This document shows positions 1-64,000 of a stretch of DNA of 64,000 nucleotides, in pieces (within the stretch, counting starts at the first letter, position 1; each line of letters opens with the position of its first letter). The position numbers and the translations under genes were made by a program. Below the pieces are notes generated by a model that was not told the DNA's origin, searched no databases, and was given only the letters and a program-made list of their open reading frames with translations. This DNA is from Phytohabitans houttuyneae (lineage in GTDB: Bacteria; Actinomycetota; Actinomycetes; Mycobacteriales; Micromonosporaceae). Where the stretch lies: positions 806,997 to 870,996 of the forward strand of contig NZ_BLPF01000002.1 in assembly GCF_011764425.1 (NCBI RefSeq), read 5' to 3'.

Positions 1-1361
1 ACGTGGCGCTCGAACACCTTGTCGCCGGTTGCGTTCACGTACCGGACCGCGGCGTCAGCGATGTCAGCTCCGATGTGGACGGCCGCAGTGCCGGCGGGCC
101 AGTAGCCGGAGCACTCGTGCCCGCGGATTGTCCGCCACGGAAACGCGGCGCCTGCCCAGCCCAGCGTCTCCGCGCGCTCGCGGGCGAGGTCGAGCGTGGC
201 GTGCCGCCAGTGCAGCATCTGCGCCGCCGCACCGGGCTGAGTGTAGGTCAGCACGGGAAGTACGAAGCGCTCGGTGTCCCAGAAAACGTGCCCGTCGTAG
301 CCGGGCCCGGTGAGGCCCTTGGCCGCGATCGGCCGCCGCTCGCACCGCGCTCCGGCCTGGAGCACGTGGAACATGGCTAGGCGGACCGCCTGCTGCACCT
401 CGGCGTCGCCGTCCAACTCGATGTCGGCGCCGTCCCAGAACGTGTCCAGATAGGACCGTTGGGCGGCGCACAGGCCGTCCCACCCGTCGAATAGCGCGCC
501 TTCGAGCGCGGCGGCGACCTGGTCGCGGATCGCGGGCAGTGACCGGCGGCTCGACCAGCCGTAGGCCACGAGTTTGACAAGGCGCAGCCGCTGGCCGGGC
601 GCCAGCCGGCAGACCACCGTGGTGCGGGCGAGGTCCGCGTCCGCGTCGCTCTTGACCCGCATGTCGGGCGGCCCGTCCAGGATGTGGTCCATCGCGGCGG
701 CCATACGCAGACGGCTCTCGCGGGTGATGTGCGCCAGCGCCGCTCGGGTGCCGCCGGCGTAGCAGGCCTCGGCCATCAGCGGTGCCGCCAGCACCGCCGC
801 CACCCGGGGATCCTTGACGGGGCCAGGCAGCGTCTCGTTGGCCACGAGCTCGGACTGGACGATCACACGCACCGTGTCGTCCACCGGCGCCACCTCGTAT
901 TCGATCGCGGCGATAGAGCGCTGGCTGAAGGACACCAAGCGGGTCGACCGCACGCGGACCGCGCGGCCGGCCCCGGACTCCCACTCCACATCCCGGCGCA
1001 GTACCCCGTCGCGGAGGTCGAGCACCCGCTCGTGCCTGCGCAACCGGCCGTCCCGTACGTCGAACGGCGCGTCATCGACCAGCAGGCGGATCAGCTTGCC
1101 GTTGGTGACGTTGACGATTGTCTGGCCCGACTCGGGATAGCCGTACCCGGCCTCGGCGTACGGCAACGGCCGCAGTTCGTAGAACGAATTGAGATACGTA
1201 CCAGGCATGGCGTGCGGCTCACCTTCGTCGAGGTTGCCGCGCAGCCCGATGTGCCCGTTAGAGAGCGCGAAGATCGACTCAGACTGCGCCAGCAGTTCGT
1301 GGTCGAGGTGAGTCTCCCGCACCCGCCAAGGCTCCACTGAGTACGCGGGACGCCGGCTCAT
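1..1361 (-). CDS. Glycoside hydrolase family 65 protein (N-terminal part, cut by window edge)
   Basis: The reading frame opens at an ATG ending at 1361 and runs off the left edge, giving about 453 residues with no stop. The start MSRRPAYSVEPWRVRE, then ESIFALSNGHIGLRGNLDEG and later GYDGHVFWDTERFVLPVL, are typical of the GH65 N-terminal beta-sandwich and the beginning of the (alpha/alpha)6 barrel. Family members are maltose, trehalose or kojibiose phosphorylases or hydrolases acting on alpha-glucosides in the cytoplasm. The catalytic Glu region lies beyond the edge, so phosphorylase and hydrolase cannot be separated. A beta-phosphoglucomutase is a common neighbour but would be outside the window. 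Confidence 0.88.
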   Translation of the reverse strand, partial: MSRRPAYSVEPWRVRETHLDHELLAQSESIFALSNGHIGLRGNLDEGEPHAMPGTYLNSFYELRPLPYAEAGYGYPESGQTIVNVTNGKLIRLLVDDAPFDVRDGRLRRHERVLDLRDGVLRRDVEWESGAGRAVRVRSTRLVSFSQRSIAAIEYEVAPVDDTVRVIVQSELVANETLPGPVKDPRVAAVLAAPLMAEACYAGGTRAALAHITRESRLRMAAAMDHILDGPPDMRVKSDADADLARTTVVCRLAPGQRLRLVKLVAYGWSSRRSLPAIRDQVAAALEGALFDGWDGLCAAQRSYLDTFWDGADIELDGDAEVQQAVRLAMFHVLQAGARCERRPIAAKGLTGPGYDGHVFWDTERFVLPVLTYTQPGAAAQMLHWRHATLDLARERAETLGWAGAAFPWRTIRGHECSGYWPAGTAAVHIGADIADAAVRYVNATGDKVFERH

Positions 1362-1462
1362 CCAAACATTCTCCACCCGATGGGCGAACATCTCACGCGG
1401 TGACCAGCCCCGCCGGTGGTGCAGGGATCGGGAAGCAGGCGCAGGATCGGGATCTCCTTCCT

Positions 1463-1729
1463 TCACCCAGCGTGCGGGCGCAGGCTCGGCGGGGACAAGG
1501 CCGCCTGTCCTGCGCCACCGGGACTGTCAACGCGGGACGCGCCGACCGCCGCCGGCGGCGGCACGTTTGTCCAGCGCAGCCAGACGATGTTGGTTCCCTT
1601 CGGCTCAACCCATTCGGCGGTCCATCCGTCGCCCTCGCAGATGAGATCGGCGGGCATCGCGAACATCATTGTCAGGTGGTGCGGCCGGACAGCCTTCCGC
1701 ACGGTGACGGGCCGTGTGGCCGTGGGCAC
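1463..1729 (-). pseudogene. Truncated duplicate of the C-terminal domain of the next gene
   Basis: This open stretch (about 88 codons) lacks a proper ATG and ribosome site and begins immediately after the stop of the 1731-2996 gene. Its PHHLTMMFAMPADL and EGDGWTAEWVEPKG match the PHHVALTFDMAPSLL and EGNGWTSARVEEEG of that gene, in the same order. It is best read as the surviving 3' part of a tandem copy, or as a second domain cut off by a stop. Its tail (about 1463-1530) shows no match. Confidence 0.55.
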
Positions 1730-1730
1730 C

Positions 1731-2996
1731 TCACCCGACGGTCGAGATCTCGACCGTCGTGGCGTTGTTCCAGGTCGCCAGGTCCACCATGTACTTGTTC
1801 TTCGCGGCCCAGCTCTCGGCGGTGACCGTCACGAAGTTGTCCCGGGTCACGCTCTGCGCGCGCGCAAAGCCGAAGGTGAACGTTTGGGACTTACCGAGTG
1901 TGGGGCTGGGCAGGTTGTCCAGATGCACCTGGAGCCACCCATGGCCTTCCTCCTCGACCCGCGCACTGGTCCAACCGTTGCCCTCCCGTAGGAGGCTGGG
2001 CGCCATATCGAAGGTCAGCGCGACATGGTGCGGCGCGACTGGCTTATTCACTGTTACCGTGACCCGCAAGGTGCCATGCCGCAACCCGCTTTCGGCCTGC
2101 CCGAGCACCAGTGCTGACGCGGTCACCGACAACTCGGTCACGCGCGGGTTGGGCGGAAACGACCGAGGTCCCGCCACCTGGACGAACCGGCTCGAACGCC
2201 AGCCGTACACCCGGGTCTGCCACTGCGGGATCGTCTGGTCCTCGTCGGCGCGGACCAGGAAGTCGGCCAGGTTGGCCTTGACCAGACCGGCTGGCGTCAC
2301 CGTGAAGCTGTCGCTGATGCGCTTGACCTGTCCGGTAGTCGCGACAACCGGGCCGATCGTGCGGATCTTGCCAGCCGAGGTCCGGTCGAGCGCCAACAGC
2401 TGCCAGCTGCCGTACGTGTAACCGCCGTGCACGTTAACGACCGTCTCCTGTGCGCCGTCACGGTCGACGTCACCGTACGCCACAGCGGTGACGCGGACGT
2501 CCCCGATGTGAGGCTCAACGAACAGGCCGTCGTTGAAGGTCAACCAGCCGGATGGTCCGCCCGCGGGCCACGGTGGGACAAAGATGGTGGCGTTGCGCAG
2601 GACGCTCATCGGGATGCGGCCGTCCGGGGCCACGGGTGGCCTGGTGGACCGTGCACCGGGCGCCGGCGCGTCAGGCGCAGGCTGGTTCAGATCGGGTGTG
2701 GTGACCGACTGGCCCGAGCTCGGATCGGCCGCTGGCCGGCTCGCCGTGGAAGTGGCCGCTGGCTGGCCCGTTCGGGAAGTGGTCGCCGGCCGGTCCGCCC
2801 CGCTGGAGCGCGTGACCGCGTAGGCCACGAGCGGTACGAGCAGCACCAGCGCGGCGACAGTCGCCATGATCAGCCACAGTCGGCGCGGGTGTCCATGGCC
2901 GCGGCCGCTGCCTCCCCGACCGCCGCCGCTTTGGTCCGGTGGGTCTCCGGCCGGCGGTGGCCCGAGCGGAAGGGTATCGGCATCAACGGTGGTCAC
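1731..2996 (-). CDS. Single-pass membrane protein with extracytoplasmic C-terminal domain, unknown function
   Basis: I do not recognise a named family. The 421-residue product starts at GTG (2996), has a Gly/Pro/Arg-rich cytoplasmic head, one clear membrane segment at about residues 41-62 (LWLIMATVAALVLLVPLVAY), a Ser/Thr/Pro/Ala-rich linker to about residue 125, and a folded extracellular part. That part has a calcium-loop-like GDVDRDGAQE segment at about 175-185, reminiscent of FG-GAP/VCBS repeats, and a C-terminal domain that recurs in the truncated copy just downstream. Low-complexity linker and topology suggest a wall-spanning anchor. No functional context is visible. Confidence 0.7.
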   Translation of the reverse strand: MTTVDADTLPLGPPPAGDPPDQSGGGRGGSGRGHGHPRRLWLIMATVAALVLLVPLVAYAVTRSSGADRPATTSRTGQPAATSTASRPAADPSSGQSVTTPDLNQPAPDAPAPGARSTRPPVAPDGRIPMSVLRNATIFVPPWPAGGPSGWLTFNDGLFVEPHIGDVRVTAVAYGDVDRDGAQETVVNVHGGYTYGSWQLLALDRTSAGKIRTIGPVVATTGQVKRISDSFTVTPAGLVKANLADFLVRADEDQTIPQWQTRVYGWRSSRFVQVAGPRSFPPNPRVTELSVTASALVLGQAESGLRHGTLRVTVTVNKPVAPHHVALTFDMAPSLLREGNGWTSARVEEEGHGWLQVHLDNLPSPTLGKSQTFTFGFARAQSVTRDNFVTVTAESWAAKNKYMVDLATWNNATTVEISTVG

Positions 2997-3312
2997 GACT
3001 CGTCATCTCCCTCATCGCGGGCGTGACGCGGCCCTGGGGGCGCCGTGCACGCAGAACCGGAGGGCGTGTCGTCTCACGCACGCTCCTACGCTCCAGAGTC
3101 GACGGTCGGCGACGGCGGCAAACACGGCCGGGAAGCCCGTGGCGGAGGGCCGGACGGCCTTCCGCAAGGTTTCGGCGGCGGCGCCCGGTAGATCGCTTAG
3201 AGCTCCCAACAGAGTCGTTGGACGTGGCGGAACGGCTGCGGTCACCGCCGCGTAGTTGCGGGCCGTGGTGGGTGGCTTGTCGCGGCTGGGCACTGGCGGC
3301 CCGGTGACCCAG
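2997..3312. other. Gene-free stretch
   Basis: This interval lies between the start of the membrane-protein gene and the transposase remnant. I see no convincing gene, repeat or RNA in it. It may hold the promoter of the leftward gene and decayed upstream transposase sequence. Confidence 0.4.
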
Positions 3313-3620
3313 ATGTCTGGGTGGTGATGGACGCCGGCTATGACGCGGCCCGGCTGGCTGATCTGCTGCGGGACCCGCCGGTGCGGGTCCTGGCGCGGAT
3401 GCGCACCGCGGCTGGCCCGATCACTCGCCGCCGACCCACGCTGCCCATGGGAACGCCGCAGCCCCACCCGAACAACTCACCCCGCCCGGGTCCGCCGCCG
3501 ATTTCGGCACCTACGCGCGACAAGCGCTTGTCCCGCCAGCGCGCCAAACCCACCCTGCCAGGACCCGGACGACCCAGCCGCCAACTCGCCCGCCGCTACG
3601 ACGTCCACACCGGGCGGGGG
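3313..3620 (+). pseudogene. Transposase remnant (DDE type, internal fragment)
   Basis: The plus-strand frame reads VVMDAGYDAARLADLLRDPP followed by VRVLARMRTAAGP. This matches the conserved core around the second catalytic Asp of actinomycete IS701-like/DDE transposases. The frame continues through [16 protein letters not shown] without the usual downstream domain, and there is no start region. Both ends are lost, and no terminal inverted repeats are visible. It marks an old insertion at the left boundary of the biosynthetic cluster. Confidence 0.55.
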
Positions 3621-3763
3621 CTGTGGAAGGCATCGGCGATGCCGGTGTCGAAACTCTGCACGGCCTCCCGGGCGCCCTCGTCCAGCTTCCAGCGCAGGGC
3701 AGCGCGCCCGTTCGTGACCTTCGGGCATCCCGAGGCCCGTCGTCTTCTGTGCCGCGGGCGGCG

Positions 3764-4012
3764 TGGACAGCTCCTCGGCCAGCCGGAACGCGAGCAGGTC
3801 GGTGGCGGCTTGGTCGTCCTCGGCGTAGAGCTGGAGTTCCCGCTGGCTCATCGCATCGCTGTGGTCGTTCCAGATGTTTATCGGCGCGCCGATGGCCCGG
3901 TTGGCAACGGTCATCACGATCGGCAGCCCTAGTCGGGAGGCGTTGTAGAGTGCCTCGGCCATGTAGAGCAGACCCTGGCTGGCGGTCGCCGTGTGGGCCT
4001 GCGCACCTCGCC
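3764..4012 (-). pseudogene. Remnant of pyruvate:ferredoxin oxidoreductase alpha subunit
   Basis: The minus-strand frame reads [21 protein letters not shown], then [20 protein letters not shown], then [12 protein letters not shown] and [20 protein letters not shown]. This is the conserved core of the PorA/pyruvate-flavodoxin oxidoreductase N-terminal domain. Only about 80 residues remain of a subunit that is normally several hundred. A short internal deletion appears after SQRE, where intact proteins have SGW before the LYAE segment. Upstream and downstream parts are missing, so this is a fossil and not a functional gene. Confidence 0.75.
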
Positions 4013-4108
4013 TACTGATACACCGGGGTGGCGATCCGTCCTGAACAGTAACCCATGCGCGGAGGATTTGCGCGGGACGGCGGCTGATACGCGAAAAACA
4101 ACTGTGCT

Positions 4109-4151
4109 GTCAGAGAGAGATCAGTCTCGGGTCAGGTGTGGCGACGATATT
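4109..4151 (+). promoter_or_regulatory. SARP-type promoter of the P450 gene
   Basis: Three heptamers, GTCAGAG (4109), ATCAGTC (4120) and GTCAGGT (4131), start exactly 11 bp apart. The last is followed by 8 bp and a -10-like GATATT (4146-4151). This phasing and the 8-bp gap are the known architecture of SARP-activated promoters. The P450 start is 46 bp downstream of the -10. Confidence 0.78.
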
Positions 4152-4196
4152 GGCGTGAAGGCCAAACGCCAATCGACACAGCAAGGGAATCAGACC

Positions 4197-5405
4197 ATGC
4201 TCGACGAAGCACAACAGGTACTCGACTGGCCATTTCCCCGCCCCAGCAACGGGCACGTGCCGCACATTCTCGCGGAACTGCGTGAGGCGCCGCCGTGTGT
4301 CATCCGCATTCCGGCGGGCGCGGTTCCGTCCCGGCGGGCGTGGCTGGTGACGAGGTATCCCGATGTCACACAGGCGCTGAAGGATCCCCGACTGAGCGTC
4401 GACGAAACACTGCCGGGCGCGCCGGTGCGAATCCAACTCCCACCGGGTGAGAAACCGTCCTCGTTTTTGCGCGCGGACGACCCGGAGCACGACCGGCTGC
4501 GCGGAATGGTGGTTTCGGAGTTCACCGCGCGCCGGGTCCGGACCATGGGACCCGCCATCGAGCGGCTTATCAACGAACTGCTCGACGACTTCGAAAGCAA
4601 GCCACGGCCGGCCGATCTGCAGGACGCTTTCACGCGGCAACTGCCGACGCTCGTCATCGCGCGCCTGGTGGGGGTCCCGGACGAGGAGTCGCCCTTCTTC
4701 GTGGAGAGCACGCGTGTCTCGATCTCGCAGGGCAACCCCCAGCGGTCGTACGCGGCCTTCATGACGATGTCGGAGCGCCTGCGTGAGCTGGCCGCCGAGC
4801 GGGCCGCGGACCCCAAGGACGACGTGATGAGCCGGCTGGCCGTGAACTACATGGCCAAGGGCGAGCTGACGATGGACGAGCTCGTCGCGCTGGTCCGCCT
4901 GCTGCTGATCGCCGGCCACGAGACCACGACCAACCAGATCGCGCTGAACGTGCTCAGCATGCTGCTCGACGATGAGTTGCGTGACGCGGTCATGGCTAAC
5001 GACGGAGCGCTGATTCCGCAGTTCGTCGAGGAGGCTCTGCGCTTCTGGTCGATTTCGCAGGACGGCATTCTTCGGATGGCGCTGGAGGACATGGAGCTGG
5101 GTGGCGTGCAGATGAAGAAGGGCGACGCGGTCGTCATCTCGATTCCGTCGGCCAACCATGACGAGTCGAAGTTTCCCGACCCCGGTCACATCGACGTCCA
5201 CCGTGACACGCACGGCCACATGCAATGGGGAAACGGTCCACACTACTGCACCGGCGCGCCGCTCGCGCGGCTGGAGATGCAGCTCGCTGTGAAGATCCTT
5301 TTCCAGCGTTTTCCCACCCTGAAGCTGGCCATCGACAAGCCGGACGGGCTGTTTCGTCGGGAGACTGTCTTCCACGGCGTGTACGAGCTGCCGGTTACGT
5401 GGTAA
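4197..5405 (+). CDS. Cytochrome P450
   Basis: A 402-residue soluble bacterial class I P450. The oxygen-binding I-helix motif AGHETT (about residue 240), the K-helix ExxR in EEALRF, and the heme loop WGNGPHYCTGAPLAR (Cys ligand about residue 350) are all present. The heme loop has Trp in place of the usual Phe at its start. I chose ATG 4197 over earlier in-frame codons because the SARP-type promoter at 4109-4151 lies inside the upstream extension and AAGGGA precedes the ATG. As the leftmost gene with the cluster's promoter signature, it probably performs a late oxidation of the product. It needs a ferredoxin and reductase that are not encoded here. Confidence 0.92.
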   Translation: MLDEAQQVLDWPFPRPSNGHVPHILAELREAPPCVIRIPAGAVPSRRAWLVTRYPDVTQALKDPRLSVDETLPGAPVRIQLPPGEKPSSFLRADDPEHDRLRGMVVSEFTARRVRTMGPAIERLINELLDDFESKPRPADLQDAFTRQLPTLVIARLVGVPDEESPFFVESTRVSISQGNPQRSYAAFMTMSERLRELAAERAADPKDDVMSRLAVNYMAKGELTMDELVALVRLLLIAGHETTTNQIALNVLSMLLDDELRDAVMANDGALIPQFVEEALRFWSISQDGILRMALEDMELGGVQMKKGDAVVISIPSANHDESKFPDPGHIDVHRDTHGHMQWGNGPHYCTGAPLARLEMQLAVKILFQRFPTLKLAIDKPDGLFRRETVFHGVYELPVTW

Positions 5406-5442
5406 TGGGTGTGACCTTCGCCATTGCCGATGGGGTGCATTT

Positions 5443-5459
5443 ATTACCTGCCAGGTAAT
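5443..5459. promoter_or_regulatory. Palindromic operator ATTACCT-GCC-AGGTAAT
   Basis: A perfect 17-bp palindrome, with 7-bp arms extended by one bp around the centre, 72 bp upstream of the MFS gene. The same ATTACCT-N3-AGGTAAT element recurs at 9325-9341. The Xre/MmyB-type regulator at 7965 lies between the two sites and is the natural candidate to bind them. Confidence 0.6.
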
Positions 5460-5530
5460 CGACGGTGCACCGCCGGTGTTGAGAGCATGGCGTCGTACAT
5501 AGGCTGACCAACCATTCGGGAGCACCAGGG

Positions 5531-6997
5531 ATGACCGCTGAGTCCGACGCGCACGCGACCACGCTGGCGGAGCGGGAGCCGCCGGCAAACCGGTTCCCGC
5601 GCGGCGCCCTGGCTGTGGTGATGGTGGGCACCTTCGTCACGGTGCTGGACTACTTCGTCGCCAACGTCGCGGTCTCTTCCATCCAGGAAGACCTGCAGGC
5701 GACCTCGGCGCAGATCCAGGGCGTCATCGTCGGATACGGGGTGGCCTTCAGCGCGGGCATGATCACCGGAGGGCGGCTCGGAGACCTTTACGGCCGCCGG
5801 CGGCTGTTCGTGCTCGGCCTCGCGCTCTTCCTGCTGACCTCCGCCGCCTGCGGCCTCGCCCCGTCGGCCACGACGCTCGTGGTGGCCCGGATCGCGCAGG
5901 GAGCGGCGGCCGCGCTGATGGTCCCCCAGGTGCTCGGCATCGTCAGCACCATCTGCACCACCGACGAGAGCCGTGCCCGCGCGTTCAACATCTACGGGTT
6001 GGTGATCGGGATGGCCGCCGTCTTCGGGCAGGTGATCGGCGGCCTCCTGATCACGCTCGACGTCGCCGCCGTGGGGTGGCGGGCGATCTTCCTGATCAAC
6101 GTCCCGGTCTGCGGCATAGCGCTGGTCGCCGCCCGCCGGGTGGTCCCCGAGTCGCGCAACCCGCGAGCGGCCCGCCTGGACCTGCCGGGTGCGGTGCTGG
6201 TGACCGCGGCCCTCGGCGCGGTCGTGTTCTTCTTCCTCTCGGGCCAGGAGCTCGGCTGGCCGTGGTGGAGCTGGCTCTGCCTCGCCGCGGCGGTGCCGCT
6301 GCTGGCGGCGTTCGTCCGGCACGCCCGCCGCAGCGAGCGGCTCGGCGGCAGCCCGGTGATCGAGCCGGCGCTGTTCCGCGAGCGGTCCTTCACCGCCGGC
6401 GTGACCGCGATGGTCGTCTACTTCATGGCTCTGGGCTCGTTCTTCTTCCTGCTGGCCGTGTACCTGCAGGACGGGCACGGCCTGTCGCCCCTTGAGTCCG
6501 GGCTCATGTTCTTTACGCTCGGCACCGGCTTCTTCATCTCTTCGATGGTGTTCAGCAAGCTGGCCGCCAAGGTGGGGCACCGCCTGATCGTCTTCGGCCC
6601 GCTCACCGTCGCGGTCGGCTACCTGCTGGTCATTCTCGTCACCGCGCGCACCGGCGTGAGCGGCAGCGAGGGGTGGCTGATCCTCCCGCTGGTGATCGCC
6701 GGCGTGGGCATGGGCATGACGACGGGCCCGCTGACCAACGCCGTGCTGACCGGTGTGGCACCCGACCACGCCGCCTCGGCCGCCGGGGTCGCGAACACGG
6801 CGCAGGAGGGCGGCGCGGCGGTCGGCGTGGCCATCGCCGGGGCCGTCTTCTTCCCGGTACTGGGTGAGCTGACCGACCGTGCGGCCTACCCGCACGCCTT
6901 CCAGACGGCCCTCGTGCCGCTCATCGTCTTCTGTGTGTGCGCCGCCGCGCTGGTGGCGCTCATGAGTCGCCGGTCCGCACAGCCGGCTGCCGCCTGA
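5531..6997 (+). CDS. MFS drug:H+ antiporter, DHA2 (EmrB/QacA) family
   Basis: A 488-residue polytopic membrane protein with about 14 predicted segments. The MFS motif A is GGRLGDLYGRRRLF after the second helix, and an antiporter-type segment, GIVSTICTTDESRARAFNIYG, follows further on. It most likely exports the cluster product, the role VlmF has in valanimycin producers. It heads a plus-strand group with the alpha/beta-hydrolase-fold gene (23 bp gap) and the Xre regulator. The palindrome at 5443-5459 lies in its promoter region, so its expression is probably controlled by that regulator, perhaps in response to product. Confidence 0.88.
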   Translation: MTAESDAHATTLAEREPPANRFPRGALAVVMVGTFVTVLDYFVANVAVSSIQEDLQATSAQIQGVIVGYGVAFSAGMITGGRLGDLYGRRRLFVLGLALFLLTSAACGLAPSATTLVVARIAQGAAAALMVPQVLGIVSTICTTDESRARAFNIYGLVIGMAAVFGQVIGGLLITLDVAAVGWRAIFLINVPVCGIALVAARRVVPESRNPRAARLDLPGAVLVTAALGAVVFFFLSGQELGWPWWSWLCLAAAVPLLAAFVRHARRSERLGGSPVIEPALFRERSFTAGVTAMVVYFMALGSFFFLLAVYLQDGHGLSPLESGLMFFTLGTGFFISSMVFSKLAAKVGHRLIVFGPLTVAVGYLLVILVTARTGVSGSEGWLILPLVIAGVGMGMTTGPLTNAVLTGVAPDHAASAAGVANTAQEGGAAVGVAIAGAVFFPVLGELTDRAAYPHAFQTALVPLIVFCVCAAALVALMSRRSAQPAAA

Positions 6998-7019
6998 TCG
7001 TCCACGGTGGAGGATTACG

Positions 7020-7850
7020 ATGCCGACAGTCGTCACTGGCGACGGTACGGGCCTTCGGTGCGAGGACAGGGGAGAGGGCCGGCCGGTCGTCTTCCTCAAC
7101 AACGCCATGATGAGCTCGGCCATGTGGGACTTCCAGGTGCCGGTACTGGTGGACCGGGGCTACCGCTGCGTCACCTATGACCGGCGCGGCTGCGGGCGCT
7201 CGGGCCGGCCGGGCGGTGGGTACGACTACGACACCCTCGCGGACGACCTCGCCGCGCTCGTCGAGCGGCTGGACCTGCGCGAGGTCACCCTTGTGGGCGG
7301 CGCGATGGGCGCCGGCGAGGCGGTCCGCTACCTGACCCGCCACGGCGACGCACGGGTGCGCCAGCTCGTGCTGGTCAGCCCGGTCACGCCGTTCCTGATG
7401 CGTACGCAGGACAATCCCGACGGCGTCGACCTCGACTTCTTCGAAGGGGACATCGCCCGTATGAAGGCGGACCGCGCCGGCTGGCTGGCGAGCCTCACCG
7501 GGCCGTTCTTCGGCGGGGCGGGCGCGACGCCCGACCGCCTGTTCATCCCGCCCGAGGTCGCCCGAGGGCTGGTGGAGCTGGCGTTGACCTGCTCGCCCCA
7601 GGCCGCGGTCGAGCTGTACCGGACGATGGCCATCACCGACCTGCGCGCCGACACGGAGAAGGTGACCGTGCCGACGCTGATCATCCACGGCGCCGCCGAC
7701 CTGGCCGCCCCGCTCGACCTGTGCGGGCGGCGTACGGCCCAGCTGATCGCGGGCAGCCGCCTCGTCATCTACGACAGCGCCGCACACGGCCTGTTCGCGA
7801 CCCACCCCGGCCGCCTCAACGAGGATCTGCTGTCGTTTCTGGCGAGCTGA
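7020..7850 (+). CDS. Alpha/beta-hydrolase-fold protein lacking the nucleophilic serine
   Basis: A 276-residue alpha/beta-hydrolase of the chloroperoxidase/haloalkane-esterase type, preceded by GGAGG. The nucleophile elbow, normally G-x-S-M-G-G-G, here reads GGAMGAGE: the codon is GCG, so Ala replaces the catalytic Ser at about residue 95. The oxyanion region is NNAMMSS instead of HG-x-P. The Asp region (HGAADLAAPLD) and the terminal His (AAHGLFATHP) remain. The fold is clear, but ordinary ester hydrolysis is unlikely. A binding, sensing, resistance or non-hydrolytic role is possible. It sits between exporter and regulator, so it may serve self-protection. Confidence 0.85.
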   Translation: MPTVVTGDGTGLRCEDRGEGRPVVFLNNAMMSSAMWDFQVPVLVDRGYRCVTYDRRGCGRSGRPGGGYDYDTLADDLAALVERLDLREVTLVGGAMGAGEAVRYLTRHGDARVRQLVLVSPVTPFLMRTQDNPDGVDLDFFEGDIARMKADRAGWLASLTGPFFGGAGATPDRLFIPPEVARGLVELALTCSPQAAVELYRTMAITDLRADTEKVTVPTLIIHGAADLAAPLDLCGRRTAQLIAGSRLVIYDSAAHGLFATHPGRLNEDLLSFLAS

Positions 7851-7891
7851 GTGACCACCTGCGCCGGCACCGGACCAGTTTGGAGGGTTCG

Positions 7892-7957
7892 GTGTCGGAG
7901 AATCATGCCGGCGTAGCGGAGAATGTACGGGCCGACTACCCGTCAGTGACAAGGTGA
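7892..7957 (+). CDS. Possible 21-residue ORF before the Xre gene
   Basis: A GTG start with a good TTTGGAGGG ribosome site 5 bp upstream encodes MSENHAGVAENVRADYPSVTR, ending 8 bp before the regulator start. The peptide has no recognised motif. It could be a leader ORF that couples translation to the regulator, or chance. Evidence is limited to the ribosome site and the placement. Confidence 0.3.
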   Translation: MSENHAGVAENVRADYPSVTR

Positions 7958-7964
7958 TGATCAC

Positions 7965-8795
7965 GTGACCATGCAATCGCAGCTCACGCAGCCTATTGGC
8001 GATCTTCTACGGGAGTGGCGAAAGCGTCGCAAGCTGAGCCAGCTGGAGCTGGCGGTGCATGCCGAGATCTCCGCGCGCCACCTCAGCTTCGTGGAGACCG
8101 GCCGCTCGGTGCCCAGCCGCGACATGGTCCTGCGGCTTGGTGAGGCGCTCGATCTGGCCTTGCGGGAGCGCAACCAGCTGCTGCTCGCGGCCGGCTACGC
8201 CCCGGCATACCGGGAGTCCAATATGGAGGATCCGCGCATGGCATCGGTTCGCGAGATGGTGCGCCAGGTGCTGGCCGCGCACGAGCCGTTTCCGGCCCTT
8301 GTCCTGGACCGCTACTGGAACCGGGTGGAGGCCAACGACCCCGCCTGGCTCTTTCGGGTGGGCGTATCACCCGTGCTGCTCGAGGAGCCGGTAAACGTGC
8401 TGCGGCTGGCCCTGCACCCCGAGGGGCTCGCTCCGCGCACCGCCAACCTCGGCGAGTGGCGGGCTCACCTGCTGGCCCGGGTGCGCCAGCAGATCACGAT
8501 GACCGCCGATCCCGCACTCATCAAGCTTTACGACGAGCTGGTCGAGTACCCGTGCGACCAGCCCGAGCCGGAGGTGGAGCTGCCCGGGCCAGGGGAGATC
8601 GCGGTCCCGCTCCGGCTGCGGCACAAAGAGAAGGAGCTGGTCTTCTACAGCACGGTGAGCACGTTCGGCACACCGCTTGACATCACGGTCGCCGAGCTCG
8701 CCATCGAGTCTTTCTTCCCGGCCGATCCGCAGACCGCCGAGGTGCTCCGCGCCACCGACTGGCAGGCGCTCGCAGAAACGTGCTGCGCCGGGTAG
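7965..8795 (+). CDS. Xre-family regulator with MmyB-type ligand-binding domain
   Basis: A 276-residue protein. Residues about 10-70 form a helix-turn-helix (LSQLELAVHAEISARHLSFV, then ETGRSVPS). The rest matches the MmyB C-terminal domain (PFPALVLDRYWNRVEANDP near residue 107, ending in VAELAIESFFPADP), a PAS-like fold known to bind small ligands. GTG 7965 has AAGGTGA at a good distance; ATG 7971 is an alternative. Its likely sites are the two ATTACCT-N3-AGGTAAT palindromes on either side of it. It probably controls the exporter group and the SnoaL-like gene. Confidence 0.87.
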   Translation: MTMQSQLTQPIGDLLREWRKRRKLSQLELAVHAEISARHLSFVETGRSVPSRDMVLRLGEALDLALRERNQLLLAAGYAPAYRESNMEDPRMASVREMVRQVLAAHEPFPALVLDRYWNRVEANDPAWLFRVGVSPVLLEEPVNVLRLALHPEGLAPRTANLGEWRAHLLARVRQQITMTADPALIKLYDELVEYPCDQPEPEVELPGPGEIAVPLRLRHKEKELVFYSTVSTFGTPLDITVAELAIESFFPADPQTAEVLRATDWQALAETCCAG

Positions 8796-8831
8796 CCGGG
8801 GGCGCGGAGCCTTGCTCGGTGTCGTGGTGGG

Positions 8832-9227
8832 TCACTGCCCGTCGGGCAGTGGAGACCATCCGCTGGGTGCCTTGTCGACGAACTGGTGGTCCTGCACCAT
8901 GCGACCGTCCGGGCCGACCATGGCCACGTGGGTGCCGACCGAGTCCGGCTCACCGCCGGCGGCCGGCCTCATCTCCCACACGTAGCGCACGGCGTCGTGG
9001 TTGACGTCCACCTTGGCGACCTGAAAGACGAAGCCCTTCTTGACGAAAGCCTCGTACGCCTCCGTAACCGCTTCCTCGACGCCCTTGTGGCCGTGGAATT
9101 CGGCGCCAGCGTTACGGTAAACCCCCGCCTCGTCCCAGACTTCGGCGATGGCTTTCCGGCGAAGCTCGGGATCCGGCATATGCCAAGACGCGACATACTT
9201 TCCGACCATCGCTTCTTTGTCGCTCAC
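8832..9227 (-). CDS. SnoaL-like (NTF2-fold) protein
   Basis: A 131-residue protein starting at GTG 9227 behind AGGGAG. It has the NTF2/SnoaL pattern: an N-terminal helix (MVGKYVASWHMPDPELRRKA), an AEFHGHKGVEEAVTEAYEAF segment and a final sheet ending in a DGRMVQDHQFVD strand. Relatives bind or transform small hydrophobic ligands, and many have no known reaction. It is downstream of the SerRS gene on the same strand, with the palindromic operator at 9324-9342 between the two, so it can be controlled separately. A cyclase, isomerase or protective binding role cannot be decided from sequence. Confidence 0.7.
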   Translation of the reverse strand: MSDKEAMVGKYVASWHMPDPELRRKAIAEVWDEAGVYRNAGAEFHGHKGVEEAVTEAYEAFVKKGFVFQVAKVDVNHDAVRYVWEMRPAAGGEPDSVGTHVAMVGPDGRMVQDHQFVDKAPSGWSPLPDGQ

Positions 9228-9323
9228 GGGTTCTTCTCCCTTGCAGATATGAGGCTTTCCGGAGCGCGGTCGCCGCGACCACTCCGGCAGGTCCGATCTT
9301 GTCACCAGGCAACTGATCGTGTC

Positions 9324-9342
9324 GATTACCTTGGAGGTAATC
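9324..9342. promoter_or_regulatory. Palindromic operator GATTACCT-TGG-AGGTAATC
   Basis: A 19-bp perfect inverted repeat with a 3-bp centre, matching the arms and spacing of the 5443-5459 element. It lies just beyond the SerRS stop and about 100 bp upstream of the SnoaL-like start. It is inferred to be a second site for the Xre/MmyB regulator. Confidence 0.6.
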
Positions 9343-9343
9343 T

Positions 9344-10630
9344 CTACGTCGTCGTGCCGTCCGGTCTGATGTGCGTAAAGCCGGTCAGCGCCGTCAATGC
9401 GTCAGGTATCCGGATCGAGCCGTCGGCTTGCTGGAATTGCTCCAGGATCGCTGCCAGCGTGCGGCCGATCGGCAGCGCGGAGCCGTTGAGGGTGGCGGCG
9501 AACCCCCGGGCGCCGTCGCGGCTTCGGGTGCGGATGTTCGCCCGCCGTGCCTGCAGCGTGCCCATGTTGGAGCAGCTGGAGACCTCCCGGTAGCTGTTCT
9601 GCCCGGGTAGCCAGACTTCAATGTCGTAGGTGTACTGCGCGGCGAAGCCCAGATCGCCGGCGGGCAGCACCACCACCCGGTAGGCCAGCCCGAGCTCGGC
9701 CAGGCACGCCTCGGCATGCCGGACCATGGCCTCGAGTTCGGCGCCGGCCCGCGCGGGCTCGCAGATGCGCACCAGCTCCACCTTGGAAAACTGGTGCAGC
9801 CGGATCAGGCCGCGGGTGTCCTTGCCGTACGAGCCGGCCTCGGAGCGAAAGCACGGGGTGCATGCGGTCAGGGCAAGTGGCAGCGACTCCGTGGCGATGG
9901 TCTCGCCGGCGAAGAGGTTGGTCAGGGGCACCTCGGCGGTGGGAACGAGAAACAGCTCGCGGTCGGCGACGCTCGTGCTGAACAGGTCTTCCTCGAACTT
10001 GGGCAGCTGACCGGTGCCGGTCATGGTGGCCCGGTTGACCAGGACGGGCACCGAGTGCTCGACGTAGCCGTGCCGGGTGGTGTGCATGGTGAGAAAGAAG
10101 GTGGTCAGTGCCCGCTCCAGGGCCGCGCCCGCCCCGGACAGGACCGCGAAACGCGCTCCGGCCAGCTTGGTGGCCCGCTTGAGGTCCAGGATGCCGGTGC
10201 GTTCGCCCAGGCTCACGTGGTCCTGCGGTGCGAAGTCGAACGCCGGTATCGAGCCGACCCTGCGTATCTCCTGGGCGTCCGCGTCCGAGGCACCGTCGGG
10301 CGCCGCGTCGTCCGGCAGGTTCGGGATGGTCAGCAGCAGGTCGCGCAGCTCCTCGTCGCACCGTCGCTGCCGGGCCTCCGCCTCGGACAGCGCGGACTTC
10401 ACGTCGCGGGCGCGGGCCACCAGGCCGTCGCGTTCGGCGGCCGAGGGTGCCCGGCGCACCTGCTCGGCGAGGCTTTTGGTCTGCGTGCGCAGTGCGTCGA
10501 CCGCCTGTGCCGCGGCGGTGCGCTCCGCCGACATCTTGCCCAGCAGGTCGAGATCAAGCTGGTAGCCGCGCCGGGCCAGCTTCTGGACGGAGTTCGTGGC
10601 GGGGTCGAGCAACGCTCGTGGATCGTGCAT
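9344..10630 (-). CDS. Seryl-tRNA synthetase, biosynthetic paralogue (VlmL type)
   Basis: A complete 428-residue class II SerRS. It has the N-terminal antiparallel coiled-coil arm (about residues 30-110) that reads the long variable arm of tRNA-Ser, motif 2 (CFRSEAGSYGKDTRGLIRLH) and motif 3 (NGSALPIGRTLAAILEQ). It makes seryl-AMP and seryl-tRNA. In valanimycin biosynthesis VlmL does this to supply serine to VlmA. The cluster context, the VlmA-type gene and the anticodon-less tRNA-Ser-like gene 3.2 kb away argue strongly for the same role. SerRS enzymes as a family ignore the anticodon, so that RNA is a plausible substrate. A role as a resistance copy is possible but less supported. Confidence 0.93.
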   Translation of the reverse strand: MHDPRALLDPATNSVQKLARRGYQLDLDLLGKMSAERTAAAQAVDALRTQTKSLAEQVRRAPSAAERDGLVARARDVKSALSEAEARQRRCDEELRDLLLTIPNLPDDAAPDGASDADAQEIRRVGSIPAFDFAPQDHVSLGERTGILDLKRATKLAGARFAVLSGAGAALERALTTFFLTMHTTRHGYVEHSVPVLVNRATMTGTGQLPKFEEDLFSTSVADRELFLVPTAEVPLTNLFAGETIATESLPLALTACTPCFRSEAGSYGKDTRGLIRLHQFSKVELVRICEPARAGAELEAMVRHAEACLAELGLAYRVVVLPAGDLGFAAQYTYDIEVWLPGQNSYREVSSCSNMGTLQARRANIRTRSRDGARGFAATLNGSALPIGRTLAAILEQFQQADGSIRIPDALTALTGFTHIRPDGTTT

Positions 10631-10705
10631 CAGCGGACCTCGTCTTCGTGGGCGCGGTGCCGGTTGGTACCCCGGCTTGCAGCATCCCGCCCGGCTGTTG
10701 CGCCG

Positions 10706-10723
10706 ACCTGACCGCGCGCTGAC
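10706..10723 (-). promoter_or_regulatory. Candidate SARP heptamer pair upstream of SerRS
   Basis: On the minus strand GTCAGCG (10723) and GTCAGGT (10712) are 11 bp apart. The third repeat position is poor (CCACCGT), and the hexamer 8 bp downstream (CAGCCG) is a weak -10. It lies about 75 bp upstream of the SerRS start, so a weak SARP site is plausible but less certain than the others. Confidence 0.4.
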
Positions 10724-10936
10724 GGGTACGGTGGCCTGCCTATTTGGCTGGTTACATCGCCGGGTGGAGTGGCTTTCGCCGCGGTGAAAAGTGGCGAAAC
10801 GGCTGAATGCATGGGCCTCGCGATGATCTGTTGAAGCATTCGAAACTTTCGGCGACGTCTATGTTTATCAAATAGGATGGGCGTGCATGCGCAATTTCAT
10901 TCGGGAAACTGCGTGGTTGCGCAGCGTGATCGCCCG

Positions 10937-10965
10937 TTGACATTGGGTTGATCATCATCTATGGT
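10937..10965 (+). promoter_or_regulatory. Sigma70-like promoter of the SARP gene
   Basis: TTGACA (10937-10942), a 17-bp spacer, then TATGGT (10960-10965). This is close to the housekeeping consensus and lacks GTCAG heptamers, suggesting the activator gene is not itself SARP-activated. The predicted untranslated leader is about 165 nt. Confidence 0.55.
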
Positions 10966-11139
10966 TTCCCCATCGGTAAATGCTGCCCGAGCCTGGTCTG
11001 GCCGCGAGACCCAAATATCCTCGGGCAGTTGGTCGCCAAGTGTCGGCGCCGCCTTTTCCGGGTACACCTTTTTTGTCCACCGGTGCGTCGAAGCACGGTG
11101 TTGGGGCCTGTCGCGTGCAAGCCAATGGGGGAGTAAGTG

Positions 11140-11952
11140 ATGTTGAGCTTTCTGGTGCTCGGTCCTATGGAGGTTCGCACTCATGACCGCACAGTGACGT
11201 TCAAAGGGCCAATCCAGCAAACGTTGCTCGCCATGTTCCTGTGCAGCGGTGAGAAGCTGATCACCGTCAACGCGCTCATCGAGGAGCTCTGGGGCACCAC
11301 ACCACCAGCAACCGTGGAAAACGCACTGCAGGCCAACATCAGCCGGCTGCGCCGCACTCTCGCGCGGCTGGAGCCCCGCCGCCAGGAGTCGCGGCTTGCC
11401 ACCAGGACCTCCGGATACCAGTTCAACCTCGAGCGCGCCGAGCTGGACGCGGCGAAGATGCTCGAAACCGTCGATTCGATCCGGGCCCGAGCCGGCAACT
11501 ACCGCCGCCGCGACGTCGCCGACCTGCGGGAGGTGCTCGCCCTGTGGCGCGGTCCCGTATTCGGCGGCCTCACCGGCGGTCCGATCTGCCAGGCCGCCGT
11601 CGCCAAGTACGACGAGTACCGGACCGCCGCGCTGGTGATGCTCTACGAGGCCGAGCTCGCCGGCGGCGAGCACGCCAAGATCGTGCCGGAGCTGCGTGAG
11701 CTGGTGACCGAAAACTCCTCCCAGGAGTGCTTCAGCTCGTTGCTGATGATCGCCCTGTACCGCTCCGGCCGGCAGACCGACGCGCTCACGGTGGCCCGGC
11801 AGCTGCGCACCAACCTCATCGACGAGTTGGGCATCGAGCCGTCGCCGGCGGTACAGGATCTCGAGCGGGCGATCCTCAACCACGACATCCGGATGCGACA
11901 GGAGAACACCGAGCTTCCCTGGCTGTCCTACCGCAGCGGCCGGGCCGCATAG
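11140..11952 (+). CDS. SARP-family transcriptional activator (VlmI type)
   Basis: A 270-residue protein of minimal SARP size. An N-terminal OmpR-like winged helix (FLVLGPMEVRTHDRTVTFKG, LIEELWGTTPPATVENALQA, SGYQFNL) is followed by a bacterial transcriptional activation (BTAD) domain to the end (RQLRTNLIDELGIEPSPAVQ). GGGGGAG precedes ATG 11140; GTG 11137 is an alternative. SARPs bind directly repeated heptamers at 11-bp spacing just upstream of -10 boxes. At least five such promoters occur in this window, all at cluster genes, so this is their probable activator. It corresponds to the SARP VlmI that controls valanimycin production. Confidence 0.92.
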   Translation: MLSFLVLGPMEVRTHDRTVTFKGPIQQTLLAMFLCSGEKLITVNALIEELWGTTPPATVENALQANISRLRRTLARLEPRRQESRLATRTSGYQFNLERAELDAAKMLETVDSIRARAGNYRRRDVADLREVLALWRGPVFGGLTGGPICQAAVAKYDEYRTAALVMLYEAELAGGEHAKIVPELRELVTENSSQECFSSLLMIALYRSGRQTDALTVARQLRTNLIDELGIEPSPAVQDLERAILNHDIRMRQENTELPWLSYRSGRAA

Positions 11953-11963
11953 CCACCGGGCGC

Positions 11964-13472
11964 TCACGCCATCGACAGCCCCGCCTGCGACGCGGTGGTG
12001 CTCGGCGGGCTGAGCGCGTCCTGCAGCAGGCTGCGCACCTGCGCGGAGTTCAGCTGGTCGAGGTCCGCGCAGGCCGCGGCGATGTCGGCGCCACCGCCGT
12101 TGGCCAGAAACTTCTTGCGTACCAGCTGGTGGTGGTGGACGCGGGTGTCCGGCCCGGCGGCTCCGATCGGGATGTCCCGCTCCCGGCTGATCGAGCGGCC
12201 GTCGGCGAACCGGACCGTGACCCGCGCGGCCGTCTGCTTGGTCGCCGCCTCGAAGGTCGCTACCGGAGGCGCCGCCGCCTCGAACGCGTCGACGAGCGCG
12301 GAACCGCCGAACTGGCTCAGCCACCCGGTCGCCCGCTCGCCGGCCTGCCGCAGCGCCTCGCCGAGCGGGGCGTCGGAGGCGAGCAGCTTGCGGGTCATCT
12401 CCGGGCTGTGCGACAGCCGCACCTTGCTCGCCAGCGCCCACCGAGCCGCGTCGTCGATGGCCGGCCGGGCGAAGTCGGATACCGCCAGGTCGCCTCTTAT
12501 CAGCGCTGTCGCGACGGTGTACGGAACCGACAGCGGAAGCGTGCTGGTCACCGGCACCGCGGCGCCGGTGTAGGAGCCGGAGATCCGGCTGGCGTACGTC
12601 GTGTAGAACGACGCGTCCACGAGAATCTCCGCCACATCGTCCGGCGCCACGTTGCCGATCTGCTGATTGATCTCGATGGCGCAGTCGACCGCCGCGTCGA
12701 TACCGGGCCCTCCGGGGCGCACCTTGAAAGACAGCGTCTCGGTGTGCCACCGCCGTCCCAGGCCATTGACGATCGTCTCCGGCAGTGGCACGGACGCGAA
12801 GCGCGACAGAAATCCGTCGGCGTGCTCGAAGATGTCGGAAGGCCCGGCCAATCCGGCCCGGGCGCTGTCGCACGCGTCCATGCCGATACGCACCGGGATG
12901 AACGCGCTCAGAACGCGGGCGTCACTTCCCAAAAAGGCGTGAAACAGCGTCCAGGGCGGCATGGAGAACGCCAGCCCGAACGCGTCGACCCACTGCCGGG
13001 CGGGCGCGTTTTCGGCTTGCAGGCGCCCGCTCACCGCGCCGGCGAGGCTTGTCTGCGGCGCGGTCTGCCCCCGAAACGGCCCGAGGGTCGCGCTCGCGGT
13101 GATGCGGGCGGCGCATTCGTTCGCCGCGATGACCGCGGTGAGCAGGTCCGCACCGTCGAGGTGGCGTGCGTACGCGAACGCGAGCGGGACCGAAACGGTC
13201 GAGTTGGACAGGTGCCCGGCGTAGGCGGTGTCGTCGAGGTTGAGCCAGGAGCCGAGTCCGGCGAGGATGCACGCCGACCGGGCCGGGTCGGCCTGCAGCG
13301 GCGGGCCGAACGCGCGCACCAGCGACGCGCCGAGCGGGTGCGCCATACCGGCACGTATCGCGGCCAGCTGCGAGAGGATCTGGCTTTTCGCCAAGCTGAC
13401 CACGCGGTCGGGTATGTCGCCAAGACGTAAAGAGCTCGCCCACTCGGACAGTTCCTCGGTGAGACTGGCCAT
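11964..13472 (-). CDS. MmgE/PrpD-family dehydratase-like protein 1 (VlmK type)
   Basis: A 502-residue MmgE/PrpD protein. Landmarks are the all-alpha N-terminal half (SQILSQLAAIRAGM, SWLNLDDTAYAGHLSNS, AANECAARITASATLG) and RRWHTETLSFKVRPGGPG at about 270. Family members include 2-methylcitrate dehydratase. In valanimycin biosynthesis, VlmK of this superfamily works with the kinase VlmJ to dehydrate valanimycin hydrate. Start ATG 13472 follows GAAGGGAAAG. It is closely similar throughout to the second copy at 24937. It faces the SARP gene tail to tail and has its own SARP-type promoter at 13656-13698, leaving a leader of about 175 nt. Confidence 0.87.
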   Translation of the reverse strand: MASLTEELSEWASSLRLGDIPDRVVSLAKSQILSQLAAIRAGMAHPLGASLVRAFGPPLQADPARSACILAGLGSWLNLDDTAYAGHLSNSTVSVPLAFAYARHLDGADLLTAVIAANECAARITASATLGPFRGQTAPQTSLAGAVSGRLQAENAPARQWVDAFGLAFSMPPWTLFHAFLGSDARVLSAFIPVRIGMDACDSARAGLAGPSDIFEHADGFLSRFASVPLPETIVNGLGRRWHTETLSFKVRPGGPGIDAAVDCAIEINQQIGNVAPDDVAEILVDASFYTTYASRISGSYTGAAVPVTSTLPLSVPYTVATALIRGDLAVSDFARPAIDDAARWALASKVRLSHSPEMTRKLLASDAPLGEALRQAGERATGWLSQFGGSALVDAFEAAAPPVATFEAATKQTAARVTVRFADGRSISRERDIPIGAAGPDTRVHHHQLVRKKFLANGGGADIAAACADLDQLNSAQVRSLLQDALSPPSTTASQAGLSMA

Positions 13473-13655
13473 CACTTTCCCTTCTTGACTGGCGCGTTGA
13501 TCGGTTGACCCATCCCCAGGCCGGGCCAAGAATTGAGAACCGCCGGAACAGTCGCATGCGCGGATCCTGCCGGCATGCGAGATTGCGAATGGCACGCCAT
13601 ACTTGGCTTCACGCCACCATTCATCCGGCCGTCAACTGCACCGGATGCCATCACA

Positions 13656-13698
13656 ATAATCGTCCGTGTCGCTGACAGTCAGGTGATATGGCGCTGAT
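13656..13698 (-). promoter_or_regulatory. SARP-type promoter of MmgE/PrpD gene 1
   Basis: On the minus strand ATCAGCG (13698-13692), ATCACCT (13687-13681) and GTCAGCG (13676-13670) begin 11 bp apart. The last is followed by 8 bp and GATTAT (13661-13656) as the -10. It is back to back with the promoter of the tRNA-like gene. Confidence 0.75.
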
Positions 13699-13747
13699 CG
13701 GTCGATCCTGCGAATACCCGGTTCAGTGATAATGCGTCCCAGGTGCC

Positions 13748-13790
13748 GTCAGTGTGCTGTCAGTGCGCGCTCAGCGCGGTCTGCCATAGT
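13748..13790 (+). promoter_or_regulatory. SARP-type promoter of the tRNA-like gene
   Basis: GTCAGTG (13748), GTCAGTG (13759) and CTCAGCG (13770) are phased at 11 bp. They are followed by 8 bp and CATAGT (13785-13790) as the -10. Predicted transcription begins near 13797, about 41 nt before the RNA body. The leader can form a 6-bp hairpin (13805-13810 with 13825-13830) with an A-rich loop. The arrangement puts this RNA under the pathway activator, unlike a housekeeping tRNA. Confidence 0.78.
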
Positions 13791-13837
13791 TGTTATCAGC
13801 GAAGCCGGACGGGAAAAAGAAAAAGTCCGGGAAGCTG

Positions 13838-13925
13838 GGAGAGGTACCGCAGAGGCCTAACGGAACCGAGCTTCGGCTTGGTGAGGGATCTGATCCCTTC
13901 GCAGGTTCGAATCCTGCCCTCTCCG
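13838..13925 (+). tRNA. Anticodon-less class II tRNA-Ser-like RNA
   Basis: The 88-nt body folds as a class II tRNA. The acceptor stem GGAGAGG/CCTCTCC is perfect (7 bp), followed by U8, a 3-bp D stem (CCG/CGG), and a D loop with A14, a purine at 15, GG at 18-19 and A21. There is a 6-bp long variable arm (AGGGAT/ATCCCT, loop CTG), a perfect 5-bp T stem (GCAGG/CCTGC) with loop TTCGAAT, C48, and discriminator G73. The long arm and G73 are serine features. The anticodon arm (13865-13882) is ACCGAGC-TTCG-GCTTGGT: seven continuous pairs capped by a C(UUCG)G tetraloop, so there is no 7-nt loop, no U33 after a C/U32 and no anticodon. CCA is not encoded. It cannot decode but should be chargeable by SerRS. 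It is inferred to be a dedicated seryl carrier for the VlmA-type transferase. Confidence 0.88.
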
Positions 13926-13941
13926 CTCCACACGAGCCGAT

Positions 13942-13975
13942 GGAGACGCGGCGACGGCGCCGTCGCCGCGTCTCC
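13942..13975 (+). terminator. Strong hairpin after the tRNA-like gene
   Basis: A perfect 34-bp inverted repeat (17-bp arms, GGAGACGCGG at the outer end, GACGGC at the centre) begins 16 bp after the RNA body. There is no U tract, as is common for actinomycete terminators. It may end the RNA transcript or protect its 3' end while allowing some read-through into the kinase gene. Confidence 0.65.
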
Positions 13976-14047
13976 TCGTCGCTGTTTCGCACCGGTGGCC
14001 GAAACACACGGTCGAGAATCCACGTCGACGACGTCTTGGAGTGACGA

Positions 14048-15055
14048 ATGGCGCAGTCCGCAGACCTGACCGCGGTCAGTTGTGTCGTCATCGCGAATCC
14101 CGCCGCCGGCACCATCACGGCGAGCATCCTCGACGACCTGATGGACCGGTGCGGACGGCACGGCCCGACGCGCCTGCTGCGGACCCATCGCAAAGGCGAC
14201 GGCACGCTGCTGGCCCGCGCGGTCCTGGCCGAGCCCGACGACGGCACGCTGCGCGTGGTGATCTCGGTGGGCGGCGACGGCACGACCAGGGAGGTCGTGG
14301 AGGGCGTGGTCGGCGGCGGTCACGCCTCGACGCGGCACGCGCTGTTCATCGTGCCGGCCGGCACCGGCAACTCCAACTACCGCGCCCACTGGGGTGAGAC
14401 GGACTGGCGCACCGCGCTGGACACCGCCCTGTCCGCGCCGCAGGACTCGCTGCGCCGGCTCGACGTCGCCCGCTTCGTCGAGCGTGACCGGCTGGTGGTG
14501 CTCGGCGCCGGCGCGGGCCTGACCGCCGACGTGCTCAACCTCGCGCCGCAGTCGATGAAGGGCCGCGACCGGCTGCGCGCCGGCCTGGAGCTGGCCGCGC
14601 TCCGGTTCGTCCCGTACCCGGGGCGCGTCACCGTGGACGGCGTGGTGCTGCACGAGGGCCCCACGGTGTTCGCCAACGCCGGCGGCGGCCGGTACCGGGC
14701 CTGGCAGTACCTCATCCTGCCGCACTCCGGGCTCGACGACGGACTGCTGGACGTGTGCGTGGTCGGTGCCGCGGTGCCGGTCGCCGGCGTGCCCGCACTG
14801 CTGCGTTCGGGCGCGCACCTGTCCGAGCCGGGCGTGCGTTACACCCGCGGCCGGCAGGTGGTCATCGAGCGCACCGACGGCGAGCCGCTCTGCTTCGAGC
14901 ACGACGGCGAGCTGGTGGCCGACGCCGGCGCGAAGGTCACGCTCGAAGTGGTCCCCGCGGCCCTGCCCGCGCTGTGCACGCCACAGCCGGACGACGACCG
15001 TTTCGCGGCGCCGGGTGCCGGTCCGCTGGCCCGCTCTGCCGCCGGCGACGCCTGA
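14048..15055 (+). CDS. Diacylglycerol-kinase-fold kinase (VlmJ type)
   Basis: A 335-residue DAGK-catalytic-domain protein. Nucleotide-binding motifs are VVIANPAAGT (residue 13 onwards), SVGGDGTTREVVEGVVGGG (about 76-95) and PAGTGNSNYRAHW (about 106-118), and a C-terminal FEHDGELV loop closes the second domain. Start ATG 14048 follows GGAGTGACGA. In the valanimycin pathway VlmJ, a DAGK homologue, phosphorylates valanimycin hydrate so that VlmK can eliminate phosphate. The pairing here with two MmgE/PrpD genes supports that role on an azoxy alcohol. It follows the tRNA-like gene in the same direction and may be co-transcribed with it, since no separate SARP site is visible. Confidence 0.88.
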   Translation: MAQSADLTAVSCVVIANPAAGTITASILDDLMDRCGRHGPTRLLRTHRKGDGTLLARAVLAEPDDGTLRVVISVGGDGTTREVVEGVVGGGHASTRHALFIVPAGTGNSNYRAHWGETDWRTALDTALSAPQDSLRRLDVARFVERDRLVVLGAGAGLTADVLNLAPQSMKGRDRLRAGLELAALRFVPYPGRVTVDGVVLHEGPTVFANAGGGRYRAWQYLILPHSGLDDGLLDVCVVGAAVPVAGVPALLRSGAHLSEPGVRYTRGRQVVIERTDGEPLCFEHDGELVADAGAKVTLEVVPAALPALCTPQPDDDRFAAPGAGPLARSAAGDA

Positions 15056-15069
15056 TCCGAACGACAGCG

Positions 15070-15094
15070 ACGCCCCTCCACAGTGGAGGGGCGT
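15070..15094 (+). terminator. Terminator hairpin after the kinase gene
   Basis: A perfect 12-bp stem (ACGCCCCTCCAC / GTGGAGGGGCGT) with a minimal loop, 15 bp past the kinase stop. It lies between convergent genes and can act in both directions. Confidence 0.7.
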
Positions 15095-15127
15095 ACTCGC
15101 GTGTCGTGAAGGCGAGACACGGGCTGC

Positions 15128-15166
15128 GCCCCGGTCCACGATCCGAAGTGGACCGTGAACCGGGGC
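15128..15166 (-). terminator. Terminator hairpin after the PKS operon
   Basis: Two alternative, overlapping stems, GCCCCGGT/ACCGGGGC (15128-15135 with 15159-15166) and CGGTCCAC/GTGGACCG (15132-15139 with 15148-15155), lie just past the thioesterase stop. A run of nine G follows at 15170-15178. It probably ends the leftward ACP-PKS-ligase-TE transcript. Confidence 0.6.
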
Positions 15167-15180
15167 GCCGGGGGGGGGCG

Positions 15181-15975
15181 TCAGTTTCGCTGGAGGGCGT
15201 CGAGCTGGCGGTACAAGTGGCCGCAGAAGTCCTGCGTGACCGCGTCGGCGTGCCGGTCGATGAAAAAGTGTCCGCCGGAGTACTCGCGGTGCCCGAGGTG
15301 CTGCGGGCTGCGCGGCAGCCACGACTCGAACGCGTCGTCCTCCTCCTGCAGCGGGTCGTTGCGCCCGCCGTACGACACCAGGGGGCAGGGCACCGTCGCG
15401 CCCTCGTCGACCCGCTGCGCGGCCACCGACAGATCGGCCCGCAGCGCCGGCACGACCATCGCGAGCATCTCGGGGTTGTCGTAGATCTCGGCGGGGAAGG
15501 AGCCGAGCCGCTTGATCCAGACGACCAGCTCCTCCTGGGGCATGTTGATGTGTTCCTCGGTCGGGTTGAAGAAGCCCTTCGGCGCCCACCCCGACATGCC
15601 GACGACGAGAGGCACGGGCAGGCCGTCCCGTTCCATCTGCACGGCCAGCTGGTACGACAGCTGAGCACCCAGACAGTGGCCGAAGAACGCGAACGGCCGG
15701 TCGTCGAGCTCGTTGAGGACGGCCTCGTACAGCCCTTCCACGAGTGAGTTCCAGGCGGTGTACGCGACCTCCTCGCGGCGCTCCTGCCGGCCGGGCAGCG
15801 TCACGGCCTGCGCGGAGATGTCGTCCGGCAGCAGGTCGCTCCAGTCGCGGTAGATGATGGCCCCGCTACCCGCGTGCGGGAAGAGCAGCAGGCGGATCCG
15901 GGCCTCGGGGTCGGGCTCGGCCGGGTGGAACCACTGACCTGGCGTGGCCACCTTCCCGGCGAGAGAGATGGTCAT
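15181..15975 (-). CDS. Type II thioesterase with cysteine at the nucleophile position
   Basis: A 264-residue alpha/beta-hydrolase of the PKS/NRPS external thioesterase family (LLFPHAGSGAIIYRDW near residue 30, terminal His in SGGHFFIDRH). The nucleophile elbow is FFGHCLGAQL (about residue 97), so Cys replaces the usual Ser. Cys-type elbows occur in some PKS/NRPS thioesterases, so the enzyme may be active. Start ATG 15975 follows AAGGAG. As the last gene of the ACP-PKS-ligase operon, and because the PKS lacks its own TE domain, it may release the finished chain or remove misprimed units. Confidence 0.88.
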   Translation of the reverse strand: MTISLAGKVATPGQWFHPAEPDPEARIRLLLFPHAGSGAIIYRDWSDLLPDDISAQAVTLPGRQERREEVAYTAWNSLVEGLYEAVLNELDDRPFAFFGHCLGAQLSYQLAVQMERDGLPVPLVVGMSGWAPKGFFNPTEEHINMPQEELVVWIKRLGSFPAEIYDNPEMLAMVVPALRADLSVAAQRVDEGATVPCPLVSYGGRNDPLQEEDDAFESWLPRSPQHLGHREYSGGHFFIDRHADAVTQDFCGHLYRQLDALQRN

Positions 15976-16038
15976 TGTCGAGCTCCTTCACGGGTGGTTG
16001 CGGGGTTGGTGCGGACCGGCACGCGAGCGCGGCGCGGG

Positions 16039-17601
16039 TCAGGAGGCCTCGGCTTTGAGGCGGTCCCGGATGGCGCGGCGCAGCACCTTGCCGGCGGGGT
16101 TGCGCTCCAGGCTGGGAACGAAGTGGTACACGGAAGGGATCTTGTACGCGGCGAGCCGCTCGCGCAGGAAGAGCGTCAGCTCGCGGGGCGTGGGCCGCGC
16201 ACCCTCGGCGAGCACGATGCAGCTGTGCACCACCTCGCCCCAGCGCTCGTCGGGGATGCCGACGACGGCGACGTCGGAGACGGCCGGGTGCTCAGCGAGC
16301 TGCATCTCCACCTCGGCCGGGTAGATGTTCTGGCCCGCCACGATGATGGTGTCGTTGATCCGGTCGCCGACGAACAGGTAGCCGTCCTCGTCGACGTACC
16401 CCATGTCACCCATCAGCAGCCAGCCGTCGACGATGGTCTTCTTGTTGGCCTCCGGCAGGTTCCAGTAGCCGAGCATCCGCGACGGCGTGCGGATGCAGAC
16501 CTGGCCGATCTCGCCGGGCGGCAGCGGGTTGCCGTCCTTGTCGATGATCTTCAGCTCGTTTCCGGGGCAGATCCGTCCCGCCGAGCGCAGCCGTGGCCCG
16601 GGCTTGTGGTCCTCCGGTGGCAGGCACACCGCGACGCTCGCCGTCTCGGTGCTGGCGTAGATCTGCGCGAACTCGCAGCCGAAGACCTCCAGGCAGCGCA
16701 GCAGGAGGTTGGTGGGGATGGGCGCGCCGCCGTACGAGATCTTGCGCATCGAGGCGAACGTCTCGGGCGAGGCCTCCCGCTCGTCGAGCATCATCCGGAG
16801 CATCGCCGGGGCGGCGAACGTGATCGTGACGCCGTGCGCCTTGATCAGCCGTACCGCCTCCTGCGGCTCGAACATGCGCATCACGACGCTGGTCAGCCCG
16901 ACGTTGAAGCCGAGGAAGAACCAGGCGATGCCGGCGGTGCCCAGGCCGGGCAGGGAGATCAGGCTGATGTCCTCGGGAAACCAGTCGATCCAGTCCACGC
17001 CCGCGTCCTTCATGATGGCGGGGAACGTGTAGAAGGCGCGGTGCGGCACGACGGCACCCTTGGGCAGGCCCGTGGTGCCGCTGGTGTAGATCTGCACCAC
17101 CGCGTCGCCGGGCCCGGTGCCGGGGTCGAGGTCGGTCTCCGGCATCGAGGACCACCACTGCTTGACGCCGGCGCCGGGATCGTCGACACCCACCTGGTCG
17201 ACCTGGACGAGGGTACGCAGGGCGGGCAGCTCAGCCCGCACCTGCTCGGCCACCGCCCGAAACTCGGCGTCCACGAACAGCAGCGCCGCCCCGGAGTCCA
17301 TCAGGATGTGCTTGACCTCGCGCGCGGTCAGTCGCCAGTTGATGGGCACCAGCACCGCGCCCGCCTTGGCACAGCCGACGATGACGGTGTAGTAGTACTC
17401 GGACTCGCGGCCCAGGTAGGCCACTCGCGTGCCGCGGCCGACTCCCGCGGCGAGAAGCGCGTGCCCCGCCCGGTTGCTGGACCGGTGCACCCACTCGTAG
17501 TCCACCTTGCGCCCTTGACAGATGACTGCGGTGTGCTCGGCCCGATCGCGGGCGTGCGCGGCGGACGTCGCGACCAACGTCCACGATGGAGAGTCTTGCA
17601 T
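16039..17601 (-). CDS. Acyl-CoA synthetase / AMP-dependent ligase
   Basis: A 520-residue ANL-superfamily enzyme. It has the P-loop IYTSGTTGLPKGAVV (about residue 165), the A5 motif YASTETAS (about 305), the A7 region GDMGYVDEDGYLFVGDR, the hinge NDTIIVAGQNIYPAEVE, and a C-terminal catalytic Lys in NPAGKVLRR. It activates a carboxylic acid with ATP and passes it to CoA or an ACP thiol. GGAGGAG precedes ATG 17601, which starts 30 bp past the PKS stop. It may reload the released polyketide acid for reduction to aldehyde, or load a starter onto the PKS. Substrate is not predictable from sequence. Confidence 0.9.
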   Translation of the reverse strand: MQDSPSWTLVATSAAHARDRAEHTAVICQGRKVDYEWVHRSSNRAGHALLAAGVGRGTRVAYLGRESEYYYTVIVGCAKAGAVLVPINWRLTAREVKHILMDSGAALLFVDAEFRAVAEQVRAELPALRTLVQVDQVGVDDPGAGVKQWWSSMPETDLDPGTGPGDAVVQIYTSGTTGLPKGAVVPHRAFYTFPAIMKDAGVDWIDWFPEDISLISLPGLGTAGIAWFFLGFNVGLTSVVMRMFEPQEAVRLIKAHGVTITFAAPAMLRMMLDEREASPETFASMRKISYGGAPIPTNLLLRCLEVFGCEFAQIYASTETASVAVCLPPEDHKPGPRLRSAGRICPGNELKIIDKDGNPLPPGEIGQVCIRTPSRMLGYWNLPEANKKTIVDGWLLMGDMGYVDEDGYLFVGDRINDTIIVAGQNIYPAEVEMQLAEHPAVSDVAVVGIPDERWGEVVHSCIVLAEGARPTPRELTLFLRERLAAYKIPSVYHFVPSLERNPAGKVLRRAIRDRLKAEAS

Positions 17602-17630
17602 CGTCTCCTCCATAGGTGACTGGTGCCGGA

Positions 17631-20600
17631 TCAGCCGGATGCCTGCGGTCCGCGGGCGTCGTCCGCACCGGGTGCGAGCTGCCCGTCCAGAAACTCCGTG
17701 AGCTGCTGCGGCGAGGGGTGGTCGAACGTGAGCGAGGCGGGCAGCGGCAGCCGGAACGCGGACTCCAGGCGCGTCCTGACCTCCAGCGACATCAGCGAGT
17801 CCAGGCCGAGGGCCACAAACTTCGTGGTGCTGTCGATGCCGTCCGGGTCGTCGGCGTGCAGGGCGGCGGCGACGCTGGCCAGCACGAGCTTCTCGATGGC
17901 TTCCATCCGCTGCTGCTTGGGCTGGGCCATCAGCCCGCTCAGGTCCACACCGGACTCGCCGACGGTGCGCTCGCCCACGAGCCGCGAGTACAGCGCGTTG
18001 TCCAGCGGGCTTGTGGACACGTGCGCGTCCCAGTCCCACTGGCCGACGACCGGCTGCGACGGCGGCGCCGACAGCAGCCGCTCGAAGGTACGCAGCGCGC
18101 GAGCCGGGGAGAAGTACCGGATACCGCCGCGCTCCAGGCCTTGCGCGAGGTTGTCGTCCAGCCGGGCCGAGACGCCGACCCGGGACCACACGCCCCAGTT
18201 CATCGACAGCGCCGGCATCCCTTGCCGGGTGCGCCAGGCGACGAGGCTGTCCAGGAAGGCGAACGCGGCCGCGTAGTGGGACTGGGTCGCGCCGCCGATC
18301 ACCGCGGAGATGGACGAGTACACCACGAAGAGCTCCAGCTCCGGGAAGTCCAGGCTCGCCTCGTGCAGCAGCCATCCGCCGTACGCCTGCGCCCGCAGTT
18401 GCTCCTCGATCGCTTCCCAGGTCAGGTTGGAGACCAGCGAGGTGCCCGCCACACCGGCGGCGTGCACGATGCCGCCCAGCGGTACCGCGCCGTTCCGGAT
18501 GTCCGCCATGACCCGCGCGATGTCCGACGGGGAGCCGAGGTCGGCGCGGGCGAGCCGCACGTCGGCCCGCTCGCCGAGCCCGCGCAGCAGCTCGGCGTAC
18601 TCGTCTCGCGGCTGGCCGCTGCGGCTGACCAGGACCAGGTGCCGGGCGCCGAGGTCGACGAGGCGTGCGGCGGTCACGAGGCCGAGACCGCCCAGGCCAC
18701 CGGTGACCAGGTACACCCGGTCGGGCCGTATGGTCACCGGCGCCCGCTCGGTGCTCGGCGCTTCCACGGTCGAGATGACCGCTGGCGCGTGGGCCAGCGC
18801 CTCGCCGGCCTCGTCCAAGCTGTAGACCACGGTGGACAGCGGCGGCAGCTCGCCGCAGTCGAGCAGGTCCGCGATCCGGGGCATCAGCTCGCCGGCCTTC
18901 ACCGGGTCCGCCGTGCGCTCGACCGCTACGTGGCGGCCGCCTTCGGCGAGGGGGCCGGGATCGGCCAGCTGGCCACCGTCGACCACGACGTCCGCGCCGT
19001 GCCCGCCGGTGAGCCGCCGCACCTCGCCGGGCAGGTCGGCGGCGTGCGGGTCGACAACGTGCCGTACGCCTGCCCGGGCCAGCCACGGCCGTGCCTCCGG
19101 CCCGGCCACGGCGATCACCTCGGCGCCCGCGCGGACCGCCAGCGCCGCCACCGCTTGGCCGGCACCGCCGCCCGCCCGGACCAGCACCCGCTCTCCGGCC
19201 GCCACCTTCGCACGCTCCACCAGAGCGACATGCGCGGCGACGTACGGCACCGGCTGCCCGGCCGCGGCGTCGAGCCCGACACCGACCGGCACCGCGGCCG
19301 CGGCGAAGGTGGGCACCGTGACGGTCTTCCGTACGGCGCCGACGTGATAGGCCATCACCTGGTCACCGGCGGCGAATGTGGCACCCTCGCCGGCGGCGAC
19401 GACCGTGCCCGCGAAGCCCGAACCCGTGACGGGGGCGGCCTCGCCGGACTCGTCCTGCTCCACGGCCACGGCGTGTACCCGTATCTGGATCTGTCCCCGG
19501 GCCGGGGCGCCGTCCGCCGGCACCGGCGCCAGCTCCGGCTCGCCGGCGTCCTGGCGGCGCAGCTCGAACTCGCCGTCCCACGGCGGCGTGGACTCACCGG
19601 CGAGCAGCCGGCGCACGTACCGCTGGCCGTCGCGGTAGGCGACCTGGAACTCGCCGCTGTCCAGTGCCTGCCACTCCTCGGCCAGGACCGCGAGGTCGCC
19701 GCCGAGCGGGAGGTCGACAAGCGTCGTGCGGTACTTCGGGTTTTCGTTGAGCAGGGAGTGCGCGAAGCCCCAGAGCGTGGCGGCGCCGAGCTGCTCACCG
19801 GTCCCGGGGCGGTCTCCGGGCAGCCACTGGGCGGACTCGGTGACCAGCCACAGGCGCGCCGAAACGCCGGTACCGGCGGCCAGAAGCGTGCCCACGACGG
19901 CCAGCAGGTCGCGGTAGTTGGTCTCCCACTCCCGGTGCCAGCGCTCGACCGACGGCGGTCCTTCCGCCGGCTGCCAGAACCAGCACAGGTCGGTGACCGA
20001 GTTGTCGGCGAGCGCGACGGCCAGGCTGTTGTGACCGTCCGGGTAGGACAGTCGCAGTCCCGGTGTCGCGGTGAGGGCGGCCAGCCGGGCCCGGTCACCG
20101 CCGAGGACGACCACGTGGCGGGCGCGCCCGGCCGGGCCGGGTGTGGCACGCTGCCGCAGCCAGTTCAGGCGGTGCAGGAACGCCGGGCGCTTCTGCGGTG
20201 CGCCGGGCAGCACGAGGCGCACGTCCAGCAGCTCGGCGACCGGCGTGGCGCCGTCGAGCAGCAGGATGTCGGCGCGCCGCTGCTCGCTGGAGACGGCCTC
20301 GACGCGGGCCACCACGCGCAGGTGCTCGCCGCGTGGCTTGCGCAGCAGCCGCACGCTGCCGAACCGCTCCGGCGTGAACGCCGGGCTCTGCGTGTCCAGC
20401 GCGACGACGCTGTGCAGGGCGCACTCCAGGATCTCGACGGGAAGGTGCTCCACGGCGGTGCCGGTGCGGCCGGTGAGCGTCGCGGTCACCACGCCGTCCG
20501 GATGGCGGCTCGCCGACGTGACGAGGCGGTAGGCGCCCTCGTACCGGCGGTCCACTGAGGCCAGGTCGGTGTAGATGTCGTCGGCGTCCGCGACCTCCAG

Positions 20601-23600
20601 CACCGCACCCGGCTCGCTGGCGAGCGCGCGCAGGCGCTCGTCGACGCCAGCCGCGGATTCGTCGCCGGTGAGGGTCGCGGTGGCGTACCGCTGCAGGTCC
20701 GGCCCGGCCACCACCTCGACCTCGGCGCCGCCGTCCGGCAGGGGGCGCAGCCGGGTACGCACCTCGACGGTCGCCTCGGTGGACAGCGGCAGCGGTTCGT
20801 GCACGCGCAGGTCGCGGATCGCGGCGCGGGTGTCGCCGTACACGGCGTCGCGCAGCGCCAGCAACAGCTCGACGTAGGCGGCCGCGGGCAGCACCGGCTC
20901 GTCGCCGACGGCGTGCCCGTTGAGCGTCGCCGGCTGGTCGGCGGCGTAGTGCGCGACGAACTCGCGTACGCCGCCGTCGCGCGGCACGTCCTCGTGCACC
21001 TCCGGGCCGAGCAGCGGGTGGCTCGCCGCACTGGCGGGACTCGCCGTGCGGCTCTTGGCCGGCAGCCAGTACCGCTTGCGCTCGAAGGCGTACGTGGGAA
21101 GCGGCACCTTCGGGTGCTCCTGGTCGGCGTAGACCGCCGGCCAGGCGACGTTGACGCCGGCCGAGTAGAGCTCGGCGAGGCCGCGCAGGGCGTGGTCGCC
21201 GTCCGGCTGGCTGCGGCGCAGGCTGGCGATCCAGCGGTGGTCCCCGGCCGGAAGCGACAGCCTGGCCATCGCGGTCAGCGCCGTCGACGGCCCGATCTCG
21301 ATGAAGGCGTGCCGCCCGCGCTGCTCGATCGCCTGCAGGCCGGCCATGAACAGCACGGGCTCGCCGATGTGCCGCACCCAGTACTCCGCCGTGCCGATCT
21401 CGGAGAACTTGGCCACCGCGCCGGTGAGGTTGGAGATCAGCGGGATGGCCGGCCGGCGGAACGTGATGCCGGCGATCGCCGACCGGAACCTGTCGAAGAC
21501 CTCGACCATGAGAGGGGAGTGGAACGCGTGCGACACGGTCAGCCGCTCGACCTGGTGGCCGAGGTCGCGCACCTGGGAGATCAGCTCCACCAGCGGCGCC
21601 TCTGCGCCCGACACGACGGTCTGGTTGGGCGAGTTGACGGCCGCGAGGGCGAGCCCGGGGTGGGCGGCGAGCAGCGGCTCCACGGTGGCGACCGGCGCGC
21701 TGATCGCGGCCATGCCGCCGGGCGCCTGTACCGCCTGCATCAGCTGGGCCCGGTGCGCGACAAGCGTGACCGCGTCGGCGAGGCTGAACAGGCCGGCGAT
21801 CGTGGCCGCGGTGACCTCACCGATGCTGTGGCCGATCAGCACGTTGGGCCGCACGCCCCAGGACATCCAGAGCTGGGCCAGCGCGTACTCGAGCGTGAAG
21901 AGCGCGGGCTGCGTGTACCCGGTCTGGTTCAGCAGCGTGGCGTCGGCGGCCTGGCCGTGCATGACCGCGCGCACCGACTCGGGCAGGTGCCGGGCGAACA
22001 GCCGGTCGCACTCGTCCACGTGCCGGCGGAACACCGGAAACTGGGCGTAGAGCCGGGCGCCCATCCCGGCGTACTGCGAGCCCTGGCCGGCGAACATGTA
22101 GGCGATCTTGCGTACGCCGGAGCCGGCCGCCGGGCGGTCCGCCGCCATGCCCGCGTCCAGCAGCTTGACGAGGTCGGCCCGGTCGGTGACGACGCCGGCG
22201 AGGCGGTGGGGCAGGTGTGCGCGGGTGAGCGCCGCGGTGAAGCAGAGCGAGGCGACGTCGATGTCGGGTTCCCGGTCGACGAAGGCCCGGTAGGTCTCGG
22301 CCTGGCGGCGCAGCCCGGCCGCGTTCTTGCCGGACAGCGTGAACACGCTGGGTACCGCCGGCCGCCGCGGCGGGGCGTCCGGCTCGGCCCGCTCCGGCGC
22401 CTGCTCCAGGACCGCGGCCGCGATCGTGCCGGCGAAACCGAAGCTGTTGACCAGTGCCCGCCGTACCGGCGCGTCCCACGGCCGGCACTCGGTCGGCACG
22501 CTCACCGGGTACGCGTCCCACGGGATGCGGCGCGAGGGCTCCTCGAAGTTCAGATGCGGGTAGATGGTGCCCGAGCGCAGCTGCAGCACCGACTTGATCA
22601 CGCCGACGATGCCGGAGGCCGGCTCCATGTGCCCGACGTTGGTCTTGGCCGAACCCACGATCAGCGGGTGGTCCTTGGTGTGCGAGGCGGCGAAGACGTT
22701 GCTGATCGCACCGAGCTCGATCGGGTCGCCCAGCGGCGTACCGGTGCCGTGCGCCTCCACGTACTGGATGTCCGCCGGCTTGAGGCCCGCGTCGGCCAGC
22801 GCGTTGCGGAAGACCAGCTCCTGGGCCGGACCGTTCGGGACGGTGAGGCCGGCGCTGTCGCCGTCCTGCCCGATCGCGGTGCCGCGCACGACGGCGAGCA
22901 CGTTGTCGCCGTCGCGTTCGGCGTCGGCGAGCCGCTTGAGCACCACCATGCCGCAGCCCTCGGCCCGCGCGTAGCCGTCCGCCGACTCGTCGAACGTCTT
23001 GCAGCGCCCGTCGGCGGCGAGCATCTGGCCGTGGGAGAACATGACCATGATGCGCGGGTGATGCAGCGCGTTGACCCCGCCGCACAGCGCGATGTCGCAC
23101 TCGCGCAGGCGCAGCCCCTGCATCGCCATGTGCAGCGCGCTCAGCGAGGAGGAGCAGGCAGTGTCCACATTGACGCTCGGGCCGCGCCAGCCGAGGAAGT
23201 ACGAGAGCCGGCCGGAGATCGGAAACATCGTGATGCCGGCGGCGAGGTGACCGTCGAGATCCTCGTACGCCAGGCTGTCCAGGGCCAGCGCGTAGTCGAA
23301 CGACGTCGCTCCGATGTAGACACCGCCGTTGCCGCGGCGCAGCGGCGTCGGGTCCACGCCGGCGTGCTCCAGCGCCTGCCACGCCGTCTCCAGCACCATG
23401 CGCTGCTGGGGGTCGACGTAGGCCGCCTCCTTCGGCGAGATGTTGAAGAACGGCGCGTCGAAAAGGTCGATCCGGTCCAGGAAGCCGCCCGCCGACGGCG
23501 TGATCTTGCCCTTTTCCTCCGTGCCGTTCGCCTGGAACGCCGCTACATCCCAGCGGTCCTCAGGAATTGGCCGGATGCCGCTTCGCCCATCGCGCAGAAA

Positions 23601-23720
23601 CTCGTCGAAGTCGTCCGCCGACTCGCTGCCACCCGGAAACTTCAGCCCGATGCCGATAATCGCGATCGGCTCGTGCAGATCAGTCCCGTACGCTGCCGAT
23701 GCCTCGAACTCACGCGGCAT
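17631..23720 (-). CDS. Single-module fully reducing type I PKS (KS-AT-DH-ER-KR-ACP)
   Basis: A 2029-residue protein. KS (about 15-440) has VDTACSSSL (Cys189), VEAHGTGT (His324) and KTNVGH (His364). AT (about 540-830) has GHSIGE (Ser632) and the HAFH motif (731-734) typical of malonyl-CoA selection. DH (about 895-1130) has His936 in NGHAVGDEPVLP, with Gly displaced by one place from the usual HxxxGxxxxP, and Glu where Asp is usual in LECALHS. ER follows (GGGAGQAVAALA), then KR (VTGGLGGLGLVTAARL, active-site Tyr in QSHYAAAF) and ACP (LGLDSLMSLE). There is no TE and no methyltransferase domain. A lone complete module without docking partners suggests iterative use to build a reduced chain. ATG 23720 lies behind GAGGAG and overlaps the upstream ACP gene by 11 bp. 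Confidence 0.95.
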   Translation of the reverse strand: MPREFEASAAYGTDLHEPIAIIGIGLKFPGGSESADDFDEFLRDGRSGIRPIPEDRWDVAAFQANGTEEKGKITPSAGGFLDRIDLFDAPFFNISPKEAAYVDPQQRMVLETAWQALEHAGVDPTPLRRGNGGVYIGATSFDYALALDSLAYEDLDGHLAAGITMFPISGRLSYFLGWRGPSVNVDTACSSSLSALHMAMQGLRLRECDIALCGGVNALHHPRIMVMFSHGQMLAADGRCKTFDESADGYARAEGCGMVVLKRLADAERDGDNVLAVVRGTAIGQDGDSAGLTVPNGPAQELVFRNALADAGLKPADIQYVEAHGTGTPLGDPIELGAISNVFAASHTKDHPLIVGSAKTNVGHMEPASGIVGVIKSVLQLRSGTIYPHLNFEEPSRRIPWDAYPVSVPTECRPWDAPVRRALVNSFGFAGTIAAAVLEQAPERAEPDAPPRRPAVPSVFTLSGKNAAGLRRQAETYRAFVDREPDIDVASLCFTAALTRAHLPHRLAGVVTDRADLVKLLDAGMAADRPAAGSGVRKIAYMFAGQGSQYAGMGARLYAQFPVFRRHVDECDRLFARHLPESVRAVMHGQAADATLLNQTGYTQPALFTLEYALAQLWMSWGVRPNVLIGHSIGEVTAATIAGLFSLADAVTLVAHRAQLMQAVQAPGGMAAISAPVATVEPLLAAHPGLALAAVNSPNQTVVSGAEAPLVELISQVRDLGHQVERLTVSHAFHSPLMVEVFDRFRSAIAGITFRRPAIPLISNLTGAVAKFSEIGTAEYWVRHIGEPVLFMAGLQAIEQRGRHAFIEIGPSTALTAMARLSLPAGDHRWIASLRRSQPDGDHALRGLAELYSAGVNVAWPAVYADQEHPKVPLPTYAFERKRYWLPAKSRTASPASAASHPLLGPEVHEDVPRDGGVREFVAHYAADQPATLNGHAVGDEPVLPAAAYVELLLALRDAVYGDTRAAIRDLRVHEPLPLSTEATVEVRTRLRPLPDGGAEVEVVAGPDLQRYATATLTGDESAAGVDERLRALASEPGAVLEVADADDIYTDLASVDRRYEGAYRLVTSASRHPDGVVTATLTGRTGTAVEHLPVEILECALHSVVALDTQSPAFTPERFGSVRLLRKPRGEHLRVVARVEAVSSEQRRADILLLDGATPVAELLDVRLVLPGAPQKRPAFLHRLNWLRQRATPGPAGRARHVVVLGGDRARLAALTATPGLRLSYPDGHNSLAVALADNSVTDLCWFWQPAEGPPSVERWHREWETNYRDLLAVVGTLLAAGTGVSARLWLVTESAQWLPGDRPGTGEQLGAATLWGFAHSLLNENPKYRTTLVDLPLGGDLAVLAEEWQALDSGEFQVAYRDGQRYVRRLLAGESTPPWDGEFELRRQDAGEPELAPVPADGAPARGQIQIRVHAVAVEQDESGEAAPVTGSGFAGTVVAAGEGATFAAGDQVMAYHVGAVRKTVTVPTFAAAAVPVGVGLDAAAGQPVPYVAAHVALVERAKVAAGERVLVRAGGGAGQAVAALAVRAGAEVIAVAGPEARPWLARAGVRHVVDPHAADLPGEVRRLTGGHGADVVVDGGQLADPGPLAEGGRHVAVERTADPVKAGELMPRIADLLDCGELPPLSTVVYSLDEAGEALAHAPAVISTVEAPSTERAPVTIRPDRVYLVTGGLGGLGLVTAARLVDLGARHLVLVSRSGQPRDEYAELLRGLGERADVRLARADLGSPSDIARVMADIRNGAVPLGGIVHAAGVAGTSLVSNLTWEAIEEQLRAQAYGGWLLHEASLDFPELELFVVYSSISAVIGGATQSHYAAAFAFLDSLVAWRTRQGMPALSMNWGVWSRVGVSARLDDNLAQGLERGGIRYFSPARALRTFERLLSAPPSQPVVGQWDWDAHVSTSPLDNALYSRLVGERTVGESGVDLSGLMAQPKQQRMEAIEKLVLASVAAALHADDPDGIDSTTKFVALGLDSLMSLEVRTRLESAFRLPLPASLTFDHPSPQQLTEFLDGQLAPGADDARGPQASG

Positions 23721-24027
23721 GGATTGTCTCCTCATCGGCCGGTACCTCCGACAGCGCGTCGGTCAGGTAGTTCACCAGGTGCCCGACAGTGGGCTCGTTG
23801 AAGAGGACCGTCGCGTCGATCGTGACGTCGAGCAGGCTCTGCAGGTAATCCCTGGCGTCAGTGAGCGTCAGGGAGGTCATGCCCATGTCGAAATAGCTGC
23901 GGTCCACCGCGAAATCCTCATCGTCGGTCATCGACAAGACATTGCGCAGGTAGGCCAGGACGAGTTCCTCCAGCGCGTCTCGACGCTCCAATGAGGACAT
24001 TTCGCGTAGGCGCTGGCTGATGGTCAT
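23710..24027 (-). CDS. Free acyl carrier protein 1
   Basis: A 105-residue stand-alone ACP. The phosphopantetheine Ser is in FDMGMTSLTL (about residue 48), and the fold ends in a VGHLVNYLTDAL helix. I start it at ATG 24027 because the predicted -10 (24039-24034) of the SARP-type promoter places transcription start on or next to this ATG. The mRNA would then be leaderless, and the in-frame ATG at 24039 lies inside the -10. Its 3' end overlaps the PKS start by 11 bp, so the two are coupled. It may carry the starter unit or receive the chain from the PKS. Confidence 0.88.
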   Translation of the reverse strand: MTISQRLREMSSLERRDALEELVLAYLRNVLSMTDDEDFAVDRSYFDMGMTSLTLTDARDYLQSLLDVTIDATVLFNEPTVGHLVNYLTDALSEVPADEETIHAA

Positions 24028-24033
24028 GGGCTC

Positions 24034-24076
24034 ATACAAACAGCCGATACTGACGACTCCCTGATTGAGCGCTGAC
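24034..24076 (-). promoter_or_regulatory. SARP-type promoter of the ACP-PKS operon (leaderless)
   Basis: On the minus strand GTCAGCG (24076-24070), ATCAGGG (24065-24059) and GTCAGTA (24054-24048) are 11 bp apart. Then come 8 bp and TTGTAT (24039-24034) as the -10. Seven bases further is the A of ATG 24027. Confidence 0.75.
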
Positions 24077-24132
24077 GCGGGGGTGGGCGCGTCCGACCTT
24101 ACGGTGGCCGGCGGCGCCGGTGGCGAGAGGTC

Positions 24133-24609
24133 TCAGGCCCCGGCCGACGCGGGCGCCTGCCCGTACAGCCAGGTCAACCGCGCGGAGCAGGCCGCCTCGG
24201 CGCCGTCTTCGATGTCGAGGTACGCGTCGTAGACGGCCTGCCAGAAACCGCGCGGGCGGGCGCGCGAGTCGGCCAGCACGAAACGCGCGCGAATGTGTGA
24301 GCCGACCGGCACCGGCGTGTCGAAACGCACGTTGTCGACGCGGCGGTTCAACGCCAACTCACACCCCTTCACGCAGACGACCTCCGCGAGCAGGGCGGGC
24401 AGCATCGACGCGATGAGAAAACCGTGCGCGATCGTTGTCCTGAATGGCCCTTGCGCGGCGCGCGCCGGGTCGACGTGAATCCATTGATGGTCCGCGGTCA
24501 CCTCGGCGAACCGGTCGACCCTGGCCTGGGTGACCTGATGCCACGCGCTGGTGCCCAATGTTTGGCCGACGAACGGCGAGAGATGGTCGGGGCTCGGAAA
24601 GATCCTCAT
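24133..24609 (-). CDS. MaoC-like (R)-specific enoyl hydratase/dehydratase
   Basis: A 158-residue single hot-dog protein of the MaoC/R-hydratase family. The hydratase motif is intact: FAEVTADHQWIHVDPARAA with the catalytic Asp/His pair, then FRTTIAHGFL. These enzymes hydrate trans-enoyl-CoA or dehydrate 3-hydroxyacyl thioesters. ATG 24609 is chosen because the upstream extension is Arg-rich and unlike the family. It is transcribed leftward, ahead of the ACP-PKS promoter, and I see no SARP triplet for it. It could assist dehydration on the carrier, given the atypical PKS DH motif, or act on a CoA-bound intermediate. Confidence 0.87.
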   Translation of the reverse strand: MRIFPSPDHLSPFVGQTLGTSAWHQVTQARVDRFAEVTADHQWIHVDPARAAQGPFRTTIAHGFLIASMLPALLAEVVCVKGCELALNRRVDNVRFDTPVPVGSHIRARFVLADSRARPRGFWQAVYDAYLDIEDGAEAACSARLTWLYGQAPASAGA

Positions 24610-24936
24610 GGCATCGGCCCTCAACAGGTGACGGTGGAGGTTGCGCGGCGTTGGCCGCGAAACGAAATCCGAGTCTATGGCACGCGGTCGCCGGGACAAA
24701 CGACTGTGATATGTGCGCAGCACCAAAGAAAATGCCAGCGAACGCCCTTTCCCTGCCTGTTTTTCGTGCGTCAGCGCCGTGTCAGTCGCGGGTCAGTGAG
24801 GGGGGCCAGAATCGGCGTGTCGCTCAGCGCGCAGGAATTGAGTGCCGAACCCCGGAGGCAAGATGGCACACCATGTCCAGCGGTCCGTCCGACGCGCCTT
24901 CGGGCACACGCCGGCCAGACTCGACATGGCTTCCGC
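24610..24936. other. Divergent promoter region between MaoC and MmgE/PrpD gene 2
   Basis: About 330 bp with no gene. It contains the rightward SARP-type promoter at 24770-24812. No comparable leftward site for the MaoC gene is visible. Confidence 0.5.
24770..24812 (+). promoter_or_regulatory. SARP-type promoter of MmgE/PrpD gene 2
   Basis: GTCAGCG (24770), GTCAGTC (24781) and GTCAGTG (24792) are phased at 11 bp. They are followed by 8 bp and CAGAAT (24807-24812). It would drive the MmgE/PrpD-LLM-thioesterase group. Confidence 0.75.
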
Positions 24937-26406
24937 ATGTCTACGCTGATCGAGGATTTGTCGGAGTTTCTCGGTGGTCTCGACCTTGCCGACGTGCCAT
25001 CGCGCGTCGTCGATCTCGTGACCAGCCAGATCCTCTCGCAGCTCGCGACGATCCGGATCGGCATGCGAAACACCTACGGCCGGCAGCTCATCGAGGCGTT
25101 CGGCCCGCCGCTGCAGTCGGACGTCCAGCGCTCGGCGTGCGTGCTCGGCGCCATCGGGTCCTGGCTCAACCTCGAGGACACCTGCTTCGTCGGCCACCTG
25201 TCCAGCTCCGCGGTCGGTGTGCCGCTCGCCTACGCGTACGCCCGGCGGCTCGGTGGACCGGAGCTGATCACCGGGGTGCTGGCCGCCAACGAGTGCGCCG
25301 CCCGGCTGAGCGCCGCCGCGACGCTGGGCCCGTTCCGTGGCCAGACCGCCATGCACACGCACCTGGCCGGAGCGGTGGCCGGCCGGCTGCGGTGCGAGCG
25401 GGCGCCGCTGGAGCAGTGGAGCAACGCGCTGGGCATCGCCTTCACGATGGCGCCGTGGGCGTTGAACCACGGCTTCATGACCAGCGACGCGCGCGTGCTG
25501 CACGCGTTCAACCCGATCCGGTCGGCGATGGACTCGTGCGACGCGGCCGCGGTCGGGCTTACCGGACCAGCGGACATCCTGGAGCACCCGGGCGGCTTCC
25601 TCGACCAGTTCGCCACGGTGCCGCTGCCGGAGTCGGTCACCGCGGGGCTTGGCGAGCGCTGGCACACCGACACGCTGTCGTTCAAGCTGCATCCCGGCGG
25701 GCCGGGCATCGACACCGCGGTCGACTGCGCGATCGAGCTGCACGACGCCGTGGCCGAGCGGGGCGTCGACGACATCGCCGAGGTGACCGTGCGGGCCTCG
25801 CTCTACACGACGCTGGCCGACCGCACCGCCGCCGCGTACGTCGACGGGCCCGCCACACCGATGGGCGCGCTGCTGCTGCGGACCGAGTATTCGGTCGCGA
25901 CGGCTCTGATGACCGGCGGCCTGCGGCCGGACGACTTCCTGCCGCCGGCCGTCGGCCGGCACGAGCGGTGGCGGCTGGCCGCGAAGATCAAGCTGGACCA
26001 CGACGAGGTCATGACCCGCGAGCTGTTCTCCGGCGACGCGCCCTTCGGCGAGGCGATCCGGCAGGCGGGCAGCCGCGCCGACCCGTGGCTGCGGTCGGTC
26101 GGCGGCGACGAGCTGGTACAGCTGCTCGACGTGCCGGCCCCACCGCGCAAGTCGTTCACCAACGCCACCAAGCGCACCCCCGCGCGGGTGACCGTCAAGT
26201 TTCGCGACGGCACCGTCGTCTCCCGCGGGCGGCTGATCCCGGTCGGCGCGGCCGGGTCCGAGCGGTACGCCACGCACTACGAGCTGACCCGGGAGAAGTT
26301 CCTGGCGGCCGGCGGGCCACCGGACGTCGCCGACGCGGTGGCCGAGCTGTGCGACATCGGCCCGGCGGCGATGGGTTCGCTGATCCGCCAGGCCCTGTTC
26401 GGCTGA
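24937..26406 (+). CDS. MmgE/PrpD-family dehydratase-like protein 2 (VlmK type)
   Basis: A 489-residue paralogue of the 11964-13472 product, with the same landmarks: SQILSQLATIRIGM, GSWLNLEDTCFVGHLSSS, ANECAARLSAAATLGPFRGQ, RWHTDTLSFKLHPGGPGID. Identity by eye is high throughout, suggesting a duplication within the cluster. ATG 24937 lies about 120 bp beyond the SARP-type -10. If one copy performs the VlmK-type elimination, the other may act on a different intermediate, form a heteromer, or be redundant. It starts the plus-strand group that continues with the LLM oxidoreductase (32 bp gap). Confidence 0.87.
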   Translation: MSTLIEDLSEFLGGLDLADVPSRVVDLVTSQILSQLATIRIGMRNTYGRQLIEAFGPPLQSDVQRSACVLGAIGSWLNLEDTCFVGHLSSSAVGVPLAYAYARRLGGPELITGVLAANECAARLSAAATLGPFRGQTAMHTHLAGAVAGRLRCERAPLEQWSNALGIAFTMAPWALNHGFMTSDARVLHAFNPIRSAMDSCDAAAVGLTGPADILEHPGGFLDQFATVPLPESVTAGLGERWHTDTLSFKLHPGGPGIDTAVDCAIELHDAVAERGVDDIAEVTVRASLYTTLADRTAAAYVDGPATPMGALLLRTEYSVATALMTGGLRPDDFLPPAVGRHERWRLAAKIKLDHDEVMTRELFSGDAPFGEAIRQAGSRADPWLRSVGGDELVQLLDVPAPPRKSFTNATKRTPARVTVKFRDGTVVSRGRLIPVGAAGSERYATHYELTREKFLAAGGPPDVADAVAELCDIGPAAMGSLIRQALFG

Positions 26407-26438
26407 CGTTGCTGGTTGACAGACCGTAGGGAGCGAGG

Positions 26439-27401
26439 ATGAGCGTGCGCATCGGAGTCCAACTGCCGACCCGGGAGATGGCGATCACCGGCGACAGCTC
26501 GGTACCGCCGCTGCTGGAGTTCGCGCGCGAGGCGGAGCGGCTCGGCTTCGACTCGGTGTGGACCGGCGACTCGCTGACCGCGCGGCCGCGGCTGGACCCG
26601 ATCGTCGTACTGTCGGCGGTCAGCGCCGTGACCGAGCGGATCACCATCGGTACGGCCGCGCTCACCGCCGCGCTGCGGCATCCGTTGATCGGCGCGAACA
26701 TGCTCGCCAGCCTCGACCACGCCAGCGGCGGACGGCTGCGGGTGGGCCTCGGTTCGGGCTTCCCGATCCCCGAGTCGGTCGAGGAGTTCGCCGCCGTGGG
26801 ACTGCCGTTCGAGGCGCGCGCGGCCCGGCTCGACGAGATCGTGCGGCTGTGGCGGGAGACCTGGCGCGACGGTACGCACCGGGCGGCCGCCTTCGACGGC
26901 AGGTTCTGGCAGATCAAGGGCATCGACCGGCTGCTGCCACCGGCCACGCCCGGCGGTCCCCGGCTCTGGCTGGCCAGCAGCGACACGCCCCGCGTGCTGA
27001 AGCGGGTCGCCGCGCTGTACGACGGGTGGCTGCCCTTCGTGCCCAGCGCCGAGCAGTACGAGCGCGCCTGGCGCCGGATCGGCGAGCTGGCCGGTGAGCG
27101 CGGCCGGCCGCTGGAGTCGATCACACCGGGCCTCTACGCGACCGTCCACGTCAACCCCGACCCGGCGCGTGCGGAAGCCGAGCTCGAGCGCTACGTGCAG
27201 GGCTACTACGCGCGCTCCCTCGAGTTCATGACCTCCATCCAGGCGTACCACGGCGGCAGCGCGGCCGACTGCGCCCGCTGGCTGGCCGGCTACGTCGAGG
27301 CCGGCGCCCGCCACATCGTGCTGCGCATCGGCGCGATGCGGCCGGTGACCCAGCTGGAGCGGGCCGCCGAGGTGCGCGAGCTCGTGCTGGCCGGCCGCTA
27401 G
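26439..27401 (+). CDS. Luciferase-like (LLM) flavin- or F420-dependent oxidoreductase
   Basis: A 320-residue TIM-barrel protein of the bacterial luciferase/LLM superfamily. Features include SVRIGVQLPTRE at the start, AREAERLGFDSVWTGDSLTA, and ASGGRLRVGLGSGFPIPE with the flavin/F420 phosphate-binding Gly loop. Start ATG 26439 has GGGAGCGAGG upstream. Relatives are FMNH2 monooxygenases or F420-dependent reductases/dehydrogenases, and sequence alone does not decide which. In context it could oxidise nitrogen or reduce a double bond of the azoxy product. No LLM enzyme is part of the valanimycin set that I know of, so this marks a pathway-specific step. Confidence 0.87.
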   Translation: MSVRIGVQLPTREMAITGDSSVPPLLEFAREAERLGFDSVWTGDSLTARPRLDPIVVLSAVSAVTERITIGTAALTAALRHPLIGANMLASLDHASGGRLRVGLGSGFPIPESVEEFAAVGLPFEARAARLDEIVRLWRETWRDGTHRAAAFDGRFWQIKGIDRLLPPATPGGPRLWLASSDTPRVLKRVAALYDGWLPFVPSAEQYERAWRRIGELAGERGRPLESITPGLYATVHVNPDPARAEAELERYVQGYYARSLEFMTSIQAYHGGSAADCARWLAGYVEAGARHIVLRIGAMRPVTQLERAAEVRELVLAGR

Positions 27402-27440
27402 AATCCGGCTCGACCGCGCCGCGAGACTCGGAGGACCCGC

Positions 27441-27857
27441 ATGGCGGCAGACCGCCAGGGTGACATCGACAAGCTGATCGCCCTGATGCCTTATGGTCTG
27501 GCGCTCGGCATCCGCCTGCGGGAGGCCACCGCGGAGGTGGTCCGGGGGAGCCTGGACTGGTCCGCGGAGCGCTGCACGACCGGCGGCGTGCTGCACGGCG
27601 GGGCGCTGATGAGCCTGGCCGACGCCACCGGCGGCATCAGTGCGTACCTGAACCTGCCGGGGGGCGCCAGCACCACGACGGTGGAGTCGAAGACCAACTT
27701 CTTCCGCGCCGTGCGCGCCGGCGCGGTCCACGCGACGAGCCGGCCGTTGCACGCCGGCAGGTCCTTCATCGTGGTGCAGACCGACCTGGTCGACGACGAG
27801 GACCGGCGGGTGTCGCTGACCCTACAGACGCAGGCGGTGCTGCGACCCACGGCATGA
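27441..27857 (+). CDS. PaaI-type hot-dog thioesterase
   Basis: A 138-residue hot-dog protein with the PaaI/YbgC-like pattern: RCTTGGVLHGGALMSLADATGG (HGG motif and catalytic Asp), then TTTVESKTNFFRAVRAG. It hydrolyses acyl- or aryl-CoA thioesters. ATG 27441 follows GGAGG. It is the last gene of the plus-strand group that begins with MmgE/PrpD gene 2, and ends 5 bp before a strong bidirectional terminator. It may clear blocked CoA intermediates or release a product acid. Confidence 0.85.
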   Translation: MAADRQGDIDKLIALMPYGLALGIRLREATAEVVRGSLDWSAERCTTGGVLHGGALMSLADATGGISAYLNLPGGASTTTVESKTNFFRAVRAGAVHATSRPLHAGRSFIVVQTDLVDDEDRRVSLTLQTQAVLRPTA

Positions 27858-27861
27858 GAAC

Positions 27862-27893
27862 ACCGGGGCGGCGGGACAGCCCGCCGCCCCGGT
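27862..27893. terminator. Bidirectional terminator between convergent operons
   Basis: A perfect 14-bp stem (ACCGGGGCGGCGGG and its complement) with the tetraloop ACAG. It lies 4 bp after the PaaI stop and 9 bp after the permease stop on the opposite strand. Confidence 0.8.
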
Positions 27894-27902
27894 TCCGGTG
27901 GG

Positions 27903-29390
27903 TCAGCGCCTGGACCCGAGCACCACCTCGGGGCGGGCGGGGACGGGGGCCGGATCGGACTGTGCCTGCACCTCGGCCAGATCCCGGTACCGCTCGGGCC
28001 GGGCGGTGCGCATCCACCTGGCGTAGACCAAGCCGGCGACGGCGGCGATCACGTAGAGCCAGGGCATGTAGTTGATGACCGCCAGGCTTGTGCCGGTCAG
28101 CAGCGAGTAGTTGAGGCTGAGCAGCACCGTCGCGGCGATCAGCCCGGCCGCGCCGAGCGCCGGAGCGAGCGTGGTGCGCCACCAGTGCCGGTCGGGATGC
28201 CGGCGGAAGTACGCGATGACGGAGATGGCCGCGCATCCCTGCAGCAGCACGATGCCGAGCGTGCCCAGGCCGATCATGCTGGATGCCAGCGCGACGTACG
28301 GGTCCAGGCCGCCGATCGCGAACACCACGATGACGGCCATGGAGATGGTGATCTGCACCAGGCTGGCGCGGTGCGGCGACCGGTGTCTGCTGTGGACGCC
28401 GCCGAGCCAGCCGGGCAGCACCCGCTCGCGGCCCAGGACGTAGACGTACCGGTTGGTCGCGTTGTGCAGGGCGAGCATGCACGCGAAGAGGCTGGTGCAG
28501 AGCAGCACCTGCATGATCGTGGTGGCCGCGCCGCCGATGTGCCGGTCGCTGAGCACGAAGAACAGGTCACCCAGCTGCTCGCCGGCCACCTCGCGCACCC
28601 GGTCCGCGCCGACGCCGCCGACCGCCACCAGGCTCGTGAGCGTGTAGAAGAGCGAGATGACCACCACCGCGATGTACGTGGCCCGAGGCACGCTCCGCGT
28701 CGGGTCGTGTGCCTCCTCGCCGTACAGCGCGGCGGACTCGAAGCCGATGAACGAGGCGAACGCGAACATCATCGCCACCGCCGCCCCGCTGCCGAACGCC
28801 ACGCCCGGGCTGAACGACGTCGTCGCCGGCAGCGCCGACAGGCCGTCGTGCGCGACCACCGCGATGTCGAGCGCCACCAGGATCCCGACCTCGCCGACGA
28901 TGAGCAGCGCCAGTACCCGCGCGCTGAGATCGACCTGGCGGTAGCCGAGCACCGCGACGACGAGGCCGCCGGCGGCGGCCCACACGACCCAGTGCACGTC
29001 CAGGCCGTGCGAGCGCGCGATCGACTGGGTGAAGTAGCCGAACGCGCCGAGTACGCCGATGGTGATGGCGTTGTAGGCGATGGCGGCGATGAGGCCGCCG
29101 GCGACGGCCACCGGCTTGCCGAGGCCGCTGGACAGGTACGTGTAGAAGCCGCCGGCGTTGACGATGCGCCGGCTCATCGCGGCGTATCCGACCGAGAAGC
29201 ACAGCAGCGTCAGCCCTGCGAACGCGAACATCGCCGGTACGCCCGCGCCGTTGCCGATGACGAACGCGAGCGGCACGGTGGCGACCATGGCCCCGAGGGG
29301 CGTGGCCGCCGCGACGATCAGAAAGACGATCTTGCCGGTGGACAGCGACGGCTTCAGGTGGGTGGCGGCCGCGGTCGGGTTGGTGGCCAT
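27903..29390 (-). CDS. APC-superfamily amino acid permease
   Basis: A 495-residue integral membrane protein with about 12 segments and the APC signature near the N terminus (IVFLIVAAATPLGAMVATVP, then VIGNGAGVPAMFAFAG) and a FIGFESAALYGEEAHDPTRS loop typical of APC antiporters/permeases. Its ATG overlaps the ACP stop by one base (TGATG). As the last gene of the ten-gene azoxy operon it may import a precursor amino acid such as serine or an amine donor, or move an amine-containing intermediate. The substrate is unknown. Confidence 0.87.
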   Translation of the reverse strand: MATNPTAAATHLKPSLSTGKIVFLIVAAATPLGAMVATVPLAFVIGNGAGVPAMFAFAGLTLLCFSVGYAAMSRRIVNAGGFYTYLSSGLGKPVAVAGGLIAAIAYNAITIGVLGAFGYFTQSIARSHGLDVHWVVWAAAGGLVVAVLGYRQVDLSARVLALLIVGEVGILVALDIAVVAHDGLSALPATTSFSPGVAFGSGAAVAMMFAFASFIGFESAALYGEEAHDPTRSVPRATYIAVVVISLFYTLTSLVAVGGVGADRVREVAGEQLGDLFFVLSDRHIGGAATTIMQVLLCTSLFACMLALHNATNRYVYVLGRERVLPGWLGGVHSRHRSPHRASLVQITISMAVIVVFAIGGLDPYVALASSMIGLGTLGIVLLQGCAAISVIAYFRRHPDRHWWRTTLAPALGAAGLIAATVLLSLNYSLLTGTSLAVINYMPWLYVIAAVAGLVYARWMRTARPERYRDLAEVQAQSDPAPVPARPEVVLGSRR

Positions 29391-29620
29391 CAGATTCTCG
29401 CCACTCGGCTTTCGATCAGGTCGATGATGGCGTCCAGCCGCTGCGCCTCGAGCAGCTCGTCGTCGGTGACCTTCGGCCCCCACTCGTGCTCGACGGCCAT
29501 CGCCAGCTCGACCACGTCCAGGGAGTCCAGACCCAGGTCATCCAGCGTGGCGTCCGGTGTTATCCGGTCCACCTCCACCTGGTACTTGCTGGCGATGAGG
29601 CTCTTCAATGGTTCGAACAT
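29390..29620 (-). CDS. Free acyl carrier protein 2
   Basis: A 76-residue ACP with LDDLGLDSLDVVELAMAVEHEW (Ser about residue 35), close to fatty-acid-type ACPs. ATG 29620 follows AGGAAGG; the TTG two codons earlier is less likely. It is directly downstream of the KASIII gene, so it probably takes the product of that condensation. It differs clearly from ACP 1, suggesting two carrier-bound stages. Confidence 0.9.
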   Translation of the reverse strand: MFEPLKSLIASKYQVEVDRITPDATLDDLGLDSLDVVELAMAVEHEWGPKVTDDELLEAQRLDAIIDLIESRVARI

Positions 29621-29659
29621 GGTCAACCTTCCTGGGTTTCGATCGATGTGCGGGTCGCG

Positions 29660-30685
29660 TCAGCGGCTCGGCAGGGCGGTGACGTGAGGCCAGACCAGCG
29701 TCGTCGCGCCCCAGGCGAGGCCCCCGCCGAACGCGGCGACGAGCACCCGGTGTCCGGGCTCCAGCCGTCCGTCCGCCGCGGACTCGGTGAGCAGCAGGGG
29801 TACCGAGGCGGCCGCGGTGTTGCCGACCTCCGCGATGTTGCCGAGCACGCGGGCGGGCTCGATGCCCAGCCGCTCCGCCACCGCGGCGGCGATCCTGGCG
29901 TTGGCCTGGTGCGGTACGAAGCGGTCGACGTCGCCGGGCTCCCAACCGGCCAGCTCCAGCGACTCCAGGGCCGCCGCCGTCATCCGCTCCACCGCGTGCC
30001 GGTACACGTCGCCGCCGCGCATCTGGAAGTAGTGCTCCGCCGGCGCGGCGGGTACCCCGGACGAGCGCTGGCGGGACCCGCCGGCCGGAATGTTGATCAG
30101 CTCGCTGTGCTCGCCGTCGCTGCCCAGCACGCAGCGCCCGATGGCGCCGGGCTCGTCCGCGCGCCCGGCGCGCAGCACCAGCGCCGCGGCACCGTCACCG
30201 AAGATGGCCCGGGTGGTCCGGTCGGCGGGGTCGAGGATCGTCGAGTACGTCTCGGCGCCGATCAGCAGCACCCGGGTCGCGGCGCCGGAGGCGACCAGCC
30301 CGGCGGAGACGGCCACGCCGTAAAGGAAGCCGGCGCAAACCGCCGAGACGTCGAACGCCGCGCGGCCGGTCAGGCCCAGCCTGGCGGCCACCTCCGGCGC
30401 GGTCGCCGGGCAGAGCCGGTCCGGGGTGGTCGTGGCCAAAACCACCGCGTCGACCATGTCGTCGTCGGCCGCCTTCATGGCCAGCATGCCCGCCTCGACC
30501 GCCAGGTCGCTGGTGCTCACGCCCCGCTCCACCCAGCGGCGCGTCGCGATGCCGGTGCGGCTGCGGATCCACTCGTCGGAGGTGTCCAGATGGGCGGCCA
30601 GGTCGTCGTTGGTGACGATCCGGGGAGGCAGGTACGAGCCCAGCCCGGCCACCACGGCGTGCGTGCCCGCCCGCGCCGCGCTCAT
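29660..30685 (-). CDS. Beta-ketoacyl-ACP synthase III (KASIII/FabH-like)
   Basis: A 341-residue thiolase-fold enzyme with Cys in DVSAVCAGFLYG (about residue 115), His in FVPHQANARI (about 258) and Asn in EVGNTAAASVP (about 288): the full Cys-His-Asn triad. It condenses an acyl-CoA with malonyl-ACP, or transfers an acyl group. Its ATG overlaps the stop of the ferritin-like gene by 4 bp (ATGA). Together with ACP 2 it may start chain formation from an unusual acyl-CoA, or join an acyl group to the azoxy part. It is not among the valanimycin functions I know. Confidence 0.9.
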   Translation of the reverse strand: MSAARAGTHAVVAGLGSYLPPRIVTNDDLAAHLDTSDEWIRSRTGIATRRWVERGVSTSDLAVEAGMLAMKAADDDMVDAVVLATTTPDRLCPATAPEVAARLGLTGRAAFDVSAVCAGFLYGVAVSAGLVASGAATRVLLIGAETYSTILDPADRTTRAIFGDGAAALVLRAGRADEPGAIGRCVLGSDGEHSELINIPAGGSRQRSSGVPAAPAEHYFQMRGGDVYRHAVERMTAAALESLELAGWEPGDVDRFVPHQANARIAAAVAERLGIEPARVLGNIAEVGNTAAASVPLLLTESAADGRLEPGHRVLVAAFGGGLAWGATTLVWPHVTALPSR

Positions 30686-31668
30686 GGCTCCTGCCTGGTC
30701 AGCATCAGCGGCAGCGCCTCCGGGATGCCCATGTACGAAAGGCGCACCTTGGCCATCTCGTCGGTCCACTGCTCGGCGGTGTCGTAGCGCCCCTCGGGGG
30801 TGGTGTCCAGAAGCCGCACGCCGGGCCACGCCTCGTAGTCGGCGATCAGGTGCGCGTGCTCGTGCATCCCGGCCTGGAAGAGCTCCTCGCGCTCCAGCAC
30901 GTACTTGCGGTCCGGGATCCCGTCCCACAGCTGCCGGCCCCGGGTCAGGATGTCCAGCAGGCGCGGGCGGTAGCCGGGCTCGCGGATCAGGCGCTCGCGG
31001 ACGATCGAGCTGCCGACGGACAGGTGCCGGATCTCGTCGATCGACGCGCCGCGGGCGATCGCGCCGGCCGCCGGGTCCAGCACGTTCCACTTCCGCTCGC
31101 TCAGCTCTGCCGCCGGAGCCAGCACACCCTCGATGACGATGGTGAACACCGCGACGCCGCCGATGAAGTCGTCCTCGTCGCGGACCGCGCTCAGCGCGAA
31201 GTCGAGGATCGGGTCGACCACGTCACGGCGGTAGTCGGCGGAGATCTCGGCGATGGTGGCGTGCAGGGTGTCGGCCGGTACGCCCATCTCCAGCAGGTGG
31301 CCGCGGAACACCATCGAATGCCGCGCCTCGTCCAGCAGCTGGGTGGCGTAGAACTCCATGTCCGGCACCGTCGGCGCGTTGGCCACGTAGTAGGACAGCA
31401 CCCGGGTGGCCTGCTCCTCGGCGACCGACCGGTAGGCCAGCTCCATCACCAGCGCGTCGCGCAGCGGGCCGGGCTGGCGCATGTGCTCCGGCGTGCCCTC
31501 GTGCTCGGCGTGGCCGGTGGCGGCCCGGCCGGCCAGGGTGCCCTGTGCGACGTTGCGCAGCCAGTAGCTCAGGTCGCACTGGCTCGCCGTGAGGTTGAGG
31601 TTCATCGCGCCGTCGAGCAGTCCGGGAGCGGTGTCCCAGTCCGTCTCCGCGTTCGTGGGTGTGGTCAT
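30682..31668 (-). CDS. Ferritin-like di-iron oxygenase (VlmB/AurF-like)
   Basis: A 328-residue helical protein with two iron-binding ExxH-type motifs, LLDEARHSM (about residue 113) and SIDEIRHLS (about 210), and further Glu residues in VAEEQ and IVIEGV that can complete a di-iron site. The pattern matches ferritin-like N-oxygenases and the VlmB-type proteins of azoxy clusters. ATG 31668 follows AAGGGA. Its position in a tight operon with the membrane protein and flavin reductase supports a role in oxidising an N-N intermediate to the azoxy group, as I recall being proposed for VlmB. Direct N-oxygenation of an amine is an alternative. Confidence 0.8.
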   Translation of the reverse strand: MTTPTNAETDWDTAPGLLDGAMNLNLTASQCDLSYWLRNVAQGTLAGRAATGHAEHEGTPEHMRQPGPLRDALVMELAYRSVAEEQATRVLSYYVANAPTVPDMEFYATQLLDEARHSMVFRGHLLEMGVPADTLHATIAEISADYRRDVVDPILDFALSAVRDEDDFIGGVAVFTIVIEGVLAPAAELSERKWNVLDPAAGAIARGASIDEIRHLSVGSSIVRERLIREPGYRPRLLDILTRGRQLWDGIPDRKYVLEREELFQAGMHEHAHLIADYEAWPGVRLLDTTPEGRYDTAEQWTDEMAKVRLSYMGIPEALPLMLTRQEP

Positions 31669-31686
31669 TCGACGTCCCTTCGAAGG

Positions 31687-32259
31687 TCAGTCCAGCGTCG
31701 TGGTGCAAGGGCTGGTGCCGGCCCGCCCACGGATCACGTCGCGCAGCTCGGCGCCGTGCAGGGCCCCGGCGAAACTCAGCAGCGGGCCGCCGACCCCGAC
31801 GGTGCCGTCGACCACCTCGCCGAGCAGCAGCTCGTGGTCGCCGGCGCCGACGTGGCCGTGGACTCGACAGATCAGTACGGACAGTGCGCTGCGCAGCAGC
31901 GGCAGGCCGGTGGCGGGGTCCGGCTCCCAGTCGATGAGCGCGAACTGCTTGTGCCCGGCCGGGCGGGCCGGATTGGCGAACCAGTCGGCGATCAGCGACT
32001 GCCGCTCCGACAGCACGTTGACCGCGAACTGGCCGCTGGCCACCGCCAGCCTGGTGAGCGTGGAGCCGGTACGCAGCCCGGCGGCCACGATGAGCGGGCC
32101 GCGGGAGACAAGGCTCGCCGCGCTGACGGTGGCACCGTGCACGGTGTCCTCGTGCGCCGCGGTCAGCAGGGTCACCCCGGTGGTCAGGCGCGCCGCCGCC
32201 GCCTGCAGTGCGCGGCGGCGGGCGTTCTGCTTGGTGCTCGGCCTTTGGTCGACGGTCAT
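31687..32259 (-). CDS. Flavin reductase (VlmR type)
   Basis: A 190-residue flavin_reduct-domain protein with the split beta-barrel pattern HGATVSAASLVSRGPLIVAA, FAVNVLSERQSLIADWFANP and GDHELLLGEVVDG. It uses NAD(P)H to make free FADH2/FMNH2 for a two-component monooxygenase. In valanimycin biosynthesis VlmR serves the N-hydroxylase VlmH. The partner here is the acyl-CoA-dehydrogenase-fold protein at 34607. Its ATG at 32259 overlaps the stop of the membrane-protein gene (ATGA). Confidence 0.9.
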   Translation of the reverse strand: MTVDQRPSTKQNARRRALQAAAARLTTGVTLLTAAHEDTVHGATVSAASLVSRGPLIVAAGLRTGSTLTRLAVASGQFAVNVLSERQSLIADWFANPARPAGHKQFALIDWEPDPATGLPLLRSALSVLICRVHGHVGAGDHELLLGEVVDGTVGVGGPLLSFAGALHGAELRDVIRGRAGTSPCTTTLD

Positions 32260-32753
32260 CGAGTCGCACCCGCGCCGGTGGCCACCGGCTGCTCGGACGC
32301 GGCCGGGGCACCGCCACCGGTGAGCTTCTGGATGAACTGCTGGAACGCGGGGTTCGGCACCGGCTCGAAGGGCAGCTTGAACGACTTGAGGAAGTTGCCG
32401 AAGATGCCCCGGTCGGCGAACAGGTGCAGCGGCAGCACCAGCAGAGTCCAATCTGGACCGTAGACGAGCGTCCAGACCACGGCCACCGCGCCCTGCGTCA
32501 CCATGCTGTGCATGATGTTGTAGGCGACGTAGTAGCCCTTGCTGATGTGCCCGGTCTTACTGCGCCGGAAGGCGATCGCGCCGGGGATGTACCCGATCAG
32601 GTCGATGTAGACGAACAGCAGGATCGCCGGGATCCACCTGATCTCGCCGATGTGCATGATGAACAGCACCAGGGCGACGAGGAGCCCGAAGAGGTACTCC
32701 GCGCGGTGCAGGCGGTAGGTGTTGGGGGTTTCGAACTGGTTGGCCATGTCCAT
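32256..32753 (-). CDS. Small integral membrane protein of the azoxy operon (VlmO type?)
   Basis: A 165-residue protein with four hydrophobic segments at about 20-36, 39-59, 76-98 and 100-113. His and acidic residues line their ends (YRLHRAEYLF, FIMHIGEIRW, YVAYNIMHSM, LPLHLFADRG), which could bind metal or a cofactor. A Pro-rich tail follows. ATG 32753 has AGAGGTGG 6 bp upstream. Membrane proteins of unknown or N-N-forming function (VlmO) are a hallmark of azoxy clusters. Assignment rests on size, topology and neighbours, not on an alignment. If it is VlmO-like it would act on the O-seryl hydroxylamine. Confidence 0.65.
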   Translation of the reverse strand: MDMANQFETPNTYRLHRAEYLFGLLVALVLFIMHIGEIRWIPAILLFVYIDLIGYIPGAIAFRRSKTGHISKGYYVAYNIMHSMVTQGAVAVVWTLVYGPDWTLLVLPLHLFADRGIFGNFLKSFKLPFEPVPNPAFQQFIQKLTGGGAPAASEQPVATGAGATR

Positions 32754-32765
32754 GGTGGACCACCT

Positions 32766-33272
32766 CTAGTTGGAATTCCTGGCGCCGGCCATGCCCGCGC
32801 CATCGGTTACGGGTACGAGCTCCAGGTCACCGCCGAGCCGGACCTTTTCGTGCAGGCCGACGATCGCCCACGCCACCGTCTCCTTGATGACCCGCTCGGC
32901 GATCGGGTCCAGGATTCCGGCGAGGCTGTCGATGCCGAAGTCGAAGTCACACTCGAAGTGCAGGACGCAGTCGTCGCCGTCCTGCTCGAACGTCCAGAAG
33001 CCACCGAACTCGTCGAAGTCGCCGTCGGTCTGCTCGAACTCGACGCGCAGCTCCTCCTTGAGGTAGCGCTCCGTCTCCGACCAGGTCAGCAGCCCGCTGC
33101 GGAACAGCAGCTCCCAGCTTGACGACCCGGTCGGGTTGGGGCGTGACTCGTAGACGGTGGTCGACTGCACGTGCGGCGACAGCTCGGGGTACAGCCGGAA
33201 CTGCAGCACGTTCTCGAAGACTGTCTCGGCGCGCTCGCCGAAGATCACGGCGTCCAGGATGACCTTGCGCAT
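32766..33272 (-). CDS. SRPBCC (polyketide cyclase/START-like) protein
   Basis: A 168-residue protein with the helix-grip pattern: ETVFENVLQFRLYPELSPHV near the start, SSWELLFRSGLLTWSETERY, and a final long helix ERVIKETVAWAIVGLHEKV. Such proteins bind hydrophobic ligands and sometimes catalyse cyclisation or dehydration. Start ATG 33272 is one base past the aminotransferase stop. It lies between the amine-forming and N-N-forming genes, so it may hold or transform a lipophilic hydroxylamine or its seryl ester. A counterpart of the unassigned VlmG is possible but not shown. Confidence 0.75.
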   Translation of the reverse strand: MRKVILDAVIFGERAETVFENVLQFRLYPELSPHVQSTTVYESRPNPTGSSSWELLFRSGLLTWSETERYLKEELRVEFEQTDGDFDEFGGFWTFEQDGDDCVLHFECDFDFGIDSLAGILDPIAERVIKETVAWAIVGLHEKVRLGGDLELVPVTDGAGMAGARNSN

Positions 33273-33273
33273 G

Positions 33274-34563
33274 TCACTTGCCCCCTTCCCGGACGCGGGC
33301 CTGGTGCTCGACAAGGTCGCGGGTGGCCCGGTCGAAGGCCTCGAGCAGGAAGTTGACGTCGCCGTCGGTGAGGATCGCCGGTGGCGTGAACCGGGCCACC
33401 GAGCTGCCGTTCATCGAGTGGTTGGCCACCACACCGTGGTTGAACAGCTCCATGAGCATCTCGCCGGCCATGCCCGCCTCGTGGAACTCGACGCCGATCA
33501 TCAGGCCCTGGCCGCGGACCTCGGCCACCAGCTCGTCGCAGTTCTCCTTGGCGATGCGGGTGATCTCCGGCAGCAGCTTGGCGCCGAGGCTCGCCGCCTT
33601 CGAGATCAAGCGGTCCTCCTTGACCGCCGCGATCGCGCCCTGCACGGCCGCCATCAGGATGGGCGCGCCGGTGAACGTGCCGGTGTGCAGGTAAGGGTCC
33701 TTGTCGAACGGGGCGAAGACCTCGCGGCTGGCCAGCGCGGCCGAGACCGGCATGACACCGCCACCCAGCGCCTTGCCGGTGAGCAGGACGTCAGGGGTGA
33801 TGCCGTACAGGTCGGCGCCCCACCACTCGCCCAGCCGTCCCATCCCGGTCTGTACCTCGTCCAGGATCAGGAAGCCGTTGTACTTGCGGCACAGCGCCTC
33901 GACTGCCGGAAGGTAGCCCGGAGGCGGCAGGTGCACGCCTCCCTCGCCCTGCACCGGTTCCAGGATCACGCAGACCTCGCCCGGGTGCGCGGCCAGCTCC
34001 GGCTCCAACGCCTGCAGGTCGCCGAAGGGCACGTGGGTGACGTCGGGCAGCAGCGGCCGGAACGGCTTCTGGTACACCGCTTTGCCGGTCACCGACAGCG
34101 CGCCGAGCGTCTTGCCGTGGTAGCCCATCTGGGTCGAGACGAGGCGGCGCTTGCCGTGTGCCCGCGCCAGCTTGAGGCCGGTCTCCACCGCCTCGGCGCC
34201 GGAGACCGCGAAGTGGATGCGGTTGAGGTAGGCCGGCACGACCGAGGCGAGCGCCTCCGCCGCGCGCCCGACGGTGGGCTCGAGCAGGATGCGGGTCGAG
34301 ATCGGGTGCAGCTCGAGCTGGCGCCGCACCGCCTCCATCACGATCGGGTGGCGGGCGCCGGCGATGAACACCCCGTACCCGCCGCAGTTGAGGTACTTCC
34401 TGCCCTCGGCGGTCTCCAGCCACGCGCCGGACGAGGCGACTTCCATGCGGCTGCCGAACATTTCGGCGACCGTCGCGCGGCCCTTGCTCAGATGCTTGCG
34501 GTACAGGCCGAGGATCTGGTTTTCGGCCGACTCCTTCTGGTCGATGCCCAAGGAGAGGGTCAC
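33274..34563 (-). CDS. Class III PLP-dependent aminotransferase
   Basis: A 429-residue acetylornithine/omega-aminotransferase-type enzyme. It contains HFAVSGAEAVETGLKLARAH, QMGYHGKTLGALSVTG, LILDEVQTGMGRLG (PLP-binding Asp) and LLTGKALGGGVMPVS (Schiff-base Lys). I start it at GTG 34563 because AAGGAGGA lies 6 bp upstream. Together with the aldehyde dehydrogenase-fold enzyme it most likely converts a long-chain aldehyde to the primary amine, replacing the valine decarboxylation (VlmD) that supplies isobutylamine in valanimycin producers. Confidence 0.92.
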   Translation of the reverse strand: MTLSLGIDQKESAENQILGLYRKHLSKGRATVAEMFGSRMEVASSGAWLETAEGRKYLNCGGYGVFIAGARHPIVMEAVRRQLELHPISTRILLEPTVGRAAEALASVVPAYLNRIHFAVSGAEAVETGLKLARAHGKRRLVSTQMGYHGKTLGALSVTGKAVYQKPFRPLLPDVTHVPFGDLQALEPELAAHPGEVCVILEPVQGEGGVHLPPPGYLPAVEALCRKYNGFLILDEVQTGMGRLGEWWGADLYGITPDVLLTGKALGGGVMPVSAALASREVFAPFDKDPYLHTGTFTGAPILMAAVQGAIAAVKEDRLISKAASLGAKLLPEITRIAKENCDELVAEVRGQGLMIGVEFHEAGMAGEMLMELFNHGVVANHSMNGSSVARFTPPAILTDGDVNFLLEAFDRATRDLVEHQARVREGGK

Positions 34564-34606
34564 GGTTGTCCTCCTTGCGAAGCCGTGCAAGTGGTTTGGA
34601 CGTGGG

Positions 34607-35746
34607 TCAGGACAGCACGAGCGGCCCGCCGGCGAAGTAGTCGACGAGCGCCTCCGCTGTGCTGGTACGCGACGGCGGGTGGTAGGCCAGCGGGTGCACC
34701 GCCGCGGCCAGGTAGGCGATCTCGCCGGAGGAGATGAACGCGATGCCGCCCAGCAGCTCGACCGCCATCTCGGTAGCGGCGGCAAGCGCCTTCTGTACCG
34801 CGAACCGGGTGACCAGGACGGCCGCCACCGCGTCGTCGCCGGCGATGCCGTCGCGGACGGCCCGGGCCGTCCCCTCGGTCAGCGACACGGCGGACTCCAG
34901 CTGCACGCACATCGCCGCCCGGTCGCTGATGCTGCCCCGCGAGCGTTCGAGCACCCGGGTCACCAGCTCGCTGGCGGCGCCCACGTACGCGGAGGTGACG
35001 AGCAGCTCGAACCAGATGAACGCCGCGACCTGCAGGTCGTCCAGCCGGCCCGGGTCCTCCGGCGTGGCCCGGATGATCAGGCGGTCCGGCACGTGCACGT
35101 TGACCAGGCGCACCTCGTCGCTCTGCGCGGCCGCCAGGATGTTGCTCGACCAGAACGGCCGGATCGAGATGCCGGGGGAGTCCGAGGGGATCAGCAGGAT
35201 GGCCAGCGCCTGCGCACCGTCCTCTGTGGGCAGTATCGCGCTCGCGGTCAGCAGGTCCATCGAGGCGGACATGCTGCACGGCTTCTTGGCGCCGTTGACC
35301 ACGAACCCGTCGTTCGTCGGCACGGCCACCACGCTGGGATTGAGGATGTTCTGCTCGGTCTTGCCCTCGGCCCATCCCGAGGCGAGCAGCAGCCCGTCGG
35401 GCGCGATCCGGGACAGCAGCTCCACCTGCGACTCGGTGGGCTTCCCGACCCGGTCGGCGAGGGCGAAGAGCATGGCCGCGGTGAAGTTGTGCATGGTCGC
35501 CGCCGCGCCCAGCGACGGCGAGTACGAGCCGATCGCGCGGGTCACCCGCACGGCTTCGAGGGGGTCGGCGCCGCAGCCTCCGTACTTGGCCGGTACCAGC
35601 AACGAGGCGCCCTGGTGGGTGCGGAAGGCCTCGACGACCGAACTTCCCTTGGCCTCGCGCTCCAGCAGGGGGATCTCGCCGAGGCTCTTGTTGAGCCCGG
35701 GGTGGTACCGCTCGCAGGTCTCGCGCGCGATGTCCAACGAACGCAT
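34607..35746 (-). CDS. Acyl-CoA-dehydrogenase-fold amine N-hydroxylase (VlmH type)
   Basis: A 379-residue member of the ACAD/flavin monooxygenase fold. It starts RSLDIARETCERYHPGLNKS and has LLASGWAEGKTEQN, VVNGAKKPCSMSASMDLLT and a helical C-terminal half with AVELLGGIAFISSGEIAYL. In the VlmH family this fold uses FADH2 and O2 to hydroxylate alkylamines. The catalytic Glu of true acyl-CoA dehydrogenases is not evident where expected. A flavin reductase is in the same operon. ATG 35746 follows GAAAGGA. An acyl-chain desaturase role is the alternative. Confidence 0.82.
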   Translation of the reverse strand: MRSLDIARETCERYHPGLNKSLGEIPLLEREAKGSSVVEAFRTHQGASLLVPAKYGGCGADPLEAVRVTRAIGSYSPSLGAAATMHNFTAAMLFALADRVGKPTESQVELLSRIAPDGLLLASGWAEGKTEQNILNPSVVAVPTNDGFVVNGAKKPCSMSASMDLLTASAILPTEDGAQALAILLIPSDSPGISIRPFWSSNILAAAQSDEVRLVNVHVPDRLIIRATPEDPGRLDDLQVAAFIWFELLVTSAYVGAASELVTRVLERSRGSISDRAAMCVQLESAVSLTEGTARAVRDGIAGDDAVAAVLVTRFAVQKALAAATEMAVELLGGIAFISSGEIAYLAAAVHPLAYHPPSRTSTAEALVDYFAGGPLVLS

Positions 35747-35771
35747 CGCAGTCCTTTCCGTCGTGGTCCGG

Positions 35772-37427
35772 TCAGAGATCGAGCATCGCGACGCGGGGTG
35801 AGACACCCTCGCTGATGCTCACGCCCTGCAGGTGGGAGGCCTTGAGGATCGGGTAGTTCGCCTCGCCGAAGGCGCCGCTGGTCAGGCCCGTGCCGCCGTG
35901 CGTCGGCAGGTAGGGCAGGAAACCGATGTGCGAGTCGTTGACTTTCAACATCCCGCCGTTGCGCACGTGCCGGACGAACTCGTCGACCACGGCCGGCGAC
36001 CGGGACCACAGCGAGTTCCGCAGCCCGTACGCGTTGGCGTTGACGAAGTCGATGACCTGGTCCAGCAGCACGTCGTCGGGGGTCGGTTCGGGTACCACCA
36101 CGGGCAGCAGCGGGAAGAACGTCTCCTCGCGGACCATGTCGAAACGCTCGCGGGCGTCCAGGAGACCGTCGGTGCGTACCGCCGTCGCCTGCAGGAACTG
36201 GCCGGCCTGCGACGGGCTGCCGTCGAGCTCGACCCGGTGCCCGCCTGCGATGAGCTGGCCGCCGGCTTCCAGGGCCTGGCGCAGCAGCGCGAAGAACCGC
36301 TCGCTGCGCCGCACCGGCGACAGCAGCACGCTCTCGTCGTCGGGGTAGCCGGGCCGGACAGCCTCGGTGGCTACGCGCAGCCGCTCGATCAGCTCGTCCG
36401 CGATGTCCGGGTGCACGATCACGTAGTTGGGCACCATGCAGATCTGTCCGGAGCCGAAGAAGCTCTCGGTGATGGCCTGCACGGCGTTGGGGATGTCGGC
36501 GTCCTTCCAGACCACCACGCCGTCGTTGCCGGCCAGTTCGAGGATGGGCTTCTTGCCGCGCTTCAGGCACTCCTGCTCGAAGCGCAGCCCTTCGGGGCTG
36601 CCGCCGGAGTAGAGGATGTCGTTCATCGCGGGGTGCTCGAGCCAGCGGTCGAGTGTCTGCTGTGGACGACCGCAGATCACGTTGAGCGTGCCGGGCGGCG
36701 CGCCCATCTCCTCCAGCAGCGGCGCCGCGAGGCCGCGCAGGATGTAGAGGGTGCTCAGCGCGATGCTGCGCGGCGCGCGTACGACCACGGCGTTGCCGGC
36801 CATCAGGATCGGTATGGCCAGGCCGGAGTTGGGCAGCGGCGCGTTCTGCGGAGGGTGGATCCCGACGACCCCGTCCGCCTGCCGCCGGATGATCAGCCGC
36901 CGCCCGCCGTGCGTGTACTCGGCGTGCATCTGCGACTCGTAGTACGAGATGCTCTCCGGGCTCAGGCCCTGCAGCAGGCAGGTCAGCTCCCAGCGGGCCA
37001 GCGTGATCGGGTGCGCCTCGGCGACCAGGATCTCCAGGATGGTCTCCCGGTGTGCGATCAGCTGCTCGCGAAAGCGGGCGCCGAACTCCAGCCGCTGGGC
37101 CAGTGGAAACGCCGCCCACTCCCGGACCGCGCCGGCGGCCGCCTCGGTCGCCAGGTCGATCTCGTCGTCACCGACGACCGCGCACCGGCCGACCACGTAC
37201 GGGTGCTGGGCGGCGGGGGAGGCCGGGTCGGGGTCCCGTTCAAGGGCCCGCTTGAGGCGGACGCTTGTGAAGACGTCCTCCAGCAGCGACTTCGCGCTGA
37301 CCGTGTATACCCAGCCGACTCCCTCTACGTCTTTTCCTCCGATATACAGGGAATAGCTGAGCAATGGTTTGGTGCGGGCCGGTGGACTCTCGGATGCACG
37401 GGTGCTCGTAATCCCAGTCACCGTCAC
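35772..37427 (-). CDS. Aldehyde dehydrogenase-superfamily protein, first gene of the azoxy operon
   Basis: A 551-residue ALDH-fold protein. The catalytic Cys is in FFGSGQICMVPNYVI and the Glu in LELAGNDGVVVW, with a Rossmann-type PILMAGNAVVVRAPRS. It is longer than usual at the N terminus (YSLYIGGKDVEGVGWVYTVS). GTG 37427 has GGGAG 8 bp upstream and lies 39 nt from the predicted transcription start. Because the next genes make and oxidise an amine, it may run in the acyl-thioester-reducing direction and give the aldehyde for transamination. Aldehyde oxidation is the default alternative. Confidence 0.87.
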   Translation of the reverse strand: MTVTGITSTRASESPPARTKPLLSYSLYIGGKDVEGVGWVYTVSAKSLLEDVFTSVRLKRALERDPDPASPAAQHPYVVGRCAVVGDDEIDLATEAAAGAVREWAAFPLAQRLEFGARFREQLIAHRETILEILVAEAHPITLARWELTCLLQGLSPESISYYESQMHAEYTHGGRRLIIRRQADGVVGIHPPQNAPLPNSGLAIPILMAGNAVVVRAPRSIALSTLYILRGLAAPLLEEMGAPPGTLNVICGRPQQTLDRWLEHPAMNDILYSGGSPEGLRFEQECLKRGKKPILELAGNDGVVVWKDADIPNAVQAITESFFGSGQICMVPNYVIVHPDIADELIERLRVATEAVRPGYPDDESVLLSPVRRSERFFALLRQALEAGGQLIAGGHRVELDGSPSQAGQFLQATAVRTDGLLDARERFDMVREETFFPLLPVVVPEPTPDDVLLDQVIDFVNANAYGLRNSLWSRSPAVVDEFVRHVRNGGMLKVNDSHIGFLPYLPTHGGTGLTSGAFGEANYPILKASHLQGVSISEGVSPRVAMLDL

Positions 37428-37472
37428 GTCAGTTCTCCCGGGGGATTCCGATTTCCTGTTGATTCAGCGTGG

Positions 37473-37515
37473 ACGCTAATAGGGATTCCTGACCGCCGAC
37501 TGACTGAAGGCTGAC
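37473..37515 (-). promoter_or_regulatory. SARP-type promoter of the ten-gene azoxy operon
   Basis: On the minus strand GTCAGCC (37515-37509), GTCAGTC (37504-37498) and GTCAGGA (37493-37487) are phased at 11 bp. They are followed by 8 bp and TAGCGT (37478-37473) as the -10. The transcript would begin near 37466. Confidence 0.78.
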
Positions 37516-37528
37516 CACGTCGATGGCG

Positions 37529-37557
37529 AGCTGACAATTCGCTGACGTCGAGCTGAT
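37529..37557 (-). promoter_or_regulatory. Second upstream SARP heptamer triplet
   Basis: On the minus strand ATCAGCT (37557-37551), GTCAGCG (37546-37540) and GTCAGCT (37535-37529) are also phased at 11 bp. They stand 13 bp upstream of the first triplet. No good -10 follows at 8 bp. It may strengthen binding to the main promoter or influence the divergent VlmA-type gene. Confidence 0.6.
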
Positions 37558-37666
37558 ATGGGGATTCGGCTCGTCATGGCACAGTCGGGAGCTTGCGGAG
37601 GGCCGCGTAGCCGTGTGACGATTGTCGATGCCGGTTGTCGAAGATCAACATGGGATTAGGTGACCT

Positions 37667-38665
37667 ATGATTACGGCAGTCGAGACCACTGAGTACGTAC
37701 GAAACACCATCATGGAGTACGCGTCAGCAGACAACCCGAGCTCATTTCTAGCAATGAGCCAGGGCAACTCGTACTTTATTTCGCCAGGGCGAAAAGGCGT
37801 CATCGTGTACCGCGCGACAGGCCGGTACTTCGTACAGTTCGGGGGCCCGTTCGCACCTGAGGAGTCGTACCGCGAGCTGCTCGCGGAGTTCGTGGCGTTC
37901 GCCAAGGAGCAGGAGCGCGAGATCGTCGCCGTCCAGCTGCAGCGCGCGGACGCGCTCACGTACGCCGACTGCGGGTTCAGCGTCAGCCAGATCGGCGCCT
38001 CCTACGCGGTCGACCTGGAGACGTTCACGCTCGCGGGCACCAGGTTCATGCAGCTGCGCAACAAGATCTCCCGCGCGCTGCGCAACGGCCTGACCATCAT
38101 CGAGGCCGACTACGACGAGTGGCAGGCTTCCGTCGAAGAGATCGACCGGCTTTGGCTGCCGCTCAAGGGCGAGGGAAAGCGACAGCTCGAATTCCTTGTC
38201 GGACAATGCGGTGGGCCGGCGCAGCGATACCGCCGGCTCTTCATCGGGCTCGTCGACGGCAAGATGGCGGGCTACATCCTCTACTCGCCGGTGTACGGCA
38301 GCCGGCCCGGCTGGATGCACGACCTGAGCCGGCGCCGCCCCGACCTCTCTCCGGGTGTCATGGAAGCCATCAACAAGGCCGCCATCGACAAGTTTCAGGA
38401 AGAGGGCGTCCGCTGGCTGCATTTCGGCTTCACCCCGTTTACCGGGCTCGACGAGAAACTGGAACTGCCCGGCAGCAGCCCGGCTTTCCGCTGGTTCATG
38501 AGCTTCCTGTGGGAGCACGGCGAAGCGGTGTACCCGGCCGCCACCCAGCTCGACTACAAGCGGAAGTGGAACCAGAGCATCGTCCTGCCGGAGTACGCGG
38601 CGTTTCAGGGCCCGGCCAGCATTCCCGCCTTCGTACACATCTTCCGCGCCTGTAACGCGCTCTGA
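37667..38665 (+). CDS. Aminoacyl-tRNA transferase, MprF C-terminal/DUF2156 fold (VlmA type)
   Basis: A 332-residue soluble protein of the double-GNAT DUF2156 fold seen in the cytosolic half of MprF. It contains PSSFLAMSQGNSYFISPGRKGVIVYR near the start, AEEDYDEW-like segments (EADYDEWQASVEEIDRLWLP), the conserved IGLVDGKMAGYILYSPVYG core and DLSRRRPDLSPGVMEAINKA. MprF moves aminoacyl groups from tRNA to lipid. VlmA moves serine from seryl-tRNA to isobutylhydroxylamine. The local SerRS and the tRNA-like gene make seryl transfer to an N-hydroxylamine the best reading. It lacks MprF's membrane flippase domain, so the acceptor is probably soluble. Confidence 0.85.
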   Translation: MITAVETTEYVRNTIMEYASADNPSSFLAMSQGNSYFISPGRKGVIVYRATGRYFVQFGGPFAPEESYRELLAEFVAFAKEQEREIVAVQLQRADALTYADCGFSVSQIGASYAVDLETFTLAGTRFMQLRNKISRALRNGLTIIEADYDEWQASVEEIDRLWLPLKGEGKRQLEFLVGQCGGPAQRYRRLFIGLVDGKMAGYILYSPVYGSRPGWMHDLSRRRPDLSPGVMEAINKAAIDKFQEEGVRWLHFGFTPFTGLDEKLELPGSSPAFRWFMSFLWEHGEAVYPAATQLDYKRKWNQSIVLPEYAAFQGPASIPAFVHIFRACNAL

Positions 38666-38678
38666 CAGGAGGCAACCG

Positions 38679-38846
38679 ATGACCGAGACCCTCGCGCCCG
38701 CGACGACCGAAGAGCTGCAGCAGCGCATCGTGGAGCTCTTCGGCGAGGTGTGCGCCAAGCCCGACGACGCCGACGTGGCCGCGGCCGCCGACGAGGCGCT
38801 GCGCAAGCTCGACGAGATCCTCGAAGCACAGGGCACGCCGGCGTAG
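38679..38846 (+). CDS. 55-residue acidic helical protein following the VlmA-type gene
   Basis: ATG 38679 has an excellent ACAGGAGG ribosome site and starts 13 bp past the transferase stop. The product starts MTETLAPATTEELQQRIVEL, is about 25% Asp/Glu, and appears to form two amphipathic helices (EELQQRIVELFGEVCAKPDD and ADEALRKLDEILEAQG). I do not recognise it. Coupling to the transferase suggests an accessory subunit, possibly contacting the transferase, SerRS or the carrier RNA. Its single Cys gives no clear motif. Confidence 0.7.
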   Translation: MTETLAPATTEELQQRIVELFGEVCAKPDDADVAAAADEALRKLDEILEAQGTPA

Positions 38847-38866
38847 CCCGTGGGTTTGCGGCGCGG

Positions 38867-39412
38867 TCAGGCGACCAGGTCCTGCTGGTCGGGCCGGCGC
38901 CGCAGCTCGCGCAGGACCCCGTGCCGCTTCAAGGCCCACACCAGGCGGCGGGCGTGCCGGTGCCGCACCAGCAGCACCACGGCCTGCCGGATCAGTGCCC
39001 AGCGCCGGCCCCGGAACTGGTCCTCTGTCACCTGCCAGATCACCGCGCGCACGGGTGCGGATTCGAGCACGGCGCGGATCTCGACGCGTACAGCGGGGTC
39101 GTCCAATGCGGACCGGATCGACCGCGCCAAACCCGGGCGGTCGGCGAGGCTCTCGGTGATCCCGTCCACGAGGCCCTGCCGGACGTCGTCCGCCTCGACC
39201 AGCAGCAGCGTCGCCCGCCGGATCTCCGCCGTGTCCATCGCCGAGCGCAGCAGCTGCATCGCGCGCAGCTCGACCTCGTGGTCGTGGCCCTCGACCGCAA
39301 GCGCCGCCAGCAGGGCGGTCACCTCGTCAAGGTCGATCAGGTGCTGTAGCCCGGACCGGAACTGCGGCCGGTCCCAGGCGAACAGCAGCGCCTTTACGAA
39401 GTTGCGGTCCAT
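38867..39412 (-). CDS. Helical protein of unknown function
   Basis: A 181-residue product from ATG 39412 (GTG 39460 would add 16 residues), rich in short helices such as LQHLIDLDEVTALLAALAVE and RAMQLLRSAMDTAEIRRATL, ending in a basic tail (RRLVWALKRHGVLRELRRRP). The pattern hints at HEAT-like repeats, but I recognise no family. It converges on the cluster's last gene with 20 bp between the stops and probably lies outside the cluster. Confidence 0.6.
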   Translation of the reverse strand: MDRNFVKALLFAWDRPQFRSGLQHLIDLDEVTALLAALAVEGHDHEVELRAMQLLRSAMDTAEIRRATLLLVEADDVRQGLVDGITESLADRPGLARSIRSALDDPAVRVEIRAVLESAPVRAVIWQVTEDQFRGRRWALIRQAVVLLVRHRHARRLVWALKRHGVLRELRRRPDQQDLVA

Positions 39413-39501
39413 GCCCGCCGGTACCCGTTTACCGGACCACCCGAAACGGGACCGCCCCACCAGGTTGGCGTTGCGCCTGAGCTCGTTACGGATTCGGATG
39501 C

Positions 39502-39977
39502 TTGATCGTGACGTCGCCGGCCGAGAATCGCCGTGTGCCGCCCCCTCTTCCCTTTGCCCGGATGCTCCTCGTGGCTCAGGCCCTGATCCTCTCGCTCATC
39601 ACCGTGTTGACGCTGCCGGGCTGTTCCTGGCCGATCCGGAGCTGCGTCCGCTCTGGCTGGGCCTTCTGCTGGGCGCGGGCCCGGTCGGGTTGCTCATCCT
39701 CGCGGTCGGCTCCGCGGTCCGGTTGGGCGCGGCGCGCCGGTGGAGCTGGATGGTCGCCGTCGCGGTGCAACTGCTGGCGACGGCGGGGTACGCGTCTGTG
39801 ATGGTCGCGGCGGCGACAGCCGACGCGCGTGAGGGCATGCTCTCGTTCGCGGCGATGGTCATCGGAACGCCGCTGGTCCTTATCTCGGCGACCGGACTCA
39901 CCCTGCTCCTGGTGCCGCGGTCCGCGAGGCATTGCGTCGGCCCCGTACCGAGCACATCCGGTGGAGTGGTCGGCTGA
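39502..39977 (+). pseudogene. Small integral membrane protein gene with one frameshift
   Basis: The first frame gives ARMLLVAQALILSLITVLTLPG up to about 39630. A different frame then continues the same protein as LFLADPELRPLWLGLLLGAG and three further membrane segments to 39977. One extra G in the CCGGG run near 39620 would restore one frame of about 4 membrane helices (LPGLFLADPE). The exact start is unclear (ATG 39562 or an upstream GTG/TTG). Intact on both sides, it is more likely a sequencing error than a decayed gene. Function unknown. Confidence 0.6.
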
Positions 39978-39982
39978 CGCGG

Positions 39983-41574
39983 TCAGAGCCAGCGGGCCAG
40001 ATAGGCCGGCAGCCCGGGATCGGCCAGCTCAGCGGTGCGGAAGCCGACATGGCCGTCCGGGCGGACCAGCAGTAGGGCGGTGTCGGTGGTGGTCAGGCCG
40101 AGGCGGCGCAGGGCCTGCCCGCTCGGGTCGTGCAGGACGCCCGGGTCGGGTTGGGCGGTGAGCCGGTGCACGACCAGCACCCCTCGTACCGGCCCGTGAG
40201 CTCCACCAGGGCCGCCGGTGGCGGGCTGGCACCGCAGACGATCAGATGCCAGGCTGGCGCGGCGACCGCGGCGTGCAGCGTGGTCCGTTCGCCGTTGTGC
40301 AGCACGGCGGTGTCGGGCAGCCGGTCTCCCGGTCGCGGGCCACGCCGCCACGACCGGGCGTTATCGGTCGACAGTGGACTGTTGCGGTAGCGGATGCCCA
40401 ACTGGGCGGCGTTGCGGAACACGAACGCGCGTGCCCGCTTGGCCCTCGCGGCCAGCGGGACAAGCAGGGCGGGCACGCGGGCGCGGGCCGCGCGCACCAG
40501 GGGCGTGGTGGAGGTGGCGGCGGTGAACGCCCGGTCGGTAAACCGCAACACCGTCCGGCCCACCGGAAGCCGCTCGGTCTCGTAGGTGTCCAGCAGCCGA
40601 GGTGTGGCGCCGCGCAGGGTGTGTGCGAGCTTCCAGGCAAGGTTGACCGCGTCCTGGATACCGGTGTTCATGCCCTGTGCTCCGGCCGGGCTGTGGATGT
40701 GCGCGGCGTCGCCGGCCAGGAACGCCCGGCCGCTCCGGTAGGCGGTAGCGGCGCGCAGGTGTATGCGAAAGTCGGTCATCCACACCGGATCCCGCAGCCG
40801 CACACCACCGCCGGTGTACTCGTCGGCCAGGTCCTGCACCGCCGGCAGGTCGACCGGCCGGCCATCGTCCACTTCGGCGGGCGGGCGGATGGCCAGCAGC
40901 CGCCAGGTCGCCGGCGAACCCAGGGGGAAGAAGAAAAGCGGGCCGCGGTCGCCGATGAACACGTGTGCCGCCCCAGGCTCGATCCCGTCGGCGTCCACAT
41001 CGGCCAGCACGAACGTCTGCGGGTAGGTGCCGCCCTCGAACCCGATCCCGGCCAGCCGGCGGACGCTGCTGTGCGCGCCGTCGCACCCCACCACGTACCG
41101 CGCGGCGACCACCTCGGCTCGGCCGTCACCGTGCGACAGCTCGCAGCTGACCCCGTCGCCGTCCTGGGTGAGCGCGGTCAGCTCGACCTGCCGCTCCACC
41201 ACCACCCCGGCGGCGGCCAGGTGCTCGGTCAGGATCCGCTCCGTCTCGGCCTGGGACAGAAACAGCAGGTACGGGTACGCGGTGTCGGCCAGGCCGAAAT
41301 CGAACATCGGCAGGCTCAACGCCCGTCCCCGCACGTGCAGCACCAGCCGCACCATCCGGTTTCCCGCCGCCACCAGGCGCTCGGTCACTCCGAGGCCGGC
41401 CAGCACCTCCAGGGTTCGGGGCTGGATCGCCAGCGCGCGCGACTCGTGTACCCGATCCGCGGCCCGGTCGACAAGCCGCACCCGCACCCCGAACGCGGTC
41501 AGCTGCGCGGCCAGCGCCAGCCCGGTCGGACCGGCACCGACGACCAACACCTGCGCCGGGTCGCCTGGCTCCAT
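39983..41574 (-). pseudogene. FAD-dependent aromatic-type monooxygenase, one frameshift near the 3' end
   Basis: From ATG 41574 the frame encodes a PheA/TfdB-type flavin monooxygenase. It has VLVVGAGPTGLALAAQLTAF (FAD Rossmann), VGCDGAHSSVRRLAG (DG motif) and [20 protein letters not shown] (GD motif). At about 40190 the protein leaves this frame (VELTGRYEG) and continues in another (VLVVHRLTAQPDPGVL to PGLPAYLARWL, stop 39983). One more G in the GGGG run at that point restores a 530-residue enzyme with the usual thioredoxin-like C-terminal domain. It is probably functional in the organism. The substrate is unknown. Confidence 0.8.
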
Positions 41575-41677
41575 CACCACACCGTACGCCCGCGGGCGCG
41601 GGGAAAAGAGTGGACGGGACGATGCGCGGGCTTGTAGCTTGCAGCTGACCGCGACACCGCCTGAGGAGGTGAGACCC

Positions 41678-41737
41678 ATGAACGTTGTATCGATGTGGGT
41701 GCTCCCACTCGCCGTCACGGTCGGGCGATTGAGGTAG
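41678..41737 (+). CDS. 19-residue leader ORF upstream of rifampin monooxygenase
   Basis: ATG 41678 has a very strong GAGGAGGTGA ribosome site and encodes MNVVSMWVLPLAVTVGRLR, stopping 48 bp before the monooxygenase. The gap can form a hairpin (arms near 41751-41775) beside the next ribosome site. Short leader ORFs of this kind often mediate attenuation in response to translation-affecting drugs. Here that is inference only. Confidence 0.5.
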   Translation: MNVVSMWVLPLAVTVGRLR

Positions 41738-41773
41738 GTGTCGCCGGGAGCGCCTCGCCAAAGGCACTCCTGA

Positions 41774-43207
<1,434 letters not shown>

Positions 43208-43443
43208 GCGGGCCGGCTTCCGGTCGCCCGCCGGTGGTCGGCTGTTCAGCCGGCTCTTGTCACTGATCGTTACGGCGTTCCGCGGTACACGATGTTTTGG
43301 CTGGTAGAGGCCCTGGTCCGAGGAGTCCGGTTCGTGGTGCGCGTCCGGTTCGGGACCTTGGTCACGCCGCCGGCAGGGCCCTCGACCTCTGCTTTCCGCG
43401 TCGCCTTCTTCGGACACTTTCCGTGACGAGATTGGAGCTGGTC

Positions 43444-43884
43444 ATGACAGTCACACAACCCGATGACGCCGCGGCGGTCGTCCTCTACGCCACGCCCGAG
43501 CTGGTGGTGACACGACAGTGGATCTACACGCGCGGTCACCGGTACCGAGTGGCCGATCTTGAGCAGGTGGTTCGCGCACGCGGTGGGTTACACCCCGCCG
43601 CGCAGGGGGCGCTGGTCGTGGCGGCCCTCGACGTCACGGCCGCCATTCCGATCATGACTATGGTCGGCTCGCTCGCCGGCTGGGCGATGGCGGCGGTGGC
43701 GGTGCTCGTGCCGTGCCTGGTCGCCGTGGTGTCGGTGTACCGGTGGCCGCCCAGACAGGAGTTGTGGGCCTATCATCGCGGCTGCCGCGTGCTGCTGCTG
43801 AAGACCCGCGACGGCATCGTCTTCGGCCAGGTCTCCCGCGCTCTCCAGCGGGCCATCGAGAGCCTTCCGACCCGGCAGCGGTAG
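43444..43884 (+). CDS. Small membrane protein of the DUF6232-like type
   Basis: A 146-residue protein from ATG 43444 (TTGGAGCTG upstream). The N-terminal part resembles a small beta domain (ELVVTRQWIYTRGHRYRVAD), two membrane segments follow at about residues 57-98 (TAAIPIMTMVGSLAGWAMAA and VAVLVPCLVAVVSVY), and a soluble tail contains LWAYHRGCRVLLLKTRDGIV. This layout is common in actinomycete proteins of unknown function. It converges on the next gene with one base between the stops. Confidence 0.65.
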   Translation: MTVTQPDDAAAVVLYATPELVVTRQWIYTRGHRYRVADLEQVVRARGGLHPAAQGALVVAALDVTAAIPIMTMVGSLAGWAMAAVAVLVPCLVAVVSVYRWPPRQELWAYHRGCRVLLLKTRDGIVFGQVSRALQRAIESLPTRQR

Positions 43885-43885
43885 A

Positions 43886-44116
43886 TCATCCGGGCCGCAG
43901 CTCGTGGCGGAGGGCGCGCACGGTCTCGCCGTCCGCCAGCACGACCTCGACGCGTCCGTCGGCGGCCGCGCGCCGGCCCACCGACCGCACGGTCTTACCG
44001 GCCTGCCCGGCGTACGGGGACGCCTCCGGCCCGGCCAGCACCGGCGCGAACACCCACTGCAATACCACCGCCGCATCCGTATTCACCGCGCGTCCCCGTT
44101 CCGCTTCGTTGATCAT
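43886..44116 (-). CDS. Small conserved-type hypothetical protein
   Basis: A 76-residue product from ATG 44116, with a central VLQWVFAPVLAGPEASPYAG and a C-terminal EVVLADGETVRALRHELRPG. No family recognised. It is downstream of and co-directional with the ImuA-like gene (69 bp gap). Confidence 0.5.
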   Translation of the reverse strand: MINEAERGRAVNTDAAVVLQWVFAPVLAGPEASPYAGQAGKTVRSVGRRAAADGRVEVVLADGETVRALRHELRPG

Positions 44117-44185
44117 GAGAGTTGGAATCCGTTCCTTCCATAACGATCGGCGACCGCCGGCGGACCTGCCGGCGGCGGTGGTGCG

Positions 44186-45013
44186 CTAGCCGGCCAGCCT
44201 CTCCGCGCCGAGGGCGACGGCGCCGCCGTCCCGGGTGTCCTGAGGCGCTGTGGACGGGGTCGGCGCGGCACCGGCCTGCAGCGACGCGGGTGGCACCTGC
44301 AGCGTGACCTCGCGCGGCCGGGCGGCGGCGCCGCGTCCGACCGCTTGCACGGTGAGTGCGCGGCTGCGGATCCGGCCGCGTCCGAGCCCGAGGCCGAACG
44401 TCTGCTGGCGGGTCACGGTCACGCTCAGGTCGGTGTCGGGCCAGGAGACCGGCGGGTGCGGCCACTGGCTCGCGCAGATCAGGACCGAGCCGTGCGTGCG
44501 GGCCTTTGCCCGCAGCTGCCGCGCCAGCGGTGCGCTCACCTGTGGCGGTGGTGCCAGGATGACCAGGTCGATGCCGTCCATCAGTGCGGCCACGACCGCC
44601 GGCCACTCGGGGCCGGGTGCGTTGACGAACGCCAGTCGGGTCAGGTCGACCGCGTACTCGGGTGCCACGGCGGAGGCGTGCCCGATGGCCGGCATGCCCA
44701 CGACGGCACACCACGCGCCCGAGGTCATCGCTCCTCCGATCAGCGTCCACAGCAGCGATCCGGAACCCGTCACCTGGTACACGCCGCCGCGGCGCAGCGT
44801 GCCGGCCGGCAGTAGCGGTGCCAGCTCCGGCACCACGGGCAGCGTGTCCGCCGTGCTCGGCGGGGTGTCCTCGACGCTGGCGGCGCGTTCGACGAGGCGG
44901 GTCAGGTGTCTGGTCCGGTCTCGCCGGCCGCCGGCCTGGTTGACCTGCTCCAGCAGCCGCGCCAGCCGCGTGGGGCCGGAGCCCTCGGCGGTGGAGGCGG
45001 GCTGCGACACCAT
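44186..45013 (-). CDS. ImuA-like protein (RecA-fold, SOS mutagenesis accessory)
   Basis: A 275-residue protein with a degenerate RecA-like core: LLPAGTLRRGGVYQVTGSGS (P-loop position, without a canonical GKT), GAWCAVVGMPAIGHASAVAP and VVAALMDGIDLVILAPPPQV. This is the pattern of actinobacterial ImuA', which acts with ImuB and DnaE2 in error-prone repair. ATG 45013 follows AAGGGACTC. A LexA-type box at 45065-45080 lies 52 bp upstream. No imuB or dnaE2 follows in this window, so the usual cassette is split or incomplete here. Confidence 0.7.
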   Translation of the reverse strand: MVSQPASTAEGSGPTRLARLLEQVNQAGGRRDRTRHLTRLVERAASVEDTPPSTADTLPVVPELAPLLPAGTLRRGGVYQVTGSGSLLWTLIGGAMTSGAWCAVVGMPAIGHASAVAPEYAVDLTRLAFVNAPGPEWPAVVAALMDGIDLVILAPPPQVSAPLARQLRAKARTHGSVLICASQWPHPPVSWPDTDLSVTVTRQQTFGLGLGRGRIRSRALTVQAVGRGAAARPREVTLQVPPASLQAGAAPTPSTAPQDTRDGGAVALGAERLAG

Positions 45014-45064
45014 GAGTCCCTTCGCCTGGGTGGTGCGTGCTGCGCGCGGGAGGAGCACCGTCGT

Positions 45065-45080
45065 ACGTACACATGTTCGA
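45065..45080 (-). promoter_or_regulatory. LexA/SOS box upstream of the ImuA-like gene
   Basis: On the minus strand TCGAACATGTGTACGT matches the actinobacterial SOS consensus TCGAAC-N4-GTTCGA at 10 of 12 defined positions. Its position 52 bp before the start codon fits repression by LexA. Confidence 0.7.
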
Positions 45081-45169
45081 AGCGAGGGTAAGGCTCGGGG
45101 TGTGCTCGGGGCAACCGGCGAAATGCCGGTGACCTGCGTCAACGTGCCTGTCTGGGATCTTGTGCGCGG

Positions 45170-46180
45170 TTATTCGTCGACCAGGAGCGGCACGTCGTAG
45201 ACGGACATGTCCAGGCGTACGCGTAGGTAGCGGACGGGGTGGCGCCAGCGGTGCCGGTCGAGTGCGGCGTCGGTGTCGACCTCGACGACGGTGGTCGGTT
45301 CGACCGGCACGTAGGAGAGGGGTTCGGCCTTCTGGAAGTGGCCGGACCAGCCGGCCGGCAACGGCTGCGGCCAGGGGTGGTCGATGCCGCCGCGGCGGTG
45401 GTGCGGGGCGCGGGAGAGCACGGGTGCGAGCTCGCGCTGCTGTGTGGGGGACAGCGGGTGGCTGCGGCCGACGTGCCGGAGGCGGCCGGTGGCGTCGAAG
45501 CGGCCGAGCAGGACGGTGTCGGGTTGGCTGAGCGTGCCGGTGATGCCACCGATGACTGCCTCGGTACCGAGTCTTGTCTTGATTTTGAGCCAGCCGCGCC
45601 GTCCGGGCGTGTACCGGCCGTGCGGGTTCTTGGCGACAAGGCCCTCGACCCCGGCGGCGGTCCAGGCGGCCACCCACTCGGCGGCTTCGTCCCGGTCGGT
45701 GGTCTGCGGGCACAGCGTCAGGGTGCCCGGCATGTCCGCCAGTAGGTCGGTGAGGCTGGCGCGCCGGCGGATCAAGGGCTGGGGCATGAGGTTGTCGCCG
45801 TCCGGCGTTTGCAGCAGGTCGAAGGCGACGAGTGTCGCCGGGTACCGCGCGGCGAGCTGGCGGACGGCGGCGCCGGCGACGAGGCGGTGCTGGAGCTGGG
45901 CGAAGCTGGTGCGGTCGCGGTCCGGCTCCCAGACGACGAGTTCCCCGTCGAGCACGGCGTTTACCGGTAGCCACCGGCGCAGGGTCCGGGCCACGTCCGG
46001 GAAGTAGGCGGTCAGGTTGCGGCCGCTGCGGGACTGCAGGTGTACGCCGTCGGGCAACCGGAAGGCGATGGTCCGGAACCCGTCGAACTTGGGCTCCAGC
46101 AGCAGGCCGCCGCCACGGCCCTCGGGCGGCAGGTCGGGTACCGGCTTGGCCAGCATCGGCTCGATCGGTGGCCGCAACAC
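45170..46180 (-). CDS. ATP-dependent DNA ligase (LigC-like)
   Basis: A 336-residue ligase with the nucleotidyl-transfer Lys in LLEPKFDGFRTIAF (about residue 30), motif III-like LDGELVVWEPDRD, motif IV GVEGLVAKNPHGRYTPG and motif V WLKIKT, followed by an OB-fold domain. The size fits stand-alone LigC-type enzymes used in repair. It starts at GTG 46180 without a strong ribosome site. It is co-directional with the SOS-controlled ImuA-like gene (156 bp gap), giving a small DNA-repair neighbourhood. Confidence 0.9.
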   Translation of the reverse strand: MLRPPIEPMLAKPVPDLPPEGRGGGLLLEPKFDGFRTIAFRLPDGVHLQSRSGRNLTAYFPDVARTLRRWLPVNAVLDGELVVWEPDRDRTSFAQLQHRLVAGAAVRQLAARYPATLVAFDLLQTPDGDNLMPQPLIRRRASLTDLLADMPGTLTLCPQTTDRDEAAEWVAAWTAAGVEGLVAKNPHGRYTPGRRGWLKIKTRLGTEAVIGGITGTLSQPDTVLLGRFDATGRLRHVGRSHPLSPTQQRELAPVLSRAPHHRRGGIDHPWPQPLPAGWSGHFQKAEPLSYVPVEPTTVVEVDTDAALDRHRWRHPVRYLRVRLDMSVYDVPLLVDE

Positions 46181-46561
46181 GGCCGATCAGCCCTGGTGTC
46201 CACCGTCCATGCGCTCGCTCCCGAATCCCCTGGCCCTAAACCTTGATCATGGGGCCGCCCGGATAGCCGGCGCGGCTCTATAGATCAAGTCCCACGCCTA
46301 CGCCCTGTCTCGACGAAGCCGGCGCGGAGGCCAGCCGGCGGGGACGCCACTGCCCGGGAGCCCTGCCGGCGTCAAGATCACGTCAAGAAAGGCCCTTCCG
46401 GCGTATGGATCCCGTCAAGGGCCCTTACGGCGACCGCGAGCAGGCGTTTCTATTGCCCGGCACGGTCGTCCCGGCGGCCACCCGCGAGTTGGTGTAGCCG
46501 GCGGGTCCGGAGCGGTACAACCGATATACGCGTTTTACGGCTTTTCGAAGGAGGCGCTCCA
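46181..46561. other. Intergenic region upstream of the kdp operon
   Basis: About 380 bp without a clear gene. It contains two similar blocks, AAGGCCCTTCCGGCG (46389) and AAGGGCCCTTACGGCG (46417, with a 10-bp palindrome), and three GTCAAG words. CCGTCAAGCG repeats also occur after kdpA. An AT-rich patch CGATATACGCG near 46520 could be the -10 region. KdpE sites are expected here but cannot be assigned. Confidence 0.4.
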
Positions 46562-46645
46562 GTGGCCGATGTAGCCCTGGTGCTGTTGACGGTGGGGCTG
46601 TTCGCGCTCCTCGCCCTGGTGGTGCGGGCGGTGGAGCGGCTGTGA
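46562..46645 (+). CDS. 27-residue membrane peptide preceding KdpF
   Basis: GTG 46562 lies behind a strong GAAGGAGGCG site and encodes a single hydrophobic helix, [20 protein letters not shown], with a charged end RAVERL. Its stop overlaps the KdpF start (GTGA), so the two are translationally coupled. It is too short for family assignment. It may be an extra small subunit stabilising the Kdp complex, as KdpF does. Confidence 0.6.
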
Positions 46646-46731
46646 ACGCCGTGAACCTGATCGGCCTGATCGTCGCCGCCGGCCTGGCGATCTTCATGGT
46701 CGCGGCCCTGCTGTTTCCGGAGCGGTTCTGA
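46642..46731 (+). CDS. kdpF: KdpF, small stabilising subunit of the K+-transporting ATPase
   Basis: A 29-residue single-helix peptide starting at GTG 46642 ([20 protein letters not shown]) and ending ALLFPERF; the FPERF end is typical of KdpF. Its stop overlaps the KdpA start (TGATG). It binds the KdpABC complex in the membrane. Confidence 0.85.
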
Positions 46732-48371
46732 TGGGCCTGCTCTTCGTCCTCTCGCTGGTCGCCGCCCTCGCCGTGGCGTACCGCTTTCTGGGCGACTACA
46801 TGTACCGGGTCGTCAGCGGCACCAAGCACTCTGCCGTCGAGCGCGGCATCTACCGCCTTGTCGGCGTCAACCCGAGCGGCGAGCAGACCTGGGGCGTGTA
46901 CGCCCGCAGCGTCCTGGCCTTCTCGGCGGTCTCGATCCTGTTCCTGTACGCGTTCATGCGATTGCAGAGCTACCTGCCGCTGTCGCTCGGCTTCGACAAC
47001 GTGATGACGCACGGCGCGTGGAACACCGCGGTGTCCTTCGTGACGAACACCAACTGGCAGTGGTACTCCGGCGAGTCCACAATGGGCCACCTGGTGCAGA
47101 TGGCCGGCCTGGCCGTGCAGAACTTCGTCTCCGCCTCGGTCGGTATCGCGGTCGCGGTCGCGTTGGTGCGCGGCTTCGCCCGCCGCAAGACCGACCGGTT
47201 GGGCAACTTCTGGGTCGACCTGACCCGGATCACCATCCGCATCCTGCTGCCGATCAGCGTGCTCGCCACGATCGCGCTCGTCATCGGCGGCGCGGTGCAG
47301 AACCTGTCCGGCGGCACCGACGTCACCACCCTGGCCGGCGCGACGCAGCACGTCACCGGCGGCCCGGTCGCCTCGCAGGAGGCCATCAAGGAGCTGGGTA
47401 CGAACGGCGGCGGCTTCTACAACGCCAACTCCGCCCACCCGTTCGAAAACCCCACGTCGTGGACGAACTGGATCGAGATCTTCCTGATCTTCGTGATCCC
47501 GTTCAGCCTGCCCCGCGTCTTCGGCCGCATGGTGGGCCAGAACCGCCAGGGCTACGCGATCCTCGCCGTCATGGGCATCCTGGCGATCGCCAGCATCGCG
47601 TTGACGAACGCGTTCGAACTGTCCGGCAACGGCACGGTGCCGCAGGCGGTGTCCGCCGCCATGGAGGGCAAGGACGTCCGGTTCGGCGTCTCCAACTCCG
47701 CGACGTTCGCCGCGGCCACCACGCTCACCTCCACCGGCGCGGTCAACTCCTTCCACGACTCGTACACCGCCCTGGGCGGCATGATGCCGATGGTCAACAT
47801 GATGCTCGGCGAGGTCGCGCCCGGCGGCGTCGGCGCCGGCCTGTACGGCATGCTCGTCCTGGCCGTGATCACGGTGTTCGTGGCCGGTCTGATGGTCGGC
47901 CGCACCCCGGAGTACCTGGGCAAGAAGATCGGCGCCCGCGAGATCAAGTTCGCCTCGCTGTACTTCCTGGTCACTCCGGCCCTGGTCCTGATCGGGACCG
48001 CGGCGGCGATGGCGACGAGCAACCACGGCACCGCGCTGAACGTCGGTCCGCACGGTTTCTCGGAGGTGCTGTACGCGTTCACGTCGGCGTCGAACAACAA
48101 CGGTTCGGCATTCGCCGGCATCACGGTGAACACCGCCTGGTGGAACACCGCGCTCGGGCTGGCGATGCTGCTGGGCCGGTTTCTGCCGCTCGTGCTCGTC
48201 CTCGGCCTGGCCGGCTCGCTGGCCAAGCAGCAGCCGGTGCCCGAGTCGGCCGGCACGCTGCCGACCCACCGGCCGCTGTTCGTCGGCATGGTCGCCGGCG
48301 TGACGGTCGTTCTCGTCGCGCTCACCTTCCTGCCCGCGCTCGCGCTCGGCCCGCTGGCCGAGGGCCTCTGA
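46731..48371 (+). CDS. kdpA: KdpA, potassium-binding channel-like subunit
   Basis: A 546-residue membrane protein with about ten helices and the selectivity-filter segments of Kdp[32 protein letters not shown] and [11 protein letters not shown]. It selects K+ in the high-affinity Kdp P-type ATPase. Start codon ATG 46731 shares a base with the KdpF stop. Confidence 0.96.
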
Positions 48372-48412
48372 GCCGCCCGTCAAGCGCCCGTCAAGCAAAG
48401 GAAAGACAGACA

Positions 48413-50569
48413 ATGACTGTCACGTCAGTGACATCGCAGGCGCCGCTGGAGCGGGCAAAGCCGGTGGGCGGCGGGCTGCTCGACCCGAAGCAGCTGTGGA
48501 CCTCGCTGCCCGACGCACTGCGCAAGCTCGACCCGCGCACCCTGTGGCGCAACCCGGTGATGCTGATCGTCGAGGTCGGCGCGGTGTTCACCACCGTGCT
48601 GGCCATCACCGAACCGACGGCCTTCGCCTGGCTGATCACGATCTGGCTGTGGCTCACCGTGGTCTTCGCCAACCTCGCCGAGGCGGTCGCCGAAGGGCGG
48701 GGCAAGGCACAGGCCGCCAGCCTGCGCAAAGCCAAGCAGGACACGGTCGCCCGCCGCCTGGTGGGATGGGGGACCGGCAGCATCCGCGAGGAGAGCGTCG
48801 ACGCCGTCGACCTCAAGCAGGGCGACATCGTGGTATGTGAGGCCGGCGACGTGATTCCCGGCGACGGTGACGTGGTCGAGGGCATCGCGTCGGTGGACGA
48901 GTCGGCCATCACCGGTGAGTCCGCGCCGGTGATCCGGGAGTCCGGCGGCGACCGCAGCGCGGTGACCGGTGGCACGAAGGTGCTCTCCGACCGCATCGTC
49001 GTGCGGATCACCCAGAAGCCGGGGGAGAGCTTCATCGACCGGATGATCGCGCTCGTCGAGGGTGCCAACCGGCAGAAGACGCCGAACGAGATCGCGCTGA
49101 ACATCCTGCTCGCCGCGCTCACGATCATCTTCCTGCTGTCCGTGGTGACCCTGCAGCCGATGGCGATCTTCGCCAAGGGCTTCCAGGCCGCCGCACCGGA
49201 CACCCAGGCGATCGACGGCGACGGCGTCACCGGCATCGTGCTCGTCTCGCTGCTGGTGTGCCTGATCCCCACCACCATCGGGGCGCTGCTGTCCGCGATC
49301 GGCATCGCCGGCATGGACCGCCTCGTGCAGCGCAACGTGCTCGCCCTCAGCGGCCGCGCGGTCGAGGCCGCCGGCGACGTCAACACCCTGCTGCTGGACA
49401 AGACCGGCACGATCACGCTGGGCAACCGGCAGGCATCCGAGTTCCTCGCCGTCGAGGGCGTCACCGCCGCGCGGGTCGCGGACGCGGCGCAGCTGTCCAG
49501 CCTGGCTGACGAGACACCGGAGGGGCGCTCCGTGGTGGTCCTGGCCAAGACGGAGTACGGGCTGCGCGCCCGGGACGAAGGGTTCATCCCCCACGCGCAC
49601 TTCGTGCCGTTCACCGCGCAGACCCGGATGTCCGGTGTGGACCTGAACGAGGACGGCCGGGTGCGCCGGATCCGCAAGGGCGCCGCGGCGGCGGTGATGA
49701 AATGGGTACGCGACAACGGCGGCCACCCCACGGACGAGGTCGGCCCGCTCGTCGACGGGATCTCCGCCACCGGCGGCACCCCGCTCGTGGTCGCCGAATG
49801 CGTCACCGACCCCAGCGGTACCACCGCCCGCGCGCTTGGCGTCATCCACCTCAAGGACGTGGTCAAGGCCGGCATGCGCGAGCGCTTCGACGAGATGCGC
49901 CGGATGGGCATCCGTACCGTGATGATCACCGGCGACAACCCGCTCACCGCCAAGGCGATCGCCGACGAGGCCGGCGTGGACGACTTTCTCGCCGAAGCCA
50001 AGCCCGAAGACAAGATGGCTCTCATCAAGAAGGAGCAGGAGGGCGGCCGGCTTGTCGCGATGACCGGCGACGGCACCAACGACGCGCCCGCGCTCGCCCA
50101 GGCGGACGTCGGCGTCGCCATGAACACGGGTACCTCAGCCGCCAAAGAGGCCGGCAACATGGTCGACCTCGACTCCGACCCCACCAAGCTGATCGAGATC
50201 GTGGAGATCGGCAAGCAGTTGCTCATCACCCGCGGCGCGCTGACCACGTTCTCCATCGCCAACGACATCGCCAAGTACTTCGCGATCATCCCGGCGATGT
50301 TCGCCGCGGTGTACCCGTCGCTGGACAACCTGAACGTCATGCGCCTGGCCTCACCGACCTCGGCGATCCTGTCCGCGGTCATCTTCAACGCCCTCGTCAT
50401 CGTCGCGCTCATCCCGCTCGCCCTGCGCGGCGTGCGGTACCGGCCGTCCAGCGCGTCGAAGCTGTTGACCCGCAACCTGTGGATCTACGGCCTCGGCGGC
50501 GTGGTCGTGCCGTTCGCCGGTATCAAGCTCATCGACCTGCTCGTCCAGTTCGTCCCAGGGATCTCGTGA
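48413..50569 (+). CDS. kdpB: KdpB, catalytic P-type ATPase subunit
   Basis: A 718-residue P-type ATPase. It has the phosphorylation site [13 protein letters not shown], the actuator motif ITGESAPV, the hinge [20 protein letters not shown] and the membrane segment [20 protein letters not shown] specific to KdpB. It hydrolyses ATP to drive K+ uptake. ATG 48413 is preceded by AAAGGAAAG. The last base of its stop is the first base of the kdpC start. Confidence 0.97.
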
Positions 50570-51444
50570 TGCGCCTACCCGCATGGCTCGCCCAGCACCT
50601 CGCCGCGCTGCGCGCGCTGCTCGTCTTCACCGTCCTGTTAGGACTCGCTTACCCGCTCGCCATGGTCGGCGTCGCCCAGCTGCCCGGGCTGCGCGACAAC
50701 GCCCGCGGCTCGCTGGTCCAAAACGCGGCCGGCCAGAGCGTCGGCAGCTCGTTGATCGGGCAGGCGTTCACCGACGCCGGCGGCAACCCGATCCCGGCGT
50801 ACTTCCAGTCCCGCCCGTCCGCCGCCGGCGACGGCTACGACCCCACCGCGACCGCGGCCAGCAACCTCGGCCCGGAGAGCATCGTCGACACGCTCGCCGA
50901 CAACCCGGACGGCGCGTCGCAGAGCCTGCTGACCCAGGTGTGCGCCCGCAGCCTCGCCATCGGGCGGCTGGAGGGCGTGGACGGCAGCCGCCCGTACTGC
51001 ACCGCGGACGGCGTGGGCGCGGTCCTGGCCGTCTTCCACCGCGACGGCCTCACCGGTCCGGTCACCCGCGTGGTCAGCGTCAACCAGACCGGCACCCCGT
51101 TCATCGCCCGATACGAAGGTGTACCGGTGCAGAGCGCCCAGGTCGGCGTCGACTACCGCGCCGAAGGCGCCGTGATCGTCCCGGTCCGCGGCGACGCCCC
51201 GGCCGAGCCGGCCGTCCCGGCGGACGCGGTCACCGCCAGCGGCAGCGGCCTGGACCCGCACATCAGCACCGCCTACGCCCGGTTGCAGGCCCCCCGGGTG
51301 GCCCGGGAACGCGGCGCGGACGTGCGGACCGTCCGAGCGCTGATCGACAAGAACACCGACGGGCGGGCGCTGGGCTTCATGGGCGAGCCGGGCGTCAACG
51401 TCTTGGCGCTCAACCTGGCCTTAGACCGCGAGTTTCCCCGGTAA
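50569..51444 (+). CDS. kdpC: KdpC subunit of the K+-transporting ATPase
   Basis: A 291-residue protein with one N-terminal membrane helix ([20 protein letters not shown]) and the conserved [26 protein letters not shown] and C-terminal [17 protein letters not shown]. It holds KdpA and KdpB together. It is longer than the roughly 190-residue enterobacterial form because of an insert (about residues 100-200, [20 protein letters not shown] onward), as is common in actinobacteria. Confidence 0.95.
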
Positions 51445-51462
51445 CGCGGCAGGATAGACCTC

Positions 51463-54110
51463 ATGGCACGCGGCCAACTGCGCATCTACCTCGGCGCGGC
51501 CCCGGAGTGGGCAAGACCTTCACCATGCTCGAAGAGGCCCACCGCCGCAAGGAGCGGGGCACCGACGTCGTGGTCGGCTTCGTGCAGACGCACGGCCGCA
51601 AGCACACCGCGCAGATGGTCGGCGACCTCGAGGTGGTGCCCCGCAAACAGATGGCCTACCGGGGCACCACCTTCGAGGAGATGGACGTGGACGCGGTCCT
51701 CGCCCGCCGGCCGGAGGTCGCGATCGTCGACGAGCTCGCGCACACCAACGTGCCCGGCTCCCGCAACACCAAGCGGTGGCAGGACATCCAGGAGCTGCTC
51801 GACGCCGGCATCACAGTACTGTCCACAGTGAACATCCAGCACCTGGAGTCACTCAACGACGTGGTGCAGCAGATCACCGGCGTCGTGCAGCACGAGACCG
51901 TGCCGGACGAGGTCGTCCGCCGGGCCGAGCAGGTCGAGCTTGTCGACATGACGCCCGAGGCGCTGCGCCGGCGGATGGCGCACGGCAACGTCTACCAGGC
52001 GGACAAGATCGACGCGGCGCTGGGCAACTACTTCCGGGTCGGCAACCTCACCGCGCTGCGCGAGCTGGCCCTGCTGTGGCTGGCAGACAAGGTCGACGAG
52101 CAGCTGGACCGCTACCGCGCCGAACACCGCATCGGCGGCACCTGGGAGACGCGCGAGCGGGTGGTCGTCGCGCTCACCGGCGGCCCGGAAGGCGACACCC
52201 TGATCCGTCGCGCAGCCCGGATCGCCGCCCGCAGCAAAGGCTCCGAACTGCTCGCGGTGCACGTCACCCGCTCCGACGGGCTGGCCGGCGCCGACCCGGC
52301 CCTGCTCGCCCGGCAGCGACTGCTGGTGGAGAGCCTCGGCGGCACGTACCACCAGGTCATCGGGGCGGACGTGCCACACGCCCTGCTCGACTTCGCCCGC
52401 GGCGTCAACGCCACCCAGCTCGTGCTCGGTGCCAGCCGCCGGGGCCGGCTGGCGCAGCTGTTCTCCACCGGCATCGGGGTCACCACCACGGCCCGGTCCG
52501 GGCCGATCGACGTACATCTGGTCACCCACGAGCAGATCGGCCAGGGCCGCCGCCGTCCGCTGCTCACCGGCCAGGCCGCGCTGTCCCGCTCGCGCCGGAT
52601 CGCCGGCTTCGCGCTCGCGGTGTTCGGCCTGCCGCTGCTCACCGTCGTGCTGGCCGCGCTGCGCGGAGATCTCGCGCTCGCCTCCGACATCCTGTTCTAC
52701 CTGTCCTGGGTCATCCTCGTGGCCCTGGTCGGCGGGCTGTGGCCGGCGGTGCTCACCGCCCTGGCCGGCTCGCTGCTGCTCAACTACTACTTCACGTCCC
52801 CGATCAACACGTTCACCATTGCCGAGACCGAAAACCTGCTCTCGCTGGCCGTGTTCGTGATCGTCGCGGTGGCGGTCAGCGCGGTCGTGGACACCGCCGC
52901 CCGGCGCACGAGGGAGGCCGCCCACGCCAGCGCCGACGCCTCCACGCTGGCCACCGTCGCCGGTAGCGTGCTGCGCGGCGACCGGCCCCTTGCCGCGCTG
53001 CTCGAACGGCTCCGCGAGACCTTCGGCCTGGAGTCCGTGACGCTGCTCGAACGCCGCCCGGACGCGCCGCCCAGCCCGGACCGGCCTCACGACCCCAACT
53101 CCTGGCGGATCGCCGCCACCGTGGGCGGCCGGCCCTGCGCCGCGCCCGGCGAGGGGGCCACCGACGTACCGATCGACGACGACCTGGCACTCGTGCTGCG
53201 CGGCCACCCGCTGCCCGCCGCCGACCGGCGCATCGTCGAGGCGTTCGCCGCCCAGGCCGCGCTCGCGCTGCGGCAGGAACGCCTGTCCGAGGAGGCCGCC
53301 ACCGCCCGGCCCCTGGCCGAGGCGGACAAGATGCGCACCGCGCTGCTCGCCGCGGTCAGCCACGACCTGCGTACCCCGCTCGCCTCCGCCAAAGCCGCCG
53401 TCACCAGCCTGCGCAGCCACGACGTCGACTTTTCCGACGAAGACCGCGACGAGCTGCTCGCCGCCGCCGACGAGTCCCTGGACAAGCTCGCCCGGCTGGT
53501 CGCCAACCTGCTCGACATGAGCCGCCTGCAGGCCGGCGCGCTCGGCCTCGCGCTCACCGAGATCGGCCTGGAGGATGCCGTGCCGCGTGCGCTCGACGAG
53601 CTCGGCCCGCACGCCCGCGCAGTTCGCGTGCGCATCCCGCCCGAGCTGCCCGCCGCCCGCGCCGACCCGGCCCTGCTCGAACGGGTACTCGTCAACGTCA
53701 TCGGCAACGCCCTGCGGTTCAGCCCGGCCGGGCAACCACCCAGGATCACCGCCAGCGAACACGCCGGGACGGTGCAGCTCCGCGTGATCGACCAGGGCCC
53801 GGGCATCGCCGAAGGCGCGCGCGAGCACATGTTCCAGCCGTTCCAACGGCTCGGCGACCGCGACAACCACAACGGCGTCGGCCTCGGTCTTGCCCTGTCC
53901 CGCGGCCTCGCCGAAGCGATGGGCGGTAGCCTGGTCCCCGACACCACCCCCGGCGGCGGCCTCACCATGATTCTCACCCTGCCGTCAGCCGATGCCCGCC
54001 AGGACCTCGCGGCCGAGGCGGCCGCGGCGGCTCGCGTGGCCGAGACCACCGACCGCGCCATCGTCCAGCGGCTGCGCCGGCGCACCACCACGAAACCGGA
54101 GGCCACATGA
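51463..54110 (+). CDS. kdpD: KdpD sensor histidine kinase, with an apparent 1-nt frameshift at the 5' end
   Basis: The N-terminal frame gives MARGQLRIYLGAAP, then the normal continuation GVGKTFTMLEEAHRRKERG appears in another frame. One G is missing in CCCGG near 51505, inside the Walker A loop. The rest is complete: KdpD sensor domain to about 210, USP domain (VALTGGPEGDTLIRRAARIA), four membrane helices (about 370-480), GAF, HisKA (VSHDLRTPLASAKAAV) and HATPase (NVIGNALRFSP, GVGLGLALSRGLAEAMGG). With the missing base it is about 882 residues. It senses K+ limitation and phosphorylates KdpE. The frameshift is most likely a sequencing error. Confidence 0.9.
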
Positions 54111-54814
54111 TCCGGATACTGGTCGTCGACGACGAGCCCCAGATCCTGCGCACGCTGGGTATCAACCTTCGCGCCCGTGGCTACGACGTGGACACCGCCG
54201 CCGACGGCGCGAGCGCCCTCAGCGCGGCCTCCGGCACCCAGCCAAACCTCGTCGTGCTCGATCTCGGCCTGCCCGACATGGACGGCGTCGACGTCATCCG
54301 GGGACTGCGACGCACGAGTGCGTCACCGATCATCGTGCTGTCCGGCCGGGCGGGCAGCGCCGACAAGGTCGCCGCCCTCGACGCGGGTGCCGACGACTAC
54401 GTCACCAAGCCCTTCGGTATCGACGAGCTGCTGGCCCGCATCCGCGCCGCCACCCGCCGGGTCTCGACCGCTCCCGCCCGCCCCGCCGCGCTGCGGATCG
54501 GCCAGTACACCGTCCAGGTCGCCGACCGGCTCGCCCACGGCCCCGACGGCACGCCGGTCCGGCTGACCCCCACCGAGTGGCAGCTGCTGGAGATCCTCGC
54601 CGAGCATCCCGGCAGGCTGGTCAGCCAGCGGCAGCTGCTGCAGCAGGTCTGGGGCCCGACGTACACCAAGGAGACGAACTACCTCCGCCAGTACATGGCG
54701 CAGCTGCGCCGCAAGCTCGAAGACGACCCCACCCACCCGCAGCATCTGCTCACCGAGCCCGGCATGGGCTACCGGCTGCACCTGCTGCCACAGCAGGCAC
54801 AGGACGAGCCATGA
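54107..54814 (+). CDS. kdpE: KdpE response regulator
   Basis: A 235-residue OmpR-type regulator. The receiver domain has IRILVVDDEPQILRTLGINL, phospho-acceptor Asp in LVVLDLGLPDMDGV and Lys in YVTKPFGIDELL. The C-terminal winged helix contains LTPTEWQLLEILAEHPGRLV and TKETNYLRQYMAQLRRKLED. It overlaps kdpD by 4 bp (ATGA) and activates kdpFABC. Confidence 0.95.
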   Translation: MIRILVVDDEPQILRTLGINLRARGYDVDTAADGASALSAASGTQPNLVVLDLGLPDMDGVDVIRGLRRTSASPIIVLSGRAGSADKVAALDAGADDYVTKPFGIDELLARIRAATRRVSTAPARPAALRIGQYTVQVADRLAHGPDGTPVRLTPTEWQLLEILAEHPGRLVSQRQLLQQVWGPTYTKETNYLRQYMAQLRRKLEDDPTHPQHLLTEPGMGYRLHLLPQQAQDEP

Positions 54815-54831
54815 ACCGCCGTCGACCACGG

Positions 54832-55071
54832 TCACGGGCGCGACGTCGGCAGTTCCCGCCATCCCTCTGAGTCGGACATCAGGTCGTCGGCAAGCAGCAG
54901 GCACTCTTCCTCGTCGGGCGGTGCCCAGGCGCGCACCCGGCCCTCGCGGCCGCCCTCCCACGCTTCGACCCGCCAGGTGTCCCCATCGATGAAGATCACC
55001 ACGTCGCGCCGCGCCATGCGCCCGTAGTGCCCGTTCCACCAGCGGCGATGCACCAGCTCCATGATCAGCAT
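54832..55071 (-). CDS. Small hypothetical protein
   Basis: A 79-residue product from ATG 55071 (ATG 55062 is an alternative, giving MELVHRRWWNGHYGRMARRD). It has a compact beta-rich pattern, DVVIFIDGDTWRVEAWEGGR then EECLLLADDLMSDSEGWREL. It resembles small actinobacterial proteins of unknown function. It converges on kdpE with 17 bp between stops. Confidence 0.65.
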   Translation of the reverse strand: MLIMELVHRRWWNGHYGRMARRDVVIFIDGDTWRVEAWEGGREGRVRAWAPPDEEECLLLADDLMSDSEGWRELPTSRP

Positions 55072-55122
55072 GTTAGAACACTTGTGCGAGATCGAGAAGA
55101 GGTGTGGCAGGCCCGGTCGTGT

Positions 55123-55974
55123 CTAGTCCACTTCGGACTGTGGTGGTCCAAGGCTCTCCGTGCGGGGATCGTGCATCGGCCGGGTGCCGGCGACGAAGCG
55201 GTCCAGGGCCTCGCCGTGCAGCACCACGCCGGCAACCGGGTCGCGGAGCGCGTGCGTGGTCAGTCGGGCTACCGGTAGCCGGCCCGGTTTGCGTGCGGCC
55301 GCCAGCACGACGTTGCCGTACCGCCGGCCGCGGAGCATCGCCCGGCCGGCGATCAGGCAGACGTCGGGAAACGCGGTGCGCAGTGTCGTCGCTTGGACCC
55401 GGGAGTAGACCAGTGGGGGCAGGTCGGTCAGGTTGACGGTGTAGAGCCCGTCGGGGTGCAGCACCCGCGCCACCTGCGCCGCGAACTCGGCACTGGCGAC
55501 GTGTTCCGGCATCTGGGCCGCCTGGAAGATGTCGGCGAGCACAAGGTCGTAGCTGGCGGCCGGCTCGGCCTCTATCGCTTCTCGGGCATCGGCCAGGTGG
55601 ACCCGCAGGTCCCCTCGGGGCAGGGGAAGCTCGCGGCGGACGAGCTCGAGCAGGGCAACGTCGCGCTCCACCACAACCTGGCTGGAGCCGGGGCGGGTCG
55701 CGGCCAGGTAGCGGGGGAGCGTGAAGCCGCCGCCGCCCAGGTGAAGGGCGCGTACCGGCTGGCGCCGGGGCGCAGCCGCGTCGATGACCGAGGCCATCCG
55801 GCGCACGTAGTCGAAATGCAGGTACGTCGGATCCGCCATGTCCACATAGGACTGAGCCACGCCGTCGACCGACAGGATACGGCCGCCCGGACGGGCGGAA
55901 TCGGGTGCGAGCTCGACGATATGCGAGCCACCGGGCGCCCGTACGGCGGCAGGCGGGCGCTGGCGTCGGGCCAT
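55123..55974 (-). CDS. Spermidine synthase-like methyltransferase-fold protein
   Basis: A 283-residue Rossmann-fold protein with PVRALHLGGGGFTLPRYLAA (nucleotide loop), SSQVVVERDVALLELVRREL, LRVHLADAREAIEAEPAASY and LVLADIFQAAQMPEHVASAE. It is related to spermidine synthase and the fused MFS/spermidine-synthase family, but the catalytic aminopropyl features are not secure. ATG 55974 is chosen as the first Met before the conserved region. Function in actinomycetes is mostly unassigned. Confidence 0.75.
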   Translation of the reverse strand: MARRQRPPAAVRAPGGSHIVELAPDSARPGGRILSVDGVAQSYVDMADPTYLHFDYVRRMASVIDAAAPRRQPVRALHLGGGGFTLPRYLAATRPGSSQVVVERDVALLELVRRELPLPRGDLRVHLADAREAIEAEPAASYDLVLADIFQAAQMPEHVASAEFAAQVARVLHPDGLYTVNLTDLPPLVYSRVQATTLRTAFPDVCLIAGRAMLRGRRYGNVVLAAARKPGRLPVARLTTHALRDPVAGVVLHGEALDRFVAGTRPMHDPRTESLGPPQSEVD

Positions 55975-56045
55975 ACCGTACACCGTAGCCGGGGACCGGC
56001 CCAGGCCCTCACGAATCCCGCTTGCCTGGCGGGCGGTCACCCACC

Positions 56046-56609
56046 ATGGTGAGCACGATGAGCGGACGCCCCCGTGCGGTGAGGCCGCGACTCGTGGTCC
56101 TCACCGGCCCGATCGCGGCCGGTAAGAACACGGTCGCGGAAAAGCTTGCCCAACGCCTGACCGACCATGGCAACACTGTCGTGATCGCGGACGTCGACGA
56201 CATAGCGGCGATGGTCGGGGCACCGGGAGCGGGCGCGGCCGGCTTGTGGTTCGCGGCGCACGAAGCGCACGGTGCGCTCGTCGGCCAGTGGCTGCGGTCG
56301 GACGTCGACCACGTCGTGGCGGTCGGGCCGTTCTGGACGGCCGAGGAACAGGACGCGCTCGTCCGTACCCTCCCGCACGACGCGGCCGCGCTGTGGGTCG
56401 TCATCGACGCGCCGGTGTCCGTGACGCTCGCGCGCGCACAGGCCGATCCGACACGCGTAATCTCGCGCGATCCGGCCTTCCATCGCCGCGCACACGACCG
56501 TTTCCGGCAGCTGCTCCCGGCGATACCCGCCGACAAGACCTTTGACTCGGAACAGCTGACCGCCGACCAGATCGCGGCCGGCATCGCCCACGCGCTCGGC
56601 GTCGGGTAG
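56046..56609 (+). CDS. P-loop nucleotide kinase-like protein
   Basis: A 187-residue protein with the Walker A LVVLTGPIAAGKNTVAEKLA, a DVDDI acidic motif and a lid-like RDPAFHRRAHDRFRQLLP. The fold is that of small-molecule kinases such as shikimate/gluconate kinase types. Asn follows Lys in the P-loop, as in some relatives. ATG 56046 and ATG 56058 are both possible. The substrate is unknown. Confidence 0.75.
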   Translation: MVSTMSGRPRAVRPRLVVLTGPIAAGKNTVAEKLAQRLTDHGNTVVIADVDDIAAMVGAPGAGAAGLWFAAHEAHGALVGQWLRSDVDHVVAVGPFWTAEEQDALVRTLPHDAAALWVVIDAPVSVTLARAQADPTRVISRDPAFHRRAHDRFRQLLPAIPADKTFDSEQLTADQIAAGIAHALGVG

Positions 56610-56613
56610 CTCG

Positions 56614-57015
56614 TCAGTCTCGTAGGGGCGTGCGCCGGGGGCGGACGGTGCGGTGTGTGATGCGCCAGCCGGCAGCTGTCCGTTCGACGGTGTCTTGGTA
56701 GGTGGCGCTGCCAACCGATCCGTCCGCCATGACGCCGAGCCCCTTGGACCGGGCATGAACGACGCCGTCCGCCGCCTCGTGGATCACGATGTTGGTCACG
56801 TGATGGGCGACCGGGTTGGCGTCGGCCAGGGCGAGCGCGGCCTCGCGGGCCGCCGCGAGACCCACCAGCACACCGCCTCCGAGGGCGGACACGTCGTAGG
56901 TGACATCCTCCGTGAACAGGGTCGACAGAGCGTCGAAGTCGCCGCGGTCGGTCACGTGCCCGTGCTCGTTGATGAGGTCCGTGATGGCGATCCGGTCGTC
57001 CATTGTCAGGGCCAC
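56614..57015 (-). CDS. SnoaL-like (NTF2-fold) protein
   Basis: A 133-residue protein starting at GTG 57015 with GGAGG 6 bp upstream. The pattern DDRIAITDLINEHGHVTDRG, DALSTLFTEDVTYDVSAL, HHVTNIVIHEAADGVVHARS and WRITHRTVRPRR is typical of SnoaL_4-type proteins. It is divergent from the TetR gene, with two matching palindromes between them, so it is probably the regulated target. No substrate is evident. Confidence 0.82.
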   Translation of the reverse strand: MALTMDDRIAITDLINEHGHVTDRGDFDALSTLFTEDVTYDVSALGGGVLVGLAAAREAALALADANPVAHHVTNIVIHEAADGVVHARSKGLGVMADGSVGSATYQDTVERTAAGWRITHRTVRPRRTPLRD

Positions 57016-57034
57016 GGCGTCCTCCAAACTAAGT

Positions 57035-57081
57035 GGGGTTGTCCCCGTTTAACTGCCGGTACCCTATGTGGGGATGTCCCC
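57035..57081. promoter_or_regulatory. Paired operators of the TetR/SnoaL divergent unit
   Basis: Two near-identical palindromic 12-mers, GGGGTTGTCCCC (57035-57046) and GGGGATGTCCCC (57070-57081), are 35 bp apart in the SnoaL-TetR intergenic region. The second covers the TetR start codon, fitting autorepression and repression of the SnoaL gene. Confidence 0.65.
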
Positions 57082-57664
57082 AGATAGCAACCGGGCTCCC
57101 AGAGCCGACGCCTCCCGAAACGCCGCGCGCCTCGTCGCCGCGGCGCGAGAAGTGCTGGCAGAAACGGGCAACGACGCCGCTCTCGACGTGATCGCCCGGC
57201 GTGCCGGCGTGGGCAACGCCACCCTGTACCGGCATTTCCCCACCCGCGCGGACCTGCTGGTGGCCGTCTACGCCGACGAGGTCACCGCCCTGTGTGAACG
57301 CGGCACTCAGTTGCTAACGGACACCGACCCGACGGACGCGCTGTTTGCCTGGCTCGACGAGTTCGTGGTGCACGTCGCGACCAAGCGACCGCTCGCGCTG
57401 GCCGCCACGGAGGGGACAAACGAGCGTCGCACCACGCTGTTTCACCAGTGGCACGCGGCGATCACCTCGACGGCCGAGCGCCTGGTCCAACGCGCCCGGC
57501 CCGGACTGCGCTCCGACGTCACCGCAACCGACGTACTGGCGCTGGCCAGCGGCGCCGCCCTCGCCGCCGACACCACGCACGCGTGTCGCCTGGTCGCGAT
57601 GCTACGTACCGGAATTGCCGCAACAACCGGTACCGGTCTCCACCTGCCCGAAAACGGGCAGTAA
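57074..57664 (+). CDS. TetR-family transcriptional regulator
   Basis: A 196-residue TetR protein. The helix-turn-helix is ARLVAAAREVLAETGNDAAL then VIARRAGVGNATLYRHFPTR, and the effector domain has an actinomycete-type C-terminal LALASGAALAADTTHACRLV segment. ATG 57074 is used (GTG 57068 possible). The start overlaps its own putative operator. Its 3' end overlaps the convergent FAD oxidoreductase gene by 63 bp. Confidence 0.9.
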   Translation: MSPDSNRAPRADASRNAARLVAAAREVLAETGNDAALDVIARRAGVGNATLYRHFPTRADLLVAVYADEVTALCERGTQLLTDTDPTDALFAWLDEFVVHVATKRPLALAATEGTNERRTTLFHQWHAAITSTAERLVQRARPGLRSDVTATDVLALASGAALAADTTHACRLVAMLRTGIAATTGTGLHLPENGQ

Positions 57665-58924
57665 CGTGCGGCCGCCGCCGAGGGGTTGGCCGCTGCTGCA
57701 CACGCCGGTCTCGGGCAGGTCCAGCTGCACGTCCCGGGCCGCGGCCCAGTCTCCGGCGAGCGCGGCGACCACGGAGCGGGCCTGCTCGTAGCCGGTGGCC
57801 ATCAGGAAGGTGGGTGCCCGGCCGTAGGACTTGACGCCGATGGCGTAGAAGCCCGGCTCGGGATGGGCCAGCTCGTCGACGCCGTGGGGTGGGACCGTGC
57901 CGCACGAGTGCTCGTTCGGGTCGATCAGCGGTGCCAGGGCGCGGGTGGAGCCGAGCACCGGGTCGAGGTCCAGGCGCAGCTCGGCGACGAAGCTGTGGTC
58001 GGGCCGGAACCCGGTCGCGGACACGATCCGGTCCACCCTGGCGGTGCGGTTGCCGTCGGACACCTCCACCGCGCCGTCCGGCGTGGGAGTGATGCGCTGT
58101 ACGCCGAACGCGGTGAGCAGCTCGACGGTGCCGGCGTCCACGTGTGCGCGCAGCCGGGAGCCGAGCGCGCCGCGGGCCGGGAGGGCGTCGGAGGCCTCGC
58201 CGCCGTAGGTGCGCGCGGGGCTTGCCGAGCGGATGGCCCAGACGACGCTCGTGCCGGGTGCCTGGCTGGCCAGCTCGGCCAGCGAGAGCAGCGTGTTGGC
58301 GGCGGAGTGCCCGGCGCCCACGACCATGGTGCGCTTGCCGGCGAACCGCGCCCGGTCGGCGCCGAGGACGTCTGGCAGCGCGTGCTCGACGAGCGGTGCG
58401 GCGGCGCTCTCGCCGGGGGCGGGGATGCCGGACGCGCCGAGCACGTTGGGCGTGGTCCAGGTGCCGGTCGCGTCGAGCACCGCCCGCGCCAGTACGTCGG
58501 TGCCGCCGGCGAGCCGGACCAGGAACGGTGCCGCGTCGCGGCCGGCGGTGCGCACCCGGTCCATGCCGAGCCGGGTCACCGCGACGACCCGGGCACCGTA
58601 GCGAACGTGCGGTTTGAGAGCGGGCAGGTCGGCGAAGGGCTGGAGGTACTCCGCGGCGAGCTGGCCACCGGTCGGCAGCACCTCGGGGTCGGGCTCCACC
58701 CAGCCGGCTTCGTTCAACAGCCGCCGCGCGGCGTGGTCGATGTTGTACCGCCACGGCGAGAACAACCTGACATGACCCCACTCGCGGACGGTCGCGGCCG
58801 GTCCGTCGCCGGCTTCCAGCACGGTGAACGGCAGGCCGCGCTCGTGCAGGTGGGCGGCGGCTGCCAGCCCGACCGGGCCGGCGCCGATGACGACGACCGG
58901 CAGGTCGCTATGGCGAGTGTCCAC
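57602..58924 (-). CDS. FAD/NAD(P)-dependent oxidoreductase of the arsenic island (ArsO-like)
   Basis: A 440-residue flavoprotein with two Rossmann motifs, VVVIGAGPVGLAAAAHLHER and MVVGAGHSAANTLLSLAELA, and the late IVSATGFRPDHSF. It resembles the flavin-binding monooxygenases (ArsO type) often found in ars operons. Its last residues, TGTGCCGNSGT, repeat the CCGN motif of the Cys-pair protein encoded upstream in the same operon. GTG 58924 has AAGGAG upstream. It is probably the last gene of the leftward unit that begins at 60588. Confidence 0.8.
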   Translation of the reverse strand: MDTRHSDLPVVVIGAGPVGLAAAAHLHERGLPFTVLEAGDGPAATVREWGHVRLFSPWRYNIDHAARRLLNEAGWVEPDPEVLPTGGQLAAEYLQPFADLPALKPHVRYGARVVAVTRLGMDRVRTAGRDAAPFLVRLAGGTDVLARAVLDATGTWTTPNVLGASGIPAPGESAAAPLVEHALPDVLGADRARFAGKRTMVVGAGHSAANTLLSLAELASQAPGTSVVWAIRSASPARTYGGEASDALPARGALGSRLRAHVDAGTVELLTAFGVQRITPTPDGAVEVSDGNRTARVDRIVSATGFRPDHSFVAELRLDLDPVLGSTRALAPLIDPNEHSCGTVPPHGVDELAHPEPGFYAIGVKSYGRAPTFLMATGYEQARSVVAALAGDWAAARDVQLDLPETGVCSSGQPLGGGRTLLPVFGQVETGTGCCGNSGT

Positions 58925-58945
58925 AATGGCTCCTTCGATGAATGT

Positions 58946-59062
58946 TCAGTGCACGAGAGGGCTTCGGCGCTCGATGAAGATGACGTCGCGCCAGCGGTTG
59001 CGCTGCGCGGCGTGCCGGCCGATACGTTCGCGGATGCCGACCTCCCGAAACAGTTCGGCCAC
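58946..59062 (-). CDS. 38-residue ORF between the M28 peptidase and the oxidoreductase
   Basis: GTG 59062, with AAGGGTGGAAGAG upstream and beginning just after the M28 stop, encodes AELFREVGIRERIGRHAAQR then NRWRDVIFIERRSPLVH. The stop is 22 bp before the oxidoreductase start. Amphipathic, basic composition suggests a real small protein or the remnant tail of a larger one. GTG 59071 is an alternative start. Confidence 0.45.
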   Translation of the reverse strand: MAELFREVGIRERIGRHAAQRNRWRDVIFIERRSPLVH

Positions 59063-59074
59063 CTCTTCCACCCT

Positions 59075-60352
59075 TCATTGTCTATCGCCGATTAACGATG
59101 AAAGTTTGGTCCGGTGGCTCGCGGCAAACCAGGCCGCGGCCACGACCAGGCGGGCGAGTGCGGTCATCGTGGCCGGCTCGACGCGGTCCGGGGTGTCGGC
59201 GGCGCTGTGGTATCCGGCCATCCCGGCGCCGATGCCGGCGGCGGGCAGGCCCGCGGCGGCGTAGCGGCGGTTGTCGGACGCGACCGGTCCGGCGACCAGC
59301 GGCACGCCGGTGTGCCGGCCCGCCTGGTCGAGGTTGGCGAGCAGGGCCTGGGCCGGGCCGCCGGCCTCGACGGCGGCGGCCTGCTGGAGATGGCCCGCGC
59401 CGTCGATGTTGAGCACGAGCGGATCCGCCGCCGCGTCCCGCAGCTGAGCGGCGTGGTGGGCTGAGCCGAGCGCGCCGACCTCCTCCGCGTCGAGCAAGGC
59501 GACAGACAGGTGCGGCCCTTCGGGTAGCGCGGTCGACAGCACGCGGGCCGCCTCCAGGACAACGGCGACGCCGCTCGCGTTGTCCGCCGCGCCGGGCTGG
59601 CGTAGCCCCGGATGGTCACCGACCCCGTCGAAGTGCGCGGTCAGCAGCACCTCCGCCGCATCCTCGGCGGCCGCTGCCGGCCACCGGCCGTGCAGGTTGC
59701 CGCCCGTGACGTCGAGGCGGCGGATCGGCGAGTTTCCCGCCAGCCACGTGCCCTCCGCCGGCGCGGCGGCCCGCAGCGCCGCGTGAGTGTTGAGGTCGAC
59801 GGCCAGGATGGGCAGCGGCCCAGGGTCGGGCCCGGCCAGCGTCGTGTACTGCCAGCCGTCGCCGTCGACACCCTTGCCCACGAGAAGACCGGCCGCGCCA
59901 TCCGCGTGGGCGTACGCGTCGGACAGGCTCATCCCGGCCGGCACGACCAGCCACCGCCCGGTCGGGGCGCCGGCACCGGCCAGCGCGAGCCCGCCCCGTC
60001 GTACCGGCGGCACGTCGGCGGAGGCCAGGTGCACCGACACCTGGCGGCCGAACACCAGCTCGGCGGTGGCCGTGCCGTCGTGCCAGCGCACCGCCGGCGG
60101 GGCGTAGATCTCCGGGACCGCGGGCACCGGAAACGGCTCGATGGTGACGGCCGCGCCGAGGCCGGTGAGCCGCTGGTGGAGCCAGGCCCGGGCGGCAGCG
60201 CCGCCGGCCGAGCCGACCCGCCGCCCGGCGAACCCGTCACCGGCGAGGGCCGCGACGGTGGCGGCCATCCGCTCACCGGACACCTCGCCGAGCAGGCGGT
60301 CCAGCGCCTCGAGCCGGACCGGCGGGGCGGTCCGGCCGGTCGTGGTGGTCAT
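59075..60352 (-). CDS. M28-family zinc aminopeptidase
   Basis: A 425-residue peptidase with a PA-like insert (about 125-215) and the M28 zinc ligands: VLLTAHFDGVGDHPGLRQPG with HxD, AADNASGVAVVLEAARVL (Asp), LLDAEEVGALGS (Glu-Glu), VLNIDGAG (Asp) and a final His in GYHSAADTPDRV. It removes N-terminal residues from peptides. No clear signal peptide, so it may be cytoplasmic. ATG 60352 overlaps the stop of the Cys-pair protein gene by 4 bp, so the two are tightly coupled, an unusual pairing in an ars locus. Confidence 0.9.
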   Translation of the reverse strand: MTTTTGRTAPPVRLEALDRLLGEVSGERMAATVAALAGDGFAGRRVGSAGGAAARAWLHQRLTGLGAAVTIEPFPVPAVPEIYAPPAVRWHDGTATAELVFGRQVSVHLASADVPPVRRGGLALAGAGAPTGRWLVVPAGMSLSDAYAHADGAAGLLVGKGVDGDGWQYTTLAGPDPGPLPILAVDLNTHAALRAAAPAEGTWLAGNSPIRRLDVTGGNLHGRWPAAAAEDAAEVLLTAHFDGVGDHPGLRQPGAADNASGVAVVLEAARVLSTALPEGPHLSVALLDAEEVGALGSAHHAAQLRDAAADPLVLNIDGAGHLQQAAAVEAGGPAQALLANLDQAGRHTGVPLVAGPVASDNRRYAAAGLPAAGIGAGMAGYHSAADTPDRVEPATMTALARLVVAAAWFAASHRTKLSSLIGDRQ

Positions 60353-60588
60353 CCGCAGCAGCCAGACCCGGAGGCCACCGCCTCGGTCTTCGCCGCGCCA
60401 CCACAACAGGAACCCGCGGCCTGCGCTTCGGCGGCGGTGCCGCAGCAGGGGCTCGCGGCCGTGTCCGCGGGGTCCGCCAGCATGACCGCCGTGGCGGGGT
60501 TGCCACAGCAGCCGCCCGAGCCGGTCACGGACAGGGCGGCAGCCGGGTCTCCGGCGAAGCCGCCCTGGGTCGTCGTGGTCTCGCTCAT
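60349..60588 (-). CDS. Cysteine-pair (CCG-repeat) small protein
   Basis: A 79-residue, Ala/Gly-rich protein with four spaced Cys pairs: GSGGCCGNPA, ADTAASPCCGTA, AAGSCCGGAA and the C-terminal GSGCCG. It has no hydrophobic segment. Vicinal Cys pairs are classic As(III)/soft-metal ligands, and the gene is divergent from arsR. The coupled M28 peptidase and the CCGN tail on the downstream oxidoreductase suggest the motif matters to the whole unit. It could be a metalloid buffer, or a precursor peptide trimmed by the peptidase. Neither is shown. Confidence 0.75.
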   Translation of the reverse strand: MSETTTTQGGFAGDPAAALSVTGSGGCCGNPATAVMLADPADTAASPCCGTAAEAQAAGSCCGGAAKTEAVASGSGCCG

Positions 60589-60612
60589 CGCGTACTCCCT
60601 TGTCTTGATGTT

Positions 60613-60645
60613 TCTCGAATCAGAGAGTTGCACGCTGTTTCGAGA
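60613..60645. promoter_or_regulatory. Candidate ArsR operator between the Cys-pair gene and arsR
   Basis: Inverted arms TCTCGAA (60613-60619) and TTCGAGA (60639-60645) lie in the 74-bp divergent promoter region. A leftward TTGACA at 60653-60648 adjoins it. The position fits control of both directions by ArsR. Confidence 0.45.
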
Positions 60646-60662
60646 TCTGTCAACCTAGAGGA

Positions 60663-61040
60663 ATGTCAAAACAAGCGGCGTCGCTCACGCTCACCGACGT
60701 GACGGTTGGGGCGGTGTGCTGCTCGCCGATCACCGAGGAGCGCATCCCGGCCGAGACCGCGGGCACGCTGGCCCGCGCGTTCAAGGCACTCGGCGATCCG
60801 GTGCGACTTCAGCTGATGTCGATGATCGCCTCGGCGCCCTCCGGTGAAATCTGCGTCTGCGACCTGACCCCGGCATTCGAGCTGTCCGGGCCGACCATCT
60901 CCCACCACCTCAAGAGCCTGCGCGAGGCGGGGCTCGTGGACGCCGATCGGCGAGGGACCTGGGTCTACTACCGCGCCCGGCGCGAGATCCTGGGCCAGCT
61001 CGCCAGCCTGCTGGCCGTCGAGGCGCCTGCCGGCGTGTAG
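60663..61040 (+). CDS. arsR: ArsR/SmtB-family arsenical repressor
   Basis: A 125-residue winged-helix repressor with ARAFKALGDPVRLQLMSMIA, the metalloid site region GEICVCDLTPAF, and recognition helix SGPTISHHLKSLREAGLVDA. An additional N-terminal CCSP pair (about residue 19) can add thiol ligands, as in actinobacterial ArsR. As(III) binding releases DNA. It is divergent from the Cys-pair protein gene. Confidence 0.92.
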   Translation: MSKQAASLTLTDVTVGAVCCSPITEERIPAETAGTLARAFKALGDPVRLQLMSMIASAPSGEICVCDLTPAFELSGPTISHHLKSLREAGLVDADRRGTWVYYRARREILGQLASLLAVEAPAGV

Positions 61041-61063
61041 ACCGCGATCACGACGCCGGTGCG

Positions 61064-61106
61064 TTGACATGCCCGGTTAAGTCAGTCATTATTGAGTCAA
61101 TGACTG
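61064..61106 (+). promoter_or_regulatory. Promoter and operator of the ArsR-ArsC fusion operon
   Basis: TTGACA (61064-61069), 17 bp, CATTAT (61087-61092). Inverted arms CAGTCATT (61083-61090) and AATGACTG (61099-61106) bracket the -10 and cover the ATG at 61100. Predicted transcription begins at or next to that ATG, so the mRNA is probably leaderless and repressed by an ArsR protein. Confidence 0.65.
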
Positions 61107-61789
61107 TTGAGCTTTCTTCCGTGCAGAGGCGCGCGCGGATCCACGCCGCGCTCGGCGACCCCGCACGGCTGGCGATCGTCGACGCCCTCATGCTCGGCGA
61201 CGCCTCGCCGGGGGAGGTCGCGCACCAGCTCGACCTGCCCACCAACCTTGTCGCCCACCACGTGAAGGTGCTCGCCGAGGCCGGCCTGCTGGCCCGCACC
61301 CGCTCCGAGGGCGACCGGCGCCGCACCTACCTGCGTCTCAACCCGGACACCCTGGCCGCGCTCGCCCCCGCGCAGCTGCGCGCGGACGGTCGCGTGGTGT
61401 TCGTGTGCACGCACAACTCGGCCCGCTCTCAGCTCGCCGCCGCCCTGTGGCGAGACCGCACCGGCGGACCGGTCGCCTCGGCCGGCACGCACCCCGCCGC
61501 GCGGGTCCATCCCCGCGCCGTCAAGGTCGCCCACCGGCACGGGCTCACCCTCGACCCGACCGCCACCGCTCACGTCCAGCACGTGGTGCGCGGCGACGAC
61601 CTGGTAATCGCGGTCTGCGACAACGCGTACGAGGACCTCACCGGCAATGTCCAGCCGCGGCTGCACTGGTCCGTGCCCGATCCGGTCCGGGTCGACACCG
61701 ACGCCGCGTTCGAGGCCGCCTACACCGACCTCGCCGCCCGCGTCGACCGCCTCGCACCCACCCTCACCACGGGAGCCGACCATGGCTGA
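61100..61789 (+). CDS. ArsR-arsenate reductase fusion protein
   Basis: A 229-residue fusion. Residues about 5-85 form an ArsR-type winged helix (HAALGDPARLAIVDALMLGD, LPTNLVAHHVKVLAEAGLLA). Residues about 95-225 are a low-molecular-weight phosphatase-type arsenate reductase with the P-loop VFVCTHNSARSQLAAALW. The downstream Asp region (SVPDPVRVDTDAAF) is kept. The upstream part lacks the Cys-pair metal site of the 60663 ArsR. It may couple sensing and reduction. ATG 61100 is used because it coincides with the predicted transcription start. Its 3' end overlaps the next gene by 8 bp. Confidence 0.87.
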   Translation: MTVELSSVQRRARIHAALGDPARLAIVDALMLGDASPGEVAHQLDLPTNLVAHHVKVLAEAGLLARTRSEGDRRRTYLRLNPDTLAALAPAQLRADGRVVFVCTHNSARSQLAAALWRDRTGGPVASAGTHPAARVHPRAVKVAHRHGLTLDPTATAHVQHVVRGDDLVIAVCDNAYEDLTGNVQPRLHWSVPDPVRVDTDAAFEAAYTDLAARVDRLAPTLTTGADHG

Positions 61790-62438
61790 CGCCACCACCT
61801 GGCACCGAGACCTGTCCGTCGACCAACAGCTCGCGCTGCATACGTCTGCCACCCGGCTGGCCGAGGAGTTCACCGGGATCTACGGTTCGGAAACCATCGA
61901 ACGGTTCCTATACACCAGCTACGACCAGTTCGCCAGCCGCAGCACCGTGTCCAACTTCCTGCCGCTGCTCGCCGAGCGCTTCGCCCGTCAACGCCTGCAG
62001 GCCCTGGCCCGCGTGGAAGGTCACCACCGCGACGGCAAACCCGTCGTGCTGTTCCTGTGCACGCACAACGCCGGCCGTTCCCAGATGGCATTGGGTTTCT
62101 TCCAACATCTCGCCGGCGACCGCGCGGTCGCCTGGTCCGGCGGGTCGGAGCCGGAGACTGAAATCAACCCCTCCGCGGTGGCGGCAATGGCCGAACGCGG
62201 CATCGACATCACCGGCGAGTACCCGAAACCCTGGACCGACGAGATCGTCCGCGCCGCGGACGTCGTCGTCACCATGGGCTGCGGAGACGCCTGCCCTATC
62301 TTCCCCGGCACGCGGTACGAAGACTGGGACCTCGACGACCCCGCCGGCCGGGATCTCGAAGCTGTCCGTCCGATCCGCGACGAGCTGGAGCGCCGCGTGC
62401 GGCATCTGCTTGTCGAGATGGGCGTGCCGGCTCGATGA
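61782..62438 (+). CDS. arsC: Arsenate reductase with N-terminal helical domain
   Basis: A 218-residue protein. An N-terminal three-helix domain (about 1-75, ALHTSATRLAEEFTGIYGSE) is followed by a thioredoxin- or mycothiol-linked arsenate reductase with P-loop LFLCTHNAGRSQMALGFF and the conserved ADVVVTMGCGDACPIFPGTR. It reduces As(V) to As(III). The helical extension is common in actinobacterial ArsC. It overlaps the aquaporin gene by 4 bp. Confidence 0.92.
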   Translation: MADATTWHRDLSVDQQLALHTSATRLAEEFTGIYGSETIERFLYTSYDQFASRSTVSNFLPLLAERFARQRLQALARVEGHHRDGKPVVLFLCTHNAGRSQMALGFFQHLAGDRAVAWSGGSEPETEINPSAVAAMAERGIDITGEYPKPWTDEIVRAADVVVTMGCGDACPIFPGTRYEDWDLDDPAGRDLEAVRPIRDELERRVRHLLVEMGVPAR

Positions 62439-63211
62439 GCAAGCCCAGCATGTGGCGGCGGCTGCTGGCCGAGTTCTGCGGCACAGCCTTGCTGGTGACC
62501 GCCGTCGTCGGGTCCGGCATCATGGCCACCCAGCTGTCACCAAACGATGTCGGCCTGCAGCTGCTGGAAAACTCGGTCGCCACCGCGTTCGCGCTGGGGG
62601 CGCTGATCCTCACCTTCGGGCCGGTCTCCGGAGCCCACTTCAACCCGGTCGTGTCCGCGGCGGACTGGTTTCTCGGCCGCCGCACCGGCACCGGACTGAC
62701 CGGCAGGGCCCTCGCCGGGTACGCGCTCGCCCAGACCGCCGGCGCGATCGCCGGGTCGGTCCTGGCCAACCTGATGTTCGCCCTGCCGGCGGTGGACTTC
62801 TCCGCCAAGGACCGCGCCGCCGGACACCTGTGGCTCGGCGAAGTCGTCGCCACTCTCGGGCTGATCCTGCTGATCTTCGCCCTCGCCCGATCCGGCCGCG
62901 CCGCCGTCGCCCCGGCGGCCGTCGGTGCGTACATCGGCGCCGCCTACTGGTTCACCAGCAGCACAAGCTTTGCCAACCCGGCGGTCACCGTCGGACGGGC
63001 GTTCACCGACACGTTCGCCGGCATCGCACCCGCCTCCGTACCGGGCTTCGTCGCCGCTCAGACCGTCGGCCTCGTCCTCGCGGTCGGCCTGCTGCTCGCC
63101 CTGTACCCCGGCGTGGGACGCGCGGCCGGCGAGGTCGTCGCCCCCCACCCGGTCACCGAGCACGCCTCCCACGACCCTGATCACTCGGACCGAAGGACCC
63201 TGACCCGATGA
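62435..63211 (+). CDS. Aquaglyceroporin-family channel (AqpS-like)
   Basis: A 258-residue MIP channel with six helices, LAEFCGTALLVTAVVGSGIM at the start and two pore half-helices: SGAHFNPVVS (first NPx, NPV) and SFANPAVTVGR (second NPA). In ars operons such channels let As(III) leave the cell down its gradient, replacing ArsB/Acr3. No Acr3 or ArsB gene is present in this window. A His/Asp-rich tail (EHASHDPDHSDRR) ends the protein. It overlaps the following arsC by 4 bp. Confidence 0.9.
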   Translation: MSKPSMWRRLLAEFCGTALLVTAVVGSGIMATQLSPNDVGLQLLENSVATAFALGALILTFGPVSGAHFNPVVSAADWFLGRRTGTGLTGRALAGYALAQTAGAIAGSVLANLMFALPAVDFSAKDRAAGHLWLGEVVATLGLILLIFALARSGRAAVAPAAVGAYIGAAYWFTSSTSFANPAVTVGRAFTDTFAGIAPASVPGFVAAQTVGLVLAVGLLLALYPGVGRAAGEVVAPHPVTEHASHDPDHSDRRTLTR

Positions 63212-63624
63212 ACGACAAGCCCACCGTCCTGTTCGTCTGCGTCCACAACGCCGGCCGCTCCCAGATGGCCGCCGGCTGGCTGCGGCACCTCGCCGGCGAC
63301 CGGGTGGAGGTCCGCTCCGCCGGCAGCGAACCCGCCGAACACATCAATCCCGCGGCCGTCGAGGCCATGCGCGAAGTCGGCATCGACATCACCGGCCGGA
63401 CCCCGACGAAGCTCACCTGGGACGAGGCGCAAGCCTCCGACGTCATCGTCACGATGGGCTGCGGCGACGCCTGCCCCGTCTTTCCCGGCAAACGCTACGA
63501 AGACTGGAAGCTGGACGACCCGGCCGGTCTCGGCGTCGAGGCCGTCCGACCCATCCGCGACGAAATCCGGCGCCGCATCCAGGACCTGCTCACCGATCTG
63601 GTGCCGCCGAGGGACGCCCGCTAG
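63208..63624 (+). CDS. arsC: Arsenate reductase, compact form
   Basis: A 138-residue LMW-phosphatase-type arsenate reductase with P-loop VLFVCVHNAGRSQMAAGWLR and SDVIVTMGCGDACPVFPGKR. It closely matches the C-terminal part of the 61782 enzyme but lacks its helical domain. It is the third arsenate reductase domain within 2.6 kb. Confidence 0.93.
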   Translation: MNDKPTVLFVCVHNAGRSQMAAGWLRHLAGDRVEVRSAGSEPAEHINPAAVEAMREVGIDITGRTPTKLTWDEAQASDVIVTMGCGDACPVFPGKRYEDWKLDDPAGLGVEAVRPIRDEIRRRIQDLLTDLVPPRDAR

Positions 63625-63720
63625 GCCGCAGACCGCCCCGATGGTCGGATCGGCGACTGCGCGCCGAGCGTTCCTGCGGTACATCTCAGGGAGACGCGCA
63701 AGACGGGAAGGGGCCAGGAG

Positions 63721-64000
63721 CTGATTCGGCGTGCTGTCCTGATCGGGCTTCCCCGCTTCGACGCGGCGCCGGACGAGGAAGGTAGCGGCTGGCAGGCGCT
63801 GTCGTTCGCGCCACGGCGGGTGCGTGACCTCCAGGGCGCGCTGGAGCGCTACGGCTACCACTGCATCACCCCGGACCCGAAGACCCTGGTCGGACCGGCG
63901 ATCAGGCAGGCCGTCTTCGACGCCGCCCGGGAGCTCGGCCCGGATGACCTGCTCGTCGTCCACTTGCTGAGCCACGGTGGCCTGACCAAGACGGGCCGGC
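63721..64000 (+). CDS. Caspase-like (peptidase C14) protein, N-terminal part cut by window edge
   Basis: The frame reads RRAVLIGLPRFDAAPDEEGS, RVRDLQGALERYGYHCITPD and DDLLVVHLLSHGGLTKTG, where the HGG carries the catalytic His of caspase-like proteases. The Cys lies beyond the edge. No ATG, GTG or TTG precedes the conserved start in this frame. The true start may be CTG/ATT near 63721, or there may be an upstream frame error. Actinomycete caspase-like proteins are often fused to repeat or NTPase domains. Confidence 0.6.
   Translation, partial: MIRRAVLIGLPRFDAAPDEEGSGWQALSFAPRRVRDLQGALERYGYHCITPDPKTLVGPAIRQAVFDAARELGPDDLLVVHLLSHGGLTKTGR

Follow-up and report, generated by a model that had tools for sequence, protein, structure and literature searches.

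An anticodon-less tRNA-Ser-like RNA that accompanies VlmA genes, a likely seryl carrier for azoxy biosynthesis

The window, by which we mean the whole stretch of 64,000 nucleotides of Phytohabitans houttuyneae DNA that was analysed, carries a gene cluster that is assigned to the aliphatic azoxy type by family matches to VlmA-, VlmH-, VlmB- and VlmR-type proteins. It includes a minus-strand gene for a VlmL-like seryl-tRNA synthetase (SerRS) with an N-terminal tRNA-binding domain (9344-10630; TIGR00414, 444.5 bits with a cut-off of 301.65), a plus-strand gene for a SARP-family regulator (BTAD; 11137-11952; family match), the probable activator of the promoter boxes described below, and a minus-strand gene for a VlmK-like MmgE/PrpD protein (11964-13403; family match), a family named in the available excerpt of PMC9379638. 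A diacylglycerol-kinase-like protein with YegS_C, VlmJ-like by family match, is encoded on the plus strand (14048-15055), its gene starting 122 nt downstream of the RNA that is the subject of this report. Further along lie genes for an R2-like oxidase-type protein (30682-31668, minus strand), a weak match below the cut-off whose homologues are annotated as VlmB-like, for an acyl-CoA-dehydrogenase-like protein (34607-35737, minus strand), a putative VlmH-like N-hydroxylase by position and family, and for an LPG_synthase_C protein (37667-38665, plus strand; PF09924, E 1.1e-60), a putative VlmA-like seryl transferase. The cluster also encodes a flavin reductase (Pfam/NCBIfam matches) and a polyketide synthase (PKS), of which the last third was scanned, and a 165-aa protein (32256-32753) that recurs beside VlmA/VlmH in other loci may be VlmO. 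The same excerpt of PMC9379638 gives PF19279 and PF03972 for VlmJ and VlmK, PF02403 for SerRS and PF09924 for VlmA, and neither the VlmJ- nor the VlmK-like protein was matched by PADLOC. A rifampin monooxygenase adjoins the cluster (41786-43207; NF033145, 804.2 bits with a cut-off of 800).

Between the VlmK- and VlmJ-like genes, the plus strand holds an 88-nt tRNA-Ser-like RNA without an anticodon (13838-13925). By direct reading, its 7-bp acceptor stem GGAGAGG/CCUCUCC (13838-13844/13918-13924) is followed by the discriminator G73 at 13925, its D loop has GG, and its T arm (13901-13917) is GCAGG-UUCGAAU-CCUGC. The position of the anticodon arm (13865-13882) is taken by ACCGAGC-UUCG-GCUUGGU, a 7-bp stem closed by a UUCG tetraloop (13872-13875), so that this arm has no 7-nt anticodon loop carrying U33 and a serine anticodon. 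The region of the long variable arm (13883-13900), which marks class II tRNAs and is described in a passage of PMC9976931 as the main serine identity element, was found by folding; with it and G73 the RNA shows the class II cloverleaf of tRNA-Ser. ARAGORN made a single tRNA call in the window (13838-13926, plus strand), tRNA-??? with a two-base 'anticodon'. Unconstrained folding recovered the acceptor, the T arm, the 7-bp/UUCG arm and the variable arm, and did not recover the D stem, which consists of 3 bp and a mismatch; the folding energy was -41.6 kcal/mol (z -2.66), with 4 of 200 shuffles equally good. ARAGORN, direct reading and folding thus agree with an earlier sequence-only reading, which had described a class II tRNA body whose anticodon arm is replaced by a 7-bp UUCG hairpin. 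Its account of the acceptor, T stem, G73 and D- and T-loop bases also stands, and its 6-bp variable arm has to be amended, to 7 bp with a 3-nt loop in the predicted fold.

CCA is not encoded at the 3' end of the RNA, and directly 3' of it lies a 15-bp hairpin (13942-13975, plus strand; z -4.5 for a 65-nt fragment), a possible terminator without a T run; automatic promoter and T-run terminator scans gave nothing at the RNA. No Rfam 15 family matched in the window at gathering thresholds, and the best tRNA-clan match of the RNA was tRNA-Sec, with 31 bits versus a cut-off of 47. ARAGORN reported no tmRNA in the window, and the 88-nt RNA has no mRNA-like tag module. The RNA is present in one copy in the P. 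houttuyneae genome, where it scored 68.8 bits (E 1.9e-10) with a covariance model built from eight other family members, the window being left out, versus 55.9 bits for the highest-scoring ordinary tRNA-Ser in the same genome, Ser(CGA).

Bacterial genome contigs were scanned with a DNA pattern in which the acceptor and T arm were fixed and the middle was free, which yielded at least 120 loci with at least 144 copies, at least 129 of them distinct, from Streptomyces, Kitasatospora, Salinispora, Micromonospora, Longispora, Actinokineospora, Saccharothrix, Embleya and others. RNA length ranged from 77 to 99 nt among the scan copies listed; the invariant acceptor and T arm of this set prove nothing because the pattern imposes both, the middle alone being free. 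A search for VlmA homologues in 298 genomes of the window's order led to further copies. Two tandem copies lie upstream of a VlmJ-like gene in one genome (G126), a copy adjoins VlmA in another (G150) and a copy lies upstream of a VlmJ-like gene in a third (G008), and more copies are present on Streptomyces plasmids. When the first 102 distinct sequences were folded with the acceptor, T and D stems constrained, the first hairpin of the middle had a 3-5-nt loop in 95 of the 102 RNAs and a 6-8-nt loop in the remaining 7, with GCAA (13) and UUCG (11) as the commonest loops. An Infernal alignment of 115 copies (104 distinct), which is fitted to the model's own structure, showed two-sided changes at 19 of 27 pairs versus 7.9 in shuffled data, and 97.8% of its cells were paired; sliding the partners by one column led to a collapse. 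The helices of the anticodon arm contributed 140 of the 186 doubly changed cells of this alignment, and in a stem-swap test the paired fraction was 0.78 for a stem's own halves versus 0.48 for swapped halves. Overall, the window RNA is a member of a family, beyond what chance would give. The covariance-model search of related azoxy clusters proposed in the sequence-only reading thus showed a widespread and structurally conserved RNA, the opposite of the absence that was foreseen for a decayed tRNA.

Individual copies depart from this pattern in size. A 77-nt copy in a metagenome-assembled genome (L111:4312-4388), beside an intact copy, seemingly has no anticodon hairpin; it is among the 95 short-loop cases, and the hairpin counted there is probably its variable arm. 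At another locus, a 191-nt model match (L119:4693-4883) follows two normal tandem copies and may be a third that has acquired an insertion.

None of the 129 distinct copies listed has, at the usual site, a paired 7-nt loop that combines U33 with a serine anticodon. When at least 4 of the 5 stem pairs were required, a 7-nt loop containing a serine triplet could be drawn in one register or another for 12 of the 129, and only one of these, out of register, has U33 (L149); another copy has ACU at the normal place, but A33 (L104). When the pairing demand was dropped, U33 and a serine triplet occurred in some 7-nt segment of the middle in 30 of the 129 copies, where between 1 and 4 of the 5 flank pairs can form (4 of them in three copies) and the predicted cost of opening the segment is at least 2.5 kcal/mol in each of the 30; in two distinct copies from one locus (L173), GUGCUUC sits close to the normal position, with 3 of 5 stem pairs. 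A lenient test allowed a 5-bp, 7-nt, U33 arm to be drawn in 7 of the 129, none with a serine triplet. ARAGORN named 60 of the 129 with assorted anticodons, as Val, Ala, Leu, Cys, Arg and other tRNAs (5 as Ser), left 38 unnamed and missed the rest. The stretch CUCGA, with which the CUCGAAA loop of tRNA-Ser(CGA) (L198) begins, is kept in 14 of the 129 scan copies (e.g. L108, L120 and L136), where it now sits in the 3' strand of the hairpin of longer RNAs. Descent from tRNA-Ser(CGA) is therefore suggested, and the stretch is probably a relic of that tRNA.

Direct reading upstream of the window RNA revealed a promoter-like element (13748-13790, plus strand) of three NTCAG heptamers with an 11-nt period (13748, 13759 and 13770), the third being followed by 8 nt and then CATAGT (13785-13790). 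SARP-regulated genes are preceded by heptamer direct repeats with an 11-nt period that end 8 nt before the -10 element, and the sequence at 13748-13790 matches the spacing of this general rule. A motif scan found two further triple NTCAG boxes (37489-37557, minus strand) upstream of the minus-strand row of genes from ALDH to VlmB. In total, the window has six triple boxes versus 0.00 expected: two ahead of the ALDH-to-VlmB row, one near the likely start of a P450 gene, and one each ahead of the RNA, the PKS row and a second MmgE/PrpD gene. For the P450 gene and this MmgE/PrpD gene, the box is inside the longest open frame, upstream of the favoured start, and a two-repeat box lies at 10708, upstream of the SerRS gene. 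The RNA and the azoxy operons are thus preceded by a shared promoter motif.

The same arrangement recurs across the family. SARP-type repeats (GTCAG, 11-nt period) lie upstream of 111 of 118 leading copies among the scan matches listed, with CANNNT exactly 8 nt past the box in 93 of the 111. In a first set of leading copies, which overlaps the scan set, the two-repeat motif precedes 84 of 89, a count that does not include L049 (G150); it was found for 49 of the 52 copies without an azoxy core gene in the stretch and for 35 of the 37 others. Tandem follower copies had a box in 0 of 21 cases in the first set and 1 of 23 in the scan set. As controls, boxes occurred in 42 of 2260 windows drawn at random from these loci and in 0.1 of 111 shuffled sequences, and a two-repeat box lay upstream of 1 of 10 ordinary tRNA-Ser genes (L211:2618). 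Within 150 nt upstream, a box was absent for the copies of G008 (L051) and G150 (L049) and for four other leading copies of the first set. A passage of PMC4052509 cites work on VlmI as a SARP of valanimycin.

All 50 RNA-bearing genomes tested from the pattern scan have VlmA (best E 2.1e-70 or lower). Among 197 sampled Streptomycetales genomes, 35 have VlmA (E 1e-40), and the RNA occurs in 24 of these 35 versus 0 of the 162 without it (Fisher p 1e-22, relatedness ignored); the centre genome of the sample was chosen for its RNA, and without it the count is 23 of 34. The search of this large sample used stricter filters, with which weak matches can be lost. A 25th model match, in a genome without VlmA (G349), was identified by ARAGORN as an ordinary tRNA-Ser(GGA). 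Of 12 VlmA genomes from the window's order, 7 contain RNA copies that score 67 bits or more. The presence of the RNA tracks the azoxy pathway, and in the samples searched it is confined to VlmA-bearing genomes. The sequence-only reading had taken the RNA for a dedicated seryl carrier, and this view gains support from the conservation and spread of the family, its VlmA-only distribution in the samples and its SARP-type promoters.

A VlmA clade without the RNA exists. Nine of the 11 RNA-negative VlmA genomes of the Streptomycetales sample were examined; no SerRS, VlmJ or VlmK homologue was found in the 28-40 kb retrieved for each locus, and in these nine loci no RNA was detected beyond one 27.7-bit match. 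ARAGORN, run on 23 stretches (18 from nine RNA-negative genomes and 5 others), made two odd calls, at L223:8698 and L230:2629, of which the former was discarded as a further RNA since it sits inside an open reading frame. One genome is an exception (G006), with VlmA (55%) and VlmJ-, VlmK-, VlmH- and VlmB-like genes and no RNA. The available excerpt of PMC9379638 describes for azodyrecin an Ady1-like methyltransferase of the LCM family and a proposed use of alanyl-tRNA from the cell's pool, with no synthetase gene. Proteins of three RNA-negative loci were scanned; an LCM methyltransferase lies about 8-9 kb from VlmA in two of them (G485 and G444), and none was found among the proteins scanned for the third (G513). 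The RNA-positive G008 cluster also has an LCM methyltransferase gene (PF04072; L051:11630-12541), after its VlmJ-like gene, which rules out this enzyme as a mark of RNA-negative clusters.

Copy number ranges from 1 to 15 per genome among the 50 RNA-bearing genomes, and 51 of 86 RNA loci have no azoxy core gene within the stretch examined. The 15 copies of Streptomyces griseofuscus DSM 40191 are either plasmid-borne or no more than about 0.75 Mb from a chromosome end, and the 20 kb that surround VlmA contain no intact RNA. In the slot that separates VlmA from the SARP gene in this species (L243:11000-11090), the boxes and a -10-like element are kept, and the RNA seems reduced to a decayed 3' remnant. 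On the linear plasmid NZ_CP108456.1 (L059/L062), there are four near-identical copies: one precedes a VlmJ-like gene, and the other three sit roughly 30-40 kb off in an alaS-containing region. According to a crude gene call, the most widespread gene family beside dispersed copies occurs at 4 of 51 loci, and two sets of three dispersed loci share a close neighbour. This occurrence of copies in trans is consistent with a gene product that works as a diffusible RNA. That the RNA might be a leader for the VlmJ-like gene that follows it was considered and rejected, as neighbours vary by locus and dispersed copies have no widely shared neighbour.

According to a passage of PMC9976931, it is chiefly the variable arm, and not the anticodon, that determines serine identity. 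A VlmL-type SerRS (at least 55% identity) was found in 16 of 31 RNA-positive versus 0 of 16 RNA-negative VlmA genomes, and in the other 15 RNA-positive genomes the housekeeping SerRS would therefore have to charge the RNA, which the kept identity elements are predicted to allow. VlmA activity has been reported with Ser-tRNA(Ser), whose source is unstated in the excerpt of PMC12945691, and the special RNA may therefore not be strictly needed in vitro. The T stem of the window RNA has A51-U63, where the genome's own tRNA-Ser(CGA) (L198) and tRNA-Ser(GGA) have G51-C63 and Ser(GCT) has C51-G63. A49-U65 and A51-U63 are given in a passage of PMC4052509 for the weak EF-Tu binding of staphylococcal tRNA-Gly; by analogy, A51-U63 is a hint only that the window RNA may bind EF-Tu weakly.

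The evidence from sequence, distribution and promoters is strong, and from it we infer a biochemical course that leads from SARP binding and expression through charging to hand-over to VlmA and exclusion from the ribosome. The cluster SARP would activate the RNA promoter together with the azoxy operons, and the transcript would be processed like a tRNA and receive CCA. Serine would then be charged onto it by the cluster SerRS, or by the housekeeping SerRS where the cluster enzyme is missing, with the synthetase recognising the acceptor end together with the variable arm and disregarding the anticodon, and VlmA would transfer the serine from the charged RNA to a hydroxylamine. Because a closed hairpin replaces the anticodon loop, the charged RNA could not decode a codon; it would be kept out of decoding as antibiotic synthesis's own seryl supply, which would therefore not need to compete with translation for Ser-tRNA. 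We consider it likely that the RNA is a dedicated, co-regulated, non-decoding seryl carrier for azoxy synthesis.

Other explanations account for parts of these data. The missing anticodon, the failure of ARAGORN to assign the window RNA, the CUCGA relic in 14 of 129 copies and the truly decayed copy in the S. griseofuscus cluster slot, with only its 3' remnant, could all point to a tRNA-Ser gene that has decayed and persists beside the cluster by chance. However, there are at least 129 distinct copies, the stems covary in the alignment, boxes precede 111 of the 118 leading copies listed and the distribution is VlmA-only in the samples, while the S. griseofuscus remnant shows what decay looks like in a genome with 15 intact copies elsewhere; decay is therefore extremely improbable. 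Even less credence can be given to the idea that the copies are integration sites, or mobile passengers that were carried along by genomic islands: many do lie on chromosome arms and plasmids, but the widest neighbour family is found at 4 of 51 dispersed loci, two sets of three share a neighbour, and nearly every leading copy has its own box.

An alternative explanation is that the RNA has a regulatory function within the SARP regulon, for instance by occupying SerRS or by reporting on serine charging, without a donor role. SARP-type boxes and dispersed copies would suit such an RNA, and Bacillus cereus has a translation-inactive tRNA-like RNA with a regulatory role (passage of PMC3399842). 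Two indirect arguments make this reading unlikely: the acceptor end, G73, the D- and T-loop bases and the variable arm for charging are all kept, and VlmA needs a seryl-RNA donor. The RNA might also carry an amino acid other than serine, or feed another transferase, as the identity rules come from other organisms; this is very unlikely in view of the second SerRS added in 16 of 31 positive genomes. Alanine tRNA identity is set by G-U at 3-70, whereas 3-70 is A-U in the RNA. Furthermore, G73, G1-C72, G2-C71 and the long variable arm match the bacterial serine set in the excerpt of PMC9976931. Beyond the individual cluster, a seryl carrier of the proposed kind would represent a tRNA class without any decoding, a SARP-controlled, often multi-copy seryl-RNA that forms a private supply orthogonal to the ribosome, and we regard this wider reading as likely.

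Several pathways draw amino acids from tRNA, and the RNA gives a testable answer to how they might avoid the ribosome, namely by removal of the anticodon and placement of the gene under the pathway regulator. It is a possible orthogonal seryl carrier for engineering and a marker by which one branch of azoxy clusters can be recognised in genomes. If the proposal is true, similar RNAs may hide in other aminoacyl-tRNA-dependent pathways, mis-annotated as odd tRNAs.

Staphylococcal cell-wall tRNA-Gly species keep an anticodon. They serve peptidoglycan bridges, whereas the window RNA has 49-65 G-C and no anticodon loop. The RNA family shows no normal decoding loop and a pathway-linked distribution, and it may, like the non-proteinogenic tRNAs of staphylococcal type, be used only outside translation. 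At 77-99 nt it is serine-type, whereas tmRNA is alanine-type. A passage of PMC2481249 presents tmRNA as a chargeable tRNA-like body without an anticodon, similar to the window RNA, but tmRNA is also an mRNA and enters the ribosome. The staphylococcal tRNA-Gly, similar to the proposed role of the window RNA, is set aside for non-ribosomal transfer (passage of PMC4052509), and A51-U63 is common to both. The tRNA-Other (pseudo-tRNA) of Bacillus cereus is likewise a tRNA-like RNA acting outside translation, but it has a Trp anticodon, poor in vitro charging and regulatory roles, as far as described in the excerpt of PMC3399842. tRNA-Sec, the best Rfam tRNA-clan match, is serylated by SerRS and has a long extra arm (excerpt of PMC9976931), but it reads a stop codon in translation, and the match of the window RNA is below the cut-off. 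The closest pathway is the valanimycin VlmL/VlmA route, which shares a homologous set with the window (SerRS, VlmA, VlmB, VlmH, VlmR, VlmJ and VlmK types); compared by literature description, it operates with Ser-tRNA(Ser), no dedicated RNA being mentioned in the excerpts available, and the diversion of Ser-tRNA into valanimycin synthesis is called "still unknown" in a passage of the 2014 review PMC4052509. No report of an anticodon-less RNA of this kind was found in the open-licence PMC literature, a body of text that leaves preprints and most subscription papers outside. The concept of a non-translational tRNA is already known, and on a stricter reading the RNA could be a variant of such tRNAs. 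What appears to be new, because the literature searched showed no such class, is a conserved anticodon-less tRNA family for small-molecule synthesis that bears the promoter signature of its pathway.
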